DNA of 64,000 nt, taken from assembly GCF_000620845.1 (NCBI RefSeq), contig NZ_KK211189.1:2628162-2692161 (forward strand), in the 5' to 3' direction. Position 1 is the first letter of the stretch. The number at the start of each line of letters is the position of its first letter. The DNA comes from Exiguobacterium marinum DSM 16307 (lineage in GTDB: Bacteria > Bacillota > Bacilli > Exiguobacteriales > Exiguobacteriaceae). The notes beneath the pieces are model-generated. The model saw nothing but the letters and a program-made list of their open reading frames with translations. It ran no database searches and was not told where the DNA came from. Both the position numbers and the translations under genes were made by a program. Below are positions 1-64,000 of this stretch, one piece after another.

Positions 1-37
1 TCGCTAATTCACGAAACTGATCAAACGGTGTCTTCAT
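1..37 (-). CDS. 5' end of a gene downstream of the LiaI-like gene (partial, possibly LiaH/PspA-like)
   Basis: Only the first twelve codons lie inside the window (MKTPFDQFRELA). The ATG is preceded by a good AGGAGG site about 4 nt upstream, and the gene starts 23 bp after the upstream small membrane protein gene, so the two are probably co-transcribed. In Bacillus the gene after liaI is liaH, a PspA/IM30 coiled-coil protein. That identity is inference from order only; the visible residues do not decide it. Confidence 0.5.
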   Translation of the reverse strand, partial: MKTPFDQFRELA

Positions 38-59
38 GGTGAATCCTCCTTATGAAATC

Positions 60-449
60 TTAACGACGATTAACAAATTTCTGCCACACTTGATCGAACT
101 GTTGGAAGCTGCTACGGCCAGCACGAGTTCCATCCGCATCTAAAATCTCGACATCCGGATCTCGTTTTTGTCCCGTATACATCATATACCCTTTAAATAA
201 CAACCATGCCACAATCACTCCGACGAGTGCCCAAATGTTCGAGAGCATCGTCCCAATCCCGACGACAGCAAGGATTCCGAAACCAACTTTAGCACCGATG
301 TGTGTCACAGCCTGAAAACGGACCCCAGCCCAAAGCGTCACGAGAGCTCCTAATCCGAACAAAATCATATTCGGTAAAGCACCGATTAACACGAGCACTA
401 GAGCGATCCCGGCCACGATGAACAGCACCTTCTTCACTTGGTGATTCAT
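60..449 (-). CDS. LiaI-like small membrane protein
   Basis: A 129-residue membrane protein with about four hydrophobic segments (residues 7-25, 28-45, 50-68 and 70-88) and a polar C-terminal tail ending FDQVWQKFVNRR. Size, topology and this tail (compare FDDEWEEFLKKK at the end of Bacillus subtilis LiaI, from memory) suggest LiaI, the membrane anchor that recruits the PspA-like LiaH under envelope stress. The start is set by AAGGAGGGAT a few bases upstream. A palindrome matching LiaR/CesR boxes lies about 80 bp upstream (530-547), which supports the assignment. A generic small membrane protein of another family remains possible. Confidence 0.6.
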   Translation of the reverse strand: MNHQVKKVLFIVAGIALVLVLIGALPNMILFGLGALVTLWAGVRFQAVTHIGAKVGFGILAVVGIGTMLSNIWALVGVIVAWLLFKGYMMYTGQKRDPDVEILDADGTRAGRSSFQQFDQVWQKFVNRR

Positions 450-529
450 CTGTCATCCCTCCTTATTAAGTACACTCTTATCATAATACGTTATTTTGTA
501 TAGGTCGACGAGCGGAAGGCTTGTTTCGC

Positions 530-547
530 CTCGGTCTTTAGACTGAG
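530..547. promoter_or_regulatory. LiaR/CesR-type operator
   Basis: CTCGGTCTTTAGACTGAG is an 18-bp palindrome with one mismatch and fits the form CTCAGTCT-NN-AGACTGAG described for CesR/LiaR response regulators of Gram-positive cocci. It lies upstream of the LiaI-like gene. A possible -10 (TATTAT on the minus strand, near 485-490) sits between box and gene. Envelope-stress control is inferred. Confidence 0.6.
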
Positions 548-610
548 ATGTTACCGTTTTCAAATATTATGGTAAACTTATGCTATCGAACAATGAAAGG
601 ATGATGTTTT

Positions 611-679
611 ATGAGCAACATGATGCATGCACGCCACCTAATGTCAGCGAATCGGAGGGCTGTCGTCCTCCATCATTAA
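611..679 (+). CDS. Candidate 22-residue leader peptide upstream of rsgA
   Basis: An ATG ORF of 22 codons ends 15 bp before the rsgA start and has an AAAGG site about 10 nt upstream. Its codons 15-21 run through a perfect hairpin (654-671) whose 3' arm can instead pair with the rsgA ribosome binding site. The peptide is rich in Met, His and Arg and ends RAVVLHH. I recognise no homologue. It may be a translated regulatory leader or a chance ORF; the ribosome binding site is modest. Confidence 0.4.
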   Translation: MSNMMHARHLMSANRRAVVLHH

Positions 680-687
680 AAGGAGGA
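654..687 (+). promoter_or_regulatory. Competing hairpins that can expose or hide the rsgA ribosome binding site
   Basis: GGAGGGC (654-660) pairs with GTCCTCC (665-671) around a TGTC loop, 7 bp including one G-T. The same TCCTCC (666-671) is complementary to GGAGGA (682-687), the Shine-Dalgarno sequence of rsgA, with a 10-nt loop. The two pairings exclude each other, as in translational attenuators. Which one leads to expression cannot be told from sequence alone. Confidence 0.45.
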
Positions 688-694
688 TTCTATT

Positions 695-1660
695 TTGTTT
701 CAACAAACTGAAACGGGACGTGTCACGGCACAGTTCCAACATCTTTATACGGTTTCCATCGGAGAGAAAGGTTATATGTGCGGAGTCTCCGGAAAATTTC
801 GACATGCAGCGACGAGCGAACGGGATTACCCGGTCATCGGCGATTATGTCACGATTCAAGTTCGCGAGCATGGTCAAGGTACGATTCACCATCTCCTTGA
901 ACGTCGGACCGTTCTATCACGAGCGGCTGCCGGCAACGAGACACGTGAACAACTGATCTGCGCGAACGTCGACTACGTCTTGATTACGATGGCGTGTGGA
1001 CACGACTTCAATATCCGCCGACTAGAGCGCTATACGTTAGCCGCTTGGGACACAGGCGCCATTCCAATCATCGTCCTGACGAAGACCGACCAAGTCGACT
1101 CCGTCGACACATTGCTTGAAGACATTCAAGTGAACGCACCCGGGATTCAAGTATTCCCCGTCAGTGCCGTGACGGGAGAAGGTGTGGCTGAACTTCGTCA
1201 CGCGTTACCGAGCGAGAGCACGATTGCATTCGTCGGTTCGTCCGGAGTCGGAAAGTCCACACTGACGAACGCCCTCGCCCACGAGGCACTCGCCGTCACA
1301 CAAACCGTTCGGGCACAAGACGAGCGTGGGAAGCATACGACGACACACCGCGAACTCTTCCGAATCGATGATTTATACGTCATAGACACACCGGGGATGC
1401 GAGAATTCGGACTATGGGAAGGAAGCGAGCATCTCGAGGACACGTTCCGTGATATCGAAGCGCTTGCTGAGACGTGTCGTTTCCGCGACTGTTCACATCA
1501 GAAAGAACCTGGCTGCGCCGTCCAAGAGGCGCTTACGAACGGTACGATAGATGCGAAACGCTACGCGAGTTACCTCAAACTCGAACGAGAACTTCTCTAT
1601 ATGGAGAAGAAACAGGCAGAACATGCACGAGTGTTAGAAAAGAAAAAGCGCCGGTCATAA
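695..1660 (+). CDS. rsgA: Ribosome small subunit-dependent GTPase A
   Basis: This 321-residue circularly permuted GTPase helps late maturation of the 30S subunit and acts in the cytoplasm. An OB-fold occupies about residues 1-75. The G motifs follow in permuted order: G4 TKTD near 127, G1 GSSGVGKST near 180, and G3 DTPG near 230. A C-terminal zinc knuckle with CRFRDC...H...C lies near 255-275. The start is TTG, chosen because AGGAGG sits 8 nt upstream and the N-terminus then matches the family length. It stands alone and ends in a strong terminator. It may be controlled by the upstream leader ORF and hairpins. Confidence 0.95.
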   Translation: MFQQTETGRVTAQFQHLYTVSIGEKGYMCGVSGKFRHAATSERDYPVIGDYVTIQVREHGQGTIHHLLERRTVLSRAAAGNETREQLICANVDYVLITMACGHDFNIRRLERYTLAAWDTGAIPIIVLTKTDQVDSVDTLLEDIQVNAPGIQVFPVSAVTGEGVAELRHALPSESTIAFVGSSGVGKSTLTNALAHEALAVTQTVRAQDERGKHTTTHRELFRIDDLYVIDTPGMREFGLWEGSEHLEDTFRDIEALAETCRFRDCSHQKEPGCAVQEALTNGTIDAKRYASYLKLERELLYMEKKQAEHARVLEKKKRRS

Positions 1661-1665
1661 AGATT

Positions 1666-1696
1666 AAGAACTGTGAGCTTCTCACAGTTCTTTTTT
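1666..1696 (+). terminator. Rho-independent terminator of rsgA
   Basis: AAGAACTGTGAG and CTCACAGTTCTT form a 12-bp stem with a CTT loop, followed by a T run. Confidence 0.9.
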
Positions 1697-1703
1697 ATAC
1701 GAT

Positions 1704-1732
1704 TTGACAAGCTATTTCACCAGGCGTAAAAT
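1704..1732 (+). promoter_or_regulatory. mntH promoter
   Basis: TTGACA (1704-1709) and TAAAAT (1727-1732) are separated by 17 bp, a near-consensus sigma-A promoter pointing into mntH. Confidence 0.75.
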
Positions 1733-1749
1733 TGCCTTGTACTTAAAAA

Positions 1750-1765
1750 GTTTCCTTAGGTAAAC
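1750..1765. promoter_or_regulatory. Candidate MntR operator
   Basis: GTTTCCTTAGGTAAAC is an imperfect palindrome just downstream of the predicted transcription start. It resembles DtxR/MntR-family operators that repress manganese importers when Mn is plentiful. The identity of the regulator is inference from the target gene. Confidence 0.5.
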
Positions 1766-1801
1766 AAATTAACCATCAGGCAAAAGAAAGAAGGATATGT
1801 C

Positions 1802-3052
1802 ATGTTGAACGAAGTCGAATCGCCTCGAACACATCACTCGATATCTCAAAAAATGAAAACACTCCTCCCATTTCTAGGTCCGGCTTTTGTCGCTTCGATT
1901 GCTTATATTGACCCCGGAAACTATGCGACCAATATTGCCGCAGGTTCTCAGTTTGGTTACTTGCTTCTATGGGTGATTTTAATTGCAAACATCATGGCCG
2001 GTTTGATTCAAACGTTATCTGCCAAAATCGGAATCGCGACCGGAAAAAATTTACCTGAGATTTGTCGAGATCGCTTCTCTCGGAAAACTGCCATCTTTTT
2101 ATGGATTCAAGCCGAGTTGATGATTATGGCAACTGATTTGGCCGAGTTTGTCGGTGCCGCCCTCGGAATCTACCTGGTGTTTGACGTAACACTGATTCAA
2201 GCCGCACTCCTCGCAGCGGTCGGTTCCTTTGCGATTTTAGAAGTGCAACGACGTGGCTACCGACCTCTCGAAACGGTTATAACAGGTATGCTACTCGTTG
2301 TCGCTCTCGCATTCGCCATTCAAACGTTCAGTGCTCAACCTGAAATGAAGCCTCTTTTATCCGGTCTCTTAATTCCTCGTTTCGATGGCACTGAGAGTAT
2401 TTTACTGGCTGCCGGAATATTAGGTGCAACCGTGATGCCGCACGCCATTTACTTACACTCTGCGTTGACGCAACGACGGATCATCGGAAAAGATACGGTG
2501 GCACGAAAGCGAATTATGAAATTCGAACGAATCGATGTGATGATTGCAATGATTTTTGCTGGTGCGATCAATGCGAGCATGTTAATTATCGCTGCTGCTG
2601 TCTTTTATAAGAACGGTATAATCGTAAATGACTTGGAGATTGCCCACCAGCAGTTCGATTCCTTTTTAGGTTCACCGATTGCTATGCTGTTCGGGATTGG
2701 ATTAATGGTCGCTGGACTATCAAGCGCATCTGTCGGTACGTTGGCTGGAGATGTCGTTATGCAAGGTTATATTCAAAAGCATATCCCGATTTACGTGCGT
2801 CGTCTAATTACGATGACCCCACCGCTCTTACTCATTTTGTCTGGCGTCAATTTGTCAAACGCTCTCGTTTGGAGTCAAGTCGTTCTTTCGTTCGGCATCG
2901 CGTTTGCCCTCGTCCCCTTACTTCTCTTTACGAGCAACAAGCAATTGATGGGCGGACTGGTGAATCACCGCTTCACAACATGGATCGGTTGGGGAATTAC
3001 AGCGATTGTCATCGCATTAAATCTCTTTTTGATTCTCCAAACTTTTGTCTAA
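1802..3052 (+). CDS. mntH: NRAMP-family Mn2+/Fe2+ proton symporter
   Basis: A 416-residue polytopic membrane protein (about 11 helices) that imports divalent manganese or iron with protons. The NRAMP signature DPGNYATNIAAGSQ is at about residues 37-50 in helix 1, and the second metal-binding motif with MPHAIYLHS is near 213-221 in helix 6. The ATG follows GAAGGA. The gene is monocistronic, with its own promoter, a MntR-like operator in the 5' UTR and a shared terminator downstream. Family assignment is secure; manganese rather than iron preference is inferred from the operator. Confidence 0.92.
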   Translation: MLNEVESPRTHHSISQKMKTLLPFLGPAFVASIAYIDPGNYATNIAAGSQFGYLLLWVILIANIMAGLIQTLSAKIGIATGKNLPEICRDRFSRKTAIFLWIQAELMIMATDLAEFVGAALGIYLVFDVTLIQAALLAAVGSFAILEVQRRGYRPLETVITGMLLVVALAFAIQTFSAQPEMKPLLSGLLIPRFDGTESILLAAGILGATVMPHAIYLHSALTQRRIIGKDTVARKRIMKFERIDVMIAMIFAGAINASMLIIAAAVFYKNGIIVNDLEIAHQQFDSFLGSPIAMLFGIGLMVAGLSSASVGTLAGDVVMQGYIQKHIPIYVRRLITMTPPLLLILSGVNLSNALVWSQVVLSFGIAFALVPLLLFTSNKQLMGGLVNHRFTTWIGWGITAIVIALNLFLILQTFV

Positions 3053-3063
3053 TCTCTAAATCA

Positions 3064-3104
3064 ATAAAACAAGCGCAGGCCGATGTGGCCTGCGCTTGTT
3101 TTAT
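3064..3104. terminator. Bidirectional terminator between mntH and pflA
   Basis: An 18-bp inverted repeat ATAAAACAAGCGCAGGCC with a GATGT loop has A and T runs on both sides and serves both convergent genes. It overlaps the pflA stop codon. Confidence 0.9.
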
Positions 3105-3817
3105 ACAGTTCCCTGCAAAATTCCTTCCGCCCACTCGACTTCATCTGATGTCGGAGGTTTCGTTCCTTTAAGCGGATAATCTAATCCAAGCGCCTCCCAT
3201 TTGTAGACGCCCATTTCATGATACGGCAAGATTTCGACTTTCTCGACATGGTCTAGCTTCTGAATGAACGCGGCGGTGCGACGAAGCGCACCTTCTTCAA
3301 GCGTCCACCCAGGAACGAGGACGTGGCGAATCCACATTTTTGTTCCGCGCTCGGAAAGATGTTCGGCAAGCGCGAGCGTGTTGGCATTGCTACGACCCGT
3401 TAGCTTTTTACACATATCGTCATCGATATGCTTGATATCGAGCAAGACAAGATCGGTATGATCTAAAATCGCATCCAAATTAGGAGGACGGAGCGCACCG
3501 GACGTATCGAGCGTCGTATGGAGCCCGTGCTTTTTCGCTTCACGTAGTAGCGCCTCTAAAAATTCGGGTTGCGCGAGTGGATCGCCACCAGAGATGGTGA
3601 TGCCACCATTCGATGCTTCCATGAACGGACGGTAGCTGAGCGCCTCTTGAATGACGTCTTCAGCCGAGCGGTGATTATTCTTTTTGAAATCCCACGTGTC
3701 CGCATTATGGCAATACAGGCAACGTAACGCACAACCTTGTAAAAAGACGATGAAGCGAATACCAGGGCCGTCAACTGTTCCGAATGATTCGACCGAGTGT
3801 ACATATCCCATTGTCAT
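3101..3817 (-). CDS. pflA: Pyruvate formate-lyase activating enzyme
   Basis: A 238-residue radical SAM enzyme that installs the glycyl radical on PflB. The [4Fe-4S]-binding CALRCLYCHNADTW (C-x3-C-x2-C) lies near residues 29-42. The N-terminus GYVHSVESFGTVDGPG and the ISGGDP motif are typical. The ATG follows GGAGGTCATTTCG. It lies 57 bp after pflB in the same direction and is probably co-transcribed; a small hairpin (about 3841-3862) sits between them and may tune pflA relative to pflB. Confidence 0.95.
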   Translation of the reverse strand: MTMGYVHSVESFGTVDGPGIRFIVFLQGCALRCLYCHNADTWDFKKNNHRSAEDVIQEALSYRPFMEASNGGITISGGDPLAQPEFLEALLREAKKHGLHTTLDTSGALRPPNLDAILDHTDLVLLDIKHIDDDMCKKLTGRSNANTLALAEHLSERGTKMWIRHVLVPGWTLEEGALRRTAAFIQKLDHVEKVEILPYHEMGVYKWEALGLDYPLKGTKPPTSDEVEWAEGILQGTV

Positions 3818-3874
3818 CGAAATGACCTCCTAACGAATGAGCGACCTTCCTAACGAAGGCCGCTAAGCCTTTAT

Positions 3875-6121
3875 TTACAACGAACCGTGGAACGTACGGT
3901 TGATTACATCAATCTGTTGCTCACGCGTCAATTTGATGAAGTTGACTGCATATCCAGATACGCGGATTGTGAGCTGTGGATACTCTTCTGGATGTTCCAT
4001 CGCATCAAGGAGTGTTTCACGGTTGAAGACGTTGACGTTCAAATGATGTCCCTTATGCTCTCCACTCATATAACCGTCGAGAAGTGCCGCCAAGTTGAGT
4101 TCACGTGCGATTTCTTCTTTTCCGAGTGCTTTCGGTACGATTGAGAATGTGTACGAGATTCCATCCTGTGCGTGCTCAAACGGAAGTTTCGCGACTGATG
4201 AAAGTGATGCAGCCGCACCTTTAGTATCTCGTCCATGCATTGGGTTTGCTCCTGGAGCAAACGGTTCACCAGCACGACGACCGTCTGGCGTGTTCCCAGT
4301 TTTCTTACCGTAGACGACGTTTGATGTGATCGTGAGTACCGATTGTGTGTGAAGCGCGTCACGGTATGTTTTATGTTTCCGTACTTTTTCCATGAATGAC
4401 TCGACGAGTTCGACAGCGATCGCATCGACACGGTCATCATTGTTTCCGAATTTCGGGAAGTCTCCTTCTGTTTCGAAGTCGATGATGATTCCTTCTTCGT
4501 TACGGACCGGTTTAACGTTCGCGTATTTGATTGCCGAGAGACTGTCGGCCGTTACCGAGAGACCAGCGATTCCACAAGCCATCGTCCGTAAGATTTCTGG
4601 ATCGTGAAGCGCCATTTCGATTCGTTCATATGCATATTTGTCATGCATGAAGTGAATGACGTTGAGTGTGTTGACGTATAGTTCTGCCAACCAGTCGAGT
4701 GTACGGTCGAAATCGGCATATACTTTTTCGTACGTGAGTACATCTTCTGTGTTCATTTCCCAAACCGGGGCAATTTGAGCGCCGTTCTTCTCATCGCGTC
4801 CGCCGTTCATGCTATAAAGAAGGGCTTTTGCCATGTTGGCACGCGCACCGAAGAACTGCATTTGTTTCCCGATCTTCATCGGTGATACACAACATGCGAT
4901 GCCGTAGTCGTCGCCGAATTGTGGCATCATCAAGTCATCGTTTTCGTATTGAATGGCCGACGTTTCAATCGACATTTTCGCACAGTATTGTTTAAACCCT
5001 TCTGGAAGTTTCGTTGACCAAAGGACAGTCAAGTTCGGTTCCGGAGCTGGTCCAAGGTTTGTGAGTGAATGCAAGAATCGGAACGAGCTCTTCGTGACGT
5101 TCGAGCGACCATCTTCACTCATCCCACCGATTGATTCTGTTACCCATGTTGGGTCACCTGAGAATAATTCGTTATAGTCCGGTGTCCGTAAGAATTTGAC
5201 GATCCGAAGCTTCATGATAAAGTGGTCGACGATTTCTTGGACATCTGATTCGGTCAAACGACCAGACTCGATATCACGCTCTGCGTACACATCAAGGAAC
5301 GTGGAGACGCGACCGAGTGACATCGCCGCACCATTTTGTTCTTTGATGGCTGCGAGATAGGCCAAGTACACCCATTGATACGCTTCTTGCGTGTTTTCCG
5401 CAGGACGACCAAGGTCAAATCCATAAGCCGACCCGAGTTGCTTGAGCTCTTGGAGGGCACGAAGTTGTTCATTCAGCTCTTCCCGCTCGCGGATGTCCGA
5501 TTCAGATAAGAATCCGCCGCGTTTTGCCAAATCTTTTTTACGTTCTGCCATCAAGAAGTCAATCCCATAGAGAGCGACGCGACGATAGTCCCCGATGATG
5601 CGTCCACGACCGTAAGCATCCGGAAGACCTGTGATAATCCCCGACTTACGAGCGGCCCGCATCTCAGGCGTATAGGCATCGAAGACACCTTGGTTATGTG
5701 TTTTACGGATTTCTGAGTAAATTTTTGTGATTTCTTCATCTGGTTCGAAACCATATGATTCGAGTGCGGCATCAACCATACGAATACCGCCATTCGGGTG
5801 AATCGAACGTTTGAACGGTTCATCCGTTTGAACGCCGACGACTTTTTCTAACTCTTTGTTTAAGTAGCCTGGTCCATGCGACACAATCGTCGATGGTGTG
5901 TGTTGATCGACGTCCCAGACGCCTCCACGTTCACGTTCTTCTTTTGTAAGTTCCATCACACGATTCCACAGAACGTTCGTCGCTTCTGTCGGACCTGCTA
6001 AGAACGTATCGTTCCCTGTGTATTCATGACGGTTCAAACGGATAAACTCACTGACGTTTACTTCATTCGTCCATTGACCAGGTACAAAACCTGACCATGC
6101 GGATTTGATTTCGGTTGCCAT
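3875..6121 (-). CDS. pflB: Formate C-acetyltransferase (pyruvate formate-lyase)
   Basis: A 748-residue glycyl radical enzyme that converts pyruvate and CoA to acetyl-CoA and formate during anaerobic growth. The catalytic cysteine pair is visible in IACCVSPM (about residue 411), and the radical glycine in RVSGYAVNF close to the C-terminus. Length matches the family. The start is set by GAGGAGTGAATCAAC-ATG. The formate made here could feed Fhs (35343-37028). A 361-bp upstream region carries Rex-like, cre-like and Fnr-like palindromes, which would fit redox and carbon control. Confidence 0.97.
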
Positions 6122-6208
6122 GTTGATTCACTCCTCATTCTCGAAAGTAACTGCCTGCTATCTATACTTGAAGTGTACGTGAAAACGTGAACAATATGTT
6201 TTACATTA

Positions 6209-6226
6209 TTGTGAAACTTGTAACAA
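6209..6226. promoter_or_regulatory. Rex-like operator upstream of pflB
   Basis: TTGTGAAACTTGTAACAA matches the Rex palindrome TTGTGAAATATTTCACAA at 14 of 18 positions. Its left half is perfect. Rex senses NADH/NAD+ and commonly controls fermentation genes. It lies 88 bp upstream of the pflB start. Confidence 0.45.
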
Positions 6227-6255
6227 TCTTATGAACGTGATAAAACAGCCGTTTT

Positions 6256-6270
6256 TGAAAGCGTTTCACA
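6256..6270. promoter_or_regulatory. cre-like / Rex half-site upstream of pflB
   Basis: TGAAAGCGTTTCACA has a perfect left cre half (TGAAAGCG) but is one base short of the usual 14-bp cre spacing. Its right half reads TTTCACAA, a Rex half-site. It may be one or the other or neither. Confidence 0.3.
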
Positions 6271-6384
6271 AACTGTTATATTCCTTACTTCATAAAGTTT
6301 GAAACAGATGAGTCCCTGTTAGATAGGGTTTCAATTTCATCTGTACTATTTTGATTGTTCTGTGACTAACTATACAGTTTTTAG

Positions 6385-6400
6385 AGTGATTTAACTCACA
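6385..6400. promoter_or_regulatory. Fnr/Crp-type palindrome in the 361-bp pflB-6483 intergenic region
   Basis: AGTGA-TTTAAC-TCACA differs from the TGTGA-N6-TCACA consensus at one position. It lies 264 bp upstream of pflB and 83 bp upstream of the rightward gene, so either could be the target. The rest of this gene-free stretch (6122-6482) is AT-rich and holds the two sites above but no ORF that I believe. Confidence 0.5.
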
Positions 6401-6482
6401 TCACTCGGTTAGAACTTGAATTTTCGTGTCGTATCAGACACAATGAAGGCAGAACATTGTATAAGAGGAAGGGGTTCTACTT

Positions 6483-6905
6483 ATGACGTACGAACCATTA
6501 ACAACAAACAATACCTTTCAAGTCGGCGATCGTATCTCATTGAAGGTCGACGAGGCAGGTGAAAAGCGTGACGGATTTATCACAGAATTTGAAGATGGAG
6601 GGTTCTGGATTCGCTTTGACGATGACATCGAAAATGAAGATTTTATCGATTATCGCGACCAACTACTCGCTGCACTTGAGTCGCGTCCAATGAATGTCAT
6701 CACGACACACCCGGAACTGAAACCGTTCGAGCAAATGACGACCGAGTTACAGTATCGTGTCTATCAAGGATTCACGATTGAACAAGTTAAATTGACAGAA
6801 GAAGGTGCGGATGCCCACATCCAACTCATTGAGGACGGTCAAACGTTTACACAGACGTTACGTTCTTCAATGGAAGATGGTCAGGAGCATGTTCGCTATA
6901 TTTGA
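6483..6905 (+). CDS. Conserved hypothetical protein with SH3-like N-terminus
   Basis: A 140-residue soluble acidic protein that I do not recognise. Residues 11-45 (FQVGDRISLKVDEAG...GFITEFEDGGFWIRF) look like a small beta-barrel of SH3/KOW type. No signal peptide or membrane segment is present. The ATG follows GAGGAAGGGG. It has its own terminator and precedes the helicase gene. It may respond to the Fnr-like site 83 bp upstream. Confidence 0.8.
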   Translation: MTYEPLTTNNTFQVGDRISLKVDEAGEKRDGFITEFEDGGFWIRFDDDIENEDFIDYRDQLLAALESRPMNVITTHPELKPFEQMTTELQYRVYQGFTIEQVKLTEEGADAHIQLIEDGQTFTQTLRSSMEDGQEHVRYI

Positions 6906-6906
6906 C

Positions 6907-6934
6907 GAGGGAGCGCTTTCGCTTCCTTTGTTTT
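6907..6934 (+). terminator. Terminator after the 6483 gene
   Basis: AGGGAGCG-CTTT-CGCTTCCT, an 8-bp stem with one G-T pair, is followed by TTGTTTTT. Confidence 0.75.
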
Positions 6935-6958
6935 TGCCTAAAGATAAGGAGACCGATT

Positions 6959-8125
6959 ATGAATTTTACAAAACCTTTTATTAACGAAACGTGGGAACGG
7001 ATGGGCTTTAACGAGCCGATGCCGGTCCAAAAAGAAGCGTTTCCCCTACTATTAGATGGAAAAGACGTGACAATCGAAGCACCGACGGGAACGGGTAAGA
7101 CGCTCGCCTATTTACTTCCCGCGATTGAAAAGATTGATCCGTCGAACGATCGTATCCAAGTCGTCATCGTCGCCCCGACTCGTGAACTTGTCATGCAGAT
7201 TCAACAAGTCGCACAGCGCTTCACTGAAAAAGGCGACGTCCGCATCGGTTCATTCATCGGCGGTGTCGAATTGAAACGCCAAATCGACCGGATCAAGAAA
7301 AAGCCGCATTTGATTGTCGGGACACCGGGTCGTCTCGTCGAGTTGATTGACAAGAAAAAACTGAAGCTTCACGAGACACATACCGTTATTTTAGATGAAG
7401 CCGACCAAATCATCGACAGCGGTTTGACAGAGGCCGCAGAACGAATCATCAAGCATACTGCGCATGAGCGTCAGCTTGCACTCGTCTCGGCAACACTCAC
7501 CGATTCACTCAAAGAGTGGTCATCACCATTCATGAACGAGCCGGCTCATATCAAAATCGAACGTGCTGTCAGCGATCAAGTGACATACGGCTATCTGTTG
7601 ACGACGCGTCGCTACAAACCAGAACTCCTTCGCCGTCTTTCACACGTCGATGGCGTGAAGGCACTCGCCTTCATCAACAACCGTTCGTTCTTGCCACCTC
7701 TTCGAGGAGAATTAGAGAAGTTGAAAGTGAACTATCGGATGCTCGACAGCTTGAAAGGAAAACGTGAACGCGTCGAGACGCTCCGTGAATTCCGTAAAGG
7801 GGAATACCCGCTCCTCATCACGACCGGCCTCGCGGCACGCGGCCTCGATATTGAGGATGTGACACATGTCGTCCATTTCGACTTACCGGAATCAATCGAC
7901 GACTTCATTCACCGTTCAGGCCGTACCGCTCGCGGTAGCGCAGCCGGAACCGTCCTTTCCCTTGTGACGACAGACGATCTCCCACACTTGAAATCATTCG
8001 CACGTCAGCTCGGTGTCGAGTTAAAAGAACTTGAGATTTATCGTGGCGACGTGATTGAGAAACGGATTGAGGAGAAGCCTCCTGTCGTCAAACGTCCTGA
8101 GAACAAGCGAGGACCGCGCCGATGA
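6959..8125 (+). CDS. DEAD-box ATP-dependent RNA helicase (CshC/YfmL-like)
   Basis: A 388-residue helicase with little beyond the two RecA-like domains. Visible motifs in order are the Q motif region (GFNEPMPVQ), APTGTGKT (I), PTRELVMQ (Ia), GTPGRL (Ib), LDEADQI (II), SATL (III), ARGLDIEDV (V) and HRSGRTARG (VI). The frame is open further upstream, but ATG 6959 with AAGGAGACCGATT is the likely start and gives the normal N-terminus. The short C-terminus resembles CshC/YfmL of Bacillus, linked to ribosome assembly at low temperature. The stop overlaps the next gene by 4 bp. Confidence 0.9.
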   Translation: MNFTKPFINETWERMGFNEPMPVQKEAFPLLLDGKDVTIEAPTGTGKTLAYLLPAIEKIDPSNDRIQVVIVAPTRELVMQIQQVAQRFTEKGDVRIGSFIGGVELKRQIDRIKKKPHLIVGTPGRLVELIDKKKLKLHETHTVILDEADQIIDSGLTEAAERIIKHTAHERQLALVSATLTDSLKEWSSPFMNEPAHIKIERAVSDQVTYGYLLTTRRYKPELLRRLSHVDGVKALAFINNRSFLPPLRGELEKLKVNYRMLDSLKGKRERVETLREFRKGEYPLLITTGLAARGLDIEDVTHVVHFDLPESIDDFIHRSGRTARGSAAGTVLSLVTTDDLPHLKSFARQLGVELKELEIYRGDVIEKRIEEKPPVVKRPENKRGPRR

Positions 8126-8766
8126 AAAAAGACCGGAAAGTAATTCCCTTCCCTTTGCTCGTCGAAGAGTCCGAATTGCTTGCCGAACTGAAAAAGTTAT
8201 ATGAGCAAGCGGCTCTTGCGCGAAGCACACAGTGGACGAACTATATTCAAGAGATCGCGTCGGAAGGGACTTGGCATTTAAAAGACGCTGAGCTCTTCCG
8301 TGACCTCTTCATCGACTGGGCCGTCTTCTTTGAGACGGACGAGGACGGTATGACGCCCCACGGTCGCTATTTGACTGACCATAAGGGCGACATGTCACCT
8401 GCCCTCTATCACGCACTTCGTGGACTTGCTGTCCCGCGTTGCAGCATTTTTGAAGTGACCGAAGACGGTCAGTTAAAAGACTGGGAGTCAAAAGAGACAT
8501 ATGCTGTTCAGTTACCGGAAGAACGTGAGACCGGCGACCTCGTCCTCGGGAAGTTACTCGATATCCGAGGCAGCTGGCGCTTCGGTTCGGCGTTCCTCGC
8601 CTTACCCGCGAAAATGTCTGGTAATGTTGTCGATCTATATATCGACTTTACGGATGAAGTGGGTCCCGGTGCCTTTTTGGAGCAGTTCCCAGAGTTCTGT
8701 GCGGAACTGATCGACTTGTTACTTGATTTAGAAGAAGGCGTCATCATCCCGAAACCGACTAAGTAA
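8122..8766 (+). CDS. Conserved hypothetical protein coupled to the helicase gene
   Basis: A 214-residue soluble acidic protein with no recognised domain. Its start overlaps the helicase stop (ATGA), so translation is coupled. The first third is helical and charged, the C-terminal third has an acidic stretch (LLDLEEG). It may assist the helicase or RNA metabolism, but this is inferred from coupling alone. Two hairpins follow. Confidence 0.75.
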   Translation: MKKDRKVIPFPLLVEESELLAELKKLYEQAALARSTQWTNYIQEIASEGTWHLKDAELFRDLFIDWAVFFETDEDGMTPHGRYLTDHKGDMSPALYHALRGLAVPRCSIFEVTEDGQLKDWESKETYAVQLPEERETGDLVLGKLLDIRGSWRFGSAFLALPAKMSGNVVDLYIDFTDEVGPGAFLEQFPEFCAELIDLLLDLEEGVIIPKPTK

Positions 8767-8842
8767 AGGGGCCGGATTTGTATGCAATCATCGCCTCACT
8801 ATACTTATGGGTGCAAGTTCAGTATTCCAACACTAATACAAA

Positions 8843-8907
8843 GAGCGGGTATGCCAAGACCCGCTCAGATTTTATGAGACTCCGAAATCAATCGGGGTCT
8901 GTTTTAT
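8843..8907 (+). terminator. Tandem hairpins after the helicase operon
   Basis: GAGCGGGT/ACCCGCTC (8843-8866) is followed by AGATTTT. AGACTCCGA/TCGGGGTCT (8877-8900, with wobble pairs) is followed by GTTTTATTT. They separate the rightward helicase operon from the leftward genes. Confidence 0.7.
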
Positions 8908-9476
8908 TTCCCAAAGGCTGCTGAACATGATCCAATCACAGATGAAACACCGAAGAGATCTAGCAAGGCTTCGCGCGCATCTGGTCCTGCATCTTTAGCG
9001 GCGAGTCGGACAGCTTGTTTAAGTGACGCTGTCTTACTTAATTTATCCTCTCGTGACATCTTATAGTATGGTTTGATTGCTTTAACAAACTTAGTGGCGC
9101 CACCGACAGATTTCAAGGCAGACTTAATTTTGAGGATTTTAGCTGGAGTAAAATTGACGACAATTGCAGTTCCGACGGCCCCTACACAACCTGCAATTGA
9201 ACCTATACTAGCCATTCGAACATCCGATAAACCTTGTCCCTCATCTAAACCGAGTGGGAAACTCACTTCATTCTCAAGGTATGTTTTAATGGCTTCCTCG
9301 CCTTGCATAATCACTTCATCCGGCATATTCTCGATTGCAGTTAGGATCTCAATTAACTGTAAATCCTGCTCATCCAAACCATCAGCAGCGTTAGCTGAAC
9401 CTACTGGTATGAGTGAGGCAGACAAAACAAGTACCATTGCCATCATAACTGATACAATTTTTGATTTTATGGACAA
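8904..9476 (-). CDS. Secreted two-cysteine protein, possible antimicrobial precursor
   Basis: A 190-residue exported protein. A Sec signal peptide spans residues 1-30 (cleavage near SANA-AD). An acidic propeptide-like stretch follows (31-88). The C-terminal half starts with a glycine- and alanine-rich hydrophobic segment, IGSIAGCVGAVGTAIVV (91-107), then a basic amphipathic stretch. The only cysteines, Cys97 and Cys184, could form a disulfide bridge. This layout resembles SdpC-type toxins in style, though I see no clear homology. The start is TTG, 14 nt after GGAGGAGAG, which lies in the end of the small upstream gene. Function is unproven. Confidence 0.7.
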   Translation of the reverse strand: MSIKSKIVSVMMAMVLVLSASLIPVGSANAADGLDEQDLQLIEILTAIENMPDEVIMQGEEAIKTYLENEVSFPLGLDEGQGLSDVRMASIGSIAGCVGAVGTAIVVNFTPAKILKIKSALKSVGGATKFVKAIKPYYKMSREDKLSKTASLKQAVRLAAKDAGPDAREALLDLFGVSSVIGSCSAAFGK

Positions 9477-9477
9477 T

Positions 9478-9648
9478 TTATCTCTCCTCCTTCGTTTTCA
9501 CTCCAAATTTAAGCACTGCAGCGATTAGAAAAATCGCAATGGTTATAACCGCTTTACTATTCTCAGACAATCCATCCACAAAAAAGTGTATAACGGTAAT
9601 GGCTGCGAGGAGTAGGATGTAAATCCACTCTTTAGTCGAATTTTTCAT
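9478..9648 (-). CDS. 56-residue membrane protein paired with the secreted protein
   Basis: A 56-codon ORF beginning MKNSTKEWIYILLLAAITVI with two hydrophobic segments (about 9-25 and 34-49) and a charged tail KTKEER. The ATG follows GGGAGGTC. Its stop lies one base before the TTG of the secreted protein gene, whose ribosome binding site is inside this ORF, so the two are translationally coupled. It could be an immunity or export partner, or simply an upstream small protein. I do not recognise a family. Confidence 0.6.
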   Translation of the reverse strand: MKNSTKEWIYILLLAAITVIHFFVDGLSENSKAVITIAIFLIAAVLKFGVKTKEER

Positions 9649-9767
9649 ATATATGACCTCCCATTCACTCGCAAAATTAACATACTAAAATTTGGAATGT
9701 AAGCCCGGAAAAGATGTTCTAAGGAGTAAGACATATGTCTATATTTAGAAATGTAAAAAATAAAAAA

Positions 9768-9787
9768 AGCGGACAAACTTGTCCGCT
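9768..9787 (-). terminator. Terminator of the YtrA-type operon
   Basis: AGCGGACAA/TTGTCCGCT gives a 9-bp stem. Read leftward it is followed by TTTTTTTATTTT. Confidence 0.8.
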
Positions 9788-9902
9788 CAGAATGTTGATG
9801 AGGCATCCTCCCCGTTATAGCAGTGAAGAAACGTTATCGTAGCGGTCATCACTAGTAATGACGCTGACTCACGCTTCGGGTGGACCCCATCTTTGCATAT
9901 TT

Positions 9903-11003
9903 TTATCTGACATATACGTCAATCTGTTTGAGCATGTCACGCGCTTCTTCATTTTCAGGCGTGATTGCCGCGCTTGAGATTTGTCTCCTATCCTCGTATA
10001 CATCGATAACGACACCGTCCTTCGCTTGGCGCGTTTGGTACAGGCGACCATTTACGTAAGAGGCATGATCCACCGAGTCGAGAACTATCCGAGTCGTTTG
10101 TTTCCCGGTGTTCAAGTCGATGACGACTTCCTCGCCGTCTTCATTTAATGCGATCAGGTTGTGGCCTGACACTGTATGATCCCAAAAGCCTTGGCCTTCA
10201 ACCAATTGAACAACTTTCCCCGTTTTTGTATCGTAAGCGAATAGTCCTGGCATCGCGTCCTCAACATGGATGTCCTCTTCCCCTTCTCGGATGACTTCGT
10301 GAGAACTAACACTGACTGGAACGTAACGTGTTTCTGTCAGCCGAGTATCTACATCAGTAGCATAAAATCGATTCGTATGCATGACACCGGTGATAAATCC
10401 TTTGTCCATACTCAATTCTTTGACGGTCACATCATTCATCGTCTGGTTGAACGTGGCGAGCATCGTTTTTTTTACCTCGCCATATCCGTCCCGATAGATC
10501 AAATTTAACTGGCCGTCCTTAATAAAGATACCTGCCCACCACCCTGTCATGATCTCATAAATTTGACGTTCCTCGGCATCGAACGTATAAGTCGATAGCT
10601 CTTTTCCTTCTACTTGTTCAAATACGATGAGCTCTTTCATTCCATCCTGACCGACCCCGATATATCCCTCTTCTGTTTGAATCGATTGGGCATATGTCAT
10701 TCCGTTCATTTGTCGATGAACCGGGCGTTCTCCCTCATTTAAACGTTCATGATACCGTAGCGCCTCAGCAATATAATTCAAATTTGACGTGATGCGACTC
10801 TCATCAGTCGTCACTTCAAACCGCTCTTCTACACTGTCCTCTATGCTATAACTGATCTCAACCACTGCGTCTGTCCAAACAGATGGATTCGAATTGATGT
10901 CTAACGCCCATTCTGCTTTCGTTTCCGTCGCATCAACAGCAAACGTCCCAAGTCCAATCACGATGACCGCACCAAGAGCGGCCACATTCCACATTCGTTT
11001 CAT
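9903..11003 (-). CDS. Exported protein of the YtrA-type ABC operon, beta-propeller-like
   Basis: A 366-residue protein with an N-terminal signal or anchor (residues 5-25) and a long extracytoplasmic part with repeated short blades (for example GLFAYDTKTGKVVQLV and VVIDLNTGKQTTRIV), suggesting a beta-propeller. It lacks a lipobox. It is the last gene after the regulator, ATPase and permease, 9 bp from the permease stop, so it probably works with that transporter at the cell surface. No precise family recognised. Confidence 0.7.
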   Translation of the reverse strand: MKRMWNVAALGAVIVIGLGTFAVDATETKAEWALDINSNPSVWTDAVVEISYSIEDSVEERFEVTTDESRITSNLNYIAEALRYHERLNEGERPVHRQMNGMTYAQSIQTEEGYIGVGQDGMKELIVFEQVEGKELSTYTFDAEERQIYEIMTGWWAGIFIKDGQLNLIYRDGYGEVKKTMLATFNQTMNDVTVKELSMDKGFITGVMHTNRFYATDVDTRLTETRYVPVSVSSHEVIREGEEDIHVEDAMPGLFAYDTKTGKVVQLVEGQGFWDHTVSGHNLIALNEDGEEVVIDLNTGKQTTRIVLDSVDHASYVNGRLYQTRQAKDGVVIDVYEDRRQISSAAITPENEEARDMLKQIDVYVR

Positions 11004-11012
11004 TTTCTCACC

Positions 11013-11819
11013 TCAAACATTCAGTTTCGTCTGTAAAAATCGTCCGCCTAGCCAAATCGTCACACCTGCCCATGCTATCAACACCACACCGACATATACA
11101 ATCGTCTCATCATAAATCAGGTAATTATCCAAGAACGCGTAGCCTAAAATCGGAATAGTTAAGATGACAACTAGAATCGATAAGCTAAGTACCGGTGACC
11201 ACAACGTCCGTTGCCAGAAACTTCGTTCAATCAACACAAATGCGAAGATGAAGAGCACAGCGATCGTGATCATCAATTGATGAATGACAAAATTAACGAG
11301 TGAAGAAGGATACATCATAGACAGTATTGCCTGGTACGATAGTGCTTGTTCAAATGACCCTTGCATCGGAATCATCTTATCTTCGAACCAACTTGTAAAC
11401 GCTATGTATTGCAACTTAAGGGCAATCCATTCGACAGCGAACAACCCGAACGTCATCATTAATATGGTAGCGAGTTTGGCGAAAAAAATGGTCATTCGTT
11501 TTAGTGGCATTGTGAGGAGTCGCATCATGAACGTCCCTCGTCCTTGAAAATCGCGATACCAAATCCATACGCTGTACAGTAACACGGCAGCAACGGCAAT
11601 CCCGAGTGACAAGAGATAAGGCGTACCACCAAGATAGTCCGCAAATGACATTTGATAGTCTGCATCTCCTGCACGACGTAACTGTTCATAAAAATTCGTC
11701 TCGCCCCATAAAAAGTAGCCGAGATATCCAAACTGGACGACGAGGAGACCGGTGACTAACATCAAGAACGGTTTTGTGACACGCTCGACTTCCCAACTCA
11801 ATAGTTTCAATAGATTCAT
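11013..11819 (-). CDS. ABC transporter permease
   Basis: A 268-residue integral membrane protein with six predicted helices, the first near residue 17-35 and the last near 240-258. It follows the ATPase gene with a 4-bp ATGA overlap. Such permeases pair with the YtrB-like ATPase in GntR-controlled exporters for envelope-active compounds. Substrate unknown. Confidence 0.8.
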   Translation of the reverse strand: MNLLKLLSWEVERVTKPFLMLVTGLLVVQFGYLGYFLWGETNFYEQLRRAGDADYQMSFADYLGGTPYLLSLGIAVAAVLLYSVWIWYRDFQGRGTFMMRLLTMPLKRMTIFFAKLATILMMTFGLFAVEWIALKLQYIAFTSWFEDKMIPMQGSFEQALSYQAILSMMYPSSLVNFVIHQLMITIAVLFIFAFVLIERSFWQRTLWSPVLSLSILVVILTIPILGYAFLDNYLIYDETIVYVGVVLIAWAGVTIWLGGRFLQTKLNV

Positions 11820-12496
11820 GCCCCGTACTCCTCTCTCATCACATCGACGATGGACTTCCCATGAATGAAACGGACATCTTCGACATCAAACTCACGGACG
11901 ATGCGTCCGTTATTCAACATGACCGCCTTGTCGATCAAGTACTCGATATCTTCAATCTCGTGTGTCGTAATGAGCACGCCACGATTCTCCATGACCTCAC
12001 TCGAAAACAGTTCGACAATCTGTTCTTTCGAAAAGACATCGATTCCTGAGAACGGTTCATCGAGTAATAAATAATCCGGGTCTTGGGCAATGCCGAGTGC
12101 GAGGTTCGCTTTGGCGAGCGTCCCTTTCGATAACTCGCTTAACTTATCCTCCGGGAACAATTTAAAGTCTTCGACGAGACGAGCAAATAATGCCGAATCA
12201 AATGTCGGATAAAAGTCTTTCATGAACGCCTCACATTGCTCGATTGTAAAGTGAATCGGGAACATCGCATGGTCTGCGACGAAAGCGACACGATTCAAAT
12301 CGATCGGTTTTTCATCAATCAATACCGAACCTTTATCAAAAGGTGTCAATCCCATGATGCCTTTCAATAACGTCGATTTCCCTGTACCGTTCAGTCCGAT
12401 GAGGCACGTGATTTCTCCTTTGTTCGCTGTGAACGAAACGTCTTCAATGACTTGTTTTTTGCGATAGCGCTTCTTAACTCCCAACACTTCGATCAT
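11816..12496 (-). CDS. ABC transporter ATP-binding protein (YtrB-like)
   Basis: A 226-residue ATPase. Walker A is GLNGTGKST (about 34-42), the signature is LSKGTLAKANLALG (shortened LSGGQ), Walker B is YLLLDEPFSG, and the switch His is in TTHEIED. The reading frame extends upstream but the proper start is ATG 12496, preceded by GGAGGGAATATACG, which overlaps the 3' end of the GntR gene by 23 bp. It energises the permease downstream. Confidence 0.9.
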   Translation of the reverse strand: MIEVLGVKKRYRKKQVIEDVSFTANKGEITCLIGLNGTGKSTLLKGIMGLTPFDKGSVLIDEKPIDLNRVAFVADHAMFPIHFTIEQCEAFMKDFYPTFDSALFARLVEDFKLFPEDKLSELSKGTLAKANLALGIAQDPDYLLLDEPFSGIDVFSKEQIVELFSSEVMENRGVLITTHEIEDIEYLIDKAVMLNNGRIVREFDVEDVRFIHGKSIVDVMREEYGA

Positions 12497-12860
12497 CGTA
12501 TATTCCCTCCTTGTACTGTCGTTTAATCTTCTCGACCAGCTCGTCCACCGAGACGTCGAGTTCTTGAATCGCTTCCACAAATACAGCGACCGCGTCATCT
12601 ACAATCTCAGAACGAATGTGTTTCAAGATGGCGTCGTCTGTCGTCACGCGACTCGGTCGATTTCGTTCGGTCGTAATCAATTGTTGGTCCTCCATTTCCT
12701 TAAACGCTTTTTGAACCGTGTTCGGATTAATTTTTAAATCGTTTGCTAGTTCTCGTCGGGATGGCATCTCATCCCCGGCTCTCAGTTCACCGAGTGCCAT
12801 CTTCTTCTTGAAGTAGTCGACGACCTGTAGATAAACCGGTGCCCTCGTATTGAATTGCAT
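12474..12860 (-). CDS. GntR-family regulator, YtrA subfamily
   Basis: A 128-residue short GntR regulator. A winged helix (residues 5-75) has the recognition region PSRRELANDLKINPNTVQKAFKEME, and a short C-terminal helical dimer segment follows. ATG 12860 (after AAAGGTGATG) is preferred over GTG 12869. It heads an operon with the ATPase, permease and exported protein, and two palindromes just upstream (12876-12930) suggest autorepression, as with YtrA of Bacillus. Confidence 0.9.
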   Translation of the reverse strand: MQFNTRAPVYLQVVDYFKKKMALGELRAGDEMPSRRELANDLKINPNTVQKAFKEMEDQQLITTERNRPSRVTTDDAILKHIRSEIVDDAVAVFVEAIQELDVSVDELVEKIKRQYKEGIYDDRSVGS

Positions 12861-12875
12861 GTTCATCACCTTTCT

Positions 12876-12930
12876 AAGTGTATGACATGGTTAATACACT
12901 TTCTAACTGTATTATTAGTTTAATACACTT
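12876..12930. promoter_or_regulatory. Double operator for the YtrA-like regulator
   Basis: Reading leftward, AGTGTA-N12-TACACT (12900-12877) and a second palindrome AGTGTATTA...TAATACAGT (12929-12906) share the AGTGTATTA half-site. Repeats of this form control ytrA-type operons. They cover the expected promoter of the operon. Confidence 0.65.
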
Positions 12931-12968
12931 CTGCGTCAATCATTTTTTCAATTTTTCTCCAAATAAAA

Positions 12969-12994
12969 AACATCTGACACGTGCGTCAGATGTT
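12969..12994 (-). terminator. Terminator of the P-loop kinase gene
   Basis: AACATCTGAC/GTCAGATGTT form a 10-bp stem. Leftward, TTTTTTATTT follows. Confidence 0.8.
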
Positions 12995-13005
12995 GAAATG
13001 TTCAG

Positions 13006-13596
13006 TCAGAGTATGATATCCGCCCCTCTTTTCGGATCGATTTGTTGAAGATACAGATCTTCCCCGGGCCAGTACCGGCGCTTATATTTCGCAAGTCTTT
13101 TCGCCGGATCGCCGAGGTATGTATCACGGTTCAATACTCGCTCATAACGAACCTCGCGTGGGCAGTCGAGATAAATCACATAATCGAAATAAGGACGCCA
13201 TTCCGGTCGCTGCAAAAAAATCCCCTCTATGACGACTGTATGAGCAGATGACACATCAATCTTCTCTTCTGCGATGACATCTCGTTCATACACGTAACGA
13301 GGTAATTTTAGTTCGGTAATCCCATTCCTTAATGGACGAAACAGTTCACACTCAAGACGCGATACGTCCCATTGTAGAGCATAATACTCGGTCGGTTCAG
13401 ACTGTCCGGTCTCATAGCGCTTTGCACGTTCGACGATATAGTCATCGATGTGAAGAACATAAACACTCGGCTCATTGCTCAAATGTGAAACGCGCGTCGT
13501 TTTGCCCGCTCCGCTCAGTCCATCAATCGCTACGACAAACGGTCGATTCCCTAAGTGCATCGAACGTGCTGCATGGATGACTTCTAATGTGTTCAT
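13006..13596 (-). CDS. Uridine kinase-like P-loop NTPase
   Basis: A 196-residue protein with Walker A GLSGAGKTT (about 24-32), a hydrophobic strand ending in VIEGIFL, and a lid-like arginine region YERVLNRDTYLGDP. It belongs to the uridine kinase/phosphoribulokinase-like family; substrate cannot be told. ATG 13596 after GGGGAGGAACGGT is preferred over the upstream GTG. It stands alone between two terminators. Confidence 0.8.
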   Translation of the reverse strand: MNTLEVIHAARSMHLGNRPFVVAIDGLSGAGKTTRVSHLSNEPSVYVLHIDDYIVERAKRYETGQSEPTEYYALQWDVSRLECELFRPLRNGITELKLPRYVYERDVIAEEKIDVSSAHTVVIEGIFLQRPEWRPYFDYVIYLDCPREVRYERVLNRDTYLGDPAKRLAKYKRRYWPGEDLYLQQIDPKRGADIIL

Positions 13597-13616
13597 ACCG
13601 TTCCTCCCCACACAAA

Positions 13617-13644
13617 AAAGTCAGCTCACGTATGAGCTGACTTT
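13617..13644 (-). terminator. Terminator of the ba3-type oxidase operon
   Basis: AAAGTCAGCTCA-CGTA-TGAGCTGACTTT is a 12-bp stem with a T run leftward (TTTTTTGTG). Confidence 0.9.
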
Positions 13645-13647
13645 AGT

Positions 13648-15333
13648 TTACCAGAGTACCCAACCACGCGCTCCAGGAGGCGCACTCTCAATCAAGTGCC
13701 AGATTGGAACGGTGTATGCAAATGCGATCAAGACGAATGTCACGGTGATCCATAGTTTCCAATTCTCGAAATAACGTGGTGTATCCATCGCTGCTTCCTC
13801 TGTCTCAGCGAGCGGGAATTCTTCTTCGCCTTTCGGTGCGAGGAATGACAAGTTGAACATCGAGTAGACGAAGATGAGAACAGAGATGAACAAAATTGTT
13901 CCCCCGATTGCCATCATGACGTGATATGGAATCCATTCACGTGTCAACGCATCTGAGAAATAAGTTGCCGGACCCGTACGACGTGGGTTCCCATTCAACC
14001 CTGAGATATGCATCGCATACGACATGATGGCCATACCGAACGCCCACGTTCCTGCTTGAATCAAACCAAGTTTGTTCATCGCCTTCGTCAACGTGCGACC
14101 ACGAAGGACTGGTACGAGCCAGTATGCCGTTCCGAAGAACGTCAAGGCAACAGCCGTTCCGACGGTGATGTGGAAGTGTCCTGTGACCCAAAGTGTATTG
14201 TGGACCATCGCGTTCAATTGGTGCGAAGCGTTGATGATCCCACCTGCGCCGGCAGGAATGAAGAACAACATCCCGACGAATGGTGCAAGGAAACGAACAT
14301 CGCCATATGGCATTTTCTTCACCCAGCCGAACAACCCTTTTGCACCAAGCGCACGTCCACGAAGTTCGAACGTCGCAAAGAGCGAGAACGCCGTCATAAA
14401 CGAAGGAATGACAACTAAGAACGTCAAGATAACTTGAACGAACTTCCAGAACGGTTCAATCCCTGGCTCTGTCAATTGATGGTGGAATCCGACCGGGAAT
14501 GAGAAGAGTAAGAATAACAAGAATGCCATTCGCGCCAACGCATCAGAGAAGATTTTTCCGCCGATTACTTTCGGTACGACCGTATACCACACAATATATG
14601 CCGGCATGAGCCAGAAATACACGAGCGGGTGCCCGAAGTACCAGAATAATGTACGGGATAATTCAATACCGACTGTATCTTTCCACCCGAGTGAGAGCGG
14701 GAGGAGTTGGAATAAAATCGTCGCTGCGACACCGAGTGTCGCGATGACCCAAAGTAGCATCGTCATAATACTCATGTAAGCCGGGAGTGGTGGATGAACC
14801 CCTGGGTTATCACGTTTGTAATCTGCATACATCCGGAACATCGCGAACGAGGAGAACCACGTTCCGACTACGAACAGGACGAGTCCGACATAGAAGAGCG
14901 GATCTGCCATGAGCGGTGCATAAAATGTATAAAGTACAGTCCCTTTATTAGCAAGAATCATCACAGTGATCATGACAGCACCGATAATCATCGTCCAAAA
15001 ACCGAGCCAAGCGACACGGGTCGGGAACGATTCAAAGCGACCGAATGACTTCGCAAGTAGCGCATATAATAGACCGATGATGAACATCGTTGTGAAGACG
15101 ATACCGAGCATGATTCCGTGAGCTGTTAGTAACTGATAATATCCAAAAATTTCAGGAATGACACCGGTCCGAATTAACGTCTGCATCAAACCAGCCAACG
15201 CACCAATCAAGACAGCGAGAATCGATACAAGAACGTGACCGTAAGCAAGACGCGCTTCTTTCGCTCCAATACTCGGAACCGGAACTCCACGCTCCATCTC
15301 CCATTGCTTCAGTTTAGATGATACATCGTTCAT
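13648..15333 (-). CDS. cbaA: ba3-type cytochrome c oxidase subunit I
   Basis: The 561-residue catalytic subunit of a B-family haem-copper oxidase, which reduces oxygen and pumps protons in the membrane. About 13 helices are present. Metal-ligand regions are visible: HGIMLG (low-spin haem), the CuB region GHPLVYFWLMPAYIVWY and HHQ, and GHFHITVGTA near 384-393 with the histidines for the haem pair. It follows subunit II directly (stop TAA then ATG) in the order IIa-II-I. Confidence 0.92.
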   Translation of the reverse strand: MNDVSSKLKQWEMERGVPVPSIGAKEARLAYGHVLVSILAVLIGALAGLMQTLIRTGVIPEIFGYYQLLTAHGIMLGIVFTTMFIIGLLYALLAKSFGRFESFPTRVAWLGFWTMIIGAVMITVMILANKGTVLYTFYAPLMADPLFYVGLVLFVVGTWFSSFAMFRMYADYKRDNPGVHPPLPAYMSIMTMLLWVIATLGVAATILFQLLPLSLGWKDTVGIELSRTLFWYFGHPLVYFWLMPAYIVWYTVVPKVIGGKIFSDALARMAFLLFLLFSFPVGFHHQLTEPGIEPFWKFVQVILTFLVVIPSFMTAFSLFATFELRGRALGAKGLFGWVKKMPYGDVRFLAPFVGMLFFIPAGAGGIINASHQLNAMVHNTLWVTGHFHITVGTAVALTFFGTAYWLVPVLRGRTLTKAMNKLGLIQAGTWAFGMAIMSYAMHISGLNGNPRRTGPATYFSDALTREWIPYHVMMAIGGTILFISVLIFVYSMFNLSFLAPKGEEEFPLAETEEAAMDTPRYFENWKLWITVTFVLIAFAYTVPIWHLIESAPPGARGWVLW

Positions 15334-15804
15334 TTACTCCACCACCTTGATTTTAGTCGACATCATGTGATGTCCTGTTCCACAATATTCGTTACAAAGA
15401 ATCAAAAATTCTCCAGCTTCCTCAAACGTGTACGTCAATGAGTTGATATGTCCAGGGACGACCATCATATTGACCGGTGTACCTGTCAACTGAAATCCGT
15501 GAACGACGTCCGGTGACGTCACGAGGAACGTCACTTTTGCACCTTTTGGAATTTCGACATTCCCTGGTGTAAAGGTAAATGCTTGTGCAATCATGACGAG
15601 CTCGTATTCATTCTCGCCAATTTGATGAAGTCCCGGTTGATCAAACGGAGCCGTCTGATTCACTTTTGCCGGGTCGATCAAATCCGCATCCGATGCAGGT
15701 TGATTTCCCGCTGCGAAGGCAGATACCCCTAGAACAGTCAAGAAAACTGCAAGTAAGATAATACCAAACGTAAGCCAATATTTTTCTAATTTATGAATAT
15801 GCAT
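15334..15804 (-). CDS. cbaB: ba3-type cytochrome c oxidase subunit II with CuA centre
   Basis: A 156-residue protein with one N-terminal helix (residues 10-32) and an outward cupredoxin domain. The CuA ligands are in CNEYCGTGHHMM (about 136-147) with an earlier His in DVVHGF. It receives electrons from cytochrome c. The length is typical for B-type oxidases. The gene lies between subunit IIa and subunit I. Confidence 0.92.
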   Translation of the reverse strand: MHIHKLEKYWLTFGIILLAVFLTVLGVSAFAAGNQPASDADLIDPAKVNQTAPFDQPGLHQIGENEYELVMIAQAFTFTPGNVEIPKGAKVTFLVTSPDVVHGFQLTGTPVNMMVVPGHINSLTYTFEEAGEFLILCNEYCGTGHHMMSTKIKVVE

Positions 15805-15828
15805 GACGAGACCCTTCTCCCTGTATGT

Positions 15829-15948
15829 TTATCGAGTAACAAATAAGTAAAAGACCGAAGACCACATGGCGATGATGACACCTGCGACAATCATGACCGA
15901 TGTAAACGTTCCTTTAAGATTTGGTTCTTGCCCATCTTTATGTTCCAC
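15829..15948 (-). CDS. Cytochrome c oxidase subunit IIa (CbaD-like)
   Basis: A 39-residue single-helix protein starting at GTG with AAGGGG upstream. Its polar N-terminus MEHKDGQEPNLKGTF leads into a helix VMIVAGVIIAMWSSVFYLFV. The small IIa subunit occurs in this position in ba3 operons and stabilises the complex. It is the first gene of the three-gene oxidase operon. Confidence 0.8.
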   Translation of the reverse strand: MEHKDGQEPNLKGTFTSVMIVAGVIIAMWSSVFYLFVTR

Positions 15949-16010
15949 GTGTAAAACCCCTTTCGCTTGTTTTTCCACCTTTATTGTACGCAATCGCTCA
16001 GGTGATAATA

Positions 16011-16026
16011 TGTGACATTTATCACT
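16011..16026. promoter_or_regulatory. Fnr-type site upstream of the oxidase operon
   Basis: TGTGA-CATTTA-TCACT matches TGTGA-N6-TCACA at all but the last base. It lies 63 bp upstream of the first oxidase gene. The string TGTGACATTT recurs at 16923-16932 upstream of fnr. Control by the neighbouring Fnr protein is inferred. Confidence 0.65.
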
Positions 16027-16102
16027 TCAAAAGTGACAATCACATCAATTTTGCGTAGTTTCAACACACAAAATTCACATTTTTAAAAAGGAGTCCACAA
16101 AA

Positions 16103-16127
16103 AAACCACCTACACATGAGGTGGTTT
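16103..16127 (-). terminator. Terminator of fnr
   Basis: AAACCACCT/AGGTGGTTT stem with an ACACATG loop; leftward it is followed by TTTTTGTGG. It overlaps the fnr stop codon. Confidence 0.8.
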
Positions 16128-16836
16128 ACAAACGACATATTCCAGCAGGACAACCCTCGCAGTGACAAAGCTCTTTCAAAAAATCAACATCGTGAATAAC
16201 GATCGATTTTGCTGTTGTACTGATAACTCCGTCTTTTCGCCACTGGCTGATCAAACGGTTCACCGTCTCGCGCGGAGCTCCAATCAATTGCCCCAGTTCT
16301 CCATCGGACGGATGACGAGGAATCACAATGGTATCTTCTTCCTCTACACCATGCATGGCCGCCATCCGCAGTAATGTCGAGCCCAGCGCCCCTGGCTTTC
16401 CGTACAATAATAAGTCGCGGACTTTCATTTCCGAGTGCTTCCGCATCATCGATGTCCAGCGTAAAATTTCTCCAGCAAACCGAATATCGCGTTGCATCAG
16501 TGATTCTAGCTCACGTTTCGAAATCGTTCCAATTGTACTTTCTTCTGTCGTCTCGATACTGTATGAACTCGGGAAAGTTTCCACGATATCGAACTCACCG
16601 AAGAAATCATCTGGTCCATACATGAACATGACGAGTGGATTTCCTTTTTTTGTGATTTTCGTAAATTTAACAGAACCACTCTTTAAGTAAAAGAACTTAT
16701 CACACTTCTCGCCTTCCCAACACACGATACTTGCTTTTGGATGATGCTGAATCGTCATCATTTCAAGTAACAGTTGTTTCGTTTCATCTGAAAATACAAA
16801 ACTGTTCGGCTGAGTCGTTCCACATTGCATTGACAT
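16126..16836 (-). CDS. fnr: Fnr-type oxygen-responsive regulator with C-terminal Fe-S cysteines
   Basis: A 236-residue Crp/Fnr regulator. A cyclic-nucleotide-like sensor barrel occupies about 25-130, a dimer helix follows, and the winged helix carries LGQLIGAPRETVNRLISQW (near 180-200). The tail reads CHCEGCPAGICRL. A C-terminal cysteine cluster is the hallmark of Bacillus Fnr, which binds [4Fe-4S] there and activates anaerobic genes. The frame is open to ATG 16875, but ATG 16836 has the better GGAGGG site and gives the usual length. Fnr-type half-sites lie near its own promoter. Confidence 0.88.
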   Translation of the reverse strand: MSMQCGTTQPNSFVFSDETKQLLLEMMTIQHHPKASIVCWEGEKCDKFFYLKSGSVKFTKITKKGNPLVMFMYGPDDFFGEFDIVETFPSSYSIETTEESTIGTISKRELESLMQRDIRFAGEILRWTSMMRKHSEMKVRDLLLYGKPGALGSTLLRMAAMHGVEEEDTIVIPRHPSDGELGQLIGAPRETVNRLISQWRKDGVISTTAKSIVIHDVDFLKELCHCEGCPAGICRL

Positions 16837-16885
16837 AAGTCGTTGCTCCCTCCACATTTCATTCGTCCGTTCCATTTATGACTTT

Positions 16886-16932
16886 ATTATACAAGAGTGT
16901 GACAGGAAGAATCGTAAAAGTATGTGACATTT
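16886..16932 (-). promoter_or_regulatory. fnr promoter region with Fnr half-sites
   Basis: Read leftward, a perfect TATAAT (16891-16886) is preceded by TGTCACA (16903-16897) and, further up, by AAATGTCACAT (16932-16922). Each contains half of the TGTGA/TCACA palindrome, so autoregulation is possible. Confidence 0.5.
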
Positions 16933-16949
16933 CAAACAATCTTTAAAAA

Positions 16950-16977
16950 AGAGATTCGGCTATTCTCCCGAATCTCT
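16950..16977 (-). terminator. Terminator of the aldehyde dehydrogenase gene
   Basis: AGAGATTCGG/CCGAATCTCT, 10-bp stem, followed leftward by TTTTTTAAAG. Confidence 0.85.
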
Positions 16978-16985
16978 CTGCTTGT

Positions 16986-18371
16986 TTAACGCTGAATCAA
17001 CCGAATCAATTTTTCTGCCGGTTTGAAGTTCGGATACCGGACCGGTAAATCGAATTTTGTCGTATTCTTTAAAATCGATTTGGCGTGACTGAACGTTTCA
17101 AAACTCGTTCGACCGTGATAAGCCCCCATCCCGCTCTCGCCGACTCCGCCAAACGGAAGGTTCGGATTCGTCAAGTGCATGATGACATCGTTCACGCACC
17201 CTCCGCCAAAGGAAAGATGTTTCATAACTGTTTTTTCCACGTCTTTCGATTCCGTAAAGAGATAGAGAGCAAGAGGATGCGGTCGGTCAGAAATGAACTC
17301 GATTACTTCATCAAGTTGACGGTACGGAATGACCGGTAAGATTGGACCAAAGATCTCGTCTTTCATCACATCAGCATCTTCATGAAGATTCGTCATGACA
17401 GTAGGCGCAATTTTTAGTTCATCTTGACTCGTTTCACCACCGAAAATAAGGTCACCCTCCGTCAAGTAGTGGGACAGACGGTCGAAGTGTGCTTCATTGA
17501 CGATGCGCGTGTATCGTTTTGTCCCGACACCATTCCCGAACATCGCAAACGCTTCTTGTTTAACGGCTTCTAAGAAAGCTTCCTGTTGTGATTCATGCAC
17601 GAGCACATAGTCTGGTGCGACACATGTTTGACCGGCATTCATCCATTTCCCCCATGCGACACGTTTCGCTGCAATCGAGACGTTCGCATCTCCATGAACG
17701 ATAACAGGTGATTTCCCACCGAGTTCTAGTGTGACCGGTGTCAGATGTTCCGCTGCTGATTTATTGACGATCCGACCAACTTGCGTAGAACCTGTGAAGA
17801 AAATGTAATCCCATTTTTGATCCAATAATTCTTGAGCCGTGTCCTTATCACCTTCGACACTTGCTACATAGCGATCGGTAAAGGCGCGCTCTAACACCTG
17901 TGTCAAGATACGAGCGACGTTAGGCGTCAACTCTGAAGGTTTGACAACGGCGGTGTTCCCTGCGGCGATTGCGCCGATGAGTGGAGCAACAGCCAATTGG
18001 AAGGGATAATTCCAAGGAGCGATAATTAATACCGTACCGTACGGCTCATAACGTATCTCGCTCTTCATCCCAAGATGGATGGCTGTTCCACGGACACGTT
18101 TCGGACGCATCCACCGTTTTAATTCTCGTTTCGTTCGTGAAATCTCATCGTAAATAAATCCGATTTCTGTCGTATACGCATCCATCTCTGATTTGTTCAA
18201 GTCTTCGCGCAGAGCTTCTAACAAGTCCGGTTCATAGTGCTTGATCGATTCCTTTAAAAACGTCAGCATGCTCAAACGGAATGCCATTGATTTCGTCGCC
18301 TGAGTTTTAAAGAAGCGGCGTTGTTTCTGGACAAGCTCATCAATCGTCAACTGTTCAATCGGTGCCAGCAT
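16986..18371 (-). CDS. Class 3 aldehyde dehydrogenase
   Basis: A 461-residue NAD(P)-dependent aldehyde dehydrogenase. The general base Glu is in TLELGGKSP (near 215) and the catalytic Cys in NAGQTCVAPDY (near 249). APWNYPFQL is the cofactor-binding loop. The length and C-terminal motif GGVGESGMGAYHG match YwdH-like and fatty-aldehyde class 3 enzymes. ATG follows AAGGAGGAAAG. It stands alone; substrate unknown. Confidence 0.92.
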   Translation of the reverse strand: MLAPIEQLTIDELVQKQRRFFKTQATKSMAFRLSMLTFLKESIKHYEPDLLEALREDLNKSEMDAYTTEIGFIYDEISRTKRELKRWMRPKRVRGTAIHLGMKSEIRYEPYGTVLIIAPWNYPFQLAVAPLIGAIAAGNTAVVKPSELTPNVARILTQVLERAFTDRYVASVEGDKDTAQELLDQKWDYIFFTGSTQVGRIVNKSAAEHLTPVTLELGGKSPVIVHGDANVSIAAKRVAWGKWMNAGQTCVAPDYVLVHESQQEAFLEAVKQEAFAMFGNGVGTKRYTRIVNEAHFDRLSHYLTEGDLIFGGETSQDELKIAPTVMTNLHEDADVMKDEIFGPILPVIPYRQLDEVIEFISDRPHPLALYLFTESKDVEKTVMKHLSFGGGCVNDVIMHLTNPNLPFGGVGESGMGAYHGRTSFETFSHAKSILKNTTKFDLPVRYPNFKPAEKLIRLIQR

Positions 18372-18537
18372 AAACTTTCCTCCTTATGATTTATCACATT
18401 TATTTCATCTTATCATCCAATGAAGAGTGAATCTAAGAAATCGCTTTCATCCATCGAACATCTTTCAATCCCCTATAAACGTTTAAAGGTTTAAACATTT
18501 AATCATATGTATAGATTAATGAATTAAAGTCATCGTG

Positions 18538-19683
18538 TCAAAACATTCGCCCTCTTTTTAGAGAACTCATCATAAAGAGAAGACTCGCTCCCCATAAAAT
18601 TACTCCGGTCAGCGTAAACTGCTGGATGACCGAAAGAGAAAGCGCACTTAAAAACGACGATCCCGCCACCGTTCCGAGAGAGAAAAATGCATAAAATGCC
18701 CCGTACGCTTTTCCCCGATTTTGTGGGGATGTTGATTGAATCAACAATGTGTTGATTGCCGGAAATAAGATTGCAAATCCGACTCCATATAAGGCAAGTA
18801 CCCCGTAAAGGCCAGATTGTACACTTGCTTGTCCAATGAGCAGCTGACTCGTCCCGATGATGGCCACCCCGAGTGCGCTCAATTTAGTCGGGGAAAAGCG
18901 ATCGAACAGTCGGTTCGTTGGTAATAAAAAGAATAGGACGGCGACCACACCGAACATACTGAGTAACGTCCCACTCAATCGCGAATCGTATCCGAGCGCT
19001 TGCACATGGAGCGGCAATAAAAAAGCGAGCGCCCCTTGTGAAAACATGAGGAAGAAAGCCCCCCAATAGGCCCGAATCACTCTAGAATCAGCTTTCACCG
19101 GTTCGTCATCTGTTTTTGTCTTCACATCTATCATTTGACCGCGACGCATCGTGATGACCGTCAAGAACAGAATTATCCAACCGAATAAAGAGACGAATAG
19201 AAAAACGGTCGGGGGTGACGTCATACTTGCAACAATCCCACTAAAGGCTGGACCGACGATGGCCGCTAGACCAACAAAACTACCGGTGATTGCAACTTTC
19301 TTCCCTTGACGATTCGTCGCGGTGACGTTCGCAGACAGCGTAAACGCTGCCGGGACGATGAGCCCGGCCATAAAGCCGTGAACAAACCTTACAAACAGCA
19401 ACATAGATGCTGAGTCGACGAACTGATAAGTCAATAAACTGAAGCTCGTCAAAAATAAACCGAGAACTAAAACGCGATATGGACCATTCCTGTCAGTCCA
19501 TATACCAGATAATATATTTCCAAACGTGTTCGTCAACGAATAAATAGCAATAGAAAAACCAGCGATAAACGAAGATGCCCCAACGGATACCGCAAATGTA
19601 CTCATAATCGGAAGTTGGGCGAACAAATCAAAAAAAGCAAAAAATACAATTGCATATAATATAAAACGCGATGGAGTTTTCAT
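18538..19683 (-). CDS. MFS transporter
   Basis: A 381-residue major facilitator with about 12 helices and the loop 2-3 signature GIWTDRNGPYR (variant of GxxxDRxGRR). It resembles small-molecule efflux carriers. ATG follows AGAGGAATTG. Monocistronic. Substrate not predictable. Confidence 0.85.
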   Translation of the reverse strand: MKTPSRFILYAIVFFAFFDLFAQLPIMSTFAVSVGASSFIAGFSIAIYSLTNTFGNILSGIWTDRNGPYRVLVLGLFLTSFSLLTYQFVDSASMLLFVRFVHGFMAGLIVPAAFTLSANVTATNRQGKKVAITGSFVGLAAIVGPAFSGIVASMTSPPTVFLFVSLFGWIILFLTVITMRRGQMIDVKTKTDDEPVKADSRVIRAYWGAFFLMFSQGALAFLLPLHVQALGYDSRLSGTLLSMFGVVAVLFFLLPTNRLFDRFSPTKLSALGVAIIGTSQLLIGQASVQSGLYGVLALYGVGFAILFPAINTLLIQSTSPQNRGKAYGAFYAFFSLGTVAGSSFLSALSLSVIQQFTLTGVILWGASLLFMMSSLKRGRMF

Positions 19684-19772
19684 CAGACAATTCCTCTTTC
19701 TCGTGATCTTACCCTTAGTCTAGCTGGAGCTCCGTACGTTTCATAGGGATGAGTGGGTTTGGACACAAAAAA

Positions 19773-19797
19773 TCCCTACAGCCATTGGCTATAGGGA
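19773..19797 (-). terminator. Terminator after deoD
   Basis: TCCCTACAGCC/GGCTATAGGGA with one mismatch; leftward a TTTTTTGTG run follows. Confidence 0.75.
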
Positions 19798-19804
19798 AAA
19801 TCGC

Positions 19805-20518
19805 TTAGTTTGTCACTTCGACGGCTGTGTCGAGAGCGACACGAATCATTTCATCGAACGTCGACTGACGCTCTTCTGATGTCGTCTCTTCACCCGTCAA
19901 CAAGTGGTCAGAGATCGTGAGGATCGTCAACGCGTTCACTTTGTGTTTCGCTGCAAGTGTGTAAAGACCTGCTGCCTCCATTTCGATGGCGAGGCACCCG
20001 AAGTCTGCCCATTTCTTGAAGTGATGGAAATCGTCTTGGTAGAATTGGTCAGCTGTGAAGATTTGTCCGACTTTGACCGGGATGCCCGCCTTCTCTGCAT
20101 TCATATATGCGCGATGTAGGAGGTCGAACGTCGCTGTTGGCGCATAGTCCATTCCGTTGAAGCGGACACGGTTTTGACCCATCTCACTTGATGCGCTCAT
20201 CGCAATGACAACATCACGCACTTTAACGTCTTCTTGAATTCCGCCCGCTGTTCCGACACGGATCAAGTTTTTAGCACCGTACGACATGATGAGTTCGTTC
20301 ACGTAAATCGACATCGAAGGCACACCCATCCCTGTACCTTGAACCGAGATACGCTTCCCTTTGTATGTTCCCGTAAAACCGTACATGCCACGAACTTCAT
20401 TATATAATTCGACGTCTTCTAAAAACGTTTCCGCGATATACTTGGCGCGAAGCGGATCCCCTGGAAGTAGTACCGTTTCTGCAATTTGTCCTTCTTGAGC
20501 TCCAATGTGTACACTCAT
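19805..20518 (-). CDS. deoD: Purine-nucleoside phosphorylase DeoD
   Basis: A 237-residue hexameric-type nucleoside phosphorylase that splits purine (deoxy)nucleosides with phosphate for salvage. The N-terminus [22 protein letters not shown], the nucleoside/phosphate motifs GTAGGIQ and IEMEAAGLY, and the catalytic Asp in TISDHLL match DeoD. It begins 15 bp after the response regulator gene with GGAGGAATT, so it is the last gene of a two-component operon, an unusual setting. Confidence 0.95.
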
Positions 20519-20533
20519 GTTTGAATTCCTCCT

Positions 20534-21244
20534 TTAAGCTTGTCGTTGAACCTGTTCCCGAAATTCGTTCGGAGTAACACCGACTTGTTTTTTAAAGACC
20601 TTCCGGAAATACTTATCATCCGAAAAACCGACTGCTTGGGCGACTTCATAAATACGTTGTCTACTCGATTCTAACAGGAGCTTCGCTTCGTTCATCCGAA
20701 TCGTCAACACATATTCAGACAAGTTCACGCCATATTGCTGTTTAAAACGTCTCGAGATATACTCTCGACTTAAGTAAAATCGTTCACTCATACCTTGTAA
20801 ACTCAGTTCTTCCGAAAAATGCTGTTCAATGAACGTTCCGATTTGGGCAATCGGGTCTTCACTCGATTCAGTCACCACGTCCGCTAACGCGCGTGCCAAC
20901 GTATCATTCAATACGTCAGGATCAATCGGTTTCAACAAATAGTCAAAGCTACCATATTGGATGGCCCGTCGCATGTATGAATATTCATCGTATCCTGTCA
21001 ACACGACAAGCTTAGAAAATGAAGCGTGGTCGTGTACCCACTCCATCAGCTCGATGCCGTCACAATGAGGCATTTGAATATCCGATAAAATAAGGGCAGG
21101 ACGCTCTTGCTCGATGAGCGTCTGTGCTTCACGCCCGTCCGTTGCCTCGAGTACTTTCGTCACACCGAATCGTTCCCATTCACCGAGTAATTTCACCGCT
21201 TCCCTTACCGGAGATTCATCATCTACAATCAACACTTTCGTCAT
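20534..21244 (-). CDS. Response regulator with AraC-type DNA-binding domain (YesN-like)
   Basis: A 236-residue regulator with a receiver domain (1-120, phosphoacceptor Asp in LILSDIQMPHCDG, Lys in YLLKPID) and an AraC-type double helix-turn-helix (about 140-234, YEVAQAVGFSDDKYFRKVFKKQVGVTPNEFR). YesN-type regulators usually control sugar uptake or metabolism genes. It overlaps the kinase gene by 4 bp and is followed by deoD. Confidence 0.92.
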   Translation of the reverse strand: MTKVLIVDDESPVREAVKLLGEWERFGVTKVLEATDGREAQTLIEQERPALILSDIQMPHCDGIELMEWVHDHASFSKLVVLTGYDEYSYMRRAIQYGSFDYLLKPIDPDVLNDTLARALADVVTESSEDPIAQIGTFIEQHFSEELSLQGMSERFYLSREYISRRFKQQYGVNLSEYVLTIRMNEAKLLLESSRQRIYEVAQAVGFSDDKYFRKVFKKQVGVTPNEFREQVQRQA

Positions 21245-22992
21245 AACGCCACCCCCTCAGAAGAAGCGGGGAAACGCATCATAATTCGAAAACCGCCTGT
21301 TTCAGGTGTAGCCAACATAAATTCTGCCTCCCGATTATAGTTTAACATGAGTCGATCGCGAATGTTTCGTAATCCTGTTCCTTCTGTGTCATAAAATGTC
21401 GAATCGTCTTGTTCGATTCGTGACATGACCCGTTCCCATTCCTCGGTCGTCAACGAACGTCCGCTGTTCTCACAGCGAATCACGAGTGTCGCGCCTTCCA
21501 TCCAAATCATCACGTCAAATCGATTCGCTAAAGCAGACCCGTCCCGCTCGAACCCATGTTTGAAAAAGTTCTCCGCCAATGGCTGTAAAATCATTTTGGG
21601 GACAATGAGTTCATGTAGTTCTTCTGAGACGTCGACTGTCACTTGAAACTGATTCGGAAAGCGTACGTCTTGCAGTCGAATGTATGAGTTCAAATGCTCG
21701 ATTTCTCTCTTTAGAGAAACCATCGATTCCTCTGGATGCATCGTATATCGCATCATCGAAGAGAGTTGTGTGATCAATCGATAGACGGTCTTGCCATCCC
21801 CTTTTAAAGCTAACGTTCCGATGGACTGTAACGCATTGAATAAGAAATGCGGATTGGTTTGCGCCTGTAAGGCACGTAGTTCATTCGTTCGATTCTCTAG
21901 GGCAAGCTTATACTCCCGTTGAATCAAATCATCGATTCGTTCAATCATCCGTTTGAACTGTCTACCGAGGACACCGAATTCATCATTTCCGAGGGAATCG
22001 AACGATACGGTCATATCCCCCTGCTCGATTCGCCAAATGTTCGAGGTCAACGTCTTGATTGGAGTCGTCAGTTTCATCGAGGCATATGTCGCTCCAATCA
22101 AAGCCAAGATGAGCGAGATGATTCCGACAAGTAAGATAATGAATGACGTTCGTGAAGCCGGCTCAGTCAATAGCTGATCCGGAATCGATTTGCCTACGTA
22201 GAATTGCTGATGGTCGAACTCAAACGTTTTTGTGATTTGGTGATGTTTCCCATCGTTCGACACCGATGTCGGTTGAAACGAAGATGGAATCTCTCCATCT
22301 CCAAGATGGGCAAACACGCGACTGTCCTCACCGACGAACCATAAACTTTCGTCCGGACTGTTTTGAAGAGAAGCCAACTGTCCGATAAACGAGTCTTCTG
22401 GGATATCAAGCGACAGAATGGCAAGTGGCTCATCCGTTTCAATTTTATCGAGTCTGAAATGGAGGGTGACGACGTCTTCTTGTGTCATGATTGGTCCAAA
22501 GTCATGATAGGGAATCAGCGGATGTGAAGCTTCCAGCAATACACGACTTTTCGAATTGTCCAATAGCTGTTGTTGGACAGCGCTCGGTTCTTTTTTCGAA
22601 CGTGGCGATACCTTCATTTTATAGGCTGCAAATGAGTCCATGTCTTCAAGCATTAACAACTGAATTTGGGCCACATCTTCCCGCGAAAGATACATCGCAA
22701 GAAGTGCCCGCCTCACTTCAATCTCTGTTTGCCTGAGTGATAGACCTGGTCCATATTCCAATATGTCTAATACATCACGATCTGCATATAAACTTGTCGG
22801 CAGCCTACTCAAGTCAGAGATGTATCGTTCCATCTGACGCGTCCCCCGCTCAAGCGACCATTCGGTCATCTCGAGACCACGTTCACGCTCTCGGTCCTCT
22901 ACATACCAAAATGAAATGATGGTCGCCACGATGACCGGTACGATGATGGTCAACGCAATCATTCCCGTTAACTTTGTACGAATACTACTCAC
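21241..22992 (-). CDS. Sensor histidine kinase (YesM-like)
   Basis: A 583-residue membrane kinase. TM1 is at about 11-29, a large extracellular sensor (probably dCache-like) spans 30-280, TM2 is near 283-305, followed by HAMP (305-355), a His_kinase domain with QTNPHFLFNALQSIG (phospho-His near 385) and a GHKL ATPase domain ending DTEGTGLRNIRDRL. The start is GTG with TAGGAGGGAT. Cognate to the YesN-like regulator downstream. The ligand may be an extracellular sugar or nucleoside, by analogy and because deoD follows. Confidence 0.92.
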   Translation of the reverse strand: MSSIRTKLTGMIALTIIVPVIVATIISFWYVEDRERERGLEMTEWSLERGTRQMERYISDLSRLPTSLYADRDVLDILEYGPGLSLRQTEIEVRRALLAMYLSREDVAQIQLLMLEDMDSFAAYKMKVSPRSKKEPSAVQQQLLDNSKSRVLLEASHPLIPYHDFGPIMTQEDVVTLHFRLDKIETDEPLAILSLDIPEDSFIGQLASLQNSPDESLWFVGEDSRVFAHLGDGEIPSSFQPTSVSNDGKHHQITKTFEFDHQQFYVGKSIPDQLLTEPASRTSFIILLVGIISLILALIGATYASMKLTTPIKTLTSNIWRIEQGDMTVSFDSLGNDEFGVLGRQFKRMIERIDDLIQREYKLALENRTNELRALQAQTNPHFLFNALQSIGTLALKGDGKTVYRLITQLSSMMRYTMHPEESMVSLKREIEHLNSYIRLQDVRFPNQFQVTVDVSEELHELIVPKMILQPLAENFFKHGFERDGSALANRFDVMIWMEGATLVIRCENSGRSLTTEEWERVMSRIEQDDSTFYDTEGTGLRNIRDRLMLNYNREAEFMLATPETGGFRIMMRFPASSEGVAL

Positions 22993-23029
22993 CGATATCC
23001 CTCCTACCTCATCAGTATATCACGCGCTA

Positions 23030-23043
23030 TGCAAACGTTTGCA
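23030..23043. promoter_or_regulatory. Perfect 14-bp palindrome of LacI/CcpA type
   Basis: TGCAAACGTTTGCA is a perfect palindrome of the LacI/GalR operator class and fits a cre at most positions. It lies 38 bp upstream of the kinase start, where a repressor would block the kinase-regulator-deoD operon. Confidence 0.6.
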
Positions 23044-23058
23044 ATAATCATAAAAAAA

Positions 23059-23086
23059 GACCCTTGTCTCTTTCGAAACAAGGATC
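23059..23086 (-). terminator. Terminator of the M48-ankyrin gene
   Basis: CCTTGT/ACAAGG with flanking GA-C and ATC; leftward it runs into GTCTTTTTTTATG. Confidence 0.75.
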
Positions 23087-23092
23087 AATTCT

Positions 23093-24310
23093 TTATTGAT
23101 GCGATTCCATCAATTCAATGATTCGAGGACCATGTCCCCAGTCTCTTGCCACGTCAATCGGTTTCATGCCGTCTTCGTTTTCAATCGTGACATCTGCACC
23201 ATTTTCAAGCAAAAGTCGGACCGTTTCTGGATCAACGTCATCGTTGTAGAACAGGTTATGGAGCGGCGTGTCTCCATACTCGTCTTGGATGTTCACGTCA
23301 GCCCCGTTCGCGAGTTCAGCTTCAATATCCTCATAACTGGCATTGGCATACGTCAATTCTTGAATTGGTTCTTCCTGTTCCGTCGCCCAGTCATTTTCAA
23401 TATCCTCACTCATAGCCGATGCGACAATGTCAGATAAATCATCATTCATGACGAGGAACGCAATGATTGCCCCATTTCCGATGACAGTTAAGAGAATCGC
23501 TGTAATGATAGACGCCTTCACATATCCCGCCGTCTTGAACATCGGTACGTTTTCTTCACCGGCATGTGTCGCAATCGCTGCGATGCGTTTCGGTAACGTC
23601 GGATGTGTCGACAACAATTCACTATACTTCGCAATGAACCCATTTTCTCGGCTTGCTTCGTATAGATAGTCAAACTCATTCACTTCTTTAGCGAGCGGTC
23701 CCCCGATTGCGAGTACTGTCAACGCTCGTTTCGCCGCTCCAAAATCTTGAAGATAATGAGCTGCCATCCGGTCACACGTGTATTCACATGCGCGTGAGTA
23801 TGCCGAACCTAAGAACGGAATGATACTACCGAGTAAGACCACCCATTGTTTTTGGACATGGTTTCGGCGAATGTGTGCCAACTCGTGCGCGATGACGAAT
23901 TCGACTTCTTTCGTCTGTCCAGTACGTGTCAATTCCACGACGTCAGAATATAAAATGACCATATTCTTTTGGAAGAATCGTGTGGCGAAAGCATTTAACA
24001 CGCCACCGGCCTGTAAGATATACACATCTGGCAACAAACGAATACCCATCTCAGCCCCGACGCGTTGAACCAGCTCATGAAGCTCTGTGAACTGCCGTGC
24101 CGTCACTTTGACACCGTTCGTCCGAATATACCCAATCTGAATCCAGTGTGTAAACATCGAGAGTGCTAAGATCGTCCCAATGATCCACAAGAAAAGACCG
24201 AATGATGCAATCGTCAGTACGATTCCTAAAATCAAGACGAGTACGCTTGCTGCGACTAATAATGAGAAGTATAAGTTTTCTCGTTTATGTACCAAGTTTG
24301 AATGTTTCAT
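23093..24310 (-). CDS. M48 family metallopeptidase fused to ankyrin repeats
   Basis: A 405-residue membrane protease. Two N-terminal helices (about 15-55) precede the zinc motif HELAHIRRNH (near 145) and the downstream acidic ligand region ACEYTCDRMAA. A further helix (about 275-297) leads to an acidic linker and a C-terminal pair of ankyrin repeats (about 320-400: ADVNIQDEYGDTPLHNLF and ENGADVTIENEDGMKPIDVA). The peptidase resembles HtpX/Ste24. The ankyrin tail is not usual for these. ATG follows AAGGAGAAATTAG. Monocistronic. Confidence 0.88.
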   Translation of the reverse strand: MKHSNLVHKRENLYFSLLVAASVLVLILGIVLTIASFGLFLWIIGTILALSMFTHWIQIGYIRTNGVKVTARQFTELHELVQRVGAEMGIRLLPDVYILQAGGVLNAFATRFFQKNMVILYSDVVELTRTGQTKEVEFVIAHELAHIRRNHVQKQWVVLLGSIIPFLGSAYSRACEYTCDRMAAHYLQDFGAAKRALTVLAIGGPLAKEVNEFDYLYEASRENGFIAKYSELLSTHPTLPKRIAAIATHAGEENVPMFKTAGYVKASIITAILLTVIGNGAIIAFLVMNDDLSDIVASAMSEDIENDWATEQEEPIQELTYANASYEDIEAELANGADVNIQDEYGDTPLHNLFYNDDVDPETVRLLLENGADVTIENEDGMKPIDVARDWGHGPRIIELMESHQ

Positions 24311-24382
24311 CTAATTTCTCCTTCTTTTCCCAAAATACATGTTTAATTATACCTTTCATTCCAGAAGAGACAATGAAAAAAT

Positions 24383-24408
24383 AGAAACTGACGGATTCGT
24401 CAGTTTCT
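24383..24408 (-). terminator. Terminator of the sugar dehydrogenase gene
   Basis: AGAAACTGACG/CGTCAGTTTCT stem with a GATT loop; leftward it is followed by ATTTTTTCATTG. Confidence 0.85.
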
Positions 24409-25495
24409 ATCGAATGGTCACTTGATAAAGTTTGTCGTCTTGCGATTGTGGATTGCCGCGTCCGTCCGTATTATTCGAAATAAAATACAACGTATCGTCG
24501 TCTAACCATACATCGCGAATCCGCCCTACCCCTTCGACAATCGTCGTCACTTGTTTCGTCTCTCGGTTGATGGCGACGAGACGCTCGTTCCGAAGTGTCG
24601 CCATATATACATATCGTTCATCTGTCGCAATACCAGACGGCGCCCAAGACGTCTCACCGACTTCAAACCATGGCGTGACAAGACCTTCTTGTTGCTCGTT
24701 TCCTTCAATGATGGGCCAGCCATAATTGTTCCCTTCTTCAATCACGTTGACCTCGTCATGTCCACTCGCTCCATGCTCGCTCGCATAGAGAACGTCGTCA
24801 ATCCGACTCAGCCCTTGTGGATTCCGATGACCAAGCGAATAGATCCAGTCGGTCGGTTCGCCTTCACCCGATAATGGAATTCGTAAAATCTTCCCTGCCA
24901 AAGATGACTCGTCTTGAGCAAGTTCTGGCACGAGCGCATCGCCCGTCGTCACCCAAAGATACTCACCATCGATTAGCAGACGCCCTCCATTGTGGAAGCG
25001 TGCCCCTGGAATCTCGTCAAGCACGACGTCTGTCTCTTCGAAACGTTCCCCGTCCCACGTCAATTCCACTACACGATTCTGCACGTCTCTTCCTGACGAG
25101 CCGTATGTGTGATACGCGTAAAGGATTCCGCTCGATTCAAAATCGTCACTTAACGCGATGCCAAGGAGTCCCCCTTCACCAATCTCAAATACGTCTTCCT
25201 TCAAGTTCACTGCAGATTGCGTCGCGCGACCCGAATCATCGATCACGGTGATCGTTCCGCCACGTTCCGATACGAACCATCCGTCCGGTGTACGAGCGAT
25301 TGACCAAGGGATGTCCAAGTTTTCAACGATTGGTGTCACTTCTCCAATGTTAAGGTCCGACTCTTCAGCGATGCTCGATTCATCCGTAGTCTCTACCGAT
25401 TCTTCTGTAGGCGGTTGTTCCGAGCCCTCATTTGTCGATTCTGGCGTACATCCTATAAGAAATAATAGTGTCACAACCCCGATTTGACGTTTCAT
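24407..25495 (-). CDS. PQQ-type glucose/sorbosone dehydrogenase lipoprotein
   Basis: A 362-residue lipoprotein with lipobox LFLIGC (Cys16), an acidic Ser/Glu/Thr-rich linker to about residue 50, then a six-bladed propeller of the GSDH family (NLDIPWSIARTPDGWFVSER; RFHNGGRL; GHRNPQGL). Relatives such as YliI/Asd oxidise aldose sugars with PQQ at the cell surface. No PQQ synthesis genes are in the window. The ATG follows GGGAGGCGAACC. Confidence 0.85.
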   Translation of the reverse strand: MKRQIGVVTLLFLIGCTPESTNEGSEQPPTEESVETTDESSIAEESDLNIGEVTPIVENLDIPWSIARTPDGWFVSERGGTITVIDDSGRATQSAVNLKEDVFEIGEGGLLGIALSDDFESSGILYAYHTYGSSGRDVQNRVVELTWDGERFEETDVVLDEIPGARFHNGGRLLIDGEYLWVTTGDALVPELAQDESSLAGKILRIPLSGEGEPTDWIYSLGHRNPQGLSRIDDVLYASEHGASGHDEVNVIEEGNNYGWPIIEGNEQQEGLVTPWFEVGETSWAPSGIATDERYVYMATLRNERLVAINRETKQVTTIVEGVGRIRDVWLDDDTLYFISNNTDGRGNPQSQDDKLYQVTIR

Positions 25496-25532
25496 GTCGG
25501 TTCGCCTCCCTTTCCTTCATCATACCCTTGTT

Positions 25533-26993
25533 TTAAGAATGTTGTGAAGGTTCAGGTCGGTGCGTTGGTAATCGGGACGCAATGATAAACGCGATGATTG
25601 CGGCGACCATCGCCCCGATAAATATACTGTTCAATCCGGTCGCGATGATTTGTTCACCTTGCAGACGGACAGAGGCGCTTAGCGTCTCCGTCACACGTTG
25701 ATTAAAGAAATCTTCCAAAGACACTTTGGATAACGAGCTGCTTTCTTTAAAGTCGTTAAGAACGACAAAATTGAAAACCGCCCCAAACACAGCGACACCG
25801 AGCGTTTGACCGACTGTACTTAAAAATGAATTGGTCGCAGTCGCCGTTCCGCGTTGTTGATACGAGACGACGGTTTGCAGGACGACGATAAACATCGGCT
25901 GGGACAATCCAAATCCGACACCAATCAACGCCACTGCACTATATACCCACACGTCCGAACTAGACTGTGACAATAGCGTTAACGTGAGTGTCCCGATGAC
26001 GAGTAACCCCATTCCAATCATGGCACGCCGTCTCGGAGAAGCCACACCGAGTGTCCGTCCACCGATAATCGACGTGAATGTCCACGCAACAGATAATGGC
26101 ATCAGCATAAATCCGGCCTCTGTCGCCGTCTTGCCCAAAACAGCTTGTGCCCAGATTGGAATATAGGCTGACATGGAGACGAGTACCCAGGCTGCAAAGA
26201 AGACCGAACCGTTGATTGCGGCAATCGTTGGCTGCTTTAACAAGTCAAGCGGCAACAAGGGAGATTTTGCTTTTCGTTCCGATAAGAAGAAACTACCTAA
26301 CAAAACGATACTTAACATTCCACTTCCGACGATCGTCGTCGTCCATTCATTCGTTTCACTGAACGTGATGAGGGCATATAAAAATGCGGTAGTTCCACTA
26401 GCAAACAAAAGGGCCCCTTTCAAATCGATTCGTTCACTCGTCTCGGTGACGTTCTCTTTATAAAAGATGATAATCATGATGAATGAGAGTAAGGCAAACG
26501 GCACGTTCAATAAGAATACGTAACGCCATGATAACGTTTCAACTAAAAATCCGCCGATAACGGGACCGAGTACACCCGATACCCCCCAAACCGCGCTTAA
26601 AATCCCTTGAATCTTTCCACGCTCTTCATATTTATATAAATCACCGATAATCGTCATCGAAATCGGGAGTACCGCACCAGCCCCCAAACCTTGCAGTGCT
26701 CGAAAGACGATCAATTGTTCCATCGATGTCGCCAGTCCACACAATAATGAGGATAGTGTAAATAATCCGATTCCAAACAACAAGACACGTTTACGCCCGA
26801 ACAAATCTGCTACTTTCCCATAAATCGGTGTCGATACCGCTGTAAATAGTAAAAAGGCAGCAAACACCCAACTGACGAGCGTCGCTCCGTTCAATTCGCT
26901 AGCGATAACCGGTGTCGCAACTGATACGACCGTTCCTTCAATTGCCGCTAAAAAGGTTGCCAACAAAAGAGCAACCGTCACATTTTTTCTCAT
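25533..26993 (-). CDS. DHA2-family multidrug MFS transporter
   Basis: A 486-residue transporter with about 14 helices. The N-terminus NVTVALLLATFLAAIEGTVVSVATP carries the DHA2 motif, and loop 2-3 has GKVADLFGRKRV. Relatives (EmrB/QacA/LmrB) export lipophilic drugs with protons. The open frame extends upstream; ATG 26993 with GGGGAG at 9 nt is the likely start. A terminator-like hairpin lies between nosF and this gene, directly before its ribosome binding site. Confidence 0.88.
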   Translation of the reverse strand: MRKNVTVALLLATFLAAIEGTVVSVATPVIASELNGATLVSWVFAAFLLFTAVSTPIYGKVADLFGRKRVLLFGIGLFTLSSLLCGLATSMEQLIVFRALQGLGAGAVLPISMTIIGDLYKYEERGKIQGILSAVWGVSGVLGPVIGGFLVETLSWRYVFLLNVPFALLSFIMIIIFYKENVTETSERIDLKGALLFASGTTAFLYALITFSETNEWTTTIVGSGMLSIVLLGSFFLSERKAKSPLLPLDLLKQPTIAAINGSVFFAAWVLVSMSAYIPIWAQAVLGKTATEAGFMLMPLSVAWTFTSIIGGRTLGVASPRRRAMIGMGLLVIGTLTLTLLSQSSSDVWVYSAVALIGVGFGLSQPMFIVVLQTVVSYQQRGTATATNSFLSTVGQTLGVAVFGAVFNFVVLNDFKESSSLSKVSLEDFFNQRVTETLSASVRLQGEQIIATGLNSIFIGAMVAAIIAFIIASRLPTHRPEPSQHS

Positions 26994-27016
26994 CCATTCC
27001 ATCTCCCCAAAAAAAT

Positions 27017-27046
27017 AGTGGCGTCGGAAGGTTCCGAGCACCACTT
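27017..27046 (-). terminator. Terminator between nosF and the MFS gene
   Basis: Leftward, AGTGGTGCTCGGAA pairs with TTCCGACGCCACT (small internal loop), followed by ATTTTTTTGGGG. The MFS ribosome binding site begins immediately after the T run. Confidence 0.75.
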
Positions 27047-27056
27047 CAACTGTCTA

Positions 27057-27776
27057 TTATTTTGTGCGAGCCACGTCTATTTGACAAGTGTCATCTTTCG
27101 ATTCGAAAAAGAATTCTCTCAGTCGTTCGTATGCGGCCTGTTCTTCTTGAACATATACCTTCCCACAAACAGAACCTGCTCGCATCATCCAGACTTCGTC
27201 TGACAACATAGCAGCAACGTCCAACTGATGCGTTGAAAACACGATGGTCGCCCCTCGCTCGGCTTCCTGTCGTAATATGTCTCCGAGTGTATGCATCCAA
27301 ATGGGGTCTAGGCCATTCGTCGGCTCATCTAGTAAAAGAATATCCGGTTCGCTCACAAGTGCTTGAGACAGCAGGAGCCGTTGGCGCATCCCTTTCGAGA
27401 GTTCGGCGACGCGCTTTTGCTTATGTTCATACAATCCGACCCGCTCAAGAATTTTAGGAATCGGGCGTGCCCCTTGCAAAAAAGAATAATAAGCAAACGT
27501 CTCTTCAACTGTCCATGCGCCGTCAAATGAGAAATCGTCCGGCATGTATCCAAAGTTTTGATTATATTTCGTCCGTTGTTTGATTGTATAGCCGTTCAAT
27601 TGAATGATCCCGGTGCTCGGTTCAATCGTACCGTTCATTAGATTCAAAAGCGTCGATTTCCCAGCTCCGTTGCTCCCGCATAATGCAACAATTCGCCCCG
27701 GATTAATTTCTTCACGAATAGGATGGAGCGACCATGTATTACCATACTTTTTGCCTACGTCTACACAGTTAATCAT
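27057..27776 (-). CDS. nosF: NosF-like ABC transporter ATPase
   Basis: A 239-residue ATPase with Walker A GSNGAGKST, signature LSKGMRQRLLLSQ, Walker B ILLLDEPTNG and switch FSTHQ. ATG 27776 (after GGAGGAAAACGTC) overlaps the nosY stop by 4 bp; the longer open frame is not used. With NosY it forms the NosFY exporter that, with NosD, delivers a copper or sulfur species for cuproprotein maturation. Confidence 0.82.
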   Translation of the reverse strand: MINCVDVGKKYGNTWSLHPIREEINPGRIVALCGSNGAGKSTLLNLMNGTIEPSTGIIQLNGYTIKQRTKYNQNFGYMPDDFSFDGAWTVEETFAYYSFLQGARPIPKILERVGLYEHKQKRVAELSKGMRQRLLLSQALVSEPDILLLDEPTNGLDPIWMHTLGDILRQEAERGATIVFSTHQLDVAAMLSDEVWMMRAGSVCGKVYVQEEQAAYERLREFFFESKDDTCQIDVARTK

Positions 27777-28564
27777 GACGTTTTCCTCCAAACCAATATC
27801 GAAGCAAGCCATAGTAAGAAGCCACTCATCGTAAGTAAGGTCGCCCAAACCACTGCATACCCAATCGGTCGATTCATCCAACTCAATAGATCAAGATAGA
27901 CATCTCCAAAAACGTCTGATGATGACGCCGCTGTACTGGCCCAAATTCGCATCAAATCAAATCCATTCATAAACAACATAACGATCATCCCGTTCACTTG
28001 CATGCCGTAAGGGAGCCAGGAAATGATGGTCACGAGAATTGTCGGCCAAAGTAATATGAGGAGGACCCACGTTAAAAAAGCAAGCAATATCGCCCGAATC
28101 CGCGTACGTCCCACTAACCCAAGTAACGTACCGAGCGCTGCAGCATAGATCGTCAATCCAATCGCATAGGAAAGCAGAATCATCCATGTCTGAATCGATT
28201 GCCCGACCACGAGCGAGGCAATGAGGAATGCCAATAATAGAATGAGTACTTGCGTGACCAAAAAAGTGCTGAACCGAACGAAAATCAGCTTCCACTTCGG
28301 ATAGGTGAACGTTGACAGCAAGTTCAGTCGCTTCGACTCCCGCTCTTGCCCCCAATGGAGTGCCGTCGTCAATAAAATAAAAAGAGGGAGCAACAAACCG
28401 AGCACCGTGATGAGCGTTGCGCTTATATTCGTATAGTTCGCAGCAACCGGTAATGCTTGTCCAAGCCCCCCTAGTAGAACGAGCGTGAGAACCCATGTGA
28501 ATAAGAAAACGTAATTTTCTCGTTGCCGTAGGGTGCGTGCCCATTCCATTCTCCATAACGACAT
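27773..28564 (-). CDS. nosY: NosY-like ABC transporter permease
   Basis: A 263-residue permease with six predicted helices, the first near residue 20-38, and an N-terminal MSLWRMEWARTLRQRENYVFLF typical for ABC-2 type NosY. It lies 3 bp after nosL and overlaps nosF. It is the membrane part of the NosDFY complex. Confidence 0.8.
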   Translation of the reverse strand: MSLWRMEWARTLRQRENYVFLFTWVLTLVLLGGLGQALPVAANYTNISATLITVLGLLLPLFILLTTALHWGQERESKRLNLLSTFTYPKWKLIFVRFSTFLVTQVLILLLAFLIASLVVGQSIQTWMILLSYAIGLTIYAAALGTLLGLVGRTRIRAILLAFLTWVLLILLWPTILVTIISWLPYGMQVNGMIVMLFMNGFDLMRIWASTAASSSDVFGDVYLDLLSWMNRPIGYAVVWATLLTMSGFLLWLASILVWRKTS

Positions 28565-28567
28565 CGT

Positions 28568-29125
28568 TTACTGCCCTTCTTCTTCCATTTCCATGTCCAT
28601 TTCCGTATCACCATCATGATTATGGTCCATCGAACCTTCGCCGTCCATCATCATCTTCATCTCGCCGCGTTCCCACGTATGATCTTTTAATTGATCAAAG
28701 TCCATCATTTCGCCGCCATTGTCTTCCATATAGGCTTCAGCGTCTGCCTCTTTTGCGAACGAGAGAATATTATAAGCCATCGGTGTTTTTGACTCTTTGT
28801 CGTAAACAAACATCGCTTCGTCTAATTCGACCCAATCTTTCGTATTGAAGTCCTTCACATACATTGCAGCGATGTCTTCTTCTTTTTGTTCAGGATACCA
28901 ATCTCGCATGAGACAACCGATGTCATCAAATGCATATCCTTTTTCATTTTCCATGATCGCTTCCGCTGCAAACTGCTCATCCATAATTTTCATTTTACAT
29001 ACTTCACATTCGGTTTCGCCCCATTTGATATCAAACGGTTCTGCCGATGCACTTGAACATGCACCGAGTGCTAAAGATAGTCCTGCTACTGATAATAATC
29101 CTGCTACTTGTTTATACGATTTCAT
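28568..29125 (-). CDS. nosL: NosL copper-chaperone lipoprotein with metal-rich tail
   Basis: A 185-residue lipoprotein. The lipobox is LALGAC (Cys near 23). The NosL copper site CKMKIMDEQFAAE follows WGETECEVC, and YAFDDIGCLM fits the family. NosL carries Cu(I) to the Nos assembly complex. An unusual C-terminal tail (about 145-185) is packed with Met, Asp, Glu and His (MKMMMDGEG, MDHNHDGDTEMDMEMEEE) and could bind extra metal. ATG 29125 after GGGAGGAAAAGAC is chosen over TTG 29140; the gene overlaps the end of nosD by 14 bp. Confidence 0.88.
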   Translation of the reverse strand: MKSYKQVAGLLSVAGLSLALGACSSASAEPFDIKWGETECEVCKMKIMDEQFAAEAIMENEKGYAFDDIGCLMRDWYPEQKEEDIAAMYVKDFNTKDWVELDEAMFVYDKESKTPMAYNILSFAKEADAEAYMEDNGGEMMDFDQLKDHTWERGEMKMMMDGEGSMDHNHDGDTEMDMEMEEEGQ

Positions 29126-30296
29126 GTCTTTTCCTCCCAATTATCCAAATCATGATGAATAAAATGATACTCCCTAAGCTCCAAATCGAACCGTTCCATT
29201 GCCACGTCGCGGAATAGGTTTGTGGCGTAATATCTGTCAAAGATAAGTCTTCCGGGCTTCTCAGTATGTTTTCTAGTAGAAGAAGACCCGGTGACCCGTA
29301 CAATAATTCAAATGCCTCATATGAATCCGTTAATAAAAATAAATACGGATCGGTACGAAATGGAATCTCACTATAACCGTCACGGTCTAGGTCAAGTGTC
29401 GTACCATCCCAAACATTACCTTGCACAATATTTTCATATGACTCGACCATTGTCACCGATTCACGATTCCCTAGTAGATTATTTTGAAGAATCATCATCC
29501 CTGTTGCTTGTTTCAATTGAAATCCAATATCGTTTCCATTGATCGCATTCCGTTCAAGAATCGTTCCTTCTGACTGCTCCGCATATAAACCGATATGATT
29601 TCCGTAAATATTCGTCATCTCAATTGTTGTGTCGACGGCCTCATATAACATCAATCCCGTCGCCGTTCCGCCGAATTGGTCGTGCACATTCCCATTTTTG
29701 AAAACGACCCGATTCGTTCCCATAATCATCGCACCTGTCAAGTTATGATGTAGTTCCGGTACCGAAATCACAAGGTCGGTCGGAAACATCAAATGAATGC
29801 CATATCGAGAATAGGAAATAACCGGTCGAACAATCGTGTGCTGGGACCCGTTTTCTATGTAAATCCCATCTCGCACACCTTTGACAACGACTCCTTTTAA
29901 TTCTGCCGCTTCGCTATTTAGAAGTGCGACTCCATCCGCCTGGCCGTTCCCATACACAGCAGTTCGTATGACACGAACACCGTAACTATCTTCAATCAAC
30001 AGACCGGTACCTGAAGACTCAATCGACACATCGAGTAGCTGATGTCCAAGACCAGATACGTGAATCGCCGGTGCCTCATCACCCTCGCACTGCTGAATCG
30101 ACACACGTTCAAGCACTGCACCCGTTCCTTTTATAATAAAAGCGGGATGACCACAACTCGTATACGTTTTTCCAGCCCCATCAAAACTGTTATTCGATTC
30201 GATAACAATCGGTTCAGTCACCGGAATCGATGCTCCTTCCGCATTCGCATGCGGCATCCAACACATAAATAGGATGAATATCAGTAACCGTTTCAT
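29112..30296 (-). CDS. nosD: NosD-like periplasmic/extracytoplasmic beta-helix protein
   Basis: A 394-residue exported protein with signal peptide (1-19, ending ANAEG), a right-handed beta-helix of parallel repeats (about 40-300; for example GVRVIRTAVYGNGQADG and NIYGNHIGLYAEQSEGT) and a C-terminal membrane helix (about 370-388) followed by RKRHE. NosD links NosFY to its target outside the membrane. It is the first gene of nosD-L-Y-F. There is no nosZ or nosR next to it. Confidence 0.85.
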   Translation of the reverse strand: MKRLLIFILFMCWMPHANAEGASIPVTEPIVIESNNSFDGAGKTYTSCGHPAFIIKGTGAVLERVSIQQCEGDEAPAIHVSGLGHQLLDVSIESSGTGLLIEDSYGVRVIRTAVYGNGQADGVALLNSEAAELKGVVVKGVRDGIYIENGSQHTIVRPVISYSRYGIHLMFPTDLVISVPELHHNLTGAMIMGTNRVVFKNGNVHDQFGGTATGLMLYEAVDTTIEMTNIYGNHIGLYAEQSEGTILERNAINGNDIGFQLKQATGMMILQNNLLGNRESVTMVESYENIVQGNVWDGTTLDLDRDGYSEIPFRTDPYLFLLTDSYEAFELLYGSPGLLLLENILRSPEDLSLTDITPQTYSATWQWNGSIWSLGSIILFIMIWIIGRKRHEIV

Positions 30297-30309
30297 GCCC
30301 CCTCCTTCT

Positions 30310-30323
30310 CATAAGCGCTTACA
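30310..30323. promoter_or_regulatory. cre-like site upstream of nosD
   Basis: CATAAGCGCTTACA matches TGWAANCGNTNWCA at 12 of 14 positions. It overlaps the region just before the nosD ribosome binding site. Confidence 0.3.
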
Positions 30324-30401
30324 ACATCCATTCTACTGAAACCCCCATAGGTATGTGTGTGGTTTGTATGGGGTTCCTGTGACAGTTTCTTCATAAAAAA
30401 A

Positions 30402-30437
30402 ACACAAACGGTGAAGGGGTCGTTTCACCGTCTGTGT
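30402..30437 (-). terminator. Terminator of the sugar-binding protein gene
   Basis: ACACAAACGGTGAA pairs with TTTCACCGTCTGTGT; leftward it is followed by eight T. Confidence 0.85.
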
Positions 30438-30442
30438 ATTCT

Positions 30443-31735
30443 TTATTTCACTTTGTCTTGCCAAACTTTAGTGAAGTCTTGAAGCATTTCTTCACCTGTT
30501 TTTTGTTCACCAACATACGCCTGCATGAGTGCACCATATTCATTCACGGCACCATCCGGATACTTGAACCAGTTCCAAGAGATTGTCTTCCCTTCATTTG
30601 AATAGGCTAAGATATCATCTGCAAGTGGTCCAAGATCATTCGCTTCAACCGACTTGAAGGCCGGGATAAATTTGAACTTGTTGACCATGTAGTCTTTACC
30701 TGTATCAGACGTCGCCATCCACTCTAAGAAATCTTTTGCTTCTTCTTTATACTTCGAGTTTTTGTTGACGACCCAGTTGTTCGGGACACCGACCGGGAGT
30801 CGGTCCATCTTCTCAGCATCGTCGTTGATCGGGATTGGAACGAAGCCCATCTCTATATCCGGATTGACATCAAAGATCATCTGTTGTGCCCAGTTTCCTT
30901 GTTGGAGCATCGCTGTCTCTCCTTGAGCGAACTGTGTGACTTGAGTGTTATAGTCTGTCGTCAGTGGATTTTTATTCCCGTATTTAATCGTCAAATCAAA
31001 CAGCTTCAAGAATTCCTGGAACTGTTCGTTGTCTTCAAACTTCGCTTTATTTTCGTTAAGCGCTTGAATAAACGCATCTGGATCATCTTGCTGAGCCATC
31101 GGGATATTTAATAAGTGAATTCCTAAAATCCAAAACTCTGCATAACCGACAGAGAATGGTGTAACTCCCGCCTTATCTAATTTTTCAGCTGCAGTAGTCA
31201 ATTCAGAAAGCGTTTTTGGCAACTCATCGATGCCTGCTTTTTCAAACAGTTCTTTATTATAAATAAAACCGTACCCTTCAAGATTCATCGGCATACCATA
31301 CAGTTTACCGTCCATCGTCATCGGTTCTTTGGCGACTTCGGTCAAGTCTCCTACCCATTTCTCACTCGATAAGTCCTCGAGTTTGTCTTTCCATGTTTGT
31401 GCTTCCGTGAATCCACCGTTGTTGAAAATGTCTGGTTCGTTTCCTGAAGCAAATTGTGATTTTAAGGCCGCACCATAGTCCGCACCGCCACCGACCGTTT
31501 GAACGGTCACTTTGACACCCGTTTCTTCTTCATACTCTTTTGCCATCGCTTCAAGATCTTTGGCGATCTCCGCTTTGAATTGGAAGACGTTCAACGTGAC
31601 GTCTTTTTTATCTCCGCTGTCCGCATTTCCTTCAGAAGACCCTTCGTCCGTCAGTGATCCTCCACCACATGCCGCGAGTGATAAAACCATTCCGGCTGTC
31701 ATAACCGCTGTCGATAATTTCCACTTCCGCTTCAT
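30443..31735 (-). CDS. ABC transporter sugar-binding lipoprotein
   Basis: A 430-residue extracellular solute-binding protein, family 1. Signal and lipobox LSLAAC (Cys near 23) are followed by GGGSLTDEG and a bilobal domain starting NVFQFKAEIAKDLEAMAKEYEEETGVKVTV. WNWF near the C-terminus is typical for the sugar site. ATG 31735 after GGGAGGAAATGAG is used. It lies downstream of asnA, away from its likely permeases (33295-35099), but shares a 25-nt upstream element with them. Confidence 0.9.
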   Translation of the reverse strand: MKRKWKLSTAVMTAGMVLSLAACGGGSLTDEGSSEGNADSGDKKDVTLNVFQFKAEIAKDLEAMAKEYEEETGVKVTVQTVGGGADYGAALKSQFASGNEPDIFNNGGFTEAQTWKDKLEDLSSEKWVGDLTEVAKEPMTMDGKLYGMPMNLEGYGFIYNKELFEKAGIDELPKTLSELTTAAEKLDKAGVTPFSVGYAEFWILGIHLLNIPMAQQDDPDAFIQALNENKAKFEDNEQFQEFLKLFDLTIKYGNKNPLTTDYNTQVTQFAQGETAMLQQGNWAQQMIFDVNPDIEMGFVPIPINDDAEKMDRLPVGVPNNWVVNKNSKYKEEAKDFLEWMATSDTGKDYMVNKFKFIPAFKSVEANDLGPLADDILAYSNEGKTISWNWFKYPDGAVNEYGALMQAYVGEQKTGEEMLQDFTKVWQDKVK

Positions 31736-31784
31736 CTCATTTCCTCCCTTAATCTCATCCATTCTTTACAAAACCAACTTTAAA

Positions 31785-31798
31785 TGAAAACGCTTCCA
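31785..31798. promoter_or_regulatory. cre site upstream of the sugar-binding protein gene
   Basis: TGAAAACGCTTCCA matches the cre consensus TGWAANCGNTNWCA at 13 of 14 positions, 50 bp before the start. Confidence 0.6.
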
Positions 31799-31815
31799 AT
31801 ATGTAGGTGTCAAAA

Positions 31816-31840
31816 TTGACGGATAGGGTGGAAAATGTTG
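31816..31840 (-). repeat. Shared 25-nt upstream element, copy A
   Basis: A 25-nt stretch with core AGGGTGGAAAAT is 22/25 identical to 35157-35181. Both are in the same orientation upstream of the two halves of the sugar transporter, each just upstream of a cre-like site. Confidence 0.6.
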
Positions 31841-31849
31841 CACAGAAAA

Positions 31850-31875
31850 ACAAGACCCGTTTTAACGAGTCCTGT
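31850..31875 (-). terminator. Terminator of asnA
   Basis: ACAAGACCCG/CGAGTCCTGT (one wobble) with a T run leftward (TTTTTCTG). Confidence 0.75.
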
Positions 31876-31899
31876 TCCCTGTTTCTAATTATTTTTATA

Positions 31900-32880
31900 T
31901 TACAACAAGCTGATACCAGCATCTTTGCACGACTGAATCACTTCTTTTGGCCAGACCGATGTTTGGACTTCACCGATATGACGTGCACGTAAGAGATACA
32001 TCGCTACACGGGATTGACCGATGCCTCCACCAATCGTGAGCGGAAGTGTTCCTTCGAGCACACCTTGATGGAATGGATAAGCACGTTTTTCTTCGGCCCC
32101 GGCTTTTTGAAGTTGTGCTTCAAGAGTCACCTCGTCTACACGAATCCCCATCGACGATAATTCAAATGCCGACTCAAGTTCAGGGTGCCAAACGAGAATG
32201 TCACCGTTGAGCGACCAGTCATCATAGTCCGCCGCACGTCCATCATGTTTCATACCTGAAGCGAGTTTGTCTCCAATTTGCGAGATGAAAACCGCGCCGT
32301 ACTCTTTACAAATTGCACTCTCACGCTCTTTCGGAGTCATCGTCGGATACGCATCCTCTAGCTCTTGGCTCGTGATGAAATGAATGGCATCTGGAAGAAT
32401 CGCTTCAATACCATACGCTCTTTCCACTTCCGACTCTGTTTCACGGAGTGCCACATAAATCGACTCGACCGTTGCTTTTAAATACTCCATCGTCCGCTCT
32501 TCTCGAGCAATGACTCGCTCCCAGTCCCACTGATCGACAAAGAGAGAATGCGTCGCATCGAGCTCTTCATCACGACGAATTGCTCGCATTTGAGTATACA
32601 ATCCTTCTCCGACACCAAATCCATAACGTCCGAGTGCCTCTCGTTTCCATTTCGCAAGCGATTGAACGATTTCAAGTTCATGGCCTGGATACATCGTATC
32701 AAACTGAATGATGCGCTCCACACCGTTCAGATGATCGTTGACACCACTTGCTGATTCGACGAATAACGGCGCCTGTACTTGTGTGAGTCCGAGTTCACGC
32801 GAGACTTTCTCCTCGAAGAGTGCCTTTACTGCTCCGATTGTCTGCTGTCTTTCCTTCATCGTGCTTGTTGCTGTTGTCAT
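31900..32880 (-). CDS. asnA: Aspartate-ammonia ligase (asparagine synthetase A)
   Basis: A 326-residue enzyme that makes asparagine from aspartate, ammonia and ATP. It is related to class II aminoacyl-tRNA synthetases: [23 protein letters not shown] near the start, and [14 protein letters not shown] as motif 3 near the C-terminus. Length matches AsnA. The open frame runs on upstream into the leader; ATG 32880 after GGAGGAAACGGAAA is the start. It is preceded by a T-box leader with its own promoter, so it is probably switched on by uncharged tRNA-Asn. Confidence 0.95.
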
Positions 32881-32923
32881 TTTCCGTTTCCTCCAATTGT
32901 GGAATATTTGGGAGTGAAGCCAT

Positions 32924-33200
32924 GAAAAAAAGCCCTCCAATCCCATCGAACATGGGACGGAAGACTTCGGTTCCGCGGTGCCACCCAAATTAGTAGACGA
33001 ATCTACTCACTTTTTCGAGACAAACATCTCGTAGCTCCGATAACGGGGAGCGGTCCGGCTACGTCTACTGGCAAAGCGTTCGGGTAGCGACTCCAGGAAG
33101 TTTTTCGACGAAGGGTTAAGACCGGGCTCTCACCTCCCCCGGATCGCTTGACTCACTACCTTCATGTACTCGTCCTTTCGACGTCGTTCACAATTGAATT
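32924..33200 (-). promoter_or_regulatory. T-box leader (tRNA-Asn sensing) of asnA
   Basis: Read leftward, the conserved T-box GGGTGGCACCGCGG (32986-32973) is followed by a terminator hairpin (about 32966-32932: CCCATG-TTCG-ATGGG core) and a run of seven T. Upstream are stem structures in the size range of T-box stems I-III. A candidate specifier AAC (33080-33078), an Asn codon, lies at the expected side of stem I. The T-box and terminator are certain by eye; the specifier is a best guess. This occupies most of the 32881-33294 gap. Confidence 0.9.
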
Positions 33201-33207
33201 GAATTCA

Positions 33208-33235
33208 TTATTATAAATATTCTGAATAATGTCAA
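33208..33235 (-). promoter_or_regulatory. asnA promoter
   Basis: Leftward, TTGACA (33235-33230) is followed after 16-17 nt by TAATAAT (about 33213-33207). Confidence 0.65.
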
Positions 33236-33255
33236 CGGTTTTTCAAAAAAAAAAT

Positions 33256-33282
33256 AATCCTCCGTGTAGCGAACGGAGGATT
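33256..33282 (-). terminator. Terminator of the permease operon
   Basis: AATCCTCCG/CGGAGGATT stem; leftward it is followed by a long T run, ending transcription before the asnA promoter. Confidence 0.85.
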
Positions 33283-33294
33283 CCCTTAGGAGGG

Positions 33295-34197
33295 TTATTT
33301 AATCGAACCACTCGTGATCCCTTTGATGATATGCTTTTGCATACCGAAGAAGAAGACCAAAAGGGGAACGATTCCTAACACTAAACCAGCTAACGCAAGA
33401 TCCCACTGTTTTGTATATTGTCCAAAGAAATAGAACGTCGCGAGCGGGATGGTCCGTAATTCCACATCACGAAGAACGAGAGACGGCAATAGGAAGTCGT
33501 TCCAAATCCAGAGACTGTTCAAGATGACGATTGTCACCGTGATTGGCTTTAGTAGCGGAAAAACTATTCGCCAAAATACACCCCATGTCGAACATCCGTC
33601 AATGATGGCCGCTTCTTCAATTTCTTCAGGAATGGACTTCATGAACCCATGGTAGAGAAACACGGAGATTCCAGAACCGAACCCAAGATACATGACCATC
33701 AGTCCCCAATGACTGTTCAACAACCCAAGGACGCTCGAAACCTTTACAAGCGGAATCATGATAGATTGAAACGGAATGACCATAGCTGCCACGAATAAGA
33801 AAAAAATCATCGTGGAGACCCAATGTTTCGTACGAACGAGTTTCCATGCTGCCATCGAAGTAAAGATAACGATGATTGCATTTGCACCAAACGTGATGAG
33901 AAGTGAGTTTAGAAACACGCGTCCATAATTCATCGCTTCCCATGCTTCCGTATAGTTCGACGTCAACCATTCGTTCGGTAAGGCGGAAGTATTCGTAAAG
34001 ATTTCGGCCATCGATTTGAACGAGTTGGCGACAACGTAATAGAATGGCACCAAATAAAGAAGTCCGAGCAGAATAGCGACGAGTTCAATGACTCCGAGAT
34101 TCCAAGAATACGCTCCCGGGCGGAGAGGCCGCTTCGGGACGAGCTTTGGTGTTTCATCCAATTTTTTCTCGATTCGTTCCAATTTTTCCGTCGTCAT
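33295..34197 (-). CDS. Carbohydrate ABC transporter permease (MalG-like)
   Basis: A 300-residue permease with six helices and the EAA loop EEIEEAAIIDGCSTWGVFWRI (near 210-230), ending in the family tail GMQKHIIKGITSGSIK. It overlaps the companion permease gene by 4 bp. It uses a shared ATPase that is not in the window. Confidence 0.9.
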   Translation of the reverse strand: MTTEKLERIEKKLDETPKLVPKRPLRPGAYSWNLGVIELVAILLGLLYLVPFYYVVANSFKSMAEIFTNTSALPNEWLTSNYTEAWEAMNYGRVFLNSLLITFGANAIIVIFTSMAAWKLVRTKHWVSTMIFFLFVAAMVIPFQSIMIPLVKVSSVLGLLNSHWGLMVMYLGFGSGISVFLYHGFMKSIPEEIEEAAIIDGCSTWGVFWRIVFPLLKPITVTIVILNSLWIWNDFLLPSLVLRDVELRTIPLATFYFFGQYTKQWDLALAGLVLGIVPLLVFFFGMQKHIIKGITSGSIK

Positions 34198-35099
34198 GCT
34201 TCCACCTCCCGTTTTTTCGTCACGTACACTTGCGTCACCGTAATCGCAGCCACGACCAAGAAGAAGATGACCGCTTTAGCTGAGCCAAGACCATAATTGT
34301 TATTGACGAAGGATTCTGTGTAAATGTTTAAAGCCAACATCTCGGTCGATTTGAACGGTCCTCCATTTGTCAGCGACAAGTTCGTATCAAACACTTTGAA
34401 CGACCATGAAATCGTTAAGAATAAACAAATCGTGATGGATGGCATAATCATCGGCAAGGTAATGTGACGAAGCATCTTGAAACGGTTCGCTCCATCAATT
34501 CGAGCCGCCTCCATCAAATCGGTCGGTACATTCTGTAATGCTGCGATATAGATGACCATGACGTAGCCGCCACCTTGCCAGATTGCGACGATCACGATTC
34601 CCCAAAATGCCGTTTGCGCATCTCCGAGCCACGGTAGTTCAAATAGACTCCATCCCGTCAACGCCCCAATCGAGGCAAATCCTTTCACGTAAATGAACTG
34701 CCAAATGAATCCGAGAATCAATCCACCAATCAAGTTCGGCATGAAGAAAATTGTACGTAAGAAATTTCGTGTTTTAATATTCATCGTCAACAATAATGCT
34801 AAAGAAAATCCGACGATATTCGTCAATAAGACAGATACAATCGTATATTTTGTTGTTATCCAAAAAGAAGCTCGGAATTGCTCATCTTCCAAAAATAATC
34901 GTTGATAGTTATCGAATCCGATAAAATTCAACTCGCCTGTCACACCGTTCCAATCCGTGAAACTATAGTAGATTCCATTGAAGAACGGGATCAGTACAAT
35001 GGCGACAAAAGCCAAAAAAGCGGGTCCGACAAATGCTATAAAACTCGCAGGCTTCTTCCAATTTCGTCTTCGTTTCGTCCGTTTTGCAGTCTCAGTCAT
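34194..35099 (-). CDS. Carbohydrate ABC transporter permease (MalF-like)
   Basis: A 301-residue permease with six helices; a basic N-terminus (KRTKRRRNWKK) and the EAA loop DLMEAARIDGANRFKMLRHI (near 205-225). ATG 35099 after GTGGAGGCGATACAC is the likely start. First gene of the two-permease operon, with a cre-like site and the shared 25-nt element upstream. The sugar is unknown. Confidence 0.9.
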   Translation of the reverse strand: MTETAKRTKRRRNWKKPASFIAFVGPAFLAFVAIVLIPFFNGIYYSFTDWNGVTGELNFIGFDNYQRLFLEDEQFRASFWITTKYTIVSVLLTNIVGFSLALLLTMNIKTRNFLRTIFFMPNLIGGLILGFIWQFIYVKGFASIGALTGWSLFELPWLGDAQTAFWGIVIVAIWQGGGYVMVIYIAALQNVPTDLMEAARIDGANRFKMLRHITLPMIMPSITICLFLTISWSFKVFDTNLSLTNGGPFKSTEMLALNIYTESFVNNNYGLGSAKAVIFFLVVAAITVTQVYVTKKREVEA

Positions 35100-35141
35100 G
35101 TGTATCGCCTCCACTATCAATGTATCGTGAAGAGCTCTTTA

Positions 35142-35155
35142 TGAAAACGGATACA
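35142..35155. promoter_or_regulatory. cre-like site upstream of the permease operon
   Basis: TGAAAACGGATACA matches the cre consensus at 13 of 14 positions, 42 bp upstream of the permease start. Confidence 0.55.
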
Positions 35156-35156
35156 T

Positions 35157-35181
35157 TTGACAGAAAGGGTGGAAAATATTG
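35157..35181 (-). repeat. Shared 25-nt upstream element, copy B
   Basis: It matches 31816-31840 at 22 of 25 positions with the same orientation (core AGGGTGGAAAAT). It lies immediately upstream of the cre-like site and is a candidate activator-binding site for the sugar transporter. Confidence 0.6.
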
Positions 35182-35237
35182 AACGGAATGAATGAAATTC
35201 AAGGAATGATGAGTTATGATAAAATCAATGACAATAC

Positions 35238-35272
35238 GAACGGATTGTACTCCAAACTATCCGTTCTGTTTT
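35238..35272 (+). terminator. Terminator-like hairpin upstream of fhs
   Basis: GAACGGAT and ATCCGTTC (8 bp, 13-nt loop) are followed by TGTTTTTT, pointing rightward into fhs. The only rightward transcript that could reach it starts in the divergent intergenic region, so it could be a leader attenuator. Confidence 0.5.
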
Positions 35273-35342
35273 TTATGACGTTAATCACGAATATTATTCA
35301 ATATATTAAAACACATCGTTCGATAAACGGAGGTACTTTCAC

Positions 35343-37028
35343 ATGACAACAACGAAACCATTATCCGACTTAACCATCGCCCAACAAGCTAAAACATTGC
35401 CGATCAAAGAAGTTGCAGCAAAAATCGGACTACAAGAAGACGACCTTGATCTTTATGGAAAATATAAAGCCAAACTTTCTTATGATGTCCTCGAACGTGT
35501 GAAGACACGAAAAGACGGAAAACTTGTACTCGTTACTGCAATCAATCCAACGCCAGCCGGAGAAGGAAAATCAACGGTCACGGTCGGTCTCGGTCAAGCC
35601 TTGAATCAGTTGGACAAACAAGCAATCGTTTGTCTTCGCGAACCTTCACTCGGACCAACAATGGGCTTAAAGGGCGGCGCAGCCGGTGGTGGCTTCAGTC
35701 AAGTTCTCCCGATGGAGGACATCAACCTCCATTTCACAGGAGACATGCATGCGATTACGTCGGCACACAACACAATTAGTGCCATGATCGACAATCATCT
35801 TCATCAGGGAAATGATCTCGGGATCGACGTTCGCCGAATCGTATGGAAACGAGTTCTCGACTTGAACGACCGTGCGCTACGTCATGTCACCGTCGGACTT
35901 GGGGGTACCGCTCATGGAGTACCGCGTGAGGACGGATTTGATATTACTGTCGCTTCCGAAATTATGGCCATCCTTTGTCTCGCGGATTCTTTGAATGACC
36001 TCGAAGAACGAATCAAGCGAATCGTCGTCGCTTATGACCATCAACAAGAACCAATCACCGCCGAACAAATTGGTGCGGCAGGCGCGGCAACATTACTTTT
36101 AAAAGAGGCATTTAAACCAAACCTTGTCCAAACACTTGAACAAACCCCGGCTCTCGTCCACGGTGGACCGTTTGCGAACATTGCGCACGGATGTAACTCA
36201 TTGATCGCAACAAAGACAGCTTTGAAGCTTGGTGAATATGTCGTGACGGAAGCCGGTTTCGGTGCAGACCTCGGAGCTGAAAAATTCTGTCACATCAAAT
36301 CTCGAGTTGGAGAATTAAATCCCGATGCGGTCGTTCTCGTTGCGACCGTACGTGCTCTAAAAATGCATGGAGGTGTATCTAAGGATCAGCTTCATATCGA
36401 AAATGTCGGTGCAGTCGGTCAAGGAATGAAGTTACTCGCCAAACATATCGACACGATGAAAAAGCTCGGACTTCCGACTGTTGTCGCTTTAAATCGTTTC
36501 AATTCAGATACAGAAGATGAGCTCGCTGCCGTTCTTGATTGGTGTACTGCACATGATATCCGCGCTTCATTGAGTGAGGTATGGGCGAATGGTGGACTTG
36601 GTGGTCACCAGTTGGCCGAAGCCGTCATTGATGCGGTGGAATCAAAAGAAAGCAAGCTATCTCCACTTTATGAATTAACTGACTCGATTGAACACAAAAT
36701 CAAGACGATTGCCCGGGAAGTATATGGTGCCGCGGATGTCACGTTCACACCAAAAGCACAAAAACAGATTCAAGCCATCGAAACAAATGGGTGGGCCGAC
36801 CTCCCAATATGTATGGCGAAGACACCGTTCTCCCTCTCTGACGACCCTTCAAAATTCGGTTATCAACAAGGATTCACGATCACCGTTCGCGAATTGAAAC
36901 CATCAGTGGGAGCAGGATTCCTCGTCGCCTTGACAGGAAACGTGCTGACGATGCCAGGCTTGCCAAAACATCCGGCAGCTCTCAATATGGGAATTGATGA
37001 ATCCGGAAAAGCAATCGGACTTTTCTAA
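35343..37028 (+). CDS. fhs: Formate-tetrahydrofolate ligase
   Basis: A 561-residue enzyme that makes 10-formyl-THF from formate, THF and ATP for purine and one-carbon metabolism. The ATP loop is TPAGEGKST (near 67-75), and [19 protein letters not shown] is the family signature. ATG follows GGAGGTACTTTCAC. Formate from PflB (3875-6121) is a natural source. The alpha/beta hydrolase gene follows after 14 bp. Possible PurR-like CGAA boxes lie upstream (35283-35327) but are weak. Confidence 0.95.
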
Positions 37029-37042
37029 TAGGGGGATGACAG

Positions 37043-37951
37043 ATGATCGTATCGGAGTTGACGTATCCTGACGGGTATCAAACGGAAGTGATGCACGTGC
37101 AGGCAGATCAATCAATTGGAAAAATATTCATGTTTCATGGGATGCTCGAACATCATGAAAGATATATTGAGTTCGCGCATTTTATGGCAAATAATGGATA
37201 CGATGTGTTTGTATGTGACTTGCGAGGTGCGGGCACTAGCGCCCATGACCAAAACACTTACGGCCATCTTGCGCCAGAGACTGGATTTCAGCAACTCGTC
37301 GATGATGCCCAGTATCTCATTAACCAGCATGAGGATGAGCGTCCGACTTATCTGTTAGGTCATAGCTTCGGCTCACTTCTCGCACGACGACTCGGACAAG
37401 TCATGGGACACGCTTTATCTGGCGTGATTGTCGTCGCCCCGCCTCCACACCCTGGAGTCGCAGGGGAAATCGGTCATCGCTTGATTGCTACTGCGATGAA
37501 TCGAAAAGGCGCGACACACCAATCTAAATTTTTTGAACGACTCTTGTTCGGACGCTACAACCTAAAATTTTTACCAGCTCGAACAGATAGTGATTGGCTC
37601 TCGAGCGTGCCCGATGAGGTTGACTCCTATATTGAAGATCCAAATTGCGGTGGACTACCGTCCCTTGGCTTCTTACATGAGGTGACCCGCGCCTCATTAG
37701 ATGTCACGACATCCGCACGTATTCATGAACATCCGAAGTCACTTCCAGTTTTATTCGTTGCTGGAGTGGACGATCCCGTCACTCATGACGGCGAGGGGTT
37801 GAACGGAATCATTCAAAAATATCGTAAAGCGGATATCGAACTCTCTGTCGTCACATACGACAATGCCCGACATGAAATCCTTCGCGAAGCTCACCGTGAA
37901 CAAGTTTGGTTGGATATCCTTTCTTGGATGAAGCAAATCAAAACCCATTAA
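37043..37951 (+). CDS. Alpha/beta hydrolase (monoacylglycerol lipase-like)
   Basis: A 302-residue serine hydrolase. The nucleophile elbow is GHSFGS (near 111), the oxyanion loop FHGMLEHHERY lies near 31, the acid is in AGVDDPV (near 240) and the catalytic His in DNARHEIL (near 275). It belongs with lysophospholipase/monoacylglycerol lipases (PldB family). ATG follows AGGGGGATGACAG, 14 bp after fhs, so probably the same transcript, though no metabolic link is clear. Confidence 0.85.
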   Translation: MIVSELTYPDGYQTEVMHVQADQSIGKIFMFHGMLEHHERYIEFAHFMANNGYDVFVCDLRGAGTSAHDQNTYGHLAPETGFQQLVDDAQYLINQHEDERPTYLLGHSFGSLLARRLGQVMGHALSGVIVVAPPPHPGVAGEIGHRLIATAMNRKGATHQSKFFERLLFGRYNLKFLPARTDSDWLSSVPDEVDSYIEDPNCGGLPSLGFLHEVTRASLDVTTSARIHEHPKSLPVLFVAGVDDPVTHDGEGLNGIIQKYRKADIELSVVTYDNARHEILREAHREQVWLDILSWMKQIKTH

Positions 37952-37959
37952 TTTACTCA

Positions 37960-37985
37960 ACCTCCTTTTATAAGGGGGGTTTTTA
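37960..37985 (+). terminator. Terminator of the fhs operon
   Basis: ACCTCCTT-TTAT-AAGGGGGGT with wobble pairs and a following T run. Confidence 0.8.
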
Positions 37986-38121
37986 TTTACCTGATTTCGG
38001 AAAAGATATTTTAACCATTTACCTTTTTTAAAATTTTACTTCTTCTTTCCAATTTTTAAGTGCGTTATACTTAGACCGCAATCATTTTTATCATGTTTTT
38101 TCATCCGAAAGGGGTAACATA

Positions 38122-41091
38122 TTGAAATCGACACTCTCACGATTAGGAGTAGCCGTCATCGTCTCAGGAACGATTCTGAGCACCGTTGCGCCTCTCCAAT
38201 CATACGCAGCAACATCTGAAGGAACAGTCAACACACCCATTTTAAATGTACGGTCTGATTCATCGACATCGTCTTCAATCGTCGGCAAGTTAACGGAAGG
38301 AACGTCGGTAGATGTGTATGCCGTAAATGATGAATGGGCACAAATCAGCTTCGAGGGACAGAAACGTTACGTTTCTTCTACGTATTTGACGATGGGTTCA
38401 TCCATTACAAAAGCATCTACAACGTCCGCTTCATTATATGTGGCTGAAATGAACGTCAATCTTCGGTCGTCGATGTCAACATCTGCTTCAATCGAAACGG
38501 TCATCCCGAAAGGATCACTCGTGACGCATCTTTCTACTCACGGTGCGACAGGGTCTTGGTATAAGGTACAATTCGGTACATATACTGGATATGTGGCCGC
38601 ACGATACTTTAGCGAAACGAATCCTTCATTTTACGCTTCTAAGACAGCCGTTCTATATGACAAGACCGGTACTGGCGCGTCAAAAATCGCAACGATTCCA
38701 GAAGGCGCGCACGTCACTTACCTCGATTCATTGGGTGCGACGGGATCTTGGTACAAAATCGAATACGGTTCACTCGTCGGTTATGCACCAGCACGTAATT
38801 TTACAGCGACTCCCCTTGCTCCAGAAGCAGTCACGACATATTACGCAGTGAAAAATGTTGCGCTCTACAACGGTTCAGGAACGGGTGCATCAAAAATCGC
38901 AACGATTCCACTCGGAGCAGAAGTGAAGCGTGTGTACGTGAACGGATTGAGTTCATCTTGGTATAAAGTCCAATACGGGGACACTGTCGGTTATGCAGCT
39001 GCACGTAACTTCTCGACATCAAAACCTGAAGCAGTCGTCAAAACAACATATTATGCGGTTCGAGACCTAGTACTGTATGAGTCTTCCGCTTCCGGAGCGG
39101 CTCGCCTCCGCACGATCAAAGAAGGAACGAAAGTGGTACAAGTTTCTGACGCCAACCTATCCGACTCTTGGTTCAAAATCGAATATGATGGAGTCACTGG
39201 CTTCGCTGCCGCTCGCCATTTTTCAACGAAGGCACCTGAAGAAGTGACGATCACACCATACTTTGCGATTCGAAATGTGGCGATGTATAGTTCTTCTGCA
39301 GCCGGAGCAACAAAGATTGCGACGATTCCGTTCGGTGCAAAAGTGGAACAAGTCTCGCAAAGTGGTCTATCTAGTTCATGGTTCAAGATTCGCTATGATG
39401 GCAAAACAGGATATGCAGGCTCTAGTCACTTCTCATTGAAAAATCCAGAGGTTATTGTGAAAACAGATTACTATACAACTCGCGATGTCGTCTTATATAA
39501 CCGTTCTGATGCTGAAAAGGTTAAAATTGCGGTCATTCCGTTCGGTACGAAAGTTCAACAAGTATCTGAACCTGGCCTCACGGAACGATTCTTTAAAATT
39601 GAATACGGCCCAATCACAGGTTATGCGACGGCGGATCACTTCTCGAAAACAGCACCGTCAGACGAACAATACGAAGAAGAACGTCAAGTTCGCATCTATG
39701 TAGATGGGAACGAACCGCTCAACGTTCGGTCTACTCCTGAAGTAACGACAGCAAATAAAGTCGGAACGTTAAGTACAGGAACGATTGTCAACATCAAACC
39801 GATTGTCGGCTCAGACTGGGCTCTTCTCACGAATGGAACGTATAGTGGTAACTATATTCATACCGATTACGTCGTACCTGTCACAACGACTCCACCTGCG
39901 ACAGGCATCACGAAAAAAGTTTCATATACAAGTTATCCAATGACGGTTCGCCAGATGGCAGAACGCCAAATGGCTCAATTCGCTCAAACCGACGCACATC
40001 GATATGATGAAGCATATTTACCTCGCGCTTGGGTTAGCGTCAATGGTTCGACTGGAACGATTGTTAAGCCTGAGATGACAGTCATCTCGGGCTTAGGAAC
40101 AGCTCTGAAGATGACTGCTTCCTCAAGTTCTTCTTCACTCGTTACGATTCCATACGGGGCGTCGATACAATATGTTGACCGCTACACTTCCGGTTCAACA
40201 GTTTGGTACAAAGTGAAATACGGCACAATGACTGGATATGTGACACCGAGTTCAGTCGTTGGGACAGCAAACATTTTAAGTCGACCGATTTTGACATCTC
40301 ACGCCTATGGACAAATCAACACAGGTGAGACTGTAACCATAACTGGTCAGACGGGGACATACTATACAATTTCGTATAAACGCCCGGCTGGACACAACAT
40401 TCGAGTATTCGACAACACATGGCGTCGCGCGTCAGTAGATGACCTTATCTCGTATGTCGATCCAAGTCAGATTGATTCGAACTCTCGTTCATTCTATCAA
40501 TTCTTAGATTTATCAAAGAGCGCTGGGACAACAGCGACCACGCTCAACAAAGTTCTCACATCTAAAGGGACACTTAGTGGACAAGGTCAAGCATTCGTAG
40601 ATGCGGCTAGCATGTACGGCGTAAACGAAGTCTATCTTCTCTCGCATGCCCTCCTTGAAACGGGACACGGTACGTCACTTCTTGCAAAAGGGGTTCCTGT
40701 CGATAAAGATGGGAATGCATTGATCAACTCGAGTGGGAATCGGATTTATCCGGAACGTCCTGTTGCCGCAACCGTCTATAATATGTACGGAATACAAGCT
40801 ACCGATAGTAATCCGCTTGGGAACGGCGCAAAGTACGCTTTCCAACAAAAATGGTTCTCACCGAAAGAAGCAATCATTGGGGGAGCTTACTGGATTGGAG
40901 CGAAATATATTAACAATCCGCAATACATGCAGAACACACTCTACAAGATGCGCTTCAACCCGTCTTCACCCGGAACTCACCAATATGCAACCGATATCGG
41001 ATGGGCTGCGAAACAGACGACTAGTATCTATAACATCTATCAATCTCTTGATGCTTACACGCTCAACTTCGATGTACCAAAATATCAGTAA
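38122..41091 (+). CDS. Secreted SH3-repeat N-acetylglucosaminidase (autolysin)
   Basis: A 989-residue exported cell-wall hydrolase. The signal peptide spans 1-29. Bacterial SH3 domains follow: two typical ones (about 35-165), then repeats of about 70 residues with the core W(Y/F)K(I/V)xYxxxxGYA near residues 144, 209, 279, 350, 420 and 490, another near 540-590 and one near 670-715. A glucosaminidase domain fills about 820-975, with catalytic Glu in SHALLETGHGT. Such enzymes cleave peptidoglycan glycans, and SH3 repeats hold them in the wall. The start is TTG after GAAAGGGG. It stands alone with a strong terminator. Confidence 0.92.
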   Translation: MKSTLSRLGVAVIVSGTILSTVAPLQSYAATSEGTVNTPILNVRSDSSTSSSIVGKLTEGTSVDVYAVNDEWAQISFEGQKRYVSSTYLTMGSSITKASTTSASLYVAEMNVNLRSSMSTSASIETVIPKGSLVTHLSTHGATGSWYKVQFGTYTGYVAARYFSETNPSFYASKTAVLYDKTGTGASKIATIPEGAHVTYLDSLGATGSWYKIEYGSLVGYAPARNFTATPLAPEAVTTYYAVKNVALYNGSGTGASKIATIPLGAEVKRVYVNGLSSSWYKVQYGDTVGYAAARNFSTSKPEAVVKTTYYAVRDLVLYESSASGAARLRTIKEGTKVVQVSDANLSDSWFKIEYDGVTGFAAARHFSTKAPEEVTITPYFAIRNVAMYSSSAAGATKIATIPFGAKVEQVSQSGLSSSWFKIRYDGKTGYAGSSHFSLKNPEVIVKTDYYTTRDVVLYNRSDAEKVKIAVIPFGTKVQQVSEPGLTERFFKIEYGPITGYATADHFSKTAPSDEQYEEERQVRIYVDGNEPLNVRSTPEVTTANKVGTLSTGTIVNIKPIVGSDWALLTNGTYSGNYIHTDYVVPVTTTPPATGITKKVSYTSYPMTVRQMAERQMAQFAQTDAHRYDEAYLPRAWVSVNGSTGTIVKPEMTVISGLGTALKMTASSSSSSLVTIPYGASIQYVDRYTSGSTVWYKVKYGTMTGYVTPSSVVGTANILSRPILTSHAYGQINTGETVTITGQTGTYYTISYKRPAGHNIRVFDNTWRRASVDDLISYVDPSQIDSNSRSFYQFLDLSKSAGTTATTLNKVLTSKGTLSGQGQAFVDAASMYGVNEVYLLSHALLETGHGTSLLAKGVPVDKDGNALINSSGNRIYPERPVAATVYNMYGIQATDSNPLGNGAKYAFQQKWFSPKEAIIGGAYWIGAKYINNPQYMQNTLYKMRFNPSSPGTHQYATDIGWAAKQTTSIYNIYQSLDAYTLNFDVPKYQ
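38440..39650 (+). repeat. Tandem ~210-bp SH3-coding repeats inside the autolysin gene
   Basis: The W(Y/F)K core recurs at about 65-, then 70-, 70-, 70- and 70-codon spacing. Nucleotide stretches such as GCAACGATTCCA and TCAAAAATCGCAACGATTCC recur, suggesting recent duplication of some units. Confidence 0.7.
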
Positions 41092-41095
41092 AAAA

Positions 41096-41131
41096 ATGAG
41101 ACACGCGCCCCTAACTGGCGTCGTGTCTCAT
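41096..41131. terminator. Bidirectional terminator after the autolysin
   Basis: ATGAGACACG-CGCC...GGCG-CGTGTCTCAT, a long interrupted stem with A and T runs on the flanks, between convergent genes. Confidence 0.8.
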
Positions 41132-41132
41132 T

Positions 41133-41546
41133 TCATGTCCATTCGATTGAATCGATGATGGACTCAATCTCCATCTTTTCATCGGTCACCTGATCGGCTA
41201 CGTATGTTAAAAATAAGAGCCGTGTTCCGTCGGTCAAGGACCATACATCTAAATGCATGCCGTCTTCAATCCCACTCGCATAGGCCGTCGTCATGTCACT
41301 CGTCTCATCGGTCACACTCGGTGCGACTTTCACGTCGATCGGAAACTCTCCTAAGAACGTTTTCAACTCGCTCATTGCGGATTGCTTTGGTTCTTGCGAA
41401 TCTTCTGATTCATAAATTGAGATTTGAAGCGTTCCTTGCGCATCCTCTTCCGTCGAATAGAAACTCACGTAGTCTTCTTCTTCGCTGTATTCATAATGTT
41501 CCGGATATGTCAGGCGGAACCACCCATCAATTTCATACTCTTTCAT
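41133..41546 (-). CDS. Small acidic protein, DcrB/DUF3805-like
   Basis: A 137-residue soluble protein without signal peptide. Its pattern (GWFRLTYPEHYEYSEEEDYVSFYSTEE...GTLQISIYE...) resembles the DUF3805/DcrB fold, an antiparallel beta-sheet domain often seen next to toxin-immunity genes. This is a recollected fold resemblance, not certain. It overlaps the 41543 gene by 4 bp and is the third gene of a three-gene operon. Confidence 0.7.
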   Translation of the reverse strand: MKEYEIDGWFRLTYPEHYEYSEEEDYVSFYSTEEDAQGTLQISIYESEDSQEPKQSAMSELKTFLGEFPIDVKVAPSVTDETSDMTTAYASGIEDGMHLDVWSLTDGTRLLFLTYVADQVTDEKMEIESIIDSIEWT

Positions 41547-42097
41547 GCTGTTTTCTCCTTTACTTGCTTAAATGCTAGCCCCGTGACCATCCTGGCTTGA
41601 AGTGCATACTTCAACCGTTCCGTCACGTAAAGACGTTGGCTGTTTACGTCTTGGGCAATCATATGTCCAAATAAATTCATTCGGACCGTTTGATTAGATA
41701 GGAAATAGAGTCGATCCGCACTTAATGGACGATATTCGTTCGAATGCTCAAGGTATTCGATTTCAAAGCGGCGAAGGACATTGAGTGCGCAATAACGGTC
41801 GGTTTTTCCCGTACTCGTATGAAGTTCGACCCGAACGAGTTGAACATCATACGGACATACATTCATAAAAACGGGACCTATCCGTTCATGTATCAAGAGG
41901 ACACCCATATCGGTTTCAATTAAGTCAGGGAGGGCCCCTTCATCTTGCGAGATACTCAGCACGACATAAGGGCGGTTTGTCGGTGCGAGCAATTCTCCTT
42001 TGTAAAATCGAAATCGTTGAATCCCTGTTAGCACCCGGGCACGCCAAGCACTCCCCCGAGCCTCGGCTTCCATCCGATATAACCTCTCTCCACTCAC
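41543..42097 (-). CDS. Imm11-like (DUF1629) protein
   Basis: A 184-residue soluble protein. Its layout fits the Imm11/DUF1629 family: a mid segment GVLLIHERIGPVFMN, then YCALNVLRRFEIEYLEHS, and a C-terminal LYVTERLKYALQARMVTGLAF, corresponding to the family's serlkevL, lNv..vdaiD.e.S and vserlkeAl...gltGl.F. Imm11 proteins neutralise polymorphic toxins. The start is GTG 42097 with GGGGGAG at 5 nt, 2 bp after the previous stop. The toxin partner is not visible. Confidence 0.7.
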   Translation of the reverse strand: MSGERLYRMEAEARGSAWRARVLTGIQRFRFYKGELLAPTNRPYVVLSISQDEGALPDLIETDMGVLLIHERIGPVFMNVCPYDVQLVRVELHTSTGKTDRYCALNVLRRFEIEYLEHSNEYRPLSADRLYFLSNQTVRMNLFGHMIAQDVNSQRLYVTERLKYALQARMVTGLAFKQVKEKTA

Positions 42098-42099
42098 GC

Positions 42100-42459
42100 T
42101 TACTCCCCCTTCACTCGTTTGAGCGCATCGACGAATGTTTCCCATTCTAGGTTGTCACAAACAACCTTATTTTCCAATCCCCATTCTTCATCGATTGTCA
42201 AACGTACTTCATTCGATTCCTCGTGACGGGTGATTTTTAAATCTCCTATTTGAATCGTGTCAGGACGTATAAGAAACGTTGTGGTCGGCAACCCGATCCA
42301 CTTGATCCGACTCGTACGTAGTACAACGTACCATTCGTGATCGTGATGAATCGTAAACGTCCAATTCCGGAGAGACACCGTGGTATCCGTTTGTTTTGAC
42401 TGCTTCAACATTCGAAATCCTTCACCCATCAGTTGTAAATATGATTTCCGTTCACTCAT
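42100..42459 (-). CDS. Hypothetical protein, first gene of the Imm11-like operon
   Basis: A 119-residue soluble protein beginning MSERKSYLQLMGEGFRMLKQ. The N-terminus is helical, followed by a beta-rich part (WTFTIHHDHEWYVVLRTSR, TTTFLIRPDTIQIGDLKITR). No family recognised. ATG follows AAGGAGAGAAATCAAAT. The next gene starts 2 bp after its stop, so the three genes form one tight operon. Confidence 0.75.
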   Translation of the reverse strand: MSERKSYLQLMGEGFRMLKQSKQTDTTVSLRNWTFTIHHDHEWYVVLRTSRIKWIGLPTTTFLIRPDTIQIGDLKITRHEESNEVRLTIDEEWGLENKVVCDNLEWETFVDALKRVKGE

Positions 42460-42537
42460 ATTTGATTTCTCTCCTTTTTTCTATTATCTTCGTTGTCGAT
42501 AGGGTTCTGCAACCTAAAAAGTTTTTTAAAAAAGGGT

Positions 42538-42565
42538 TTGCAAATAGAATCGTATATGCTATTAT
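42538..42565 (+). promoter_or_regulatory. tRNA-Gly promoter
   Basis: TTGCAA (42538-42543) and TATTAT (42560-42565) are 16 bp apart, about 25 bp before the tRNA. Confidence 0.65.
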
Positions 42566-42589
42566 ATCAAAGTAACGTTAAAACGTTTC

Positions 42590-42663
42590 GCGGGTGTAGT
42601 TTAATGGTAAAACCTCAGCCTTCCAAGCTGATGACGAGAGTTCGATTCTCTTCACCCGCTCCA
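42590..42663 (+). tRNA. tRNA-Gly (anticodon TCC)
   Basis: A full cloverleaf: acceptor GCGGGTG/CACCCGC, D arm TTTAATGGTAAAAC, anticodon stem TCAGC-CTTCCAA-GCTGA with anticodon TCC (42622-42624), T arm GAGAGTTCGATTCTC. The 3' CCA is encoded (42661-42663). Confidence 0.95.
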
Positions 42664-42721
42664 ATATCGACATATACGCGAGAACATCTCGCACACATAC
42701 ACTGCACGGTTGAGACCTTGC

Positions 42722-42757
42722 AAAAGCAGAAAGTCACACGACTTTCTGCTTTTTTGT
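42722..42757 (+). terminator. Terminator of tRNA-Gly
   Basis: AAAAGCAGAAAGTC-ACAC-GACTTTCTGCTTTT, 14-bp stem and T run. Confidence 0.9.
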
Positions 42758-42818
42758 TGTTCTCTCAAGCGATTTGGGGAAAGAGTAAATGAGTCTAATC
42801 GAATGAGGAGGAACTCCA

Positions 42819-43619
42819 TTGATTCAAGCGAAACTGCAATCATTTACTGTATATGAAAGTGCGTTGATGCGAACGACATCGACTCTCATTGATACACCCG
42901 ATGCTATTATTTTGATTGATCCGACGTGGCTCCCTGAAGAAATCGCCACGATTCGCCGAGATATCGAGCTGCGTCGCAACGACCGTCCACTTTACGTCAT
43001 CTTTACGCATCATCATTTTGACCATATCATTGGAGCCTATGGCTTTACCGATGCTACAACCATTGCCTCACAAGCGTTTGTAGAGACAGATTCATCTGAG
43101 CAGCTAAATGAGATTCGTGAGTTTTATGAGCAACATTACATCAATCGTCCTATCCAAAAACCCGACATCGATCTCGTGATCAAGCCCGATCAAACGCTTT
43201 TGCTCGGTTCAGTACCGGTCACATTCATCTCCACACCTGGCCATGACGCGACACACATGTCGATTTTAATCGAATCGATGAATCTACTCGTTTGTGGGGA
43301 TTACGGATCAAATATCGAGCCCCCATTTATCGAACACGACCCGACTGCCTATCTCGATACGTTACAAACGTTGCAATCAATCATTTATGAACATGAAATC
43401 CAATGGTTCGTACCGGGGCATGGTGATTTATGTGATAATCGAAGTCAAATGATTAAGCGGTTGAGCGCTGCGGAAGAATACATTCTAGCTCTTCCTGAAC
43501 AACGTCATTGGTCTCCATCTTGGCCAGATCACGCATTTTTCGATCGGGTTCATGAACGAAATCAGAAGATGGTGGAACAAAAAGAGACCGATCGTCGGTC
43601 TCGTCGACAAGACTATTAA
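42819..43619 (+). CDS. Metallo-beta-lactamase-fold hydrolase
   Basis: A 266-residue MBL-fold protein. Zinc motif THHHFDHIIG (HxHxDH, near 65-75), His in TPGHDATHMS, Asp in VCGDYGSNIE and final His in VPGHGD. The substrate is not predictable; the family includes glyoxalase II- and lactonase-like enzymes. Start TTG after GAGGAGGAACTCCA. Confidence 0.88.
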   Translation: MIQAKLQSFTVYESALMRTTSTLIDTPDAIILIDPTWLPEEIATIRRDIELRRNDRPLYVIFTHHHFDHIIGAYGFTDATTIASQAFVETDSSEQLNEIREFYEQHYINRPIQKPDIDLVIKPDQTLLLGSVPVTFISTPGHDATHMSILIESMNLLVCGDYGSNIEPPFIEHDPTAYLDTLQTLQSIIYEHEIQWFVPGHGDLCDNRSQMIKRLSAAEEYILALPEQRHWSPSWPDHAFFDRVHERNQKMVEQKETDRRSRRQDY

Positions 43620-43623
43620 AAAA

Positions 43624-43652
43624 ATCGCAACGTCTCCCCAAGACGTTGCGAT
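43624..43652 (+). terminator. Terminator of the MBL-fold gene
   Basis: ATCGCAACGTCT/AGACGTTGCGAT, 12-bp stem with CCCCA loop. The leftward side has AAAAAA, so it may also serve the small leftward ORF. Confidence 0.75.
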
Positions 43653-43666
43653 CCCCCTATGTAGAC

Positions 43667-43777
43667 CTATTTCTTTGTGATGCGTTCTGAGCGGACCGTG
43701 AACATACGGTCAACCCCATAGATTGTTACTCCCGTCAGAGCGAGCAATCCAATCATAGCAGAAGAAAACATGACCAT
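43667..43777 (-). CDS. Candidate 36-residue membrane peptide
   Basis: An ORF starting MVMFSSAMIGLLALTGVTIY with a hydrophobic helix (3-20) and a basic tail (DRMFTVRSERITKK). GGGGGG lies immediately before the ATG; the second ATG (43771) fits the site better. It sits between a terminator and a 248-bp stretch (43778-44025) with no other gene. No family recognised. Confidence 0.45.
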   Translation of the reverse strand: MVMFSSAMIGLLALTGVTIYGVDRMFTVRSERITKK

Positions 43778-44025
43778 CCCCCCATTGTTCACAGTTTCGT
43801 CATAATCACCCCGTGGTTTTATTATAGAAGACCGCCTCCAAAAAAGAAAGCGTTTTCTTCAAACTTTTTTCACATTTCTTGTTAATAACATCCACGGGTC
43901 TCGAACATAACGCCCACCCTTTCTATGGACGGACACGTGTAAAGAGGTGTAGCTTTTATGTAATTTGGGAATACATGATGTAAGGATAAAAAGAGACAGA
44001 AGCTGCTCGTCGAGGAGGAAGAGGT

Positions 44026-44232
44026 ATGATTAAGTACGGTACATTGGTACGGATCGAGGGAAAATATGCCGTATTGAGATGGAATAATGGCTCAAGTTTC
44101 ATTCCTAGACGATTCCTACCATCCGAAGCACGTGTTGGTGATACAATCATTCGAGACAATCATCACTATTATCTTGAAGAAGATATGACCCCTAACTTTG
44201 ATGCGTTGATTAAGCAACACTACAAAAGCTGA
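44026..44232 (+). CDS. DUF3006-like small protein
   Basis: A 68-residue protein. The pattern IRIEGKYAVLRWNNGSSFIPRRFLPSEARVGDTI with a shift of the GDxI turn resembles DUF3006 (small beta-barrel, unknown role). ATG follows GAGGAAGAGGT. A strong terminator begins at its stop codon. Confidence 0.75.
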   Translation: MIKYGTLVRIEGKYAVLRWNNGSSFIPRRFLPSEARVGDTIIRDNHHYYLEEDMTPNFDALIKQHYKS

Positions 44233-44272
44233 ACGATCTGCCCAATCAAACCGGGCAGATCGTTCAGCTTTT
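44224..44272. terminator. Bidirectional terminator after the DUF3006-like gene
   Basis: AAAAGCTGAACGATCTGCCC and its complement form a 20-bp stem with a 9-nt loop, serving this gene and the convergent thioredoxin-like gene. Confidence 0.9.
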
Positions 44273-44282
44273 GAATGACGTG

Positions 44283-44852
44283 TCATTCTGATAATTGACT
44301 AACCTGTCCTTGAAGCCACGCTTCGTCAACTGGACCCGTCTGTTTCGCCACGATGATTCCTTTTGCATCTAGAACGTACGTTGTCGGTAATGCGACAACA
44401 CGATATCGTTGCTCGACAGCTGCCTCTTCATCTAACAGAATCGGAAAATCGACGGGATACTCATCTAAGAATGCTTCCACGTCTTCTTTTCCACGTCGTT
44501 CATTCTTCGTGACATTTACTCCAACAACCGGAATATTCGTCGCTTTTTCAAAAGACACGAGTTCAGGGAACTCATCCCGGCATGGTGGACACCACGAAGC
44601 CCAAAAGTTAATCACGACCGGCTTTCCTTGATATTGAGAAAGAGAAAGACGTTCCCCTTCTAGCGTGCTCAAAGTGAAGTCTGGAGCTTGCTGTCCGACT
44701 TCTAACCCTCCCAAAACCGATTCATCTTGTACAATCGGAACCGCTTTATCTCCCTCTAACGTCGACATATATTCTTCATAACCTTTATAAGCAAGCCCAA
44801 CAATCAATAGAAGGATTAGCGTTCCGATTACGATTTTTTGTAAGCGCATCAT
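44283..44852 (-). CDS. ResA/TlpA-like thiol-disulfide oxidoreductase
   Basis: A 189-residue membrane-anchored thioredoxin-fold protein. The anchor spans about 7-24. The fold begins APDFTLSTLEG and holds the redox site WASWCPPCRDEF (near 84-95). PTTYV near residue 150 is the cis-proline loop. Relatives reduce apocytochrome c or other exported proteins, which would fit a cytochrome-c-using oxidase in this genome. Second ATG (44849) is possible. Confidence 0.88.
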   Translation of the reverse strand: MMRLQKIVIGTLILLLIVGLAYKGYEEYMSTLEGDKAVPIVQDESVLGGLEVGQQAPDFTLSTLEGERLSLSQYQGKPVVINFWASWCPPCRDEFPELVSFEKATNIPVVGVNVTKNERRGKEDVEAFLDEYPVDFPILLDEEAAVEQRYRVVALPTTYVLDAKGIIVAKQTGPVDEAWLQGQVSQLSE

Positions 44853-44923
44853 TTACCCCTTGTTTGTTTTCCTCAAGATTTCTACACTTAACTTATCATA
44901 AACTGTAAAGGAGCGTGTGTATT

Positions 44924-45778
44924 GTGCAACTTCAAAATGAAAAAATACAGATTAACTTAAAGGCGCAAGGGGCGGAGATGACTAGTTGGAAAGTAGAAGG
45001 ACAAGAATTTCTTTGGCAAGGGGACCCCACGTATTGGGGGAGACAGGCACCGATTCTTTTTCCGATTGTCGGTCGGTTGCTCGATGATCAATATTTGTAT
45101 GAAGGAAACACGTATACGATGAGCCAACACGGCTTTGCCCGTGATGCTATTTTTGATATCGATTCATCGTCTGCCACGTCCGTCTGTTTCACACTGAGCG
45201 ATACAGCTGAATCGCGCCAACACTATCCTTTCCCGTTTACGCTAAACGTTTCATATCAACTTGTTGGCGAAGAAGTCATCGTGTCGTATCGTGTCTATAA
45301 CTCCGGTGAAACCGTGTTACCATTCAGTATCGGAGGCCACCCCGCATTCAATGTTCCATTCATGGGGGGAACGTTTGAGGACTATACGATTGACTTTGGT
45401 GAAGTTCGCACACGCGATCGCTATCTCTTAGACGGTCCTTATTTGACAGGTGCGTATCAACCACTCGGTGAACGACAGTATATCCCGCTCACTAGATCGC
45501 TATTCGATGACGATGCGCTGATTTTTGAGAACGTTGACTACGCAGCACTCCGGCATCAACCGACAGGCACCGCCATCGTGATGGAAAGTCCGTCCTTCAC
45601 GCATTTTGGTATTTGGTCTCCACCGCACAAAGACGCTCCGTTCGTCTGTTTGGAACCTTGGTTCGGACATGCGGATTATAAAGGGCACCGAAGAGACTTC
45701 CTGAACAAAGAAGGGATTCAACTCCTTTCACCAAATGAGACATTCGAAGCGAGTTACACTTTATATGTAGAGAAATAA
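44924..45778 (+). CDS. Aldose 1-epimerase-like protein (YihR/galM family)
   Basis: A 284-residue galactose mutarotase-like protein. Active-site histidines are visible in MSQHGFARDA (near 69) and IGGHPAFNV (near 136), and the catalytic Glu in CLEPWFGHA (near 245). It interconverts alpha and beta sugar anomers, possibly of phosphosugars. GTG 44924 with AAAGGAG at 10 nt is preferred to GTG 44915. Confidence 0.85.
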   Translation: MQLQNEKIQINLKAQGAEMTSWKVEGQEFLWQGDPTYWGRQAPILFPIVGRLLDDQYLYEGNTYTMSQHGFARDAIFDIDSSSATSVCFTLSDTAESRQHYPFPFTLNVSYQLVGEEVIVSYRVYNSGETVLPFSIGGHPAFNVPFMGGTFEDYTIDFGEVRTRDRYLLDGPYLTGAYQPLGERQYIPLTRSLFDDDALIFENVDYAALRHQPTGTAIVMESPSFTHFGIWSPPHKDAPFVCLEPWFGHADYKGHRRDFLNKEGIQLLSPNETFEASYTLYVEK

Positions 45779-45780
45779 AA

Positions 45781-45813
45781 AATCAATCCGACGAGACGTC
45801 GGATTGATTTTTT
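45781..45813. terminator. Bidirectional terminator
   Basis: AATCAATCCGACG-AGA-CGTCGGATTGATT, 13-bp stem with T runs, between the epimerase and the PspC gene. Confidence 0.9.
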
Positions 45814-45814
45814 A

Positions 45815-46033
45815 TTAAAAGCGATCTTCTTGTTCTACTTCATATTCTGATGGCGGCTTCTTCATAATAATTGCCAGGATGATGTAAATGAGGAGTCCTG
45901 GTCCTCCGAGAAGAGCCATCGCCACGAAAAGAACGCGCATGATCGTGACATCCACACCTAAATAGTTTCCTAGTCCTGAACATACTCCGGCAATCATTTG
46001 ATTACTTGGGTCTTTGTATAACTTCCGTTCCAT
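45815..46033 (-). CDS. PspC-domain membrane protein
   Basis: A 72-residue protein. MERKLYKDPSNQMIAGVCSGLGNYLGVDVTIMRV is the PspC signature, followed by a helix (37-58, LLIYIILAIIMKK). PspC-domain proteins take part in phage-shock-type envelope stress responses. It follows the NAD-binding protein gene by 20 bp. Compare the LiaI-like gene at 60-449. Confidence 0.92.
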   Translation of the reverse strand: MERKLYKDPSNQMIAGVCSGLGNYLGVDVTIMRVLFVAMALLGGPGLLIYIILAIIMKKPPSEYEVEQEDRF

Positions 46034-46053
46034 GTTATCTTCTCCTCAACTCA

Positions 46054-46761
46054 TTATGAGCGTTGTGGTCGACGCAACGTCGTTCTTCCTCCATTCGCTA
46101 CTTCTCCACGTCCTTCAAAATCAAGTGCTTCGTTGATTGGTGTACTGCCAGACTTAATTTCAATCCGGCGACCGTACAAGCCACGGTTATCGAGGGATGC
46201 TGCGATGATAGTCGCGACATCAGTTTCAGAAATCGTCGCACCATCCGCGTCATTCAGATCTTCAGATGCTTCGATGGAACCTTTACTCGGTTCATCGACA
46301 ATGGTCACTGGGCAAATAATCGTATAGTTCAAACCGCTATGTTCGATATACTCGTCGGCGGCATTATTAGCTGACAGAAAGTTAAAGAGTTCTTTCGGTG
46401 CAGCATTCGGTTGATCGGCGCCATAAGCACTGAGCAAGACGACATGACGTACTCGTTCTTTTTTTGCGGCATCAATTGCGTTCATTGCGACGTTTCGGTC
46501 AAGCAGTTCAATTTCAGTGCTCGAACCATCTGCACCAGCAGTTGCCGCAATAATAACGGCATCTTGTCCGCTCGTCGCCTCATGCACTTTTTTCTCGAGT
46601 TCTTTCTCAACGTCAACCGTCAATACATGCGCACCCATTTTTTCATACTCTGCTTGTAGTTCAGGATAACGAATTAAAGCGGTCACTTGATGGGTTTTCG
46701 CCAGGCTTTTCAATACACGTTTCCCGATCTTTCCTGTTGCTCCAATGACTAAAACTTTCAT
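46054..46761 (-). CDS. NAD(P)-binding atypical SDR (NmrA/YwnB-like)
   Basis: A 235-residue Rossmann protein. The cofactor loop is VIGATGKIGKRV (near 5-16). LLSAYGADQP lies near 113, and the atypical SDRa5-like pattern lacks a clear YxxxK, so it may bind NAD(P) without classical catalysis. Start ATG after GAGGAGGGAAATTTGA. Co-directional with pspC. Confidence 0.85.
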   Translation of the reverse strand: MKVLVIGATGKIGKRVLKSLAKTHQVTALIRYPELQAEYEKMGAHVLTVDVEKELEKKVHEATSGQDAVIIAATAGADGSSTEIELLDRNVAMNAIDAAKKERVRHVVLLSAYGADQPNAAPKELFNFLSANNAADEYIEHSGLNYTIICPVTIVDEPSKGSIEASEDLNDADGATISETDVATIIAASLDNRGLYGRRIEIKSGSTPINEALDFEGRGEVANGGRTTLRRPQRS

Positions 46762-46840
46762 TCAAATTTCCCTCCTCAAAAGAGTAGTTCATTTGTTTAA
46801 AATTCCTCTTTCAAGTCAGAATCAAACCCTTTTCTTAAAA

Positions 46841-48031
46841 TTATCTGACAGTACCCCAAATAGATAAATCAAGAGCATCTCGAATCGTCTGGACACTCTC
46901 TTCTAACGGTTCATAGTAATAGACGTTGTTGATATAGGCATCCTGACCTTCGACTTGCATTTTATTTACCTCCGGATTCGAAATCATCGTCAATCCGACA
47001 GAAGCCATTTGCAAGACGTTCATCTCAAGCCCCATCTCTTCTTTCATAAAGCGGTATGTCGCAGGGATTTTGGTCCACCCAGAAGGACTTGCCAGTTTTT
47101 CTGCGACAGCCGTCATGACCTCCGTTTGACGATTCGAACGAGCCCCATCTGTATCAGATTTACGGTGTCTCGCATACGCCAATGCCATGTCTCCATCCAT
47201 CGCATAGGAAACGCCTTCCGTATATTCATACGTTTGGTTGAACCCTTTCTCACTAAACGAATGCGTTGCCGTGACGTTCACCCCACCGATTAAATCAATC
47301 AATTCCATAAACGATTCGAACGTGATGACGACTTGTCCATCGACCGAGGCATCAGTCAGTCCTTCCACGGCACCAACCGTACACTCTGCACCACCGAATG
47401 CGAACGCATGCGTAATTTTGTCACCTTCCCGTTCAGGTTCACATGGGATGGCCGTATACGTATCCCGTGGAATCGATACATTCTGAACAGTACCAGAGCG
47501 TGGTACGAATTCCATCAACTGCAAGGAGTCCGTACGAGATCCCGAGAGTGACTCACCAACCCGTGCGTCGCTTCCCATGATGAGGAATGTGAAGGGAGAT
47601 GTCGCCATATATCCAACGACTAGTAGAATCACAAGTAGGAAAAGGGCAACTTTCCCCTTCCATTTACGCTTCCGTTTCGTTGGCTGTTTAGAAGAATGAG
47701 ACATTTCTCGTTTTGTGGGAGTAGGTGATTCTGATTGTCTCGTCGCATGCTGTGATTTCGAACGAGATGATTTCTGTTTCGAAAATAATGAGATACGGGG
47801 CGATCGTTTCCGACGTGGCTTCACCGTTCCATTTTTCGGTTTTGAAGAATCTTTCATATGTTCATTTAAAAATGGATGTTCGGATTGACGTGTCGCCTGT
47901 TCACGCCGTTGTTCATGTATAGATAGTTCGTCCGGTTGACCACGGTCCACATGAGACGATTCGATTTCTTGTTGTTCTAATTCGCGTTTTCTACGTTCGA
48001 CACGCGATAAATGTTGTTCATCTTTCATCAT
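46841..48031 (-). CDS. LytR-CpsA-Psr family wall-polymer ligase
   Basis: A 396-residue LCP protein that attaches anionic polymers (teichoic acid or similar) to peptidoglycan from lipid carriers. The N-terminal 120 residues are unusually long, charged and low-complexity (Lys/Arg/Ser/Gln/Glu). One helix follows (about 126-143), then the extracellular LCP domain with SGSRTDSLQLM, SIPRDTYTAIP and ARHRKSDTDGARSNRQ carrying the conserved Arg and Asp residues. ATG 48031 after TGAGGATTATA. Confidence 0.9.
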   Translation of the reverse strand: MMKDEQHLSRVERRKRELEQQEIESSHVDRGQPDELSIHEQRREQATRQSEHPFLNEHMKDSSKPKNGTVKPRRKRSPRISLFSKQKSSRSKSQHATRQSESPTPTKREMSHSSKQPTKRKRKWKGKVALFLLVILLVVGYMATSPFTFLIMGSDARVGESLSGSRTDSLQLMEFVPRSGTVQNVSIPRDTYTAIPCEPEREGDKITHAFAFGGAECTVGAVEGLTDASVDGQVVITFESFMELIDLIGGVNVTATHSFSEKGFNQTYEYTEGVSYAMDGDMALAYARHRKSDTDGARSNRQTEVMTAVAEKLASPSGWTKIPATYRFMKEEMGLEMNVLQMASVGLTMISNPEVNKMQVEGQDAYINNVYYYEPLEESVQTIRDALDLSIWGTVR

Positions 48032-48225
48032 TATAATCCTCAACTTTATCAATTTTTCTCTATTATCCCGAACCTGCCTTCATCTGACAACGTTTCTTAT
48101 GAAAATCCGTCTTAAGCATGAGACCAAATGATTGTTTCAGATGAAAACCGGGAAAGGAATAATAATTGGTGTTTGCCCAAATCAAGAAACGGTGTAATAA
48201 GAAATGACCGAAAGGAGGAGAGCTG

Positions 48226-49140
48226 ATGCGTGTCGGAAAATTACGCATGTTATTGGAGCAATACGGTGAGACGACGTTACGCGATTTACTCGTCGAAATG
48301 TATCGTCATACTCCTAAAGATGTGATTGATGATCAAGATTTTGATTTCATGATTAGCCAGTTCACACGCTATAAAGAAAAAAAGCATTCGGAAGAACGGC
48401 ATTCGCTCTCGCAAACGATTACGCTGGCTGAACGCTTTGTTGACTCCGCATATGAATATTTATATATTCGCCCGAATCAGGTGATGTCAGAGCGTGACCA
48501 AAAAAATTGGTACATCCACGCCAAAAAAATCATTCGTGATTTATCCCACTACGCAGAAGAGTATACAGAAGCGCGTATGATGTATGAAGAAATGTTTTAC
48601 CTTCTGTCTACGTCGGCCGGAGAAGAACCGCTCTTTTCAACGAGCGACCCATTCCGCCTTTTAAAAATTTCACAAGTCACCATGCTTCAAAAACTCATTC
48701 ATTACTATCAACTAGATGCTCCGATTGATACCGTCTGGATTGACCGCGCCTTATACACCGCTCTTCATGTCCCAAAAGATGTCGATTCCACAAGAATTGA
48801 TTTACTTTCAACGTTGTCCATCGAGCATAGTCACGCCAACTCAAGAAAAATCCTCCACTCCCGTCTCCTAAAACTTTGTGACCGTACTTTAGAGAAGTCT
48901 CAGATAGAAGATACCGAACTGGAAAACTACCAGGCACTCAAAATGTTAGAGCTTCGCCTTCTTGTCTCTGAAGGGAAATTAAAAGAAGCGGAACAAAAAC
49001 TGTTTTCAGAATATATTCCGTTCTTTTCTCATCGCTCCGAACCATTTCAAGTATATGTCGACTTTCTAGAAAGTCACGGACATACAGACGAGACAAAACG
49101 GTTAAAGCGGTTAGCAAAAGAAAAGCGAATTCGTTTATAG
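48226..49140 (+). CDS. Hypothetical helical protein
   Basis: A 304-residue soluble protein that I do not recognise. It is almost all alpha-helical with paired helices (RDLSHYAEEYTEARMMYEEMFYLL; EGKLKEAEQKLFSEYIPFF) suggestive of TPR-like repeats. No DNA-binding motif is clear. ATG follows GAAAGGAGGAGAGCTG. Divergent from the LCP gene. Confidence 0.75.
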   Translation: MRVGKLRMLLEQYGETTLRDLLVEMYRHTPKDVIDDQDFDFMISQFTRYKEKKHSEERHSLSQTITLAERFVDSAYEYLYIRPNQVMSERDQKNWYIHAKKIIRDLSHYAEEYTEARMMYEEMFYLLSTSAGEEPLFSTSDPFRLLKISQVTMLQKLIHYYQLDAPIDTVWIDRALYTALHVPKDVDSTRIDLLSTLSIEHSHANSRKILHSRLLKLCDRTLEKSQIEDTELENYQALKMLELRLLVSEGKLKEAEQKLFSEYIPFFSHRSEPFQVYVDFLESHGHTDETKRLKRLAKEKRIRL

Positions 49141-49146
49141 AAAAAG

Positions 49147-49175
49147 GGAGTCAATCGATGAGATCGATTGACTCC
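49147..49175 (+). terminator. Terminator of the 48226 gene
   Basis: GGAGTCAATCGAT/ATCGATTGACTCC, 13-bp stem. The T run is weak on the right; A run on the left. Confidence 0.6.
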
Positions 49176-49204
49176 AATACATGATATGAACGAGGGGTGT
49201 TCAT

Positions 49205-49306
49205 TTGAAAGGAGGACAGAAAGTTGGTGCAGAACTTCCTTCCTACACGTACAAGTATAAGCGAATGATTGTAAACGTTACCAAACTACTTATTGCATTT
49301 TTGTGA
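49205..49306 (+). CDS. Candidate 33-residue peptide
   Basis: A TTG ORF with GAGGGG at 7 nt encodes a basic, Tyr- and Lys-rich peptide (MKGGQKVGAELPSYTYKYKR) ending in a hydrophobic stretch (VTKLLIAFL). A cre-like box lies inside it and another overlaps its stop. It may be a real small protein or leader, or chance. Confidence 0.3.
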   Translation: MKGGQKVGAELPSYTYKYKRMIVNVTKLLIAFL

Positions 49307-49315
49307 ACGTTTTCA
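49270..49315. promoter_or_regulatory. Pair of cre-like boxes
   Basis: TGTAAACGTTACCA (49270-49283) and TGTGAACGTTTTCA (49302-49315) each match the cre consensus at 13 of 14 positions. They lie between convergent genes, beyond the 3' ends, which is an odd place for operators unless a small gene or RNA starts here. Confidence 0.45.
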
Positions 49316-49317
49316 CG

Positions 49318-49545
49318 TTATTCAATCGTATTCATTATCCCAAGTCCGATGACTGATAATAATACGATGAGTACGAACAAATAAATCATTTCATTTGGTG
49401 ATTGAAATCCCTCATGAATTTCTACGTCTTCTTCGATAATGATATTTTCATGAATGACCACTGGTTCTGTTTCAGCTAGCGCTGGAGATGGTGTGCCTGT
49501 CATCAAAAGTACAAAAGCCAGTATCATGTAATAAACGTATTTCAT
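49318..49545 (-). CDS. Small exported membrane protein
   Basis: A 75-residue protein. Signal-like helix 1-24 (ending PALAE), a short acidic extracytoplasmic loop (TEPVVIHENIIIEEDVEIHEG), and a C-terminal helix (53-72). ATG follows TAGGAGTATAAA. No family recognised. The 272 bp upstream (49546-49817) hold no gene that I can support. Confidence 0.65.
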   Translation of the reverse strand: MKYVYYMILAFVLLMTGTPSPALAETEPVVIHENIIIEEDVEIHEGFQSPNEMIYLFVLIVLLSVIGLGIMNTIE

Positions 49546-49762
49546 TTTATACTCCTAATATATGGTTTCATTGTGATTAAGTATAGCATGTTTCATCGGT
49601 TCGTTACGGATGACTTTTGATGAAACTCACACATCAGCGCTCAGGTGAATCATATTTTACTGTATTAAACGTATATCTTCTATTTTACTCAAACCTTTTT
49701 CTAGAAGGTTTGATTTTTTCTTAAGTTAGATGTCATCACAATGCCACACACGATAATATAAG

Positions 49763-49776
49763 GAAGCGCTTACAAT
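49763..49776. promoter_or_regulatory. cre-like site upstream of the 49818 gene
   Basis: AGGAAGCGCTTACA matches the cre consensus at 12 of 14 positions and lies about 42 bp before the start. Confidence 0.35.
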
Positions 49777-49817
49777 TTAAGTGTACGTACCATCCAATAT
49801 AGAAAGAAGGATTCTTT

Positions 49818-50690
49818 GTGAAACGAGCGCTACGTTTTGTGGAATGTAGACAATTACCGTTGCATGAACGCACTTCCATTCAATCATTATATCCATTTAG
49901 CCAAGCACCTTTACTTCTCTCCCTGCCTTCACATCACCACGTCTATGTCGCATTAAACGAACATACCCCACTAGCCTCCGTCGTCGCAAACGACGAACAT
50001 CTTGAAGAATTTCAAATCATTCAACTTTCAAAATCGGCATACGATGATCGTCATGTTTTCCGCGGATTACTCGATCGAATTTTATATGAGAGAAGTCGGG
50101 AAACAAAGCACATGATAACTTACTATTTACACGAAAACGACTATCACAATCAAGATAAACTTCGAATATATGAGGCATCCGGATTTCAAAAGTATCATCA
50201 AACGACTACGTATCATTTGCCATTACTCCCATGCGAGAAAGGATCACATACATATTGGACGCTAGATTTGATTGATTATTCCAGAAGAAACGAATGGATT
50301 GAATTTCGAAATACATCTTATTATGTCCTTCCGGAAGCGGTCCCTATGACAGACCAACAGTTTACGAATGAAATGCGCCAGCATACATTGTTCTATATGT
50401 TACGTTGGTGTCACCGCCCGATTGGGATTATGAAAGTAAGATTACGAATGTACCATGTGTTCGTACAAGAAATCCACTTAGAATGTGACGAACCGTTTGT
50501 ACGGGAAGCCATTTCGTTTCTGCAACAAAAGTTTTTCTATAAGCTTCGATATATCGAAGAGGCTCACATTTCCACGACCAATTTGCAAACCGACTTGACC
50601 TTTGCGCTCCAAAAACACGGTGCTCAAGCATCTTCTGTCAGCGGATTAACTTACACGCAACAGGTGCCGCCGACCCCGCTCTATTCATAA
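49818..50690 (+). CDS. Hypothetical protein with GNAT-like halves
   Basis: A 290-residue soluble protein. Residues 40-135 (HVYVALNEHTPLASVVAND...RIYEASGFQKYHQTTTYHLP) look like an acetyltransferase half, and 150-285 like a second degenerate one (HRPIGIMKVRLRMYHVFVQEIHL). No acetyl-CoA loop (Q/RxxGxG/A) is obvious, so activity is doubtful. Start GTG after AGAAGGATTCTTT. Confidence 0.65.
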   Translation: MKRALRFVECRQLPLHERTSIQSLYPFSQAPLLLSLPSHHHVYVALNEHTPLASVVANDEHLEEFQIIQLSKSAYDDRHVFRGLLDRILYERSRETKHMITYYLHENDYHNQDKLRIYEASGFQKYHQTTTYHLPLLPCEKGSHTYWTLDLIDYSRRNEWIEFRNTSYYVLPEAVPMTDQQFTNEMRQHTLFYMLRWCHRPIGIMKVRLRMYHVFVQEIHLECDEPFVREAISFLQQKFFYKLRYIEEAHISTTNLQTDLTFALQKHGAQASSVSGLTYTQQVPPTPLYS

Positions 50691-50697
50691 AATGCTA

Positions 50698-50757
50698 AAA
50701 GACGTCGAGCAAATCAACTCTTTCTCACAGGAAAAAGTTGTTCGTTCAACGTCTTTC
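50698..50757. terminator. Convergent terminator
   Basis: AAAGACGT near 50699 pairs with ACGTCTTT near 50749, with a complex inner stem (GAGCAAATCAAC against GTTGTTCGTTC). It lies between convergent genes. Confidence 0.6.
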
Positions 50758-51127
50758 ATTCTGCAGCGGTTGTCGACTCCATCGCTAAAGGTGGCATCTC
50801 TTCAAACAGTTCTGTCCGAAGTCCCGTGTCTCTCAAATCGAGCGATTCAATCCGATCGAATTTGATTTTGCGGTCGACAACATTGAACCAATACGTGATG
50901 TTTGGCTCATCTTTGAAACGAATCGCATAATTCGATCCATTCAAATGAAAGTCGACTTCGGTAGACAGCAACTCCGTCGGACCAATCTGTTTATGAGTAG
51001 TTAACCGTTCAAGGACAACCTGTTCTTCATTGATGCGATAGTCGACAAATGTCGCAAGTGAGAGTCCAAACACAAATGATACCAAGGCGAAAGTGCCCAC
51101 CAAACCCGTAGTGATTTTTCCGTTCAT
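50756..51127 (-). CDS. Small membrane-anchored hypothetical protein
   Basis: A 123-residue protein with one N-terminal helix (7-29, GLVGTFALVSFVFGLSLATF) and an extracytoplasmic beta-rich part (VDFHLNGSNYAIRFKDEPNITYWFNVVDRK). No family recognised. ATG 51127 after GGGAGGGACAGCGAA is the probable start; the longer frame overlaps the divergent VOC gene. Confidence 0.65.
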   Translation of the reverse strand: MNGKITTGLVGTFALVSFVFGLSLATFVDYRINEEQVVLERLTTHKQIGPTELLSTEVDFHLNGSNYAIRFKDEPNITYWFNVVDRKIKFDRIESLDLRDTGLRTELFEEMPPLAMESTTAAE

Positions 51128-51229
51128 TTCGCTGTCCCTCCCTCTCCTATTATATCGGATATGCTTGAAACGTTGTGAAGTGACATTTTGTTCAACTTTA
51201 GGCAAACTGAAGAGTGAGGAGGAATGTTT

Positions 51230-51643
51230 ATGCAAATTGACCATACAGGAATCGCCGTTCGAGATTTAGACGAGGCGATCACCTTTTATACGACCGTGTT
51301 AGGCGGAGAACTCATGGATCGCTATACAAATACGGCTACCGGGGTCGAAACCGAGTTAGCCGTTATCCATATCGGGGAAGATGTTATCGAATTACTACGT
51401 CCGACAAGTAATACGAGTCCGATTGCCCGGTTTATGAAAGCTCGAGGGAAAGGGGTCCATCACATCGCTTACCGCGTGGACGATTTAGATCAAGCCATTA
51501 CCAAACACATGCAAAACGGAATCACGTTTTTAGAGGATACGCTTCGTACGACCGCTAAAGGTCGACGATTAATCTATATGGATCCGCGTCATTCAGGTGG
51601 CGTGATCACCGAACTTTGTGATTATCCTACAGAAAAGCAGTAA
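51230..51643 (+). CDS. VOC-family protein, methylmalonyl-CoA epimerase-like
   Basis: A 137-residue vicinal-oxygen-chelate enzyme of two beta-alpha-beta-beta-beta units. Metal ligands expected in IDHTGIAV (His near 4), VHHIAYRVDD (His near 82) and GVITELC (Glu near 130). It resembles methylmalonyl-CoA epimerase; no mutase is nearby. ATG 51230 with GAGGAGGAATGTTT is preferred over ATG 51224. Confidence 0.82.
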   Translation: MQIDHTGIAVRDLDEAITFYTTVLGGELMDRYTNTATGVETELAVIHIGEDVIELLRPTSNTSPIARFMKARGKGVHHIAYRVDDLDQAITKHMQNGITFLEDTLRTTAKGRRLIYMDPRHSGGVITELCDYPTEKQ

Positions 51644-51654
51644 GAGTGTCCCTC

Positions 51655-52701
51655 TTACCGCTTCATCATGGTTTCTTCTATCAGTTGACGGTTCTTTTCT
51701 TTTAATCGTTCGTTATGAGAGGACACCATTGCCGTTGCGGTCGCATTCGGGTCAATGTATGTTTTGGCCCGGTTTACCGCATTCGCAGCATCTTGAAACG
51801 CTCCCGCGATAAGATGTACTTTCCCTTCATGTGTGAGGATGTCACCGGCGGCGTATAATCCCGATACGGATGACTCGCTACCTGAATTGCCTTTCACATA
51901 AAATCCATCCTTCATTTCTACCTGTAAATCACTGTGACGAAGCAACTCCGTATCTTGCTCGTACCCGTGATTGATCACTACTTCATCCACATCGATCACA
52001 CGCGACTTACCTGTTTCTACATGTGTCAAACATACTTGCTGAATCGATCTCCCATCGTGAGAAATCAAATCCGTCACTTTAGATTGTGGGCAACAATCAA
52101 CCCGACTCTGTTTAATCTTCTCGACTTGTGCCTCATGTCCACCGAGTTCTTCTTTTCGATACGTCAGTACGACCTGTTCTGCAATCGGCTCAAGGGCATT
52201 GGCCCAATCAACAGCACTATTGCCTCCACCGGAAATCAATACACGCTTCCCTTTGAAGCGTTCAAGCGATTTGACCGTATAATGAAGATTTGACAATTCG
52301 AATCGTTCCGCTCCGCTCACTTCGATTTTATGAGGCTTGAGAATCCCGCTTCCGGTCGCAACGATGATGGTTTTCGACACATGATGCCCATTCGTCGTAT
52401 CGATTCTAAACAATCCGTCTTGGTGTTTCGAAATCGACTCTACTTTCTCGCCAAGATGAACCGTTGGAGAAAATGTGAGGCCTTGCTCGACTAGCTGATC
52501 AATCAGATTCGCACCTGTTGTCGGAAGGAGTCCACCTACATCCCAGACCATCTTTTCCGGATACGCGTGCACTTTTCCGCCTAAAAAAGGTTGAAATTCG
52601 ATGATTTTCGTCTTCATGCCTCGTAAACCGCTGTAAAAAGCGGCATATAATCCGGCAGGTCCCCCACCGATAATCGTCACGTCGAATACTTCCTCGTTCA
52701 T
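51655..52701 (-). CDS. Ferredoxin-NADP reductase type 2 (YumC-like)
   Basis: A 348-residue thioredoxin-reductase-like flavoprotein without the CxxC. FAD site IIGGGPAGLYAAFYSG (near 8-23), NADPH site LISGGGNSAVDWAN (near 150) and the C-terminal FAD motif GLYAAGDILTHEGKVHLIAGAFQDAANAVN match the family. It reduces ferredoxin or flavodoxin. ATG 52701 after AGAGGAAGGG; the longer frame is not used. A Fur box lies 28 bp upstream. Confidence 0.92.
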   Translation of the reverse strand: MNEEVFDVTIIGGGPAGLYAAFYSGLRGMKTKIIEFQPFLGGKVHAYPEKMVWDVGGLLPTTGANLIDQLVEQGLTFSPTVHLGEKVESISKHQDGLFRIDTTNGHHVSKTIIVATGSGILKPHKIEVSGAERFELSNLHYTVKSLERFKGKRVLISGGGNSAVDWANALEPIAEQVVLTYRKEELGGHEAQVEKIKQSRVDCCPQSKVTDLISHDGRSIQQVCLTHVETGKSRVIDVDEVVINHGYEQDTELLRHSDLQVEMKDGFYVKGNSGSESSVSGLYAAGDILTHEGKVHLIAGAFQDAANAVNRAKTYIDPNATATAMVSSHNERLKEKNRQLIEETMMKR

Positions 52702-52728
52702 CGTCGCACCCTTCCTCTCTCTATACGT

Positions 52729-52751
52729 AAAAATGATAATCATTCTCATTA
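52729..52751. promoter_or_regulatory. Fur box upstream of the ferredoxin reductase gene
   Basis: AAAATGATAATCATTCTCATT closely matches the Fur/consensus GATAATGATAATCATTATC palindrome. Repression by iron-loaded Fur is inferred. Confidence 0.75.
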
Positions 52752-52870
52752 GATGATAACTCGTTTTCCTCACTTTGACAAATTATTTTCGTAAGTCGGT
52801 GACGCTCATTTGGTTTTTCTTATGCGAAGGTCGGGTAATGAAAGATGAATCAGAGGGAAGGGTGTGTACT

Positions 52871-53425
52871 ATGGAATGGATGGATCTCATATTGATCATC
52901 GTGTCCTGTTTTTGGATTGTGGAAGTATGGCGATTTCGTAATCGGAAAGAGGCAACAGATGGATCGGTCGAGCGGAAAAGCTTTTATTTCGTAGCAGCAA
53001 CGATGATTGCTGTCTTTTCGTTATCCATCATATCTTCTGTTGTTTTTGAAACGCCTCCATCAATCACTCAACAAATGATTGGACTTACATTTTACATAGC
53101 CGGTGTGTCCTTACGATATTGGGGAATTTTACACCTCCGTCACCAATTTACTCGACACGTCGTCGTTCGACCTGAAGATGAGCTCGTCAGCTCAGGACCG
53201 TATCGCTATTTGCGTCATCCGTTGTATACAGGCTTGTTACTGATCACGTTCGGATTTTCTCTATATTTTCTCCATTGGGTCATCGCATTAATCGGTGCGG
53301 GTATAACATCACTTGCGTTACTATACCGGATTCACATCGAAGAAGGAATGCTGATTCGTCACTTTGGGCAAGCCTATCGTACTTGGTCGAAGTCACGCAA
53401 ACGTTTATTCCCCTTTATCTATTAA
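52871..53425 (+). CDS. Isoprenylcysteine carboxyl methyltransferase (ICMT) family membrane protein
   Basis: A 184-residue protein with about four to five helices. The ICMT-type motif RHPLYTG (near 118) and the C-terminal HIEEGMLIRHFGQAYRTW match the family of small membrane methyltransferases. Natural substrate in bacteria is unknown. ATG 52871 with AGGGAAGGG at about 8 nt is chosen; ATG 52838 is possible. Confidence 0.82.
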   Translation: MEWMDLILIIVSCFWIVEVWRFRNRKEATDGSVERKSFYFVAATMIAVFSLSIISSVVFETPPSITQQMIGLTFYIAGVSLRYWGILHLRHQFTRHVVVRPEDELVSSGPYRYLRHPLYTGLLLITFGFSLYFLHWVIALIGAGITSLALLYRIHIEEGMLIRHFGQAYRTWSKSRKRLFPFIY

Positions 53426-53427
53426 AA

Positions 53428-53457
53428 AAGGAGTCCGGAAAATGAACCGGACTCCTT
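53428..53457. terminator. Terminator
   Basis: AAGGAGTCCGG/CCGGACTCCTT, 11-bp stem, between convergent genes. Confidence 0.8.
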
Positions 53458-53463
53458 GACTAT

Positions 53464-54273
53464 TTAAGCAGAATATCTACTGAGTAATCGGACGACAATA
53501 ACACCTGCGATAAACGCGACGATACTGAGTACCCATATAAGACCGGAAGCCGGAACTCCTGGAAACACGACGGCGAGCGAACCAATCACTAATCCGATAA
53601 TGACTGAAAACGTCATTCCAGGGAAATTCGCTAGCAAGTAGCGGATGACTTTACTACTCACAATAAAGCCGACTGCCACTCCTGCACCAACAATCCCGAT
53701 AATCAACAGGTTAAAGTTTGAAATGGCACTGATAACCGTTGGATACACCCCAATCAGCAACAAAACGAATGAACCACTAATACCGGGAAGTAGCATAGCC
53801 ATACTGCCTAACCACCCAGATAAGAATAATAGAAGCACTGTCCCGAACGTCATGTCGGTAATGATTGATGAATCAACCGGATTAAGAAATGCCATACAAG
53901 CCACGAGTAACATTGCCAACGTCATTGCGATGACATGAATCGGGCGAATCGATGCGCGCGATTTGAATTCCATGAATAACAATGGAATAATCCCTAAAAT
54001 CAGTCCGATAAAGAAAAACTGTGTCGGTGCATAATACTCAAGTAATAAGTATTCGATGATTCGACTTAGGACGATAATGGCTGTCCCCATTCCAATTGCC
54101 AACGGAATTAAGAACCCGATATATTTCTTCCAATATCGGCTAAACACGCCGCTGATTGCTTCGATGAGTTGATCGTAGATACCTAAAATGACTGCGATGG
54201 TGCCGCCACTGACACCTGGAATCAAATCACTTGTTCCCATGGCCATCCCTCGCCAAATATTTTTCCACTCCAT
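53464..54273 (-). CDS. DUF368 family polyprenyl-phosphate transporter
   Basis: A 269-residue membrane protein with about seven to nine helices and repeated motifs SDLIPGVSGGTIAVILGIYDQLI (near 14) and MAMLLPGISGSFVLLLIGVYPTVI (near 155) characteristic of DUF368. Members (PopT) return undecaprenyl phosphate across the membrane for wall synthesis, as reported for related Gram-positive and Gram-negative proteins. ATG 54273 after AAAGGAGATACGTT. Confidence 0.85.
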   Translation of the reverse strand: MEWKNIWRGMAMGTSDLIPGVSGGTIAVILGIYDQLIEAISGVFSRYWKKYIGFLIPLAIGMGTAIIVLSRIIEYLLLEYYAPTQFFFIGLILGIIPLLFMEFKSRASIRPIHVIAMTLAMLLVACMAFLNPVDSSIITDMTFGTVLLLFLSGWLGSMAMLLPGISGSFVLLLIGVYPTVISAISNFNLLIIGIVGAGVAVGFIVSSKVIRYLLANFPGMTFSVIIGLVIGSLAVVFPGVPASGLIWVLSIVAFIAGVIVVRLLSRYSA

Positions 54274-54346
54274 AACGTATCTCCTTTGCGTATATCTTTC
54301 CTCAAGCACTTAGTATAGTCGAGAAGAACGGTTTACGCATCCGCTT

Positions 54347-54922
54347 TTAGACTGAGAAAGGAGGCGAGTTGATTTCTTTTTTCATATAGTCAAATTTCGC
54401 CCCGGAAATATTGATTTCTTTTTCTTTTTGGAATCCGAGACGTGTATATAAGCGATGCGCCGCAACATTTTCTTGGTCCACATTCAATGTGACTGCTGGA
54501 ACACGATGCTCTTCCGCGACTGTACAAATATGTTCGATTAACTTCGTCCCAATTCCTTGTCCTCCAAACGCCTCTGCGACAGCGAGTGAGTCGATGTACT
54601 GAACGTGCCCTTCCGTTTCAACGTCCAACTCTTCCTCACTTCCACGTGCCTTCAACCATTCTCGAATCGGACGATCTAGCTCCTCTGCTTCGTCTCCACG
54701 GTACGAAATGATTATCCCGGCCACTTCACCTTCCACATCGACCACCCAAATATTTTTGTGACTCAAGCGATTTTTCGGATGCTCCACCCAACCCGCAAGA
54801 CGTTCCAAGACTTCACTTGTATTTTTTGACGCTGTTAACGTGTACGCAATCTCATGAATTGCTTGATACATGAGTGGTGCAATCTGTTTACTGTCTTGTT
54901 TCGTTGCTTGTCGAATATTCAT
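54347..54922 (-). CDS. GNAT family acetyltransferase
   Basis: A 191-residue GNAT protein. Motif V/A acetyl-CoA loop SLAVAEAFGGQGIGTKLIEHI (near 120-140) and NVAAHRLYTRLGFQKEKE near 157-175. Substrate unknown. ATG 54922 after GGAGGGATCAATC. Confidence 0.88.
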   Translation of the reverse strand: MNIRQATKQDSKQIAPLMYQAIHEIAYTLTASKNTSEVLERLAGWVEHPKNRLSHKNIWVVDVEGEVAGIIISYRGDEAEELDRPIREWLKARGSEEELDVETEGHVQYIDSLAVAEAFGGQGIGTKLIEHICTVAEEHRVPAVTLNVDQENVAAHRLYTRLGFQKEKEINISGAKFDYMKKEINSPPFSV

Positions 54923-55022
54923 GATTGATCCCTCCACCCTCTAGTCTAGCATAGCCGCACAAAACGATTGTTTGTCCACACTCGTTTTGTGGCATCATAT
55001 AGAGTGAAAGGGGCGAATCAAA

Positions 55023-55772
55023 ATGAAAGCAATCATTACTGGAATGAACGGTACTGTAGCACCAGTCGTCGCCGATACGTTACAGCGCCATGGAATTGAA
55101 GGAGTTGCGTGGGACCGTGAACGTGTGTCAACGACGAATGAAGAGGAGATGCGACGATTTATCGATAGCATCCGTCCTGATTATTTTTTACATATCGGTA
55201 TGGGTGCAGTGGAATGGGCCGAGACACTCGCTCGATTATGTGCAGAGAAAAATATTCCGTTTCTGTTCACGAGTACCGTCTCCATTTTTTCAGACGATGT
55301 AACCGGACCAATTACACCGGACACCTCACCAGATGCGGAAGATGACTATGGGCGGTATAAGCGTGATTGTGAACGTGCGATTGTTCGCGTCAATCCAGGT
55401 GCACAAATCGTCCGTCTCGGATGGCAAATCGGAGAAGAGGCCGGATCGAATAATATGATGGACTACTTTACAAACGAGATGAAACAACGAGGTGTCATTC
55501 AAGCGAGTGAGCATTGGTATCCATCTTGCTCATTTTTACCGGATACAGCAGACGCTTTATTCGAAATTTTGACAAAACGTGGTCCTGGAATCTATCAATT
55601 AAACGGCAACGCGAACTATTCCTTGTACGACATTGCGGTAGGGTTAAAAGAACTTCACGATGCGGATTGGCAAATCGAAAGTACAGATGAACCGAAACGA
55701 GACAATCGGATGATTGATTCATCTGTATCCATTCGTCCGATTTCAAAACGCTTGAATCTGCAAACCAAATAA
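55023..55772 (+). CDS. Sugar-nucleotide epimerase/reductase-like SDR (RmlD-like)
   Basis: A 249-residue extended-SDR-like protein. The cofactor loop ITGMNGTVAP is a departure from GxxGxxG. Residues DYGRYKRDCERAIV hold YxxxK (near 110-116). It resembles dTDP-4-dehydrorhamnose reductase but stands alone without rml genes, so the substrate is open. ATG follows AAGGGGCGAATCAAA. Confidence 0.8.
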   Translation: MKAIITGMNGTVAPVVADTLQRHGIEGVAWDRERVSTTNEEEMRRFIDSIRPDYFLHIGMGAVEWAETLARLCAEKNIPFLFTSTVSIFSDDVTGPITPDTSPDAEDDYGRYKRDCERAIVRVNPGAQIVRLGWQIGEEAGSNNMMDYFTNEMKQRGVIQASEHWYPSCSFLPDTADALFEILTKRGPGIYQLNGNANYSLYDIAVGLKELHDADWQIESTDEPKRDNRMIDSSVSIRPISKRLNLQTK

Positions 55773-55786
55773 ATCCTATACGACAA

Positions 55787-55821
55787 AACCCGCCTGCTCG
55801 ATGATCAAGAGCAGGCGGGTT
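55787..55821. terminator. Bidirectional terminator
   Basis: AACCCGCCTGCTC/GAGCAGGCGGGTT, 13-bp stem, between the SDR and the P450 gene. Confidence 0.85.
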
Positions 55822-55826
55822 CTTAA

Positions 55827-57065
55827 TTAGATTCGTTTCACATCGGCCAATCGCAGTTTACTTTTCGGAAGACTCGGCATATCCACAAAGCTATAACTCA
55901 AGTCTTGAGGAGGAACCGTGTAGGAAAACTCCTCTGTAAACAGTTCGATGACTTGTTCTAGTACTGCAATCGTTACATGTTCTCCAGCACAACGATGTCC
56001 AAAGTCCACATCTCCCCCACCTTGTGGGATAAAGTTGAACGGACTCTCTTTCCAGCCCTTAAAGCGAGAGGGATCAAACCGATCAGGCTCTGTCCAAATG
56101 GATGAGTCATGGTTCGTTCCATACAAGTCTAATAGCGTGAGCGTGCCTTCGGAAAACGTATATCCGTTCCATTCAAAGTCCGATTTGACACGAGCTGCCG
56201 CTACAGGGAAGAATGGATAGAACCGTCTCACTTCTTGGACGAACTCGGTTTTTGTAAGCATACCTTGCCTCACTTGTTCCGTCTCGTTCGGGAACTGATG
56301 TAATGCCAGGACAGTAAAGAGAATATAGACAGAGATTGCGACAGTCGGGCGTAGAATATTTAACACTTCAACAGCCACGACTTCTTCAGGCAACAATTCG
56401 CCTGACTCGTCTCGATGCCATGAAAACTCATAAAGTGCCGTCTGTTCGTTCGGCAGTAATCGGTTCGTCCGTACTTCTTTTACCATTTGACGAATCCAAG
56501 ATTCAGCCGAAGCCCTCGCTTTGCGCCCTTGCAAATAGGTTGGCCCAAGGGACGTGCCGGATTCGAATAATAATCTCATCTCGTCTGTTCGTCTTACTAC
56601 TTCTTCTGGCGCAAGCGGAACCCCAGCCCACTCACATACTGCCTTCATCAACACCTGTTGAGACACATCATATAAGACGACTTCCTCTTCGTTTTGTTCG
56701 ATTTGTTTCCACTCGCGATGCGTCAATCGGAGCAATCGATCAATATTCTCTTTCGTCATCAGTGACATGAACATGTGTTTTCGATGCGTATGCGCCGCTC
56801 CATCTAATGTTTGGACACCATCTTCCCCAAATAACGTTTTAAGGAGACGTTTCGGCGCCGCGTCTTGACGCATAAATTTGTTGGCATCATAAAACACCTC
56901 TGCAGCCTCTTCACCCCCAACACAAATCACACGTTCCCCGAGTAAACGAGTCTCAAAGATGTCTGATTGAAAACTTTTGCGTCGATTGGCGACGAACAAA
57001 TACCCCTCTCGTAAAAAATCGACACTGTGGTCGATTCCTTCTTGTTTCGGTATGACTTTCCCCAT
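55827..57065 (-). CDS. CYP152-type cytochrome P450 (fatty-acid peroxygenase)
   Basis: A 412-residue P450 of the CYP152 type, such as BSbeta/YbdT, which hydroxylates or decarboxylates fatty acids with hydrogen peroxide instead of a reductase partner. The haem ligand Cys is in FIPQGGGDVDFGHRCAGEH (near 348-366). The conserved active-site Arg-Pro is seen in NILRPTVAISVYI (near 235), in place of the Thr of ordinary P450s. The ExxR is near EVRRFYPFF. No redox partner gene is adjacent, as expected. Confidence 0.88.
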   Translation of the reverse strand: MGKVIPKQEGIDHSVDFLREGYLFVANRRKSFQSDIFETRLLGERVICVGGEEAAEVFYDANKFMRQDAAPKRLLKTLFGEDGVQTLDGAAHTHRKHMFMSLMTKENIDRLLRLTHREWKQIEQNEEEVVLYDVSQQVLMKAVCEWAGVPLAPEEVVRRTDEMRLLFESGTSLGPTYLQGRKARASAESWIRQMVKEVRTNRLLPNEQTALYEFSWHRDESGELLPEEVVAVEVLNILRPTVAISVYILFTVLALHQFPNETEQVRQGMLTKTEFVQEVRRFYPFFPVAAARVKSDFEWNGYTFSEGTLTLLDLYGTNHDSSIWTEPDRFDPSRFKGWKESPFNFIPQGGGDVDFGHRCAGEHVTIAVLEQVIELFTEEFSYTVPPQDLSYSFVDMPSLPKSKLRLADVKRI

Positions 57066-57152
57066 TCAACTCACCCTTTCTCTTTTTTCGAACTATAGAG
57101 GATGTTCCCGTGTTGTTAGCGAACAAACCTAATATCGAAAGGAGCGAGTGAC

Positions 57153-57518
57153 ATGTTACCATTCTTACTGACACTACGACGAATCGTTCGCGGAATTTGG
57201 CGCGGGCTTCGCGATCCTGAGTTTCAGGTCCTGTTCAGTCTCGCCTTCCTCACAGTCCTATCTGGTACACTTTTTTACACCCGATTCGAGGCGATGCGTT
57301 GGTTGGATGCACTTTACTTCAGTGTCATCACCCTGACAACCATCGGATATGGTGATTTCGCACCTCAGACCGACATCGGAAAAATATTCACAATCGGATA
57401 TGTATTAACCGGGGTCGGTATTATGGTCGGCTTTATCACAAAAGTGTTTGACCATTTACAAAAAGCACGACTCGATGAATTGGAAGCAAAACAAAAGACG
57501 CCACCCTCTGATTCGTGA
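57153..57518 (+). CDS. Two-helix potassium channel protein
   Basis: A 121-residue protein with two helices (about 23-45 and 80-103) and a pore loop with selectivity filter TTIGYGDF (near 67-74). It is the minimal ion-channel domain type (Ion_trans_2). ATG follows GAAAGGAGCGAGTGAC. Monocistronic. Confidence 0.9.
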   Translation: MLPFLLTLRRIVRGIWRGLRDPEFQVLFSLAFLTVLSGTLFYTRFEAMRWLDALYFSVITLTTIGYGDFAPQTDIGKIFTIGYVLTGVGIMVGFITKVFDHLQKARLDELEAKQKTPPSDS

Positions 57519-57529
57519 GGATGGCGTCT
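57496..57529. terminator. Terminator between channel and symporter
   Basis: AGACGCCA-CCCTC with GAGG-ATGGCGTCT (one offset). It overlaps the 3' end of the channel gene. Confidence 0.7.
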
Positions 57530-57535
57530 ATATGT

Positions 57536-58891
57536 TTAGGATACTTTTCGATTTTCAATCTCAAGCTGTTGATTAAATCGCTTCGTCTCGGCGATGACGA
57601 CGCCCGACAAGAACAAGAGACCAATTAAGTTCGGGATGGCCATCAAGCCGTTAAAGACGTCGGATAACGCCCATACCAAGTTCAAGTTGGTCGTCATCGC
57701 ACCGAGTCCGGCGACGAGGACGAAAGCAATCCGATATGGAAGAATCGACTTTTGCCCAAACAAGTAGTGGATGGAACGTTCTCCGTAATACGACCAACCG
57801 AGCACGGTCGAATAGGCGAATAAGACGAGTCCGATCGTGACAATGTAGCCACCCGCCGGACCGAGGAACAATTCAAATGTAGCGGAAGTCAATTCGACCC
57901 CTTCAAGTCCTGTCCCGATTTGCCCACCCATGACGAGCGTCAAACCGGTCACCGAACAGACAACAAGCGTGTCTAAGAAGACTTGCGTCATTGAGACGAG
58001 CGCCTGACGACCCGGCATATCCGTCTTCGCCGCAGCCGCTGCGATCGGAGCAGAACCAAGACCCGCTTCGTTCGAGAAGACACCACGCGCGACACCATAT
58101 CGAATGGCCGCCCCGATAGCTCCCCCACCGATTGCTTCCGCACTGAACGTACTGCTAAAAATGAGTGCGAGCGCATCCGGAATAAGCGAGTAGTTCATGA
58201 ACATGATCAATAAGCCGCTGCCTAAGTAAAATACAATCATGACAGGAACAAAATAACTCACAACTTTCCCGATTGAACGTACGCCCCCGAGAATGACCGC
58301 ACCTGTAAAAATCATAATGAGAATTCCTGATATGTAGAGTGGTACATCGAATGTTGTTTTTAGTGCCAACGCAACCGAGTTCGTCTGGACCCCGTTTCCA
58401 ATCCCGAACGCCGCAATCGAAGCGAATGCTGCAAACGCCACCGCTAACCAACGTTGATTCAATCCTCGTTCAAGATAATACATCGGCCCACCGGCCATCT
58501 GACCGCGTTCATCGGTCACCCTGTATTTGACGGCAAGTACTGCTTCTGCGTACTTTGTCGCCATTCCAAAGAATCCAGATACCCACATCCAAACAATGGC
58601 GCCCGGTCCTCCTAACACGACTGCTGTCGAGACACCAACGATATTCCCCGTACCGACGGTCGCCGCAAGAGCGGTCATGAGTGCTTGGAAGTGACTGATA
58701 TCCCCTTTAGAAGATTGATCTTGATTTTTCGAAAACGCCAGTTTCAATGCATACGGTAACTTAGTGATTTGAATCCCACCTAAACGCACCGTCAAGTATA
58801 TGCCTGTCCCCACAAGCAAGATCAAGAGCGGTGGTCCCCATACGAAATTGGATGCTGTACTCACCCAATCACTAAATGATTGCTCCATCAT
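57536..58891 (-). CDS. Sodium:alanine symporter (AGCS family)
   Basis: A 451-residue transporter with about 11 helices that brings alanine or glycine in with Na+. The family signatures GTGNIVGVSTAV (near 60-75) and SNEAGLGSAPIAAAAAKTDMP (near 260) are present. ATG 58891 (or the adjacent ATG) after GGGGATACAGT; the longer frame has no good start. Confidence 0.92.
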   Translation of the reverse strand: MMEQSFSDWVSTASNFVWGPPLLILLVGTGIYLTVRLGGIQITKLPYALKLAFSKNQDQSSKGDISHFQALMTALAATVGTGNIVGVSTAVVLGGPGAIVWMWVSGFFGMATKYAEAVLAVKYRVTDERGQMAGGPMYYLERGLNQRWLAVAFAAFASIAAFGIGNGVQTNSVALALKTTFDVPLYISGILIMIFTGAVILGGVRSIGKVVSYFVPVMIVFYLGSGLLIMFMNYSLIPDALALIFSSTFSAEAIGGGAIGAAIRYGVARGVFSNEAGLGSAPIAAAAAKTDMPGRQALVSMTQVFLDTLVVCSVTGLTLVMGGQIGTGLEGVELTSATFELFLGPAGGYIVTIGLVLFAYSTVLGWSYYGERSIHYLFGQKSILPYRIAFVLVAGLGAMTTNLNLVWALSDVFNGLMAIPNLIGLLFLSGVVIAETKRFNQQLEIENRKVS

Positions 58892-59005
58892 ACTGTATCC
58901 CCTTCCCCGAAAAATAGTGTACACTTCTATTTTTTCAGAATACTTAGAACAATGCAAAAGTATTGTGATAAAACAACGGATAAACAACATCCCTGTATAT
59001 ATAAC

Positions 59006-59031
59006 AGCGAGACGAACTTAATCGTCTCGCT
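59006..59031 (-). terminator. Terminator of yidD
   Basis: AGCGAGACGA/TCGTCTCGCT, 10-bp stem with ACTTAA loop, overlapping the yidD 3' end. Confidence 0.6.
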
Positions 59032-59287
59032 GTGATTCTGGTTTCTCTCGTTGCAAAGGTGCTTTCCAATCAAATGTATCCGGTACATAATCAAGCCCAC
59101 CCGGATGAAACGGTTGACATCGGATGAGTCGGCGTGCTGTTAAGTAGCTCCCTTTGACAGCCCCATGTTTTTCAATCGCTTCAATTCCGTAATGCGAACA
59201 GCTCGGATAAAATCGACATGTCGGTGGCTTCAACGGTGAGATAAAACGCTGGTATCCTTGAATTCCTTTAACTAGTACACGTTTCAC
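59018..59287 (-). CDS. yidD: Membrane protein insertion efficiency factor YidD
   Basis: An 89-residue protein of the YidD family: [32 protein letters not shown] carries the conserved CRFxPSCSxY, and [21 protein letters not shown] the C-terminal signature. It assists YidC-dependent insertion. GTG 59287 with GAGG at 9 nt is preferred to the upstream start at 59302. Confidence 0.92.
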
Positions 59288-59479
59288 GTGATTTCGCCTC
59301 ACTCTTTTGAATTAGTGCCATCATAGCGCGATTTGAATCGTTTGTCATGTTCATCGCTTCATGTGTCAGATTGTTTTCCATCTCCTTACAAATGAGCGAG
59401 ATAGGCGATATTCGAGAGCAAGTTTGTTATGATAGTCAACATAACTATTGACCGAATCGAAAAGAAGAGGTGACGAATC

Positions 59480-60268
59480 ATGAATCAATTATTAATGGTC
59501 GGTGCAGGATCGATGAGTGAGGCGCTCGTTCGCGGGTGGATCGAATCGGGAGTCGAACCGACACACATCACAATGACAAACCGAAGTGACCGGGAACGTT
59601 TGCACTTCCTACAAGATGAACTCGGTGTTCAAATCGTCGAGGACGAAAACGTCAACGACTATGACATCGTTGTATTAGCGATGCAACCAGATGGCGTCAT
59701 TCCGTACGTAGAATCGAAAGAATGGAAGACCCCACTACTCGTCTCGGTCGCGGCACACATCGAACCGAGCCAATTAGAAGAAGCTTCAGGGCTTCCTGCC
59801 GTATGCGCGATGCCAAACACACCTGTCGCGTATCGCAGCGGGATGACGGGACTATGGTTTGGTCCAGAAACGGATGATACCGACCGCGATCAAGCGACTT
59901 CTCTCTTTGAACGTGTCGGTCGAACGGCCGTCACCGATGCGAAGACGATGTCCGCCTTTATGGCCGCTGCAGGTTGTAGTCCAGCCTTCTTCTATGAAAT
60001 CGTCGGTGCGATGACCCCTGTCTTGACGGATGTCGGATACGATGAACAGACGGCGCGACAAATTGTCGCTCAGGCGATGAAAGGTTCTGCAGAGTTACTG
60101 TCACACGAAACACGTGAGACAAATGAATTGATTGCCGACGTGGCTGCCCCAGGCGGACCGACCGATCGAGGTGTCGGTGTACTTCGCAAACGTGACCTTG
60201 CCGACGTCATGTCGTCAGCTTTGCGTGAGAGCGCCAAAGAAAATCATGAAACGATTGAAGAAGCGTAA
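59480..60268 (+). CDS. proC: Pyrroline-5-carboxylate reductase
   Basis: A 262-residue NADPH enzyme for the last step of proline synthesis. The N-terminal Rossmann loop is VGAGSMSEALVRGW (near 6-19), and MPNTPVAY (near 112) and GCSPAFFYEIVGAM (near 170-183) are family motifs. The C-terminal tail has AAPGGPTDRGVGVL, close to the classic SPGGTT motif. ATG follows GAAGAGGTGACGAATC. Own terminator. Confidence 0.92.
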   Translation: MNQLLMVGAGSMSEALVRGWIESGVEPTHITMTNRSDRERLHFLQDELGVQIVEDENVNDYDIVVLAMQPDGVIPYVESKEWKTPLLVSVAAHIEPSQLEEASGLPAVCAMPNTPVAYRSGMTGLWFGPETDDTDRDQATSLFERVGRTAVTDAKTMSAFMAAAGCSPAFFYEIVGAMTPVLTDVGYDEQTARQIVAQAMKGSAELLSHETRETNELIADVAAPGGPTDRGVGVLRKRDLADVMSSALRESAKENHETIEEA

Positions 60269-60288
60269 ACGATACTCGTTTACGCTTT
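60261..60288 (+). terminator. Terminator of proC
   Basis: AAGCGTAAACGA/TCGTTTACGCTT, 12-bp stem and T run. Confidence 0.9.
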
Positions 60289-60369
60289 TTTATGTTCATT
60301 CGATCTTATTATTTATAAAATATAACTTTTTACATGAACAATATTTCACTTTCACCTTGAACATGATAA

Positions 60370-60392
60370 GATAACGAATGAGAATCGTTATC
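60370..60392. promoter_or_regulatory. Fur box upstream of feoA
   Basis: GATAACGAATGAGAATCGTTATC is a near-perfect palindrome of Fur type (compare GATAATGATAATCATTATC). It lies 21 bp before feoA. Confidence 0.8.
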
Positions 60393-60413
60393 AAAAGATA
60401 GGGAAGGTTACTT

Positions 60414-60650
60414 ATGAGTCTATTACGACATGTCGCGTTGAATCAAACCGTCATTCTATCTGATTTGACTAAAATTGATGATCGCTTGCGCCGGCGAATG
60501 ATTTCTCTTGGTTTTTATGAGGGATGCTCGGTACGTGTGAAGCGCAGAGCTATTTTTTCAGGACCGCTAACCATTGAACAAGTCGATCATCAACAAATTA
60601 TCGCCATCCGAAGATCAGATGCCGAAAAAATCGGGGTGATTGTACCATGA
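60414..60650 (+). CDS. feoA: FeoA ferrous iron transport accessory protein
   Basis: A 78-residue SH3-like protein with DLTKIDDRLRRRMISLGFYEGCSVRV matching the FeoA pattern. It assists FeoB. The feoB ATG overlaps its stop by 4 bp. ATG follows GGGAAGGTTACTT; controlled by the Fur box upstream. Confidence 0.92.
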   Translation: MSLLRHVALNQTVILSDLTKIDDRLRRRMISLGFYEGCSVRVKRRAIFSGPLTIEQVDHQQIIAIRRSDAEKIGVIVP

Positions 60651-62623
60651 GTCAACGTATCGCATTGATTGGCAATCCAAATACAGGTAAAACTTCATTG
60701 TTTAATCGATTAACAGGTTCATTCGCACATGTCGGCAACTGGGCCGGGGTTACAATCGAACAAAAAATCGGTCAGTTACATGGGAAGGTCGGACAATTAA
60801 TCGATTTGCCTGGGGTTTATGATTTAGATCCGCTCTCGGCAGATGAAGCGATTGTTTCCCGTTTTTTATTGCATGAACCGTTTGACGGGATGATCAATAT
60901 TGTCGATGCCTCACAATTAGAACGCAACTTACAACTTACTTTGCAACTTCTAGAGATGGGACGTCCGCTTCAAATCGGTTTAAACATGGTCGACGTCGCA
61001 GAAAGCCGTGGGATGCATGTCCATCTCGATAAATTAAAAACACTTCTTCAAGTAGATGTGTTTCCGATTACGGCACGAACAGGTGATGGTTGTGACGTCT
61101 TACTCTCATCGATTCAAATGGAAAAACGTCAACCGTTCGAATTAAACTATGGGCCAGAGACCGAAGAAGCGATTGCACGCATCCTTCGAGAGGTAGGTCT
61201 ATCGAGAACGGATCGATGGATTGCAATTCAATATTTAGCAGGTAACCGGATTGTCGTTGACCATTTGGAAGCATCATCTCCAGACATTGTCGCCATCCGT
61301 AAAGATCTCGAAGCGACACTCGGACGTTTTGCACATGCCCATATCACCGAACGTCGTCGCGATTGGGCGAAACAAATCCGACATCAAGTCATTGAAAATC
61401 AACGTATGCAAGAAGTGACGATGACGGATCGTATCGATGCGGTTGTGACACATCCTATCTTAGGTCTGCCCATCTTTTTCGGGGTACTCTATGCGCTATT
61501 CCATGTGACGTTTAATTGGATTGGCGCACCCTTTTCCGATTTATTAGACGGATTGTTGTCTGGCCCCATCACATCAGGAACCTTTTGGATATTGGATGCT
61601 TTAGGTGCCTCGTCATTCATTCAAGCACTTCTCGTAGACGGTGTCATCGCAGGTGTCGGAGGGATATTAGTCTTTGTCCCACAAATCTTTGTCCTCTTTT
61701 TCTTCATCTCATTTTTAGAGGACTCGGGATATATGGCGCGGGTCGCCATCGTGATGGACCGTTTCATGCAACTCGTCGGACTGAACGGAAAAAGTTTTAT
61801 CCCGATGATTATCGGATTTGGCTGCAACGTTCCTGGAATCATGGCAGCTCGAACGGTCGAAGAGGAGAGAGAACGCCTCGTCACAATCTTCATCTCACCA
61901 TTCATGTCATGTTCGGCCCGGCTTCCGATTTACGCTGTGTTTGCAGCTAGTTTCTTCTCAGCTCATCAAGCTCTCGTTGTGTTATCGCTTTATATGCTAG
62001 GCATTTTCCTCGCCTTGATTGCTGCAAAACTATTTACGAAAGCATTAGCTGCCGAAGATCAGACGAGCTTATTCATCGTAGAGCAACCCCCATACCGCGT
62101 CCCCCAAGGACTCACTCTATGGCGCAGCACTTGGCAAAAAGCCAAAGGATTCGTTCGCAAAGCCGGTACTTTTATTTTTGGAGGCTCTGTATTTATCTGG
62201 CTCCTTGCGTATTCAGGCCCGGGCGGTTTTGATGTGCCCATGAACGATAGTTTTCTAGCTATGATTGGTGGGGCAATCGCCACTTTGCTCATTCCTCTCG
62301 GATTCGGTACTTGGCAAGCCGGCGCGTCGCTCATTACCGGCTTCTTAGCAAAGGAAGTAGTCGTTTCCACTATGGCGATTATCTATGCCGTTAGCGAATC
62401 TGATTTATCTGAGTCGTTATTGCCAGTCTTCACGCCACTCAGCGCGTATAGTTTCATGGCCTTCGTCTTGCTATACGTACCTTGTTTAGCGACGGTCGCT
62501 GTCATACGTCGTGAAGTCGGGAGTGCCAAACTCACATGGTTCACCAGTTTATATGGCTTAGGGGTTGCCTATGTGGTATCGCTTGTCATTTATCAAGTCG
62601 GTCGTCTGTTCGGATTTGCGTAA
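60647..62623 (+). CDS. feoB: Ferrous iron transporter FeoB
   Basis: A 658-residue Fe2+ transporter. The N-terminal GTPase shows G1 GNPNTGKTS, G2-region VTIEQK, G3 DLPG and G4 NMVD. The membrane part has about eight helices (from about 270) with two Gate motifs (residues about 340-410 with CNVPGIMAAR, and 560-600 with FLAKEVVVSTMA). Together with FeoA it imports ferrous iron under iron limitation. Confidence 0.96.
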   Translation: MSQRIALIGNPNTGKTSLFNRLTGSFAHVGNWAGVTIEQKIGQLHGKVGQLIDLPGVYDLDPLSADEAIVSRFLLHEPFDGMINIVDASQLERNLQLTLQLLEMGRPLQIGLNMVDVAESRGMHVHLDKLKTLLQVDVFPITARTGDGCDVLLSSIQMEKRQPFELNYGPETEEAIARILREVGLSRTDRWIAIQYLAGNRIVVDHLEASSPDIVAIRKDLEATLGRFAHAHITERRRDWAKQIRHQVIENQRMQEVTMTDRIDAVVTHPILGLPIFFGVLYALFHVTFNWIGAPFSDLLDGLLSGPITSGTFWILDALGASSFIQALLVDGVIAGVGGILVFVPQIFVLFFFISFLEDSGYMARVAIVMDRFMQLVGLNGKSFIPMIIGFGCNVPGIMAARTVEEERERLVTIFISPFMSCSARLPIYAVFAASFFSAHQALVVLSLYMLGIFLALIAAKLFTKALAAEDQTSLFIVEQPPYRVPQGLTLWRSTWQKAKGFVRKAGTFIFGGSVFIWLLAYSGPGGFDVPMNDSFLAMIGGAIATLLIPLGFGTWQAGASLITGFLAKEVVVSTMAIIYAVSESDLSESLLPVFTPLSAYSFMAFVLLYVPCLATVAVIRREVGSAKLTWFTSLYGLGVAYVVSLVIYQVGRLFGFA

Positions 62624-62634
62624 GGAGGAACACC

Positions 62635-62853
62635 ATGCCATTCTTTGACTTACTTATCGGATCTGTTGTCTTTGGATATGCCGCCTTCTCCCTTTACCGC
62701 TACACGCAGAAAGCAAAGGGTGGAAAATGTGCAACATGTGAGATTGAGCCTACATGTACAACGGCATGTGATGCTGCAGATTGGGATAAAATCATTGCGG
62801 AGGCTCTTCAGAAAGACCCTTCCGCTTTCAATTCAAATACAAAAAAAGACTGA
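62635..62853 (+). CDS. FeoB-associated Cys-rich membrane protein
   Basis: A 72-residue protein with one helix (3-22, FDLLIGSVVFGYAAFSLYRY) and a cysteine cluster GKCATCEIEPTCTTACDAADW (near 30-50). This is the FeoB-associated Cys-rich family often found after feoB in Bacillota. ATG follows TAAGGAGGAACACC, 11 bp after feoB. Its 3' end runs into the terminator. Confidence 0.85.
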   Translation: MPFFDLLIGSVVFGYAAFSLYRYTQKAKGGKCATCEIEPTCTTACDAADWDKIIAEALQKDPSAFNSNTKKD

Positions 62854-62874
62854 ATTCCGATTCAGTCTTTTTTT
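62841..62874. terminator. Bidirectional terminator after the feo operon
   Basis: AAAAAAAGACTGAAT-TCCG-ATTCAGTCTTTTTTT, a 15-bp stem for the feo operon and the convergent DUF554 gene. Confidence 0.9.
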
Positions 62875-62876
62875 GA

Positions 62877-63572
62877 TTACAGTATATGTATGACGGAGAC
62901 AATCATCGCGACCACCAAAATTCCTGGCAATAAGTTGGCCACGCGAATTTTAGTGATACCTACCAAGTTCAAGCCGATTGCCACAATCATCACGCCACCG
63001 GTCGCTGTCATTTCTAAAATAAAGCTATCCATGAGCGACTCTGGAATAAACTTCATGATTTGAATAGCGAGAAGGGCAATTCCGCCTTGGTACAACAAGA
63101 CAGGAACAGCTGAGAACATGACGCCAATCCCGAGCGTCGAACTTAACACGAGGGCCGTAAATCCATCAATCAATCCTTTTGTATATAAGACGTCATGATC
63201 ACCGCGTAACCCACTATCGAGCGCGCCAATGATGGCCATTGCTCCGATAACAAAGATGAGCGTTGCAGTTACGAATCCTTCTGCCACACTAGATTGACTC
63301 CCAAGGCGCCGCTCAAGGCGATAACCGACTTCATTCAATAATTCATCTAATTTCCACCATTCCCCGAGCGCAGACCCGACGACAAGACTCCCGATGACAA
63401 TCAAGAAGTTTTCACTTTTCATCCCCATTTGAATGCCAAGTAAGATAACTGCAAGTCCGATCGCGGTCGTCACTGTTTCTTTCATACGCTCTGGAATGCG
63501 GTGAAATAAGAGACCTAACAATGCACCGATGATGATTAATCCGGCATTGACGAGGGTTCCCGTTAGCACCAT
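62877..63572 (-). CDS. DUF554 membrane protein
   Basis: A 231-residue protein with about six to seven helices starting MVLTGTLVNAGLIIIGALLGLL, and GSLVVGSALGEWWKLDELL near 60-80, the DUF554 (YdfK-type) pattern. Function unknown, possibly a transporter or channel. ATG 63572 after GAGGGGGAATGTAAA. The longer frame is not used. Confidence 0.85.
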   Translation of the reverse strand: MVLTGTLVNAGLIIIGALLGLLFHRIPERMKETVTTAIGLAVILLGIQMGMKSENFLIVIGSLVVGSALGEWWKLDELLNEVGYRLERRLGSQSSVAEGFVTATLIFVIGAMAIIGALDSGLRGDHDVLYTKGLIDGFTALVLSSTLGIGVMFSAVPVLLYQGGIALLAIQIMKFIPESLMDSFILEMTATGGVMIVAIGLNLVGITKIRVANLLPGILVVAMIVSVIHIL

Positions 63573-63647
63573 TTTACATTCCCCCTCTCTTATGTATTGA
63601 AAGGAATATACCAATTGCTTTCGTTCATTGTCAATTCACAAAAAAAA

Positions 63648-63669
63648 GCCACTTCTCGCAAGAAGTGGC
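63648..63669 (-). terminator. Terminator downstream of tRNA-Val
   Basis: GCCACTTCT-CGCA-AGAAGTGGC, 9-bp stem, followed leftward by TTTTTTTTG. A second hairpin (63673-63701, GCGGAAACCCA with TGGGTTTCGC) lies between this and the tRNA. Confidence 0.85.
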
Positions 63670-63720
63670 ATCGCGGAAACCCACGTTCCTATGGGTTTCG
63701 CATCGGGTTTGGCACCCAAG

Positions 63721-63793
63721 TGATTCTGACTGGGCTCGAACCAGCGACCTCTACCCTGTCAAGGTAGCGCTCTCCCAGCTGAGCTACAGAATC
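63721..63793 (-). tRNA. tRNA-Val (anticodon GAC)
   Basis: A full cloverleaf on the minus strand: acceptor GATTCTG/CAGAATC, D arm GCTCAGCTGGGAGAGC, anticodon stem CTACC-TTGACAG-GGTAG with anticodon GAC, and T arm CTGGTTCGAGCCCAG. CCA is not encoded (CTT follows). Confidence 0.95.
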
Positions 63794-63878
63794 AGGTCGT
63801 GTCCTCTCTTAAGGACACTATTAATATATCAAGAAACTATTGAGTTGGCAACTACTTTTTTATATTTTTTATATTTTT

Positions 63879-64000
63879 TTATCGCGACATGTGCTGACGG
63901 TTGATGTGTCGGCAAAGACGTTCCAAGTCACCAGCATAGACAGATACGAGCATGTCCTTGTACAACGTGTCTCGATCCCAGTGAAGACCATTCGCTTTGG
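63879..64000 (-). CDS. 3' end of an unidentified gene (partial)
   Basis: The final 39 codons of a leftward gene, ending HWDRDTLYKDMLVSVYAGD and LERLCRHINRQHMSR, then TAA. The N-terminal part is outside the window, so the product cannot be named. It lies upstream of the tRNA-Val gene in the same direction. Confidence 0.6.
   Translation of the reverse strand, partial: KANGLHWDRDTLYKDMLVSVYAGDLERLCRHINRQHMSR

Follow-up and report, generated by a model that had tools for sequence, protein, structure and literature searches.

The nosDLYF operon shows a compact architecture: four intact open reading frames, overlapping or abutting one another, occupy 27057-30296 on the minus strand of the window (the whole 64,000-nucleotide stretch of DNA analyzed here) in the order nosD, nosL, nosY and nosF. 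The features referred to below are:

30402..30437, minus strand: strong terminator-like hairpin with a T run, downstream of the gene for a solute-binding protein that precedes nosD
30339..30354, minus strand: predicted CstR-type operator, ATACCTATGGGGGTTT, a palindrome conserved in the genus
30330..30335, minus strand: putative -10 box TAGAAT, located by eye just downstream of the operator
29112..30296, minus strand: nosD, beta-helix protein
28568..29125, minus strand: nosL, lipoprotein (Cys28)
27773..28564, minus strand: nosY, ABC permease
27057..27776, minus strand: nosF, ABC ATPase of 239 amino acids
15334..15804, minus strand: ba3-type CuA subunit II, a candidate copper recipient outside the operon

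That the four genes are complete and in order, as claimed in a preliminary description of this DNA, is confirmed by the reading frames and by Pfam or profile matches. NosD passes Pfam PF05048 (88.5 bits, cut-off 23.6), matches the solved NosD 7o0y_A with a profile E-value of 2.9e-53, and falls below the cut-off of the NCBIfam subfamily TIGR04247 (maturation protein NosD; 155.8 bits against 300). By eye it has a signal sequence and a C-terminal transmembrane stretch, and its conserved residues are His168, Met170, Met190 and Met192. The nosL frame opens at TTG 29140, from which NosL residues are numbered here, while its likely start is ATG 29125, 14 bases inside nosD. NosL passes PF05573 (72.1 bits, cut-off 24) and displays a lipobox at Cys28, a CxxCxM motif (C45, C48, M50) and a second conserved methionine, Met121. 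CXM or CXXCXM is given as the Cu(I) motif of NosL in the available text of PMC6530538, and the window NosL is predicted to be a Cu(I)-binding lipoprotein. nosY begins after a 3-base gap; its product matches the solved NosY 7o0y_D (profile E-value 4.9e-24), with a sole Pfam match that is sub-threshold (20 against 27.2). NosF matches ABC_tran (109.7 bits, cut-off 25) and has the ATPase motifs, namely Walker A, LSKGM and LLLDEP. A nosF start at 27881 was dropped, since ATG 27776 overlaps the nosY stop (ATGA) and gives a gene spanning 27057-27776. Because the terminator-like hairpin follows the upstream gene, nosD probably has a promoter of its own.

The operon thus resembles the NosDFY-NosL machinery of N2O reductase, whose NosD, NosL and NosY are homologs with solved structures (7o0y, 7znq/7osf) and whose NosL shares the lipobox and Cu(I) motif, the CxxCxM form being that of clade II NosL. 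It differs from that machinery in having no nosZ, an extra methionine (Met190) in NosD and a predicted sulfur-type control. The absence of nosZ, noted in the preliminary description for this locus, extends to the genome (completeness 100%), in which profile searches with the clade II and lactonase-type NosZ models recovered no nosZ: the best matches, at 46.8 of 625 and 32.5 of 700 bits respectively, both fall on the CuA domain in subunit II of the ba3-type oxidase. A nosZ gene of these types elsewhere in the genome is accordingly rejected. With the same models 0 of 14 control genomes rose over the cut-off, and PF18764, which matched no control genome either, was uninformative for NosZ. The clade II model works in related organisms, since across the 398 genomes sampled from the class it detected 21 full NosZ genes. 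With an orphan set and no nosZ found, the operon therefore presumably serves another client.

Orphan nosDLYF clusters as such are already published, from Bacillus azotoformans (PMC3475470, 2012) and Parageobacillus thermoglucosidasius (PMC13068155, 2026). As far as these sources are available, both clusters are like the window operon in having the same genes with nosZ not adjoining and in that another copper protein has been suggested as client; however, of the five nos clusters in B. azotoformans, three include nosZ. The client named as possible in both reports is the copper nitrite reductase NirK, which is contradicted for the window genome, barring a very divergent NirK: its best match to the NirK model is 4.5e-5, and NirK is rejected as recipient here. 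The cut-off of this model is reached by 0 of the 398 class genomes, and NirK-like matches (E under 1e-41) occur in 12 of the 94 genomes with strong NosL and without nosZ, 11 of the 12 within one genus group; NirK as the client is thus highly improbable. These 94 genomes lacking a nosZ over the clade II cut-off are from the 102 genomes of the class sample with strong NosL (best E of 1e-8 or lower; a hand-typed set that excludes the 22 weaker of 124 matches), which cautions that an annotation of nosD, nosL, nosY and nosF is not indicative of N2O reduction. A free cupredoxin was likewise rejected as recipient, with no own-genome match to PF13473, a weak test as this model misses even the genome's own CuA subunits. 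In other genomes of the order its matches are ba3-type CuA, with two exceptions: one at a CoxB gene (G001) and one to a multicopper-oxidase-like ORF (G009).

In a tree of concatenated NosD, NosY and NosF, the 19 nosZ-linked rows group in a single clade (SH-aLRT 99) and all 51 unlinked rows, the window set among them, fall outside it. The dropped rows are L105-L107, L109 and L110 (no operon), L108 (remnant), L111 (NosD not found), L141 (a nosZ locus with D, Y and F not found), L169 and L170. NosD position 190 separates the two groups: Met in 50 of the 51 unlinked rows against Ala or Thr in 19/19 nosZ-linked ones. CxxCxM is present in 63/63 NosL rows, this being the motif of clade II NosL according to the available part of PMC6530538. 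Both arrangements are encoded side by side in three nosZ-bearing genomes (G048, G186 and G270), as a nosZ-D-Y-F set without nosL and a separate D-L-Y-F set. The window operon very likely belongs to a separate, widespread nosZ-independent DLYF branch. In this branch NosL tails rich in Met, His and acidic residues are common: the tail of the window NosL (34 residues after Trp156, with 8 Met, 2 His and 13 Asp/Glu) is as Met-rich, acidic and His-bearing as the preliminary description stated, but not unusual.

This topology also bears on the idea that the operon is a relic in decay, left after loss of a nosZ cluster. A working operon is absent from 6 of 19 genus genomes, as five clean losses and one remnant in mid-decay (G011), which would fit such decay. 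Yet the nosZ-linked sets cluster apart and the residue at NosD position 190 differs, which argues against a leftover; dN/dS of the four genes, at 0.02-0.18 (excluding three misaligned pairwise cells, two of nosF and one of MFS2), is not near 1, so the genes are under purifying selection, and the promoter site is conserved. A relic is therefore very improbable.

The preliminary description had suggested that the orphan set serves another copper enzyme, such as the ba3-type CuA subunit in the same window. The first part is supported; a need of this subunit for the operon is not. The two loci lie 11 kb apart, in a synteny kept with or without the operon, and no recipient gene adjoins the operon in the Exiguobacterium loci. 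However, the distribution across relatives speaks against such a need: the ba3-type CuA subunit (detected as short ORFs weakly matching the NosZ model) is found in 38/38 genomes of the order, as are two CoxB-family matches and Sco, and the CuA ligand pattern in 30/30 ba3-type loci read, whereas NosL is found in 14/38 and is absent from the 24 others with the same oxidase subunits. In all six genomes of the genus that lack a functioning operon the CuA subunit is intact, with subunit II showing 91-95% identity across 154 residues; these natural deletions suggest that ba3 CuA content is normal without nosDLYF. Across the class, a CoxB-family match occurs in 101 of 102 strong-NosL genomes versus 247 of 296 others, a kinship-confounded difference in which the 101 was counted by eye and the matches may include quinol-oxidase-type relatives lacking CuA. 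As for NosL itself, the accessible text of PMC6530538 has the Paracoccus protein acting on CuZ, with CuA failing without NosL under copper limitation only. A dedicated maturation system for the ba3 CuA site is hence improbable, while the operon may assist an oxidase in an accessory way or when copper is limiting.

The neighbors of DLYF were surveyed at 33 loci (32 of other families and one of a sister genus; 20 of 220 neighboring ORFs were Pfam-scanned). A YtkA-like gene adjoins DLYF in three by Pfam, one just sub-threshold, and in one more by blastp alone; a thioredoxin-like, ResA-resembling gene in four; Sco in two and CopC/CopD in one. The Sco and CopC/CopD loci (L125, L126) are from genomes also carrying nosZ, and because both Sco-neighbor loci sit in such genomes our already low confidence in a CuA oxidase as the main recipient was reduced somewhat further, to the point where this part is doubtful. 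Lactonase-type NosZ beside DLYF at L153, L162 and L128 was rejected, these being weak propeller matches with the CuA domain absent.

The palindrome upstream of nosD was first spotted by eye and taken for a CsoR site. Copper control by CsoR is rejected: a CsoR-site matrix scores at most 1.3 bits in the promoter region of nosD, 12th in the window ranking, and its best spot there, equalled in 37/2000 shuffles, is the terminator hairpin and not the palindrome. A CstR matrix built solely from CstR-gene promoters (the 11 of 19 genus promoters whose loci were retrieved) instead gives the nosD operator the top score among 127,970 window positions, equalled in 1/2000 shuffles of the promoter region. 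By eye, 14 of 16 positions are identical to the site before the CstR-like gene of the same genome, and of 13 aligned upstream regions, the 10 long enough to cover the -10 position all have TANAAT there. Within 14 of 15 Exiguobacterium loci the nosD site has the highest score, and in the remaining one it ranks second; the 477,476 bases of Exiguobacterium sequence scanned contain 11 sites of at least 13.5 bits, i.e. one CstR, nine nosD and one remnant promoter. Score alone is unspecific, as 2.8 Mb of random sequence should contain about 14 such sites. Four genus promoters (L093, L098, L099, L100) are weak at 7.3-10.4 bits, and the sister-genus site scores 11.0 bits, equalled by another site in its locus. 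With this matrix the operator is absent at orphan nosD genes of other families, so that a sulfur link, if true, is local.

Each of the 19 genus genomes encodes two CsoR-family proteins. One, CsoR (Cys/His/Cys by eye), precedes copA and copZ. The other is a dithiol, CstR-like protein (Cys34, Asn59, Cys63) with two cysteines and without the metal histidine; its gene adjoins a rhodanese and a disulfide-reductase/rhodanese/TusA/DsrE fusion. NCBIfam does not name it CstR: the best match of both proteins is the copper repressor RicR, far sub-threshold in each case. A comparable setting, with a dithiol CstR-like repressor by a rhodanese and a CoA-persulfide-reductase-like fusion, is described for the CstR regulon (the S. 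aureus cst operon and the E. faecalis cst-like operon) in the available text of PMC9405070; that of PMC5480029 has S. aureus CstR likely controlling one operon directly, cst. In this genus nosDLYF is probably under CstR control, with predicted operators of one type at the CstR-gene and nosD promoters of Exiguobacterium. The new element here is this conserved nosD-promoter palindrome, a predicted operator matching the genus CstR-gene site and not the CsoR-gene site. Neither it nor the separate clade was found in the available text of PMC3475470 or PMC13068155, and our literature search found no paper mentioning CstR together with NosD.

Sulfide binds copper, by which copper oxidases are starved and poisoned. 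The best overall explanation, with a probability of about 0.4, is an accessory relay of Cu(I) that sulfide or persulfide induces and that feeds envelope cuproproteins, perhaps CuA oxidases. NosL, anchored in the membrane, would pass Cu(I) to NosD seated on the NosFY ABC transporter, and ATP use by NosF would alter NosD such that copper reaches an envelope cuproprotein other than NosZ. In Exiguobacterium the operon would be repressed by the persulfide sensor CstR and derepressed by sulfide or persulfide. Such a supply line would help when sulfur or copper is a stress and be dispensable otherwise, which the repeated operon loss fits. Of its parts, a Cu(I) relay to a cuproprotein is rather likely, whereas the more specific version, in which CstR ties sulfide stress to NosDLYF refilling CuA oxidases or clearing Cu-S from them and the NosD Met190/Ala switch marks a change of client, is tentative.

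Two other readings share elements with this relay. In copper defense, the relay would remove excess Cu(I) or Cu-sulfide species from the membrane surface, with the Met/His tail of NosL buffering copper; the frequency of such tails, the CopC/CopD neighbors at one locus and the patchy presence of the operon agree with it. However, the promoter site is of CstR and not CsoR type, a CsoR-copA-copZ operon is already in the genome and the known role of NosDFY-type machinery is in maturing enzymes, making defense unlikely. Alternatively, NosDFY might move sulfur species outward to meet NosL-bound Cu(I), as proposed for the CuZ sulfur. The sulfur-supply idea is cited in the available text of PMC7660919 and the predicted CstR-type operator is in line with it, but clade II and lactonase-type NosZ were not found in the genome and the operator was not found outside Exiguobacterium. 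Moreover, NosD keeps its His/Met residues and adds one Met, which points to Cu(I) over sulfur; sulfur export is thus quite unlikely.

The cargo of NosDFY (copper, sulfur or mere conformational force) is still disputed, and the system has been studied mostly alongside NosZ. A set that occurs without nosZ, has a clade and a residue signature of its own and is predicted to be controlled by sulfur stress offers a clean test ground for this cargo. If the persulfide-responsive relay is true, the N2O reductase machinery leads a second life under sulfur control in aerobic Firmicutes.

The operon is compact, with the nosD-nosL-nosY-nosF joints being overlaps or a 3-base gap:

29112-30296, minus strand: nosD
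28568-29125, minus strand: nosL
27773-28564, minus strand: nosY
27057-27776, minus strand: nosF
30402-30437: strong terminator-like hairpin, 3' of the solute-binding-protein gene located upstream of nosD

Families were assigned by Pfam and by profile matches to solved NosL, NosD and NosY structures; NosD lies below the stricter NCBIfam cut-off and the NosY Pfam match below the Pfam cut-off. The best 11 named NosD relatives among the 80 loci listed are all from Exiguobacterium. An MFS drug-type transporter gene begins a few dozen bases past nosF (around 26960-27060); as it remains where the operon is lost, it is probably outside of it.

The genome (2.81 Mb, 2 contigs, completeness 100%) was searched with clade II and lactonase-type NosZ models, whose sole matches, far under the cut-offs, were to the CuA domain of its ba3-type oxidase, bearing out the preliminary description of a set without nosZ. 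Likewise, none of the 38 genomes of the order (19 each from this genus and its sister genus) has a clade II NosZ above the cut-off; the same model gave 21 NosZ matches in 398 genomes of the class and is thus able to detect NosZ in kin.

Another 39 regions with NosL were read across the class (L170 excluded), picked non-randomly by NosL score and variety, and 37 of them encode a complete D-L-Y-F set without nosZ in the region; NosD was not found in one (L111), and another (L169) has two NosL and one NosF, with D and Y not found. L111 is thus a nosL-nosY-nosF locus without a recognised nosD, and its genome has the top NosL score of the class sample. D, Y and F adjoin nosZ in 19 of 20 nosZ loci, while nosL lies within the nosZ cluster in only two (L133 and L134, of a single genus); three nosZ genomes (G048, G186 and G270) carry a separate D-L-Y-F set in addition to nosZ. 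A quick maximum-likelihood search on 70 rows of NosD+Y+F gave an unrooted tree in which the nosZ-linked rows fall on one side of a branch with support of 99 (SH-aLRT only), and opposite them are 51 unlinked sets, 48 from nosZ-less genomes and three from genomes with nosZ elsewhere. L139, L149 and L161 form long branches; the gene order is D-F-Y at the nosZ loci L139 and L149, both very long-branched. The operon thus very probably (about 0.9, from sequence comparison) belongs to a separate, nosZ-independent branch. The proposal that it is a relic of a lost nosZ cluster is dismissed, given this split and the purifying selection on its genes: pairwise dN/dS of nosD, nosL, nosY and nosF is 0.02-0.18 (eight pairs, three misaligned cells left out), comparable to the neighbouring gsdh (0.09-0.16), with the neighbouring solute-binding-protein and MFS genes lower (0.01-0.05).

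Every NosD row of either group has His168, Met170 and Met192, but residue 190 differs between the groups: it is Met in all but one of the 51 unlinked rows, whereas the 19 nosZ-linked rows have Ala (17 rows) or Thr (2 rows) there. All 63 NosL rows keep the CxxCxM motif. The NosL tail, previously described as unusual, measures 30-37 residues in 14 Exiguobacterium proteins; as most other orphan NosL also have Met/His-rich tails, it is in fact usual for the branch, the two nosZ-linked proteins having tails of 6 residues. Seven clusters (L114, L115, L116, L164, L165, L166 and L168) encode two NosL proteins each; the tail is only 3-4 residues long in one of them, while its partner ends in 25-43 residues with Met and His, possibly a division of labour.

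NosL is present in 13/19 genomes of this genus and 1/19 of the sister genus. In five NosL-less genomes of this genus the flanking genes are directly joined, a clean loss; in a sixth (G011) fragments of nosF and nosD persist as a decaying remnant. All six retain the ba3-type subunit II (15334-15804, minus strand, in the window genome) and the other neighbours read, the sole exception being an htpX-like gene in G014. The ba3-type CuA subunit, two CoxB-family matches and Sco occur in each of the 38 genomes of the order and NosL in only 14, so the operon is unnecessary for the ba3-type oxidase in general, which leaves the earlier suggestion that it could serve this CuA site weakly supported. Across the class, 101/102 genomes with a strong NosL (best E <=1e-8) have a CoxB-family subunit vs 247/296 others, a hint of a link that is confounded. 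The best CuNIR match in the window genome is 4.5e-5, and an insensitive cupredoxin search of it was empty; NirK-like genes occur in 12 of 94 nosZ-less strong-NosL genomes sampled from the class.

Aligned upstream regions of nosD from this genus share a conserved ATACC-N8-TTT element; of the 13 regions, the 10 long enough to include it also show a TANAAT box just downstream. Each of the 19 genomes encodes two CsoR-family proteins. The first (Cys/His/Cys) is encoded before genes reading as copA and copZ, and its gene has a conserved promoter site of its own. The second, CstR-like, has two Cys and Asn replacing His; its gene is arranged divergently to those for a rhodanese and for a disulfide-reductase/rhodanese/TusA/DsrE fusion, a setting resembling the cst-like system of E. 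faecalis (PMC9405070). A matrix built from 11 promoters of the CstR-like gene ranks the palindrome over the nosD promoter (30339-30354, minus strand) first of 127,970 window positions, a score that one shuffle in 2000 attains; with the CsoR matrix the palindrome does not stand out. Of 15 Exiguobacterium loci, 14 have this predicted site as their top-scoring one, among them the remnant and the sister-genus locus, where the operon neighbours are partly different; in the remaining locus it ranks second. It was not found in the five clean-loss intergenic regions. A scan of Exiguobacterium DNA (477,476 bases, largely the same loci from different species) gave 11 sites of at least 13.5 bits, and each belongs to the promoter of a CstR gene, of nosD or of the remnant. 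Several points count against the site: about 14 such scores would be expected by chance per genome of random sequence, the nosD sites of four congeners score low (7.3-10.4), that of the sister genus is matched by another within its locus, and orphan nosD genes of other families have no such site. The predicted CstR-type control suggests that the operon would be called upon when persulfides rise. Sulfide is known in general to starve copper oxidases. CsoR-family operators are mostly pseudo-palindromes with G/C runs, and that of M. tuberculosis overlaps the -35 and -10 elements (PMC10318464).

Orphan nosDYF/nosL sets without nosZ are already in print: nosDYF sets not associated with NosZ, some including nosL, in B. 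azotoformans in 2012 (PMC3475470), and a NosL-NosDFY locus in P. thermoglucosidasius in 2026 (PMC13068155), both papers naming NirK as a possible client. The present analysis adds the clade split, the Met190 signature, natural losses with the CuA subunit intact and the predicted CstR-type operator, the literature check covering CstR only; it did not find CstR and NosD treated together. One paper mentions both Exiguobacterium and NosL, the NosL passage being about another isolate, R. pycnus.

NosL is a Cu(I)-binding protein, and denitrifiers require the ABC machine NosDFY for CuZ, a sulfur-supply role having also been proposed (PMC6530538, PMC7660919). With the Cu(I) motifs kept and a Met added, the likeliest job of orphan NosDLYF would be handing Cu(I) to an envelope cuproprotein. 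At some of 33 DLYF loci examined (Pfam scan of 20/220 neighbour ORFs), YtkA-like, ResA-resembling, Sco and CopC/CopD genes adjoin the set, pointing to roles in copper and thiol handling at the envelope. Those with Sco or CopC/CopD (L125, L126) are from genomes also carrying nosZ, as are one YtkA-like and one ResA-resembling case (both L126), the remaining such cases being from nosZ-less genomes. All 19 genomes of this genus encode another strong homologue of Sco (E near 1e-31; G000:C2:2438245 in the window genome), with no strong match in the 19 of the sister genus; its presence does not track that of nosDLYF. Near DLYF in two genera of one family (at L153:1856-4912 and L162:7842-10928), a beta-propeller lipoprotein, a response regulator and a histidine kinase are encoded in what looks like a sensor module.
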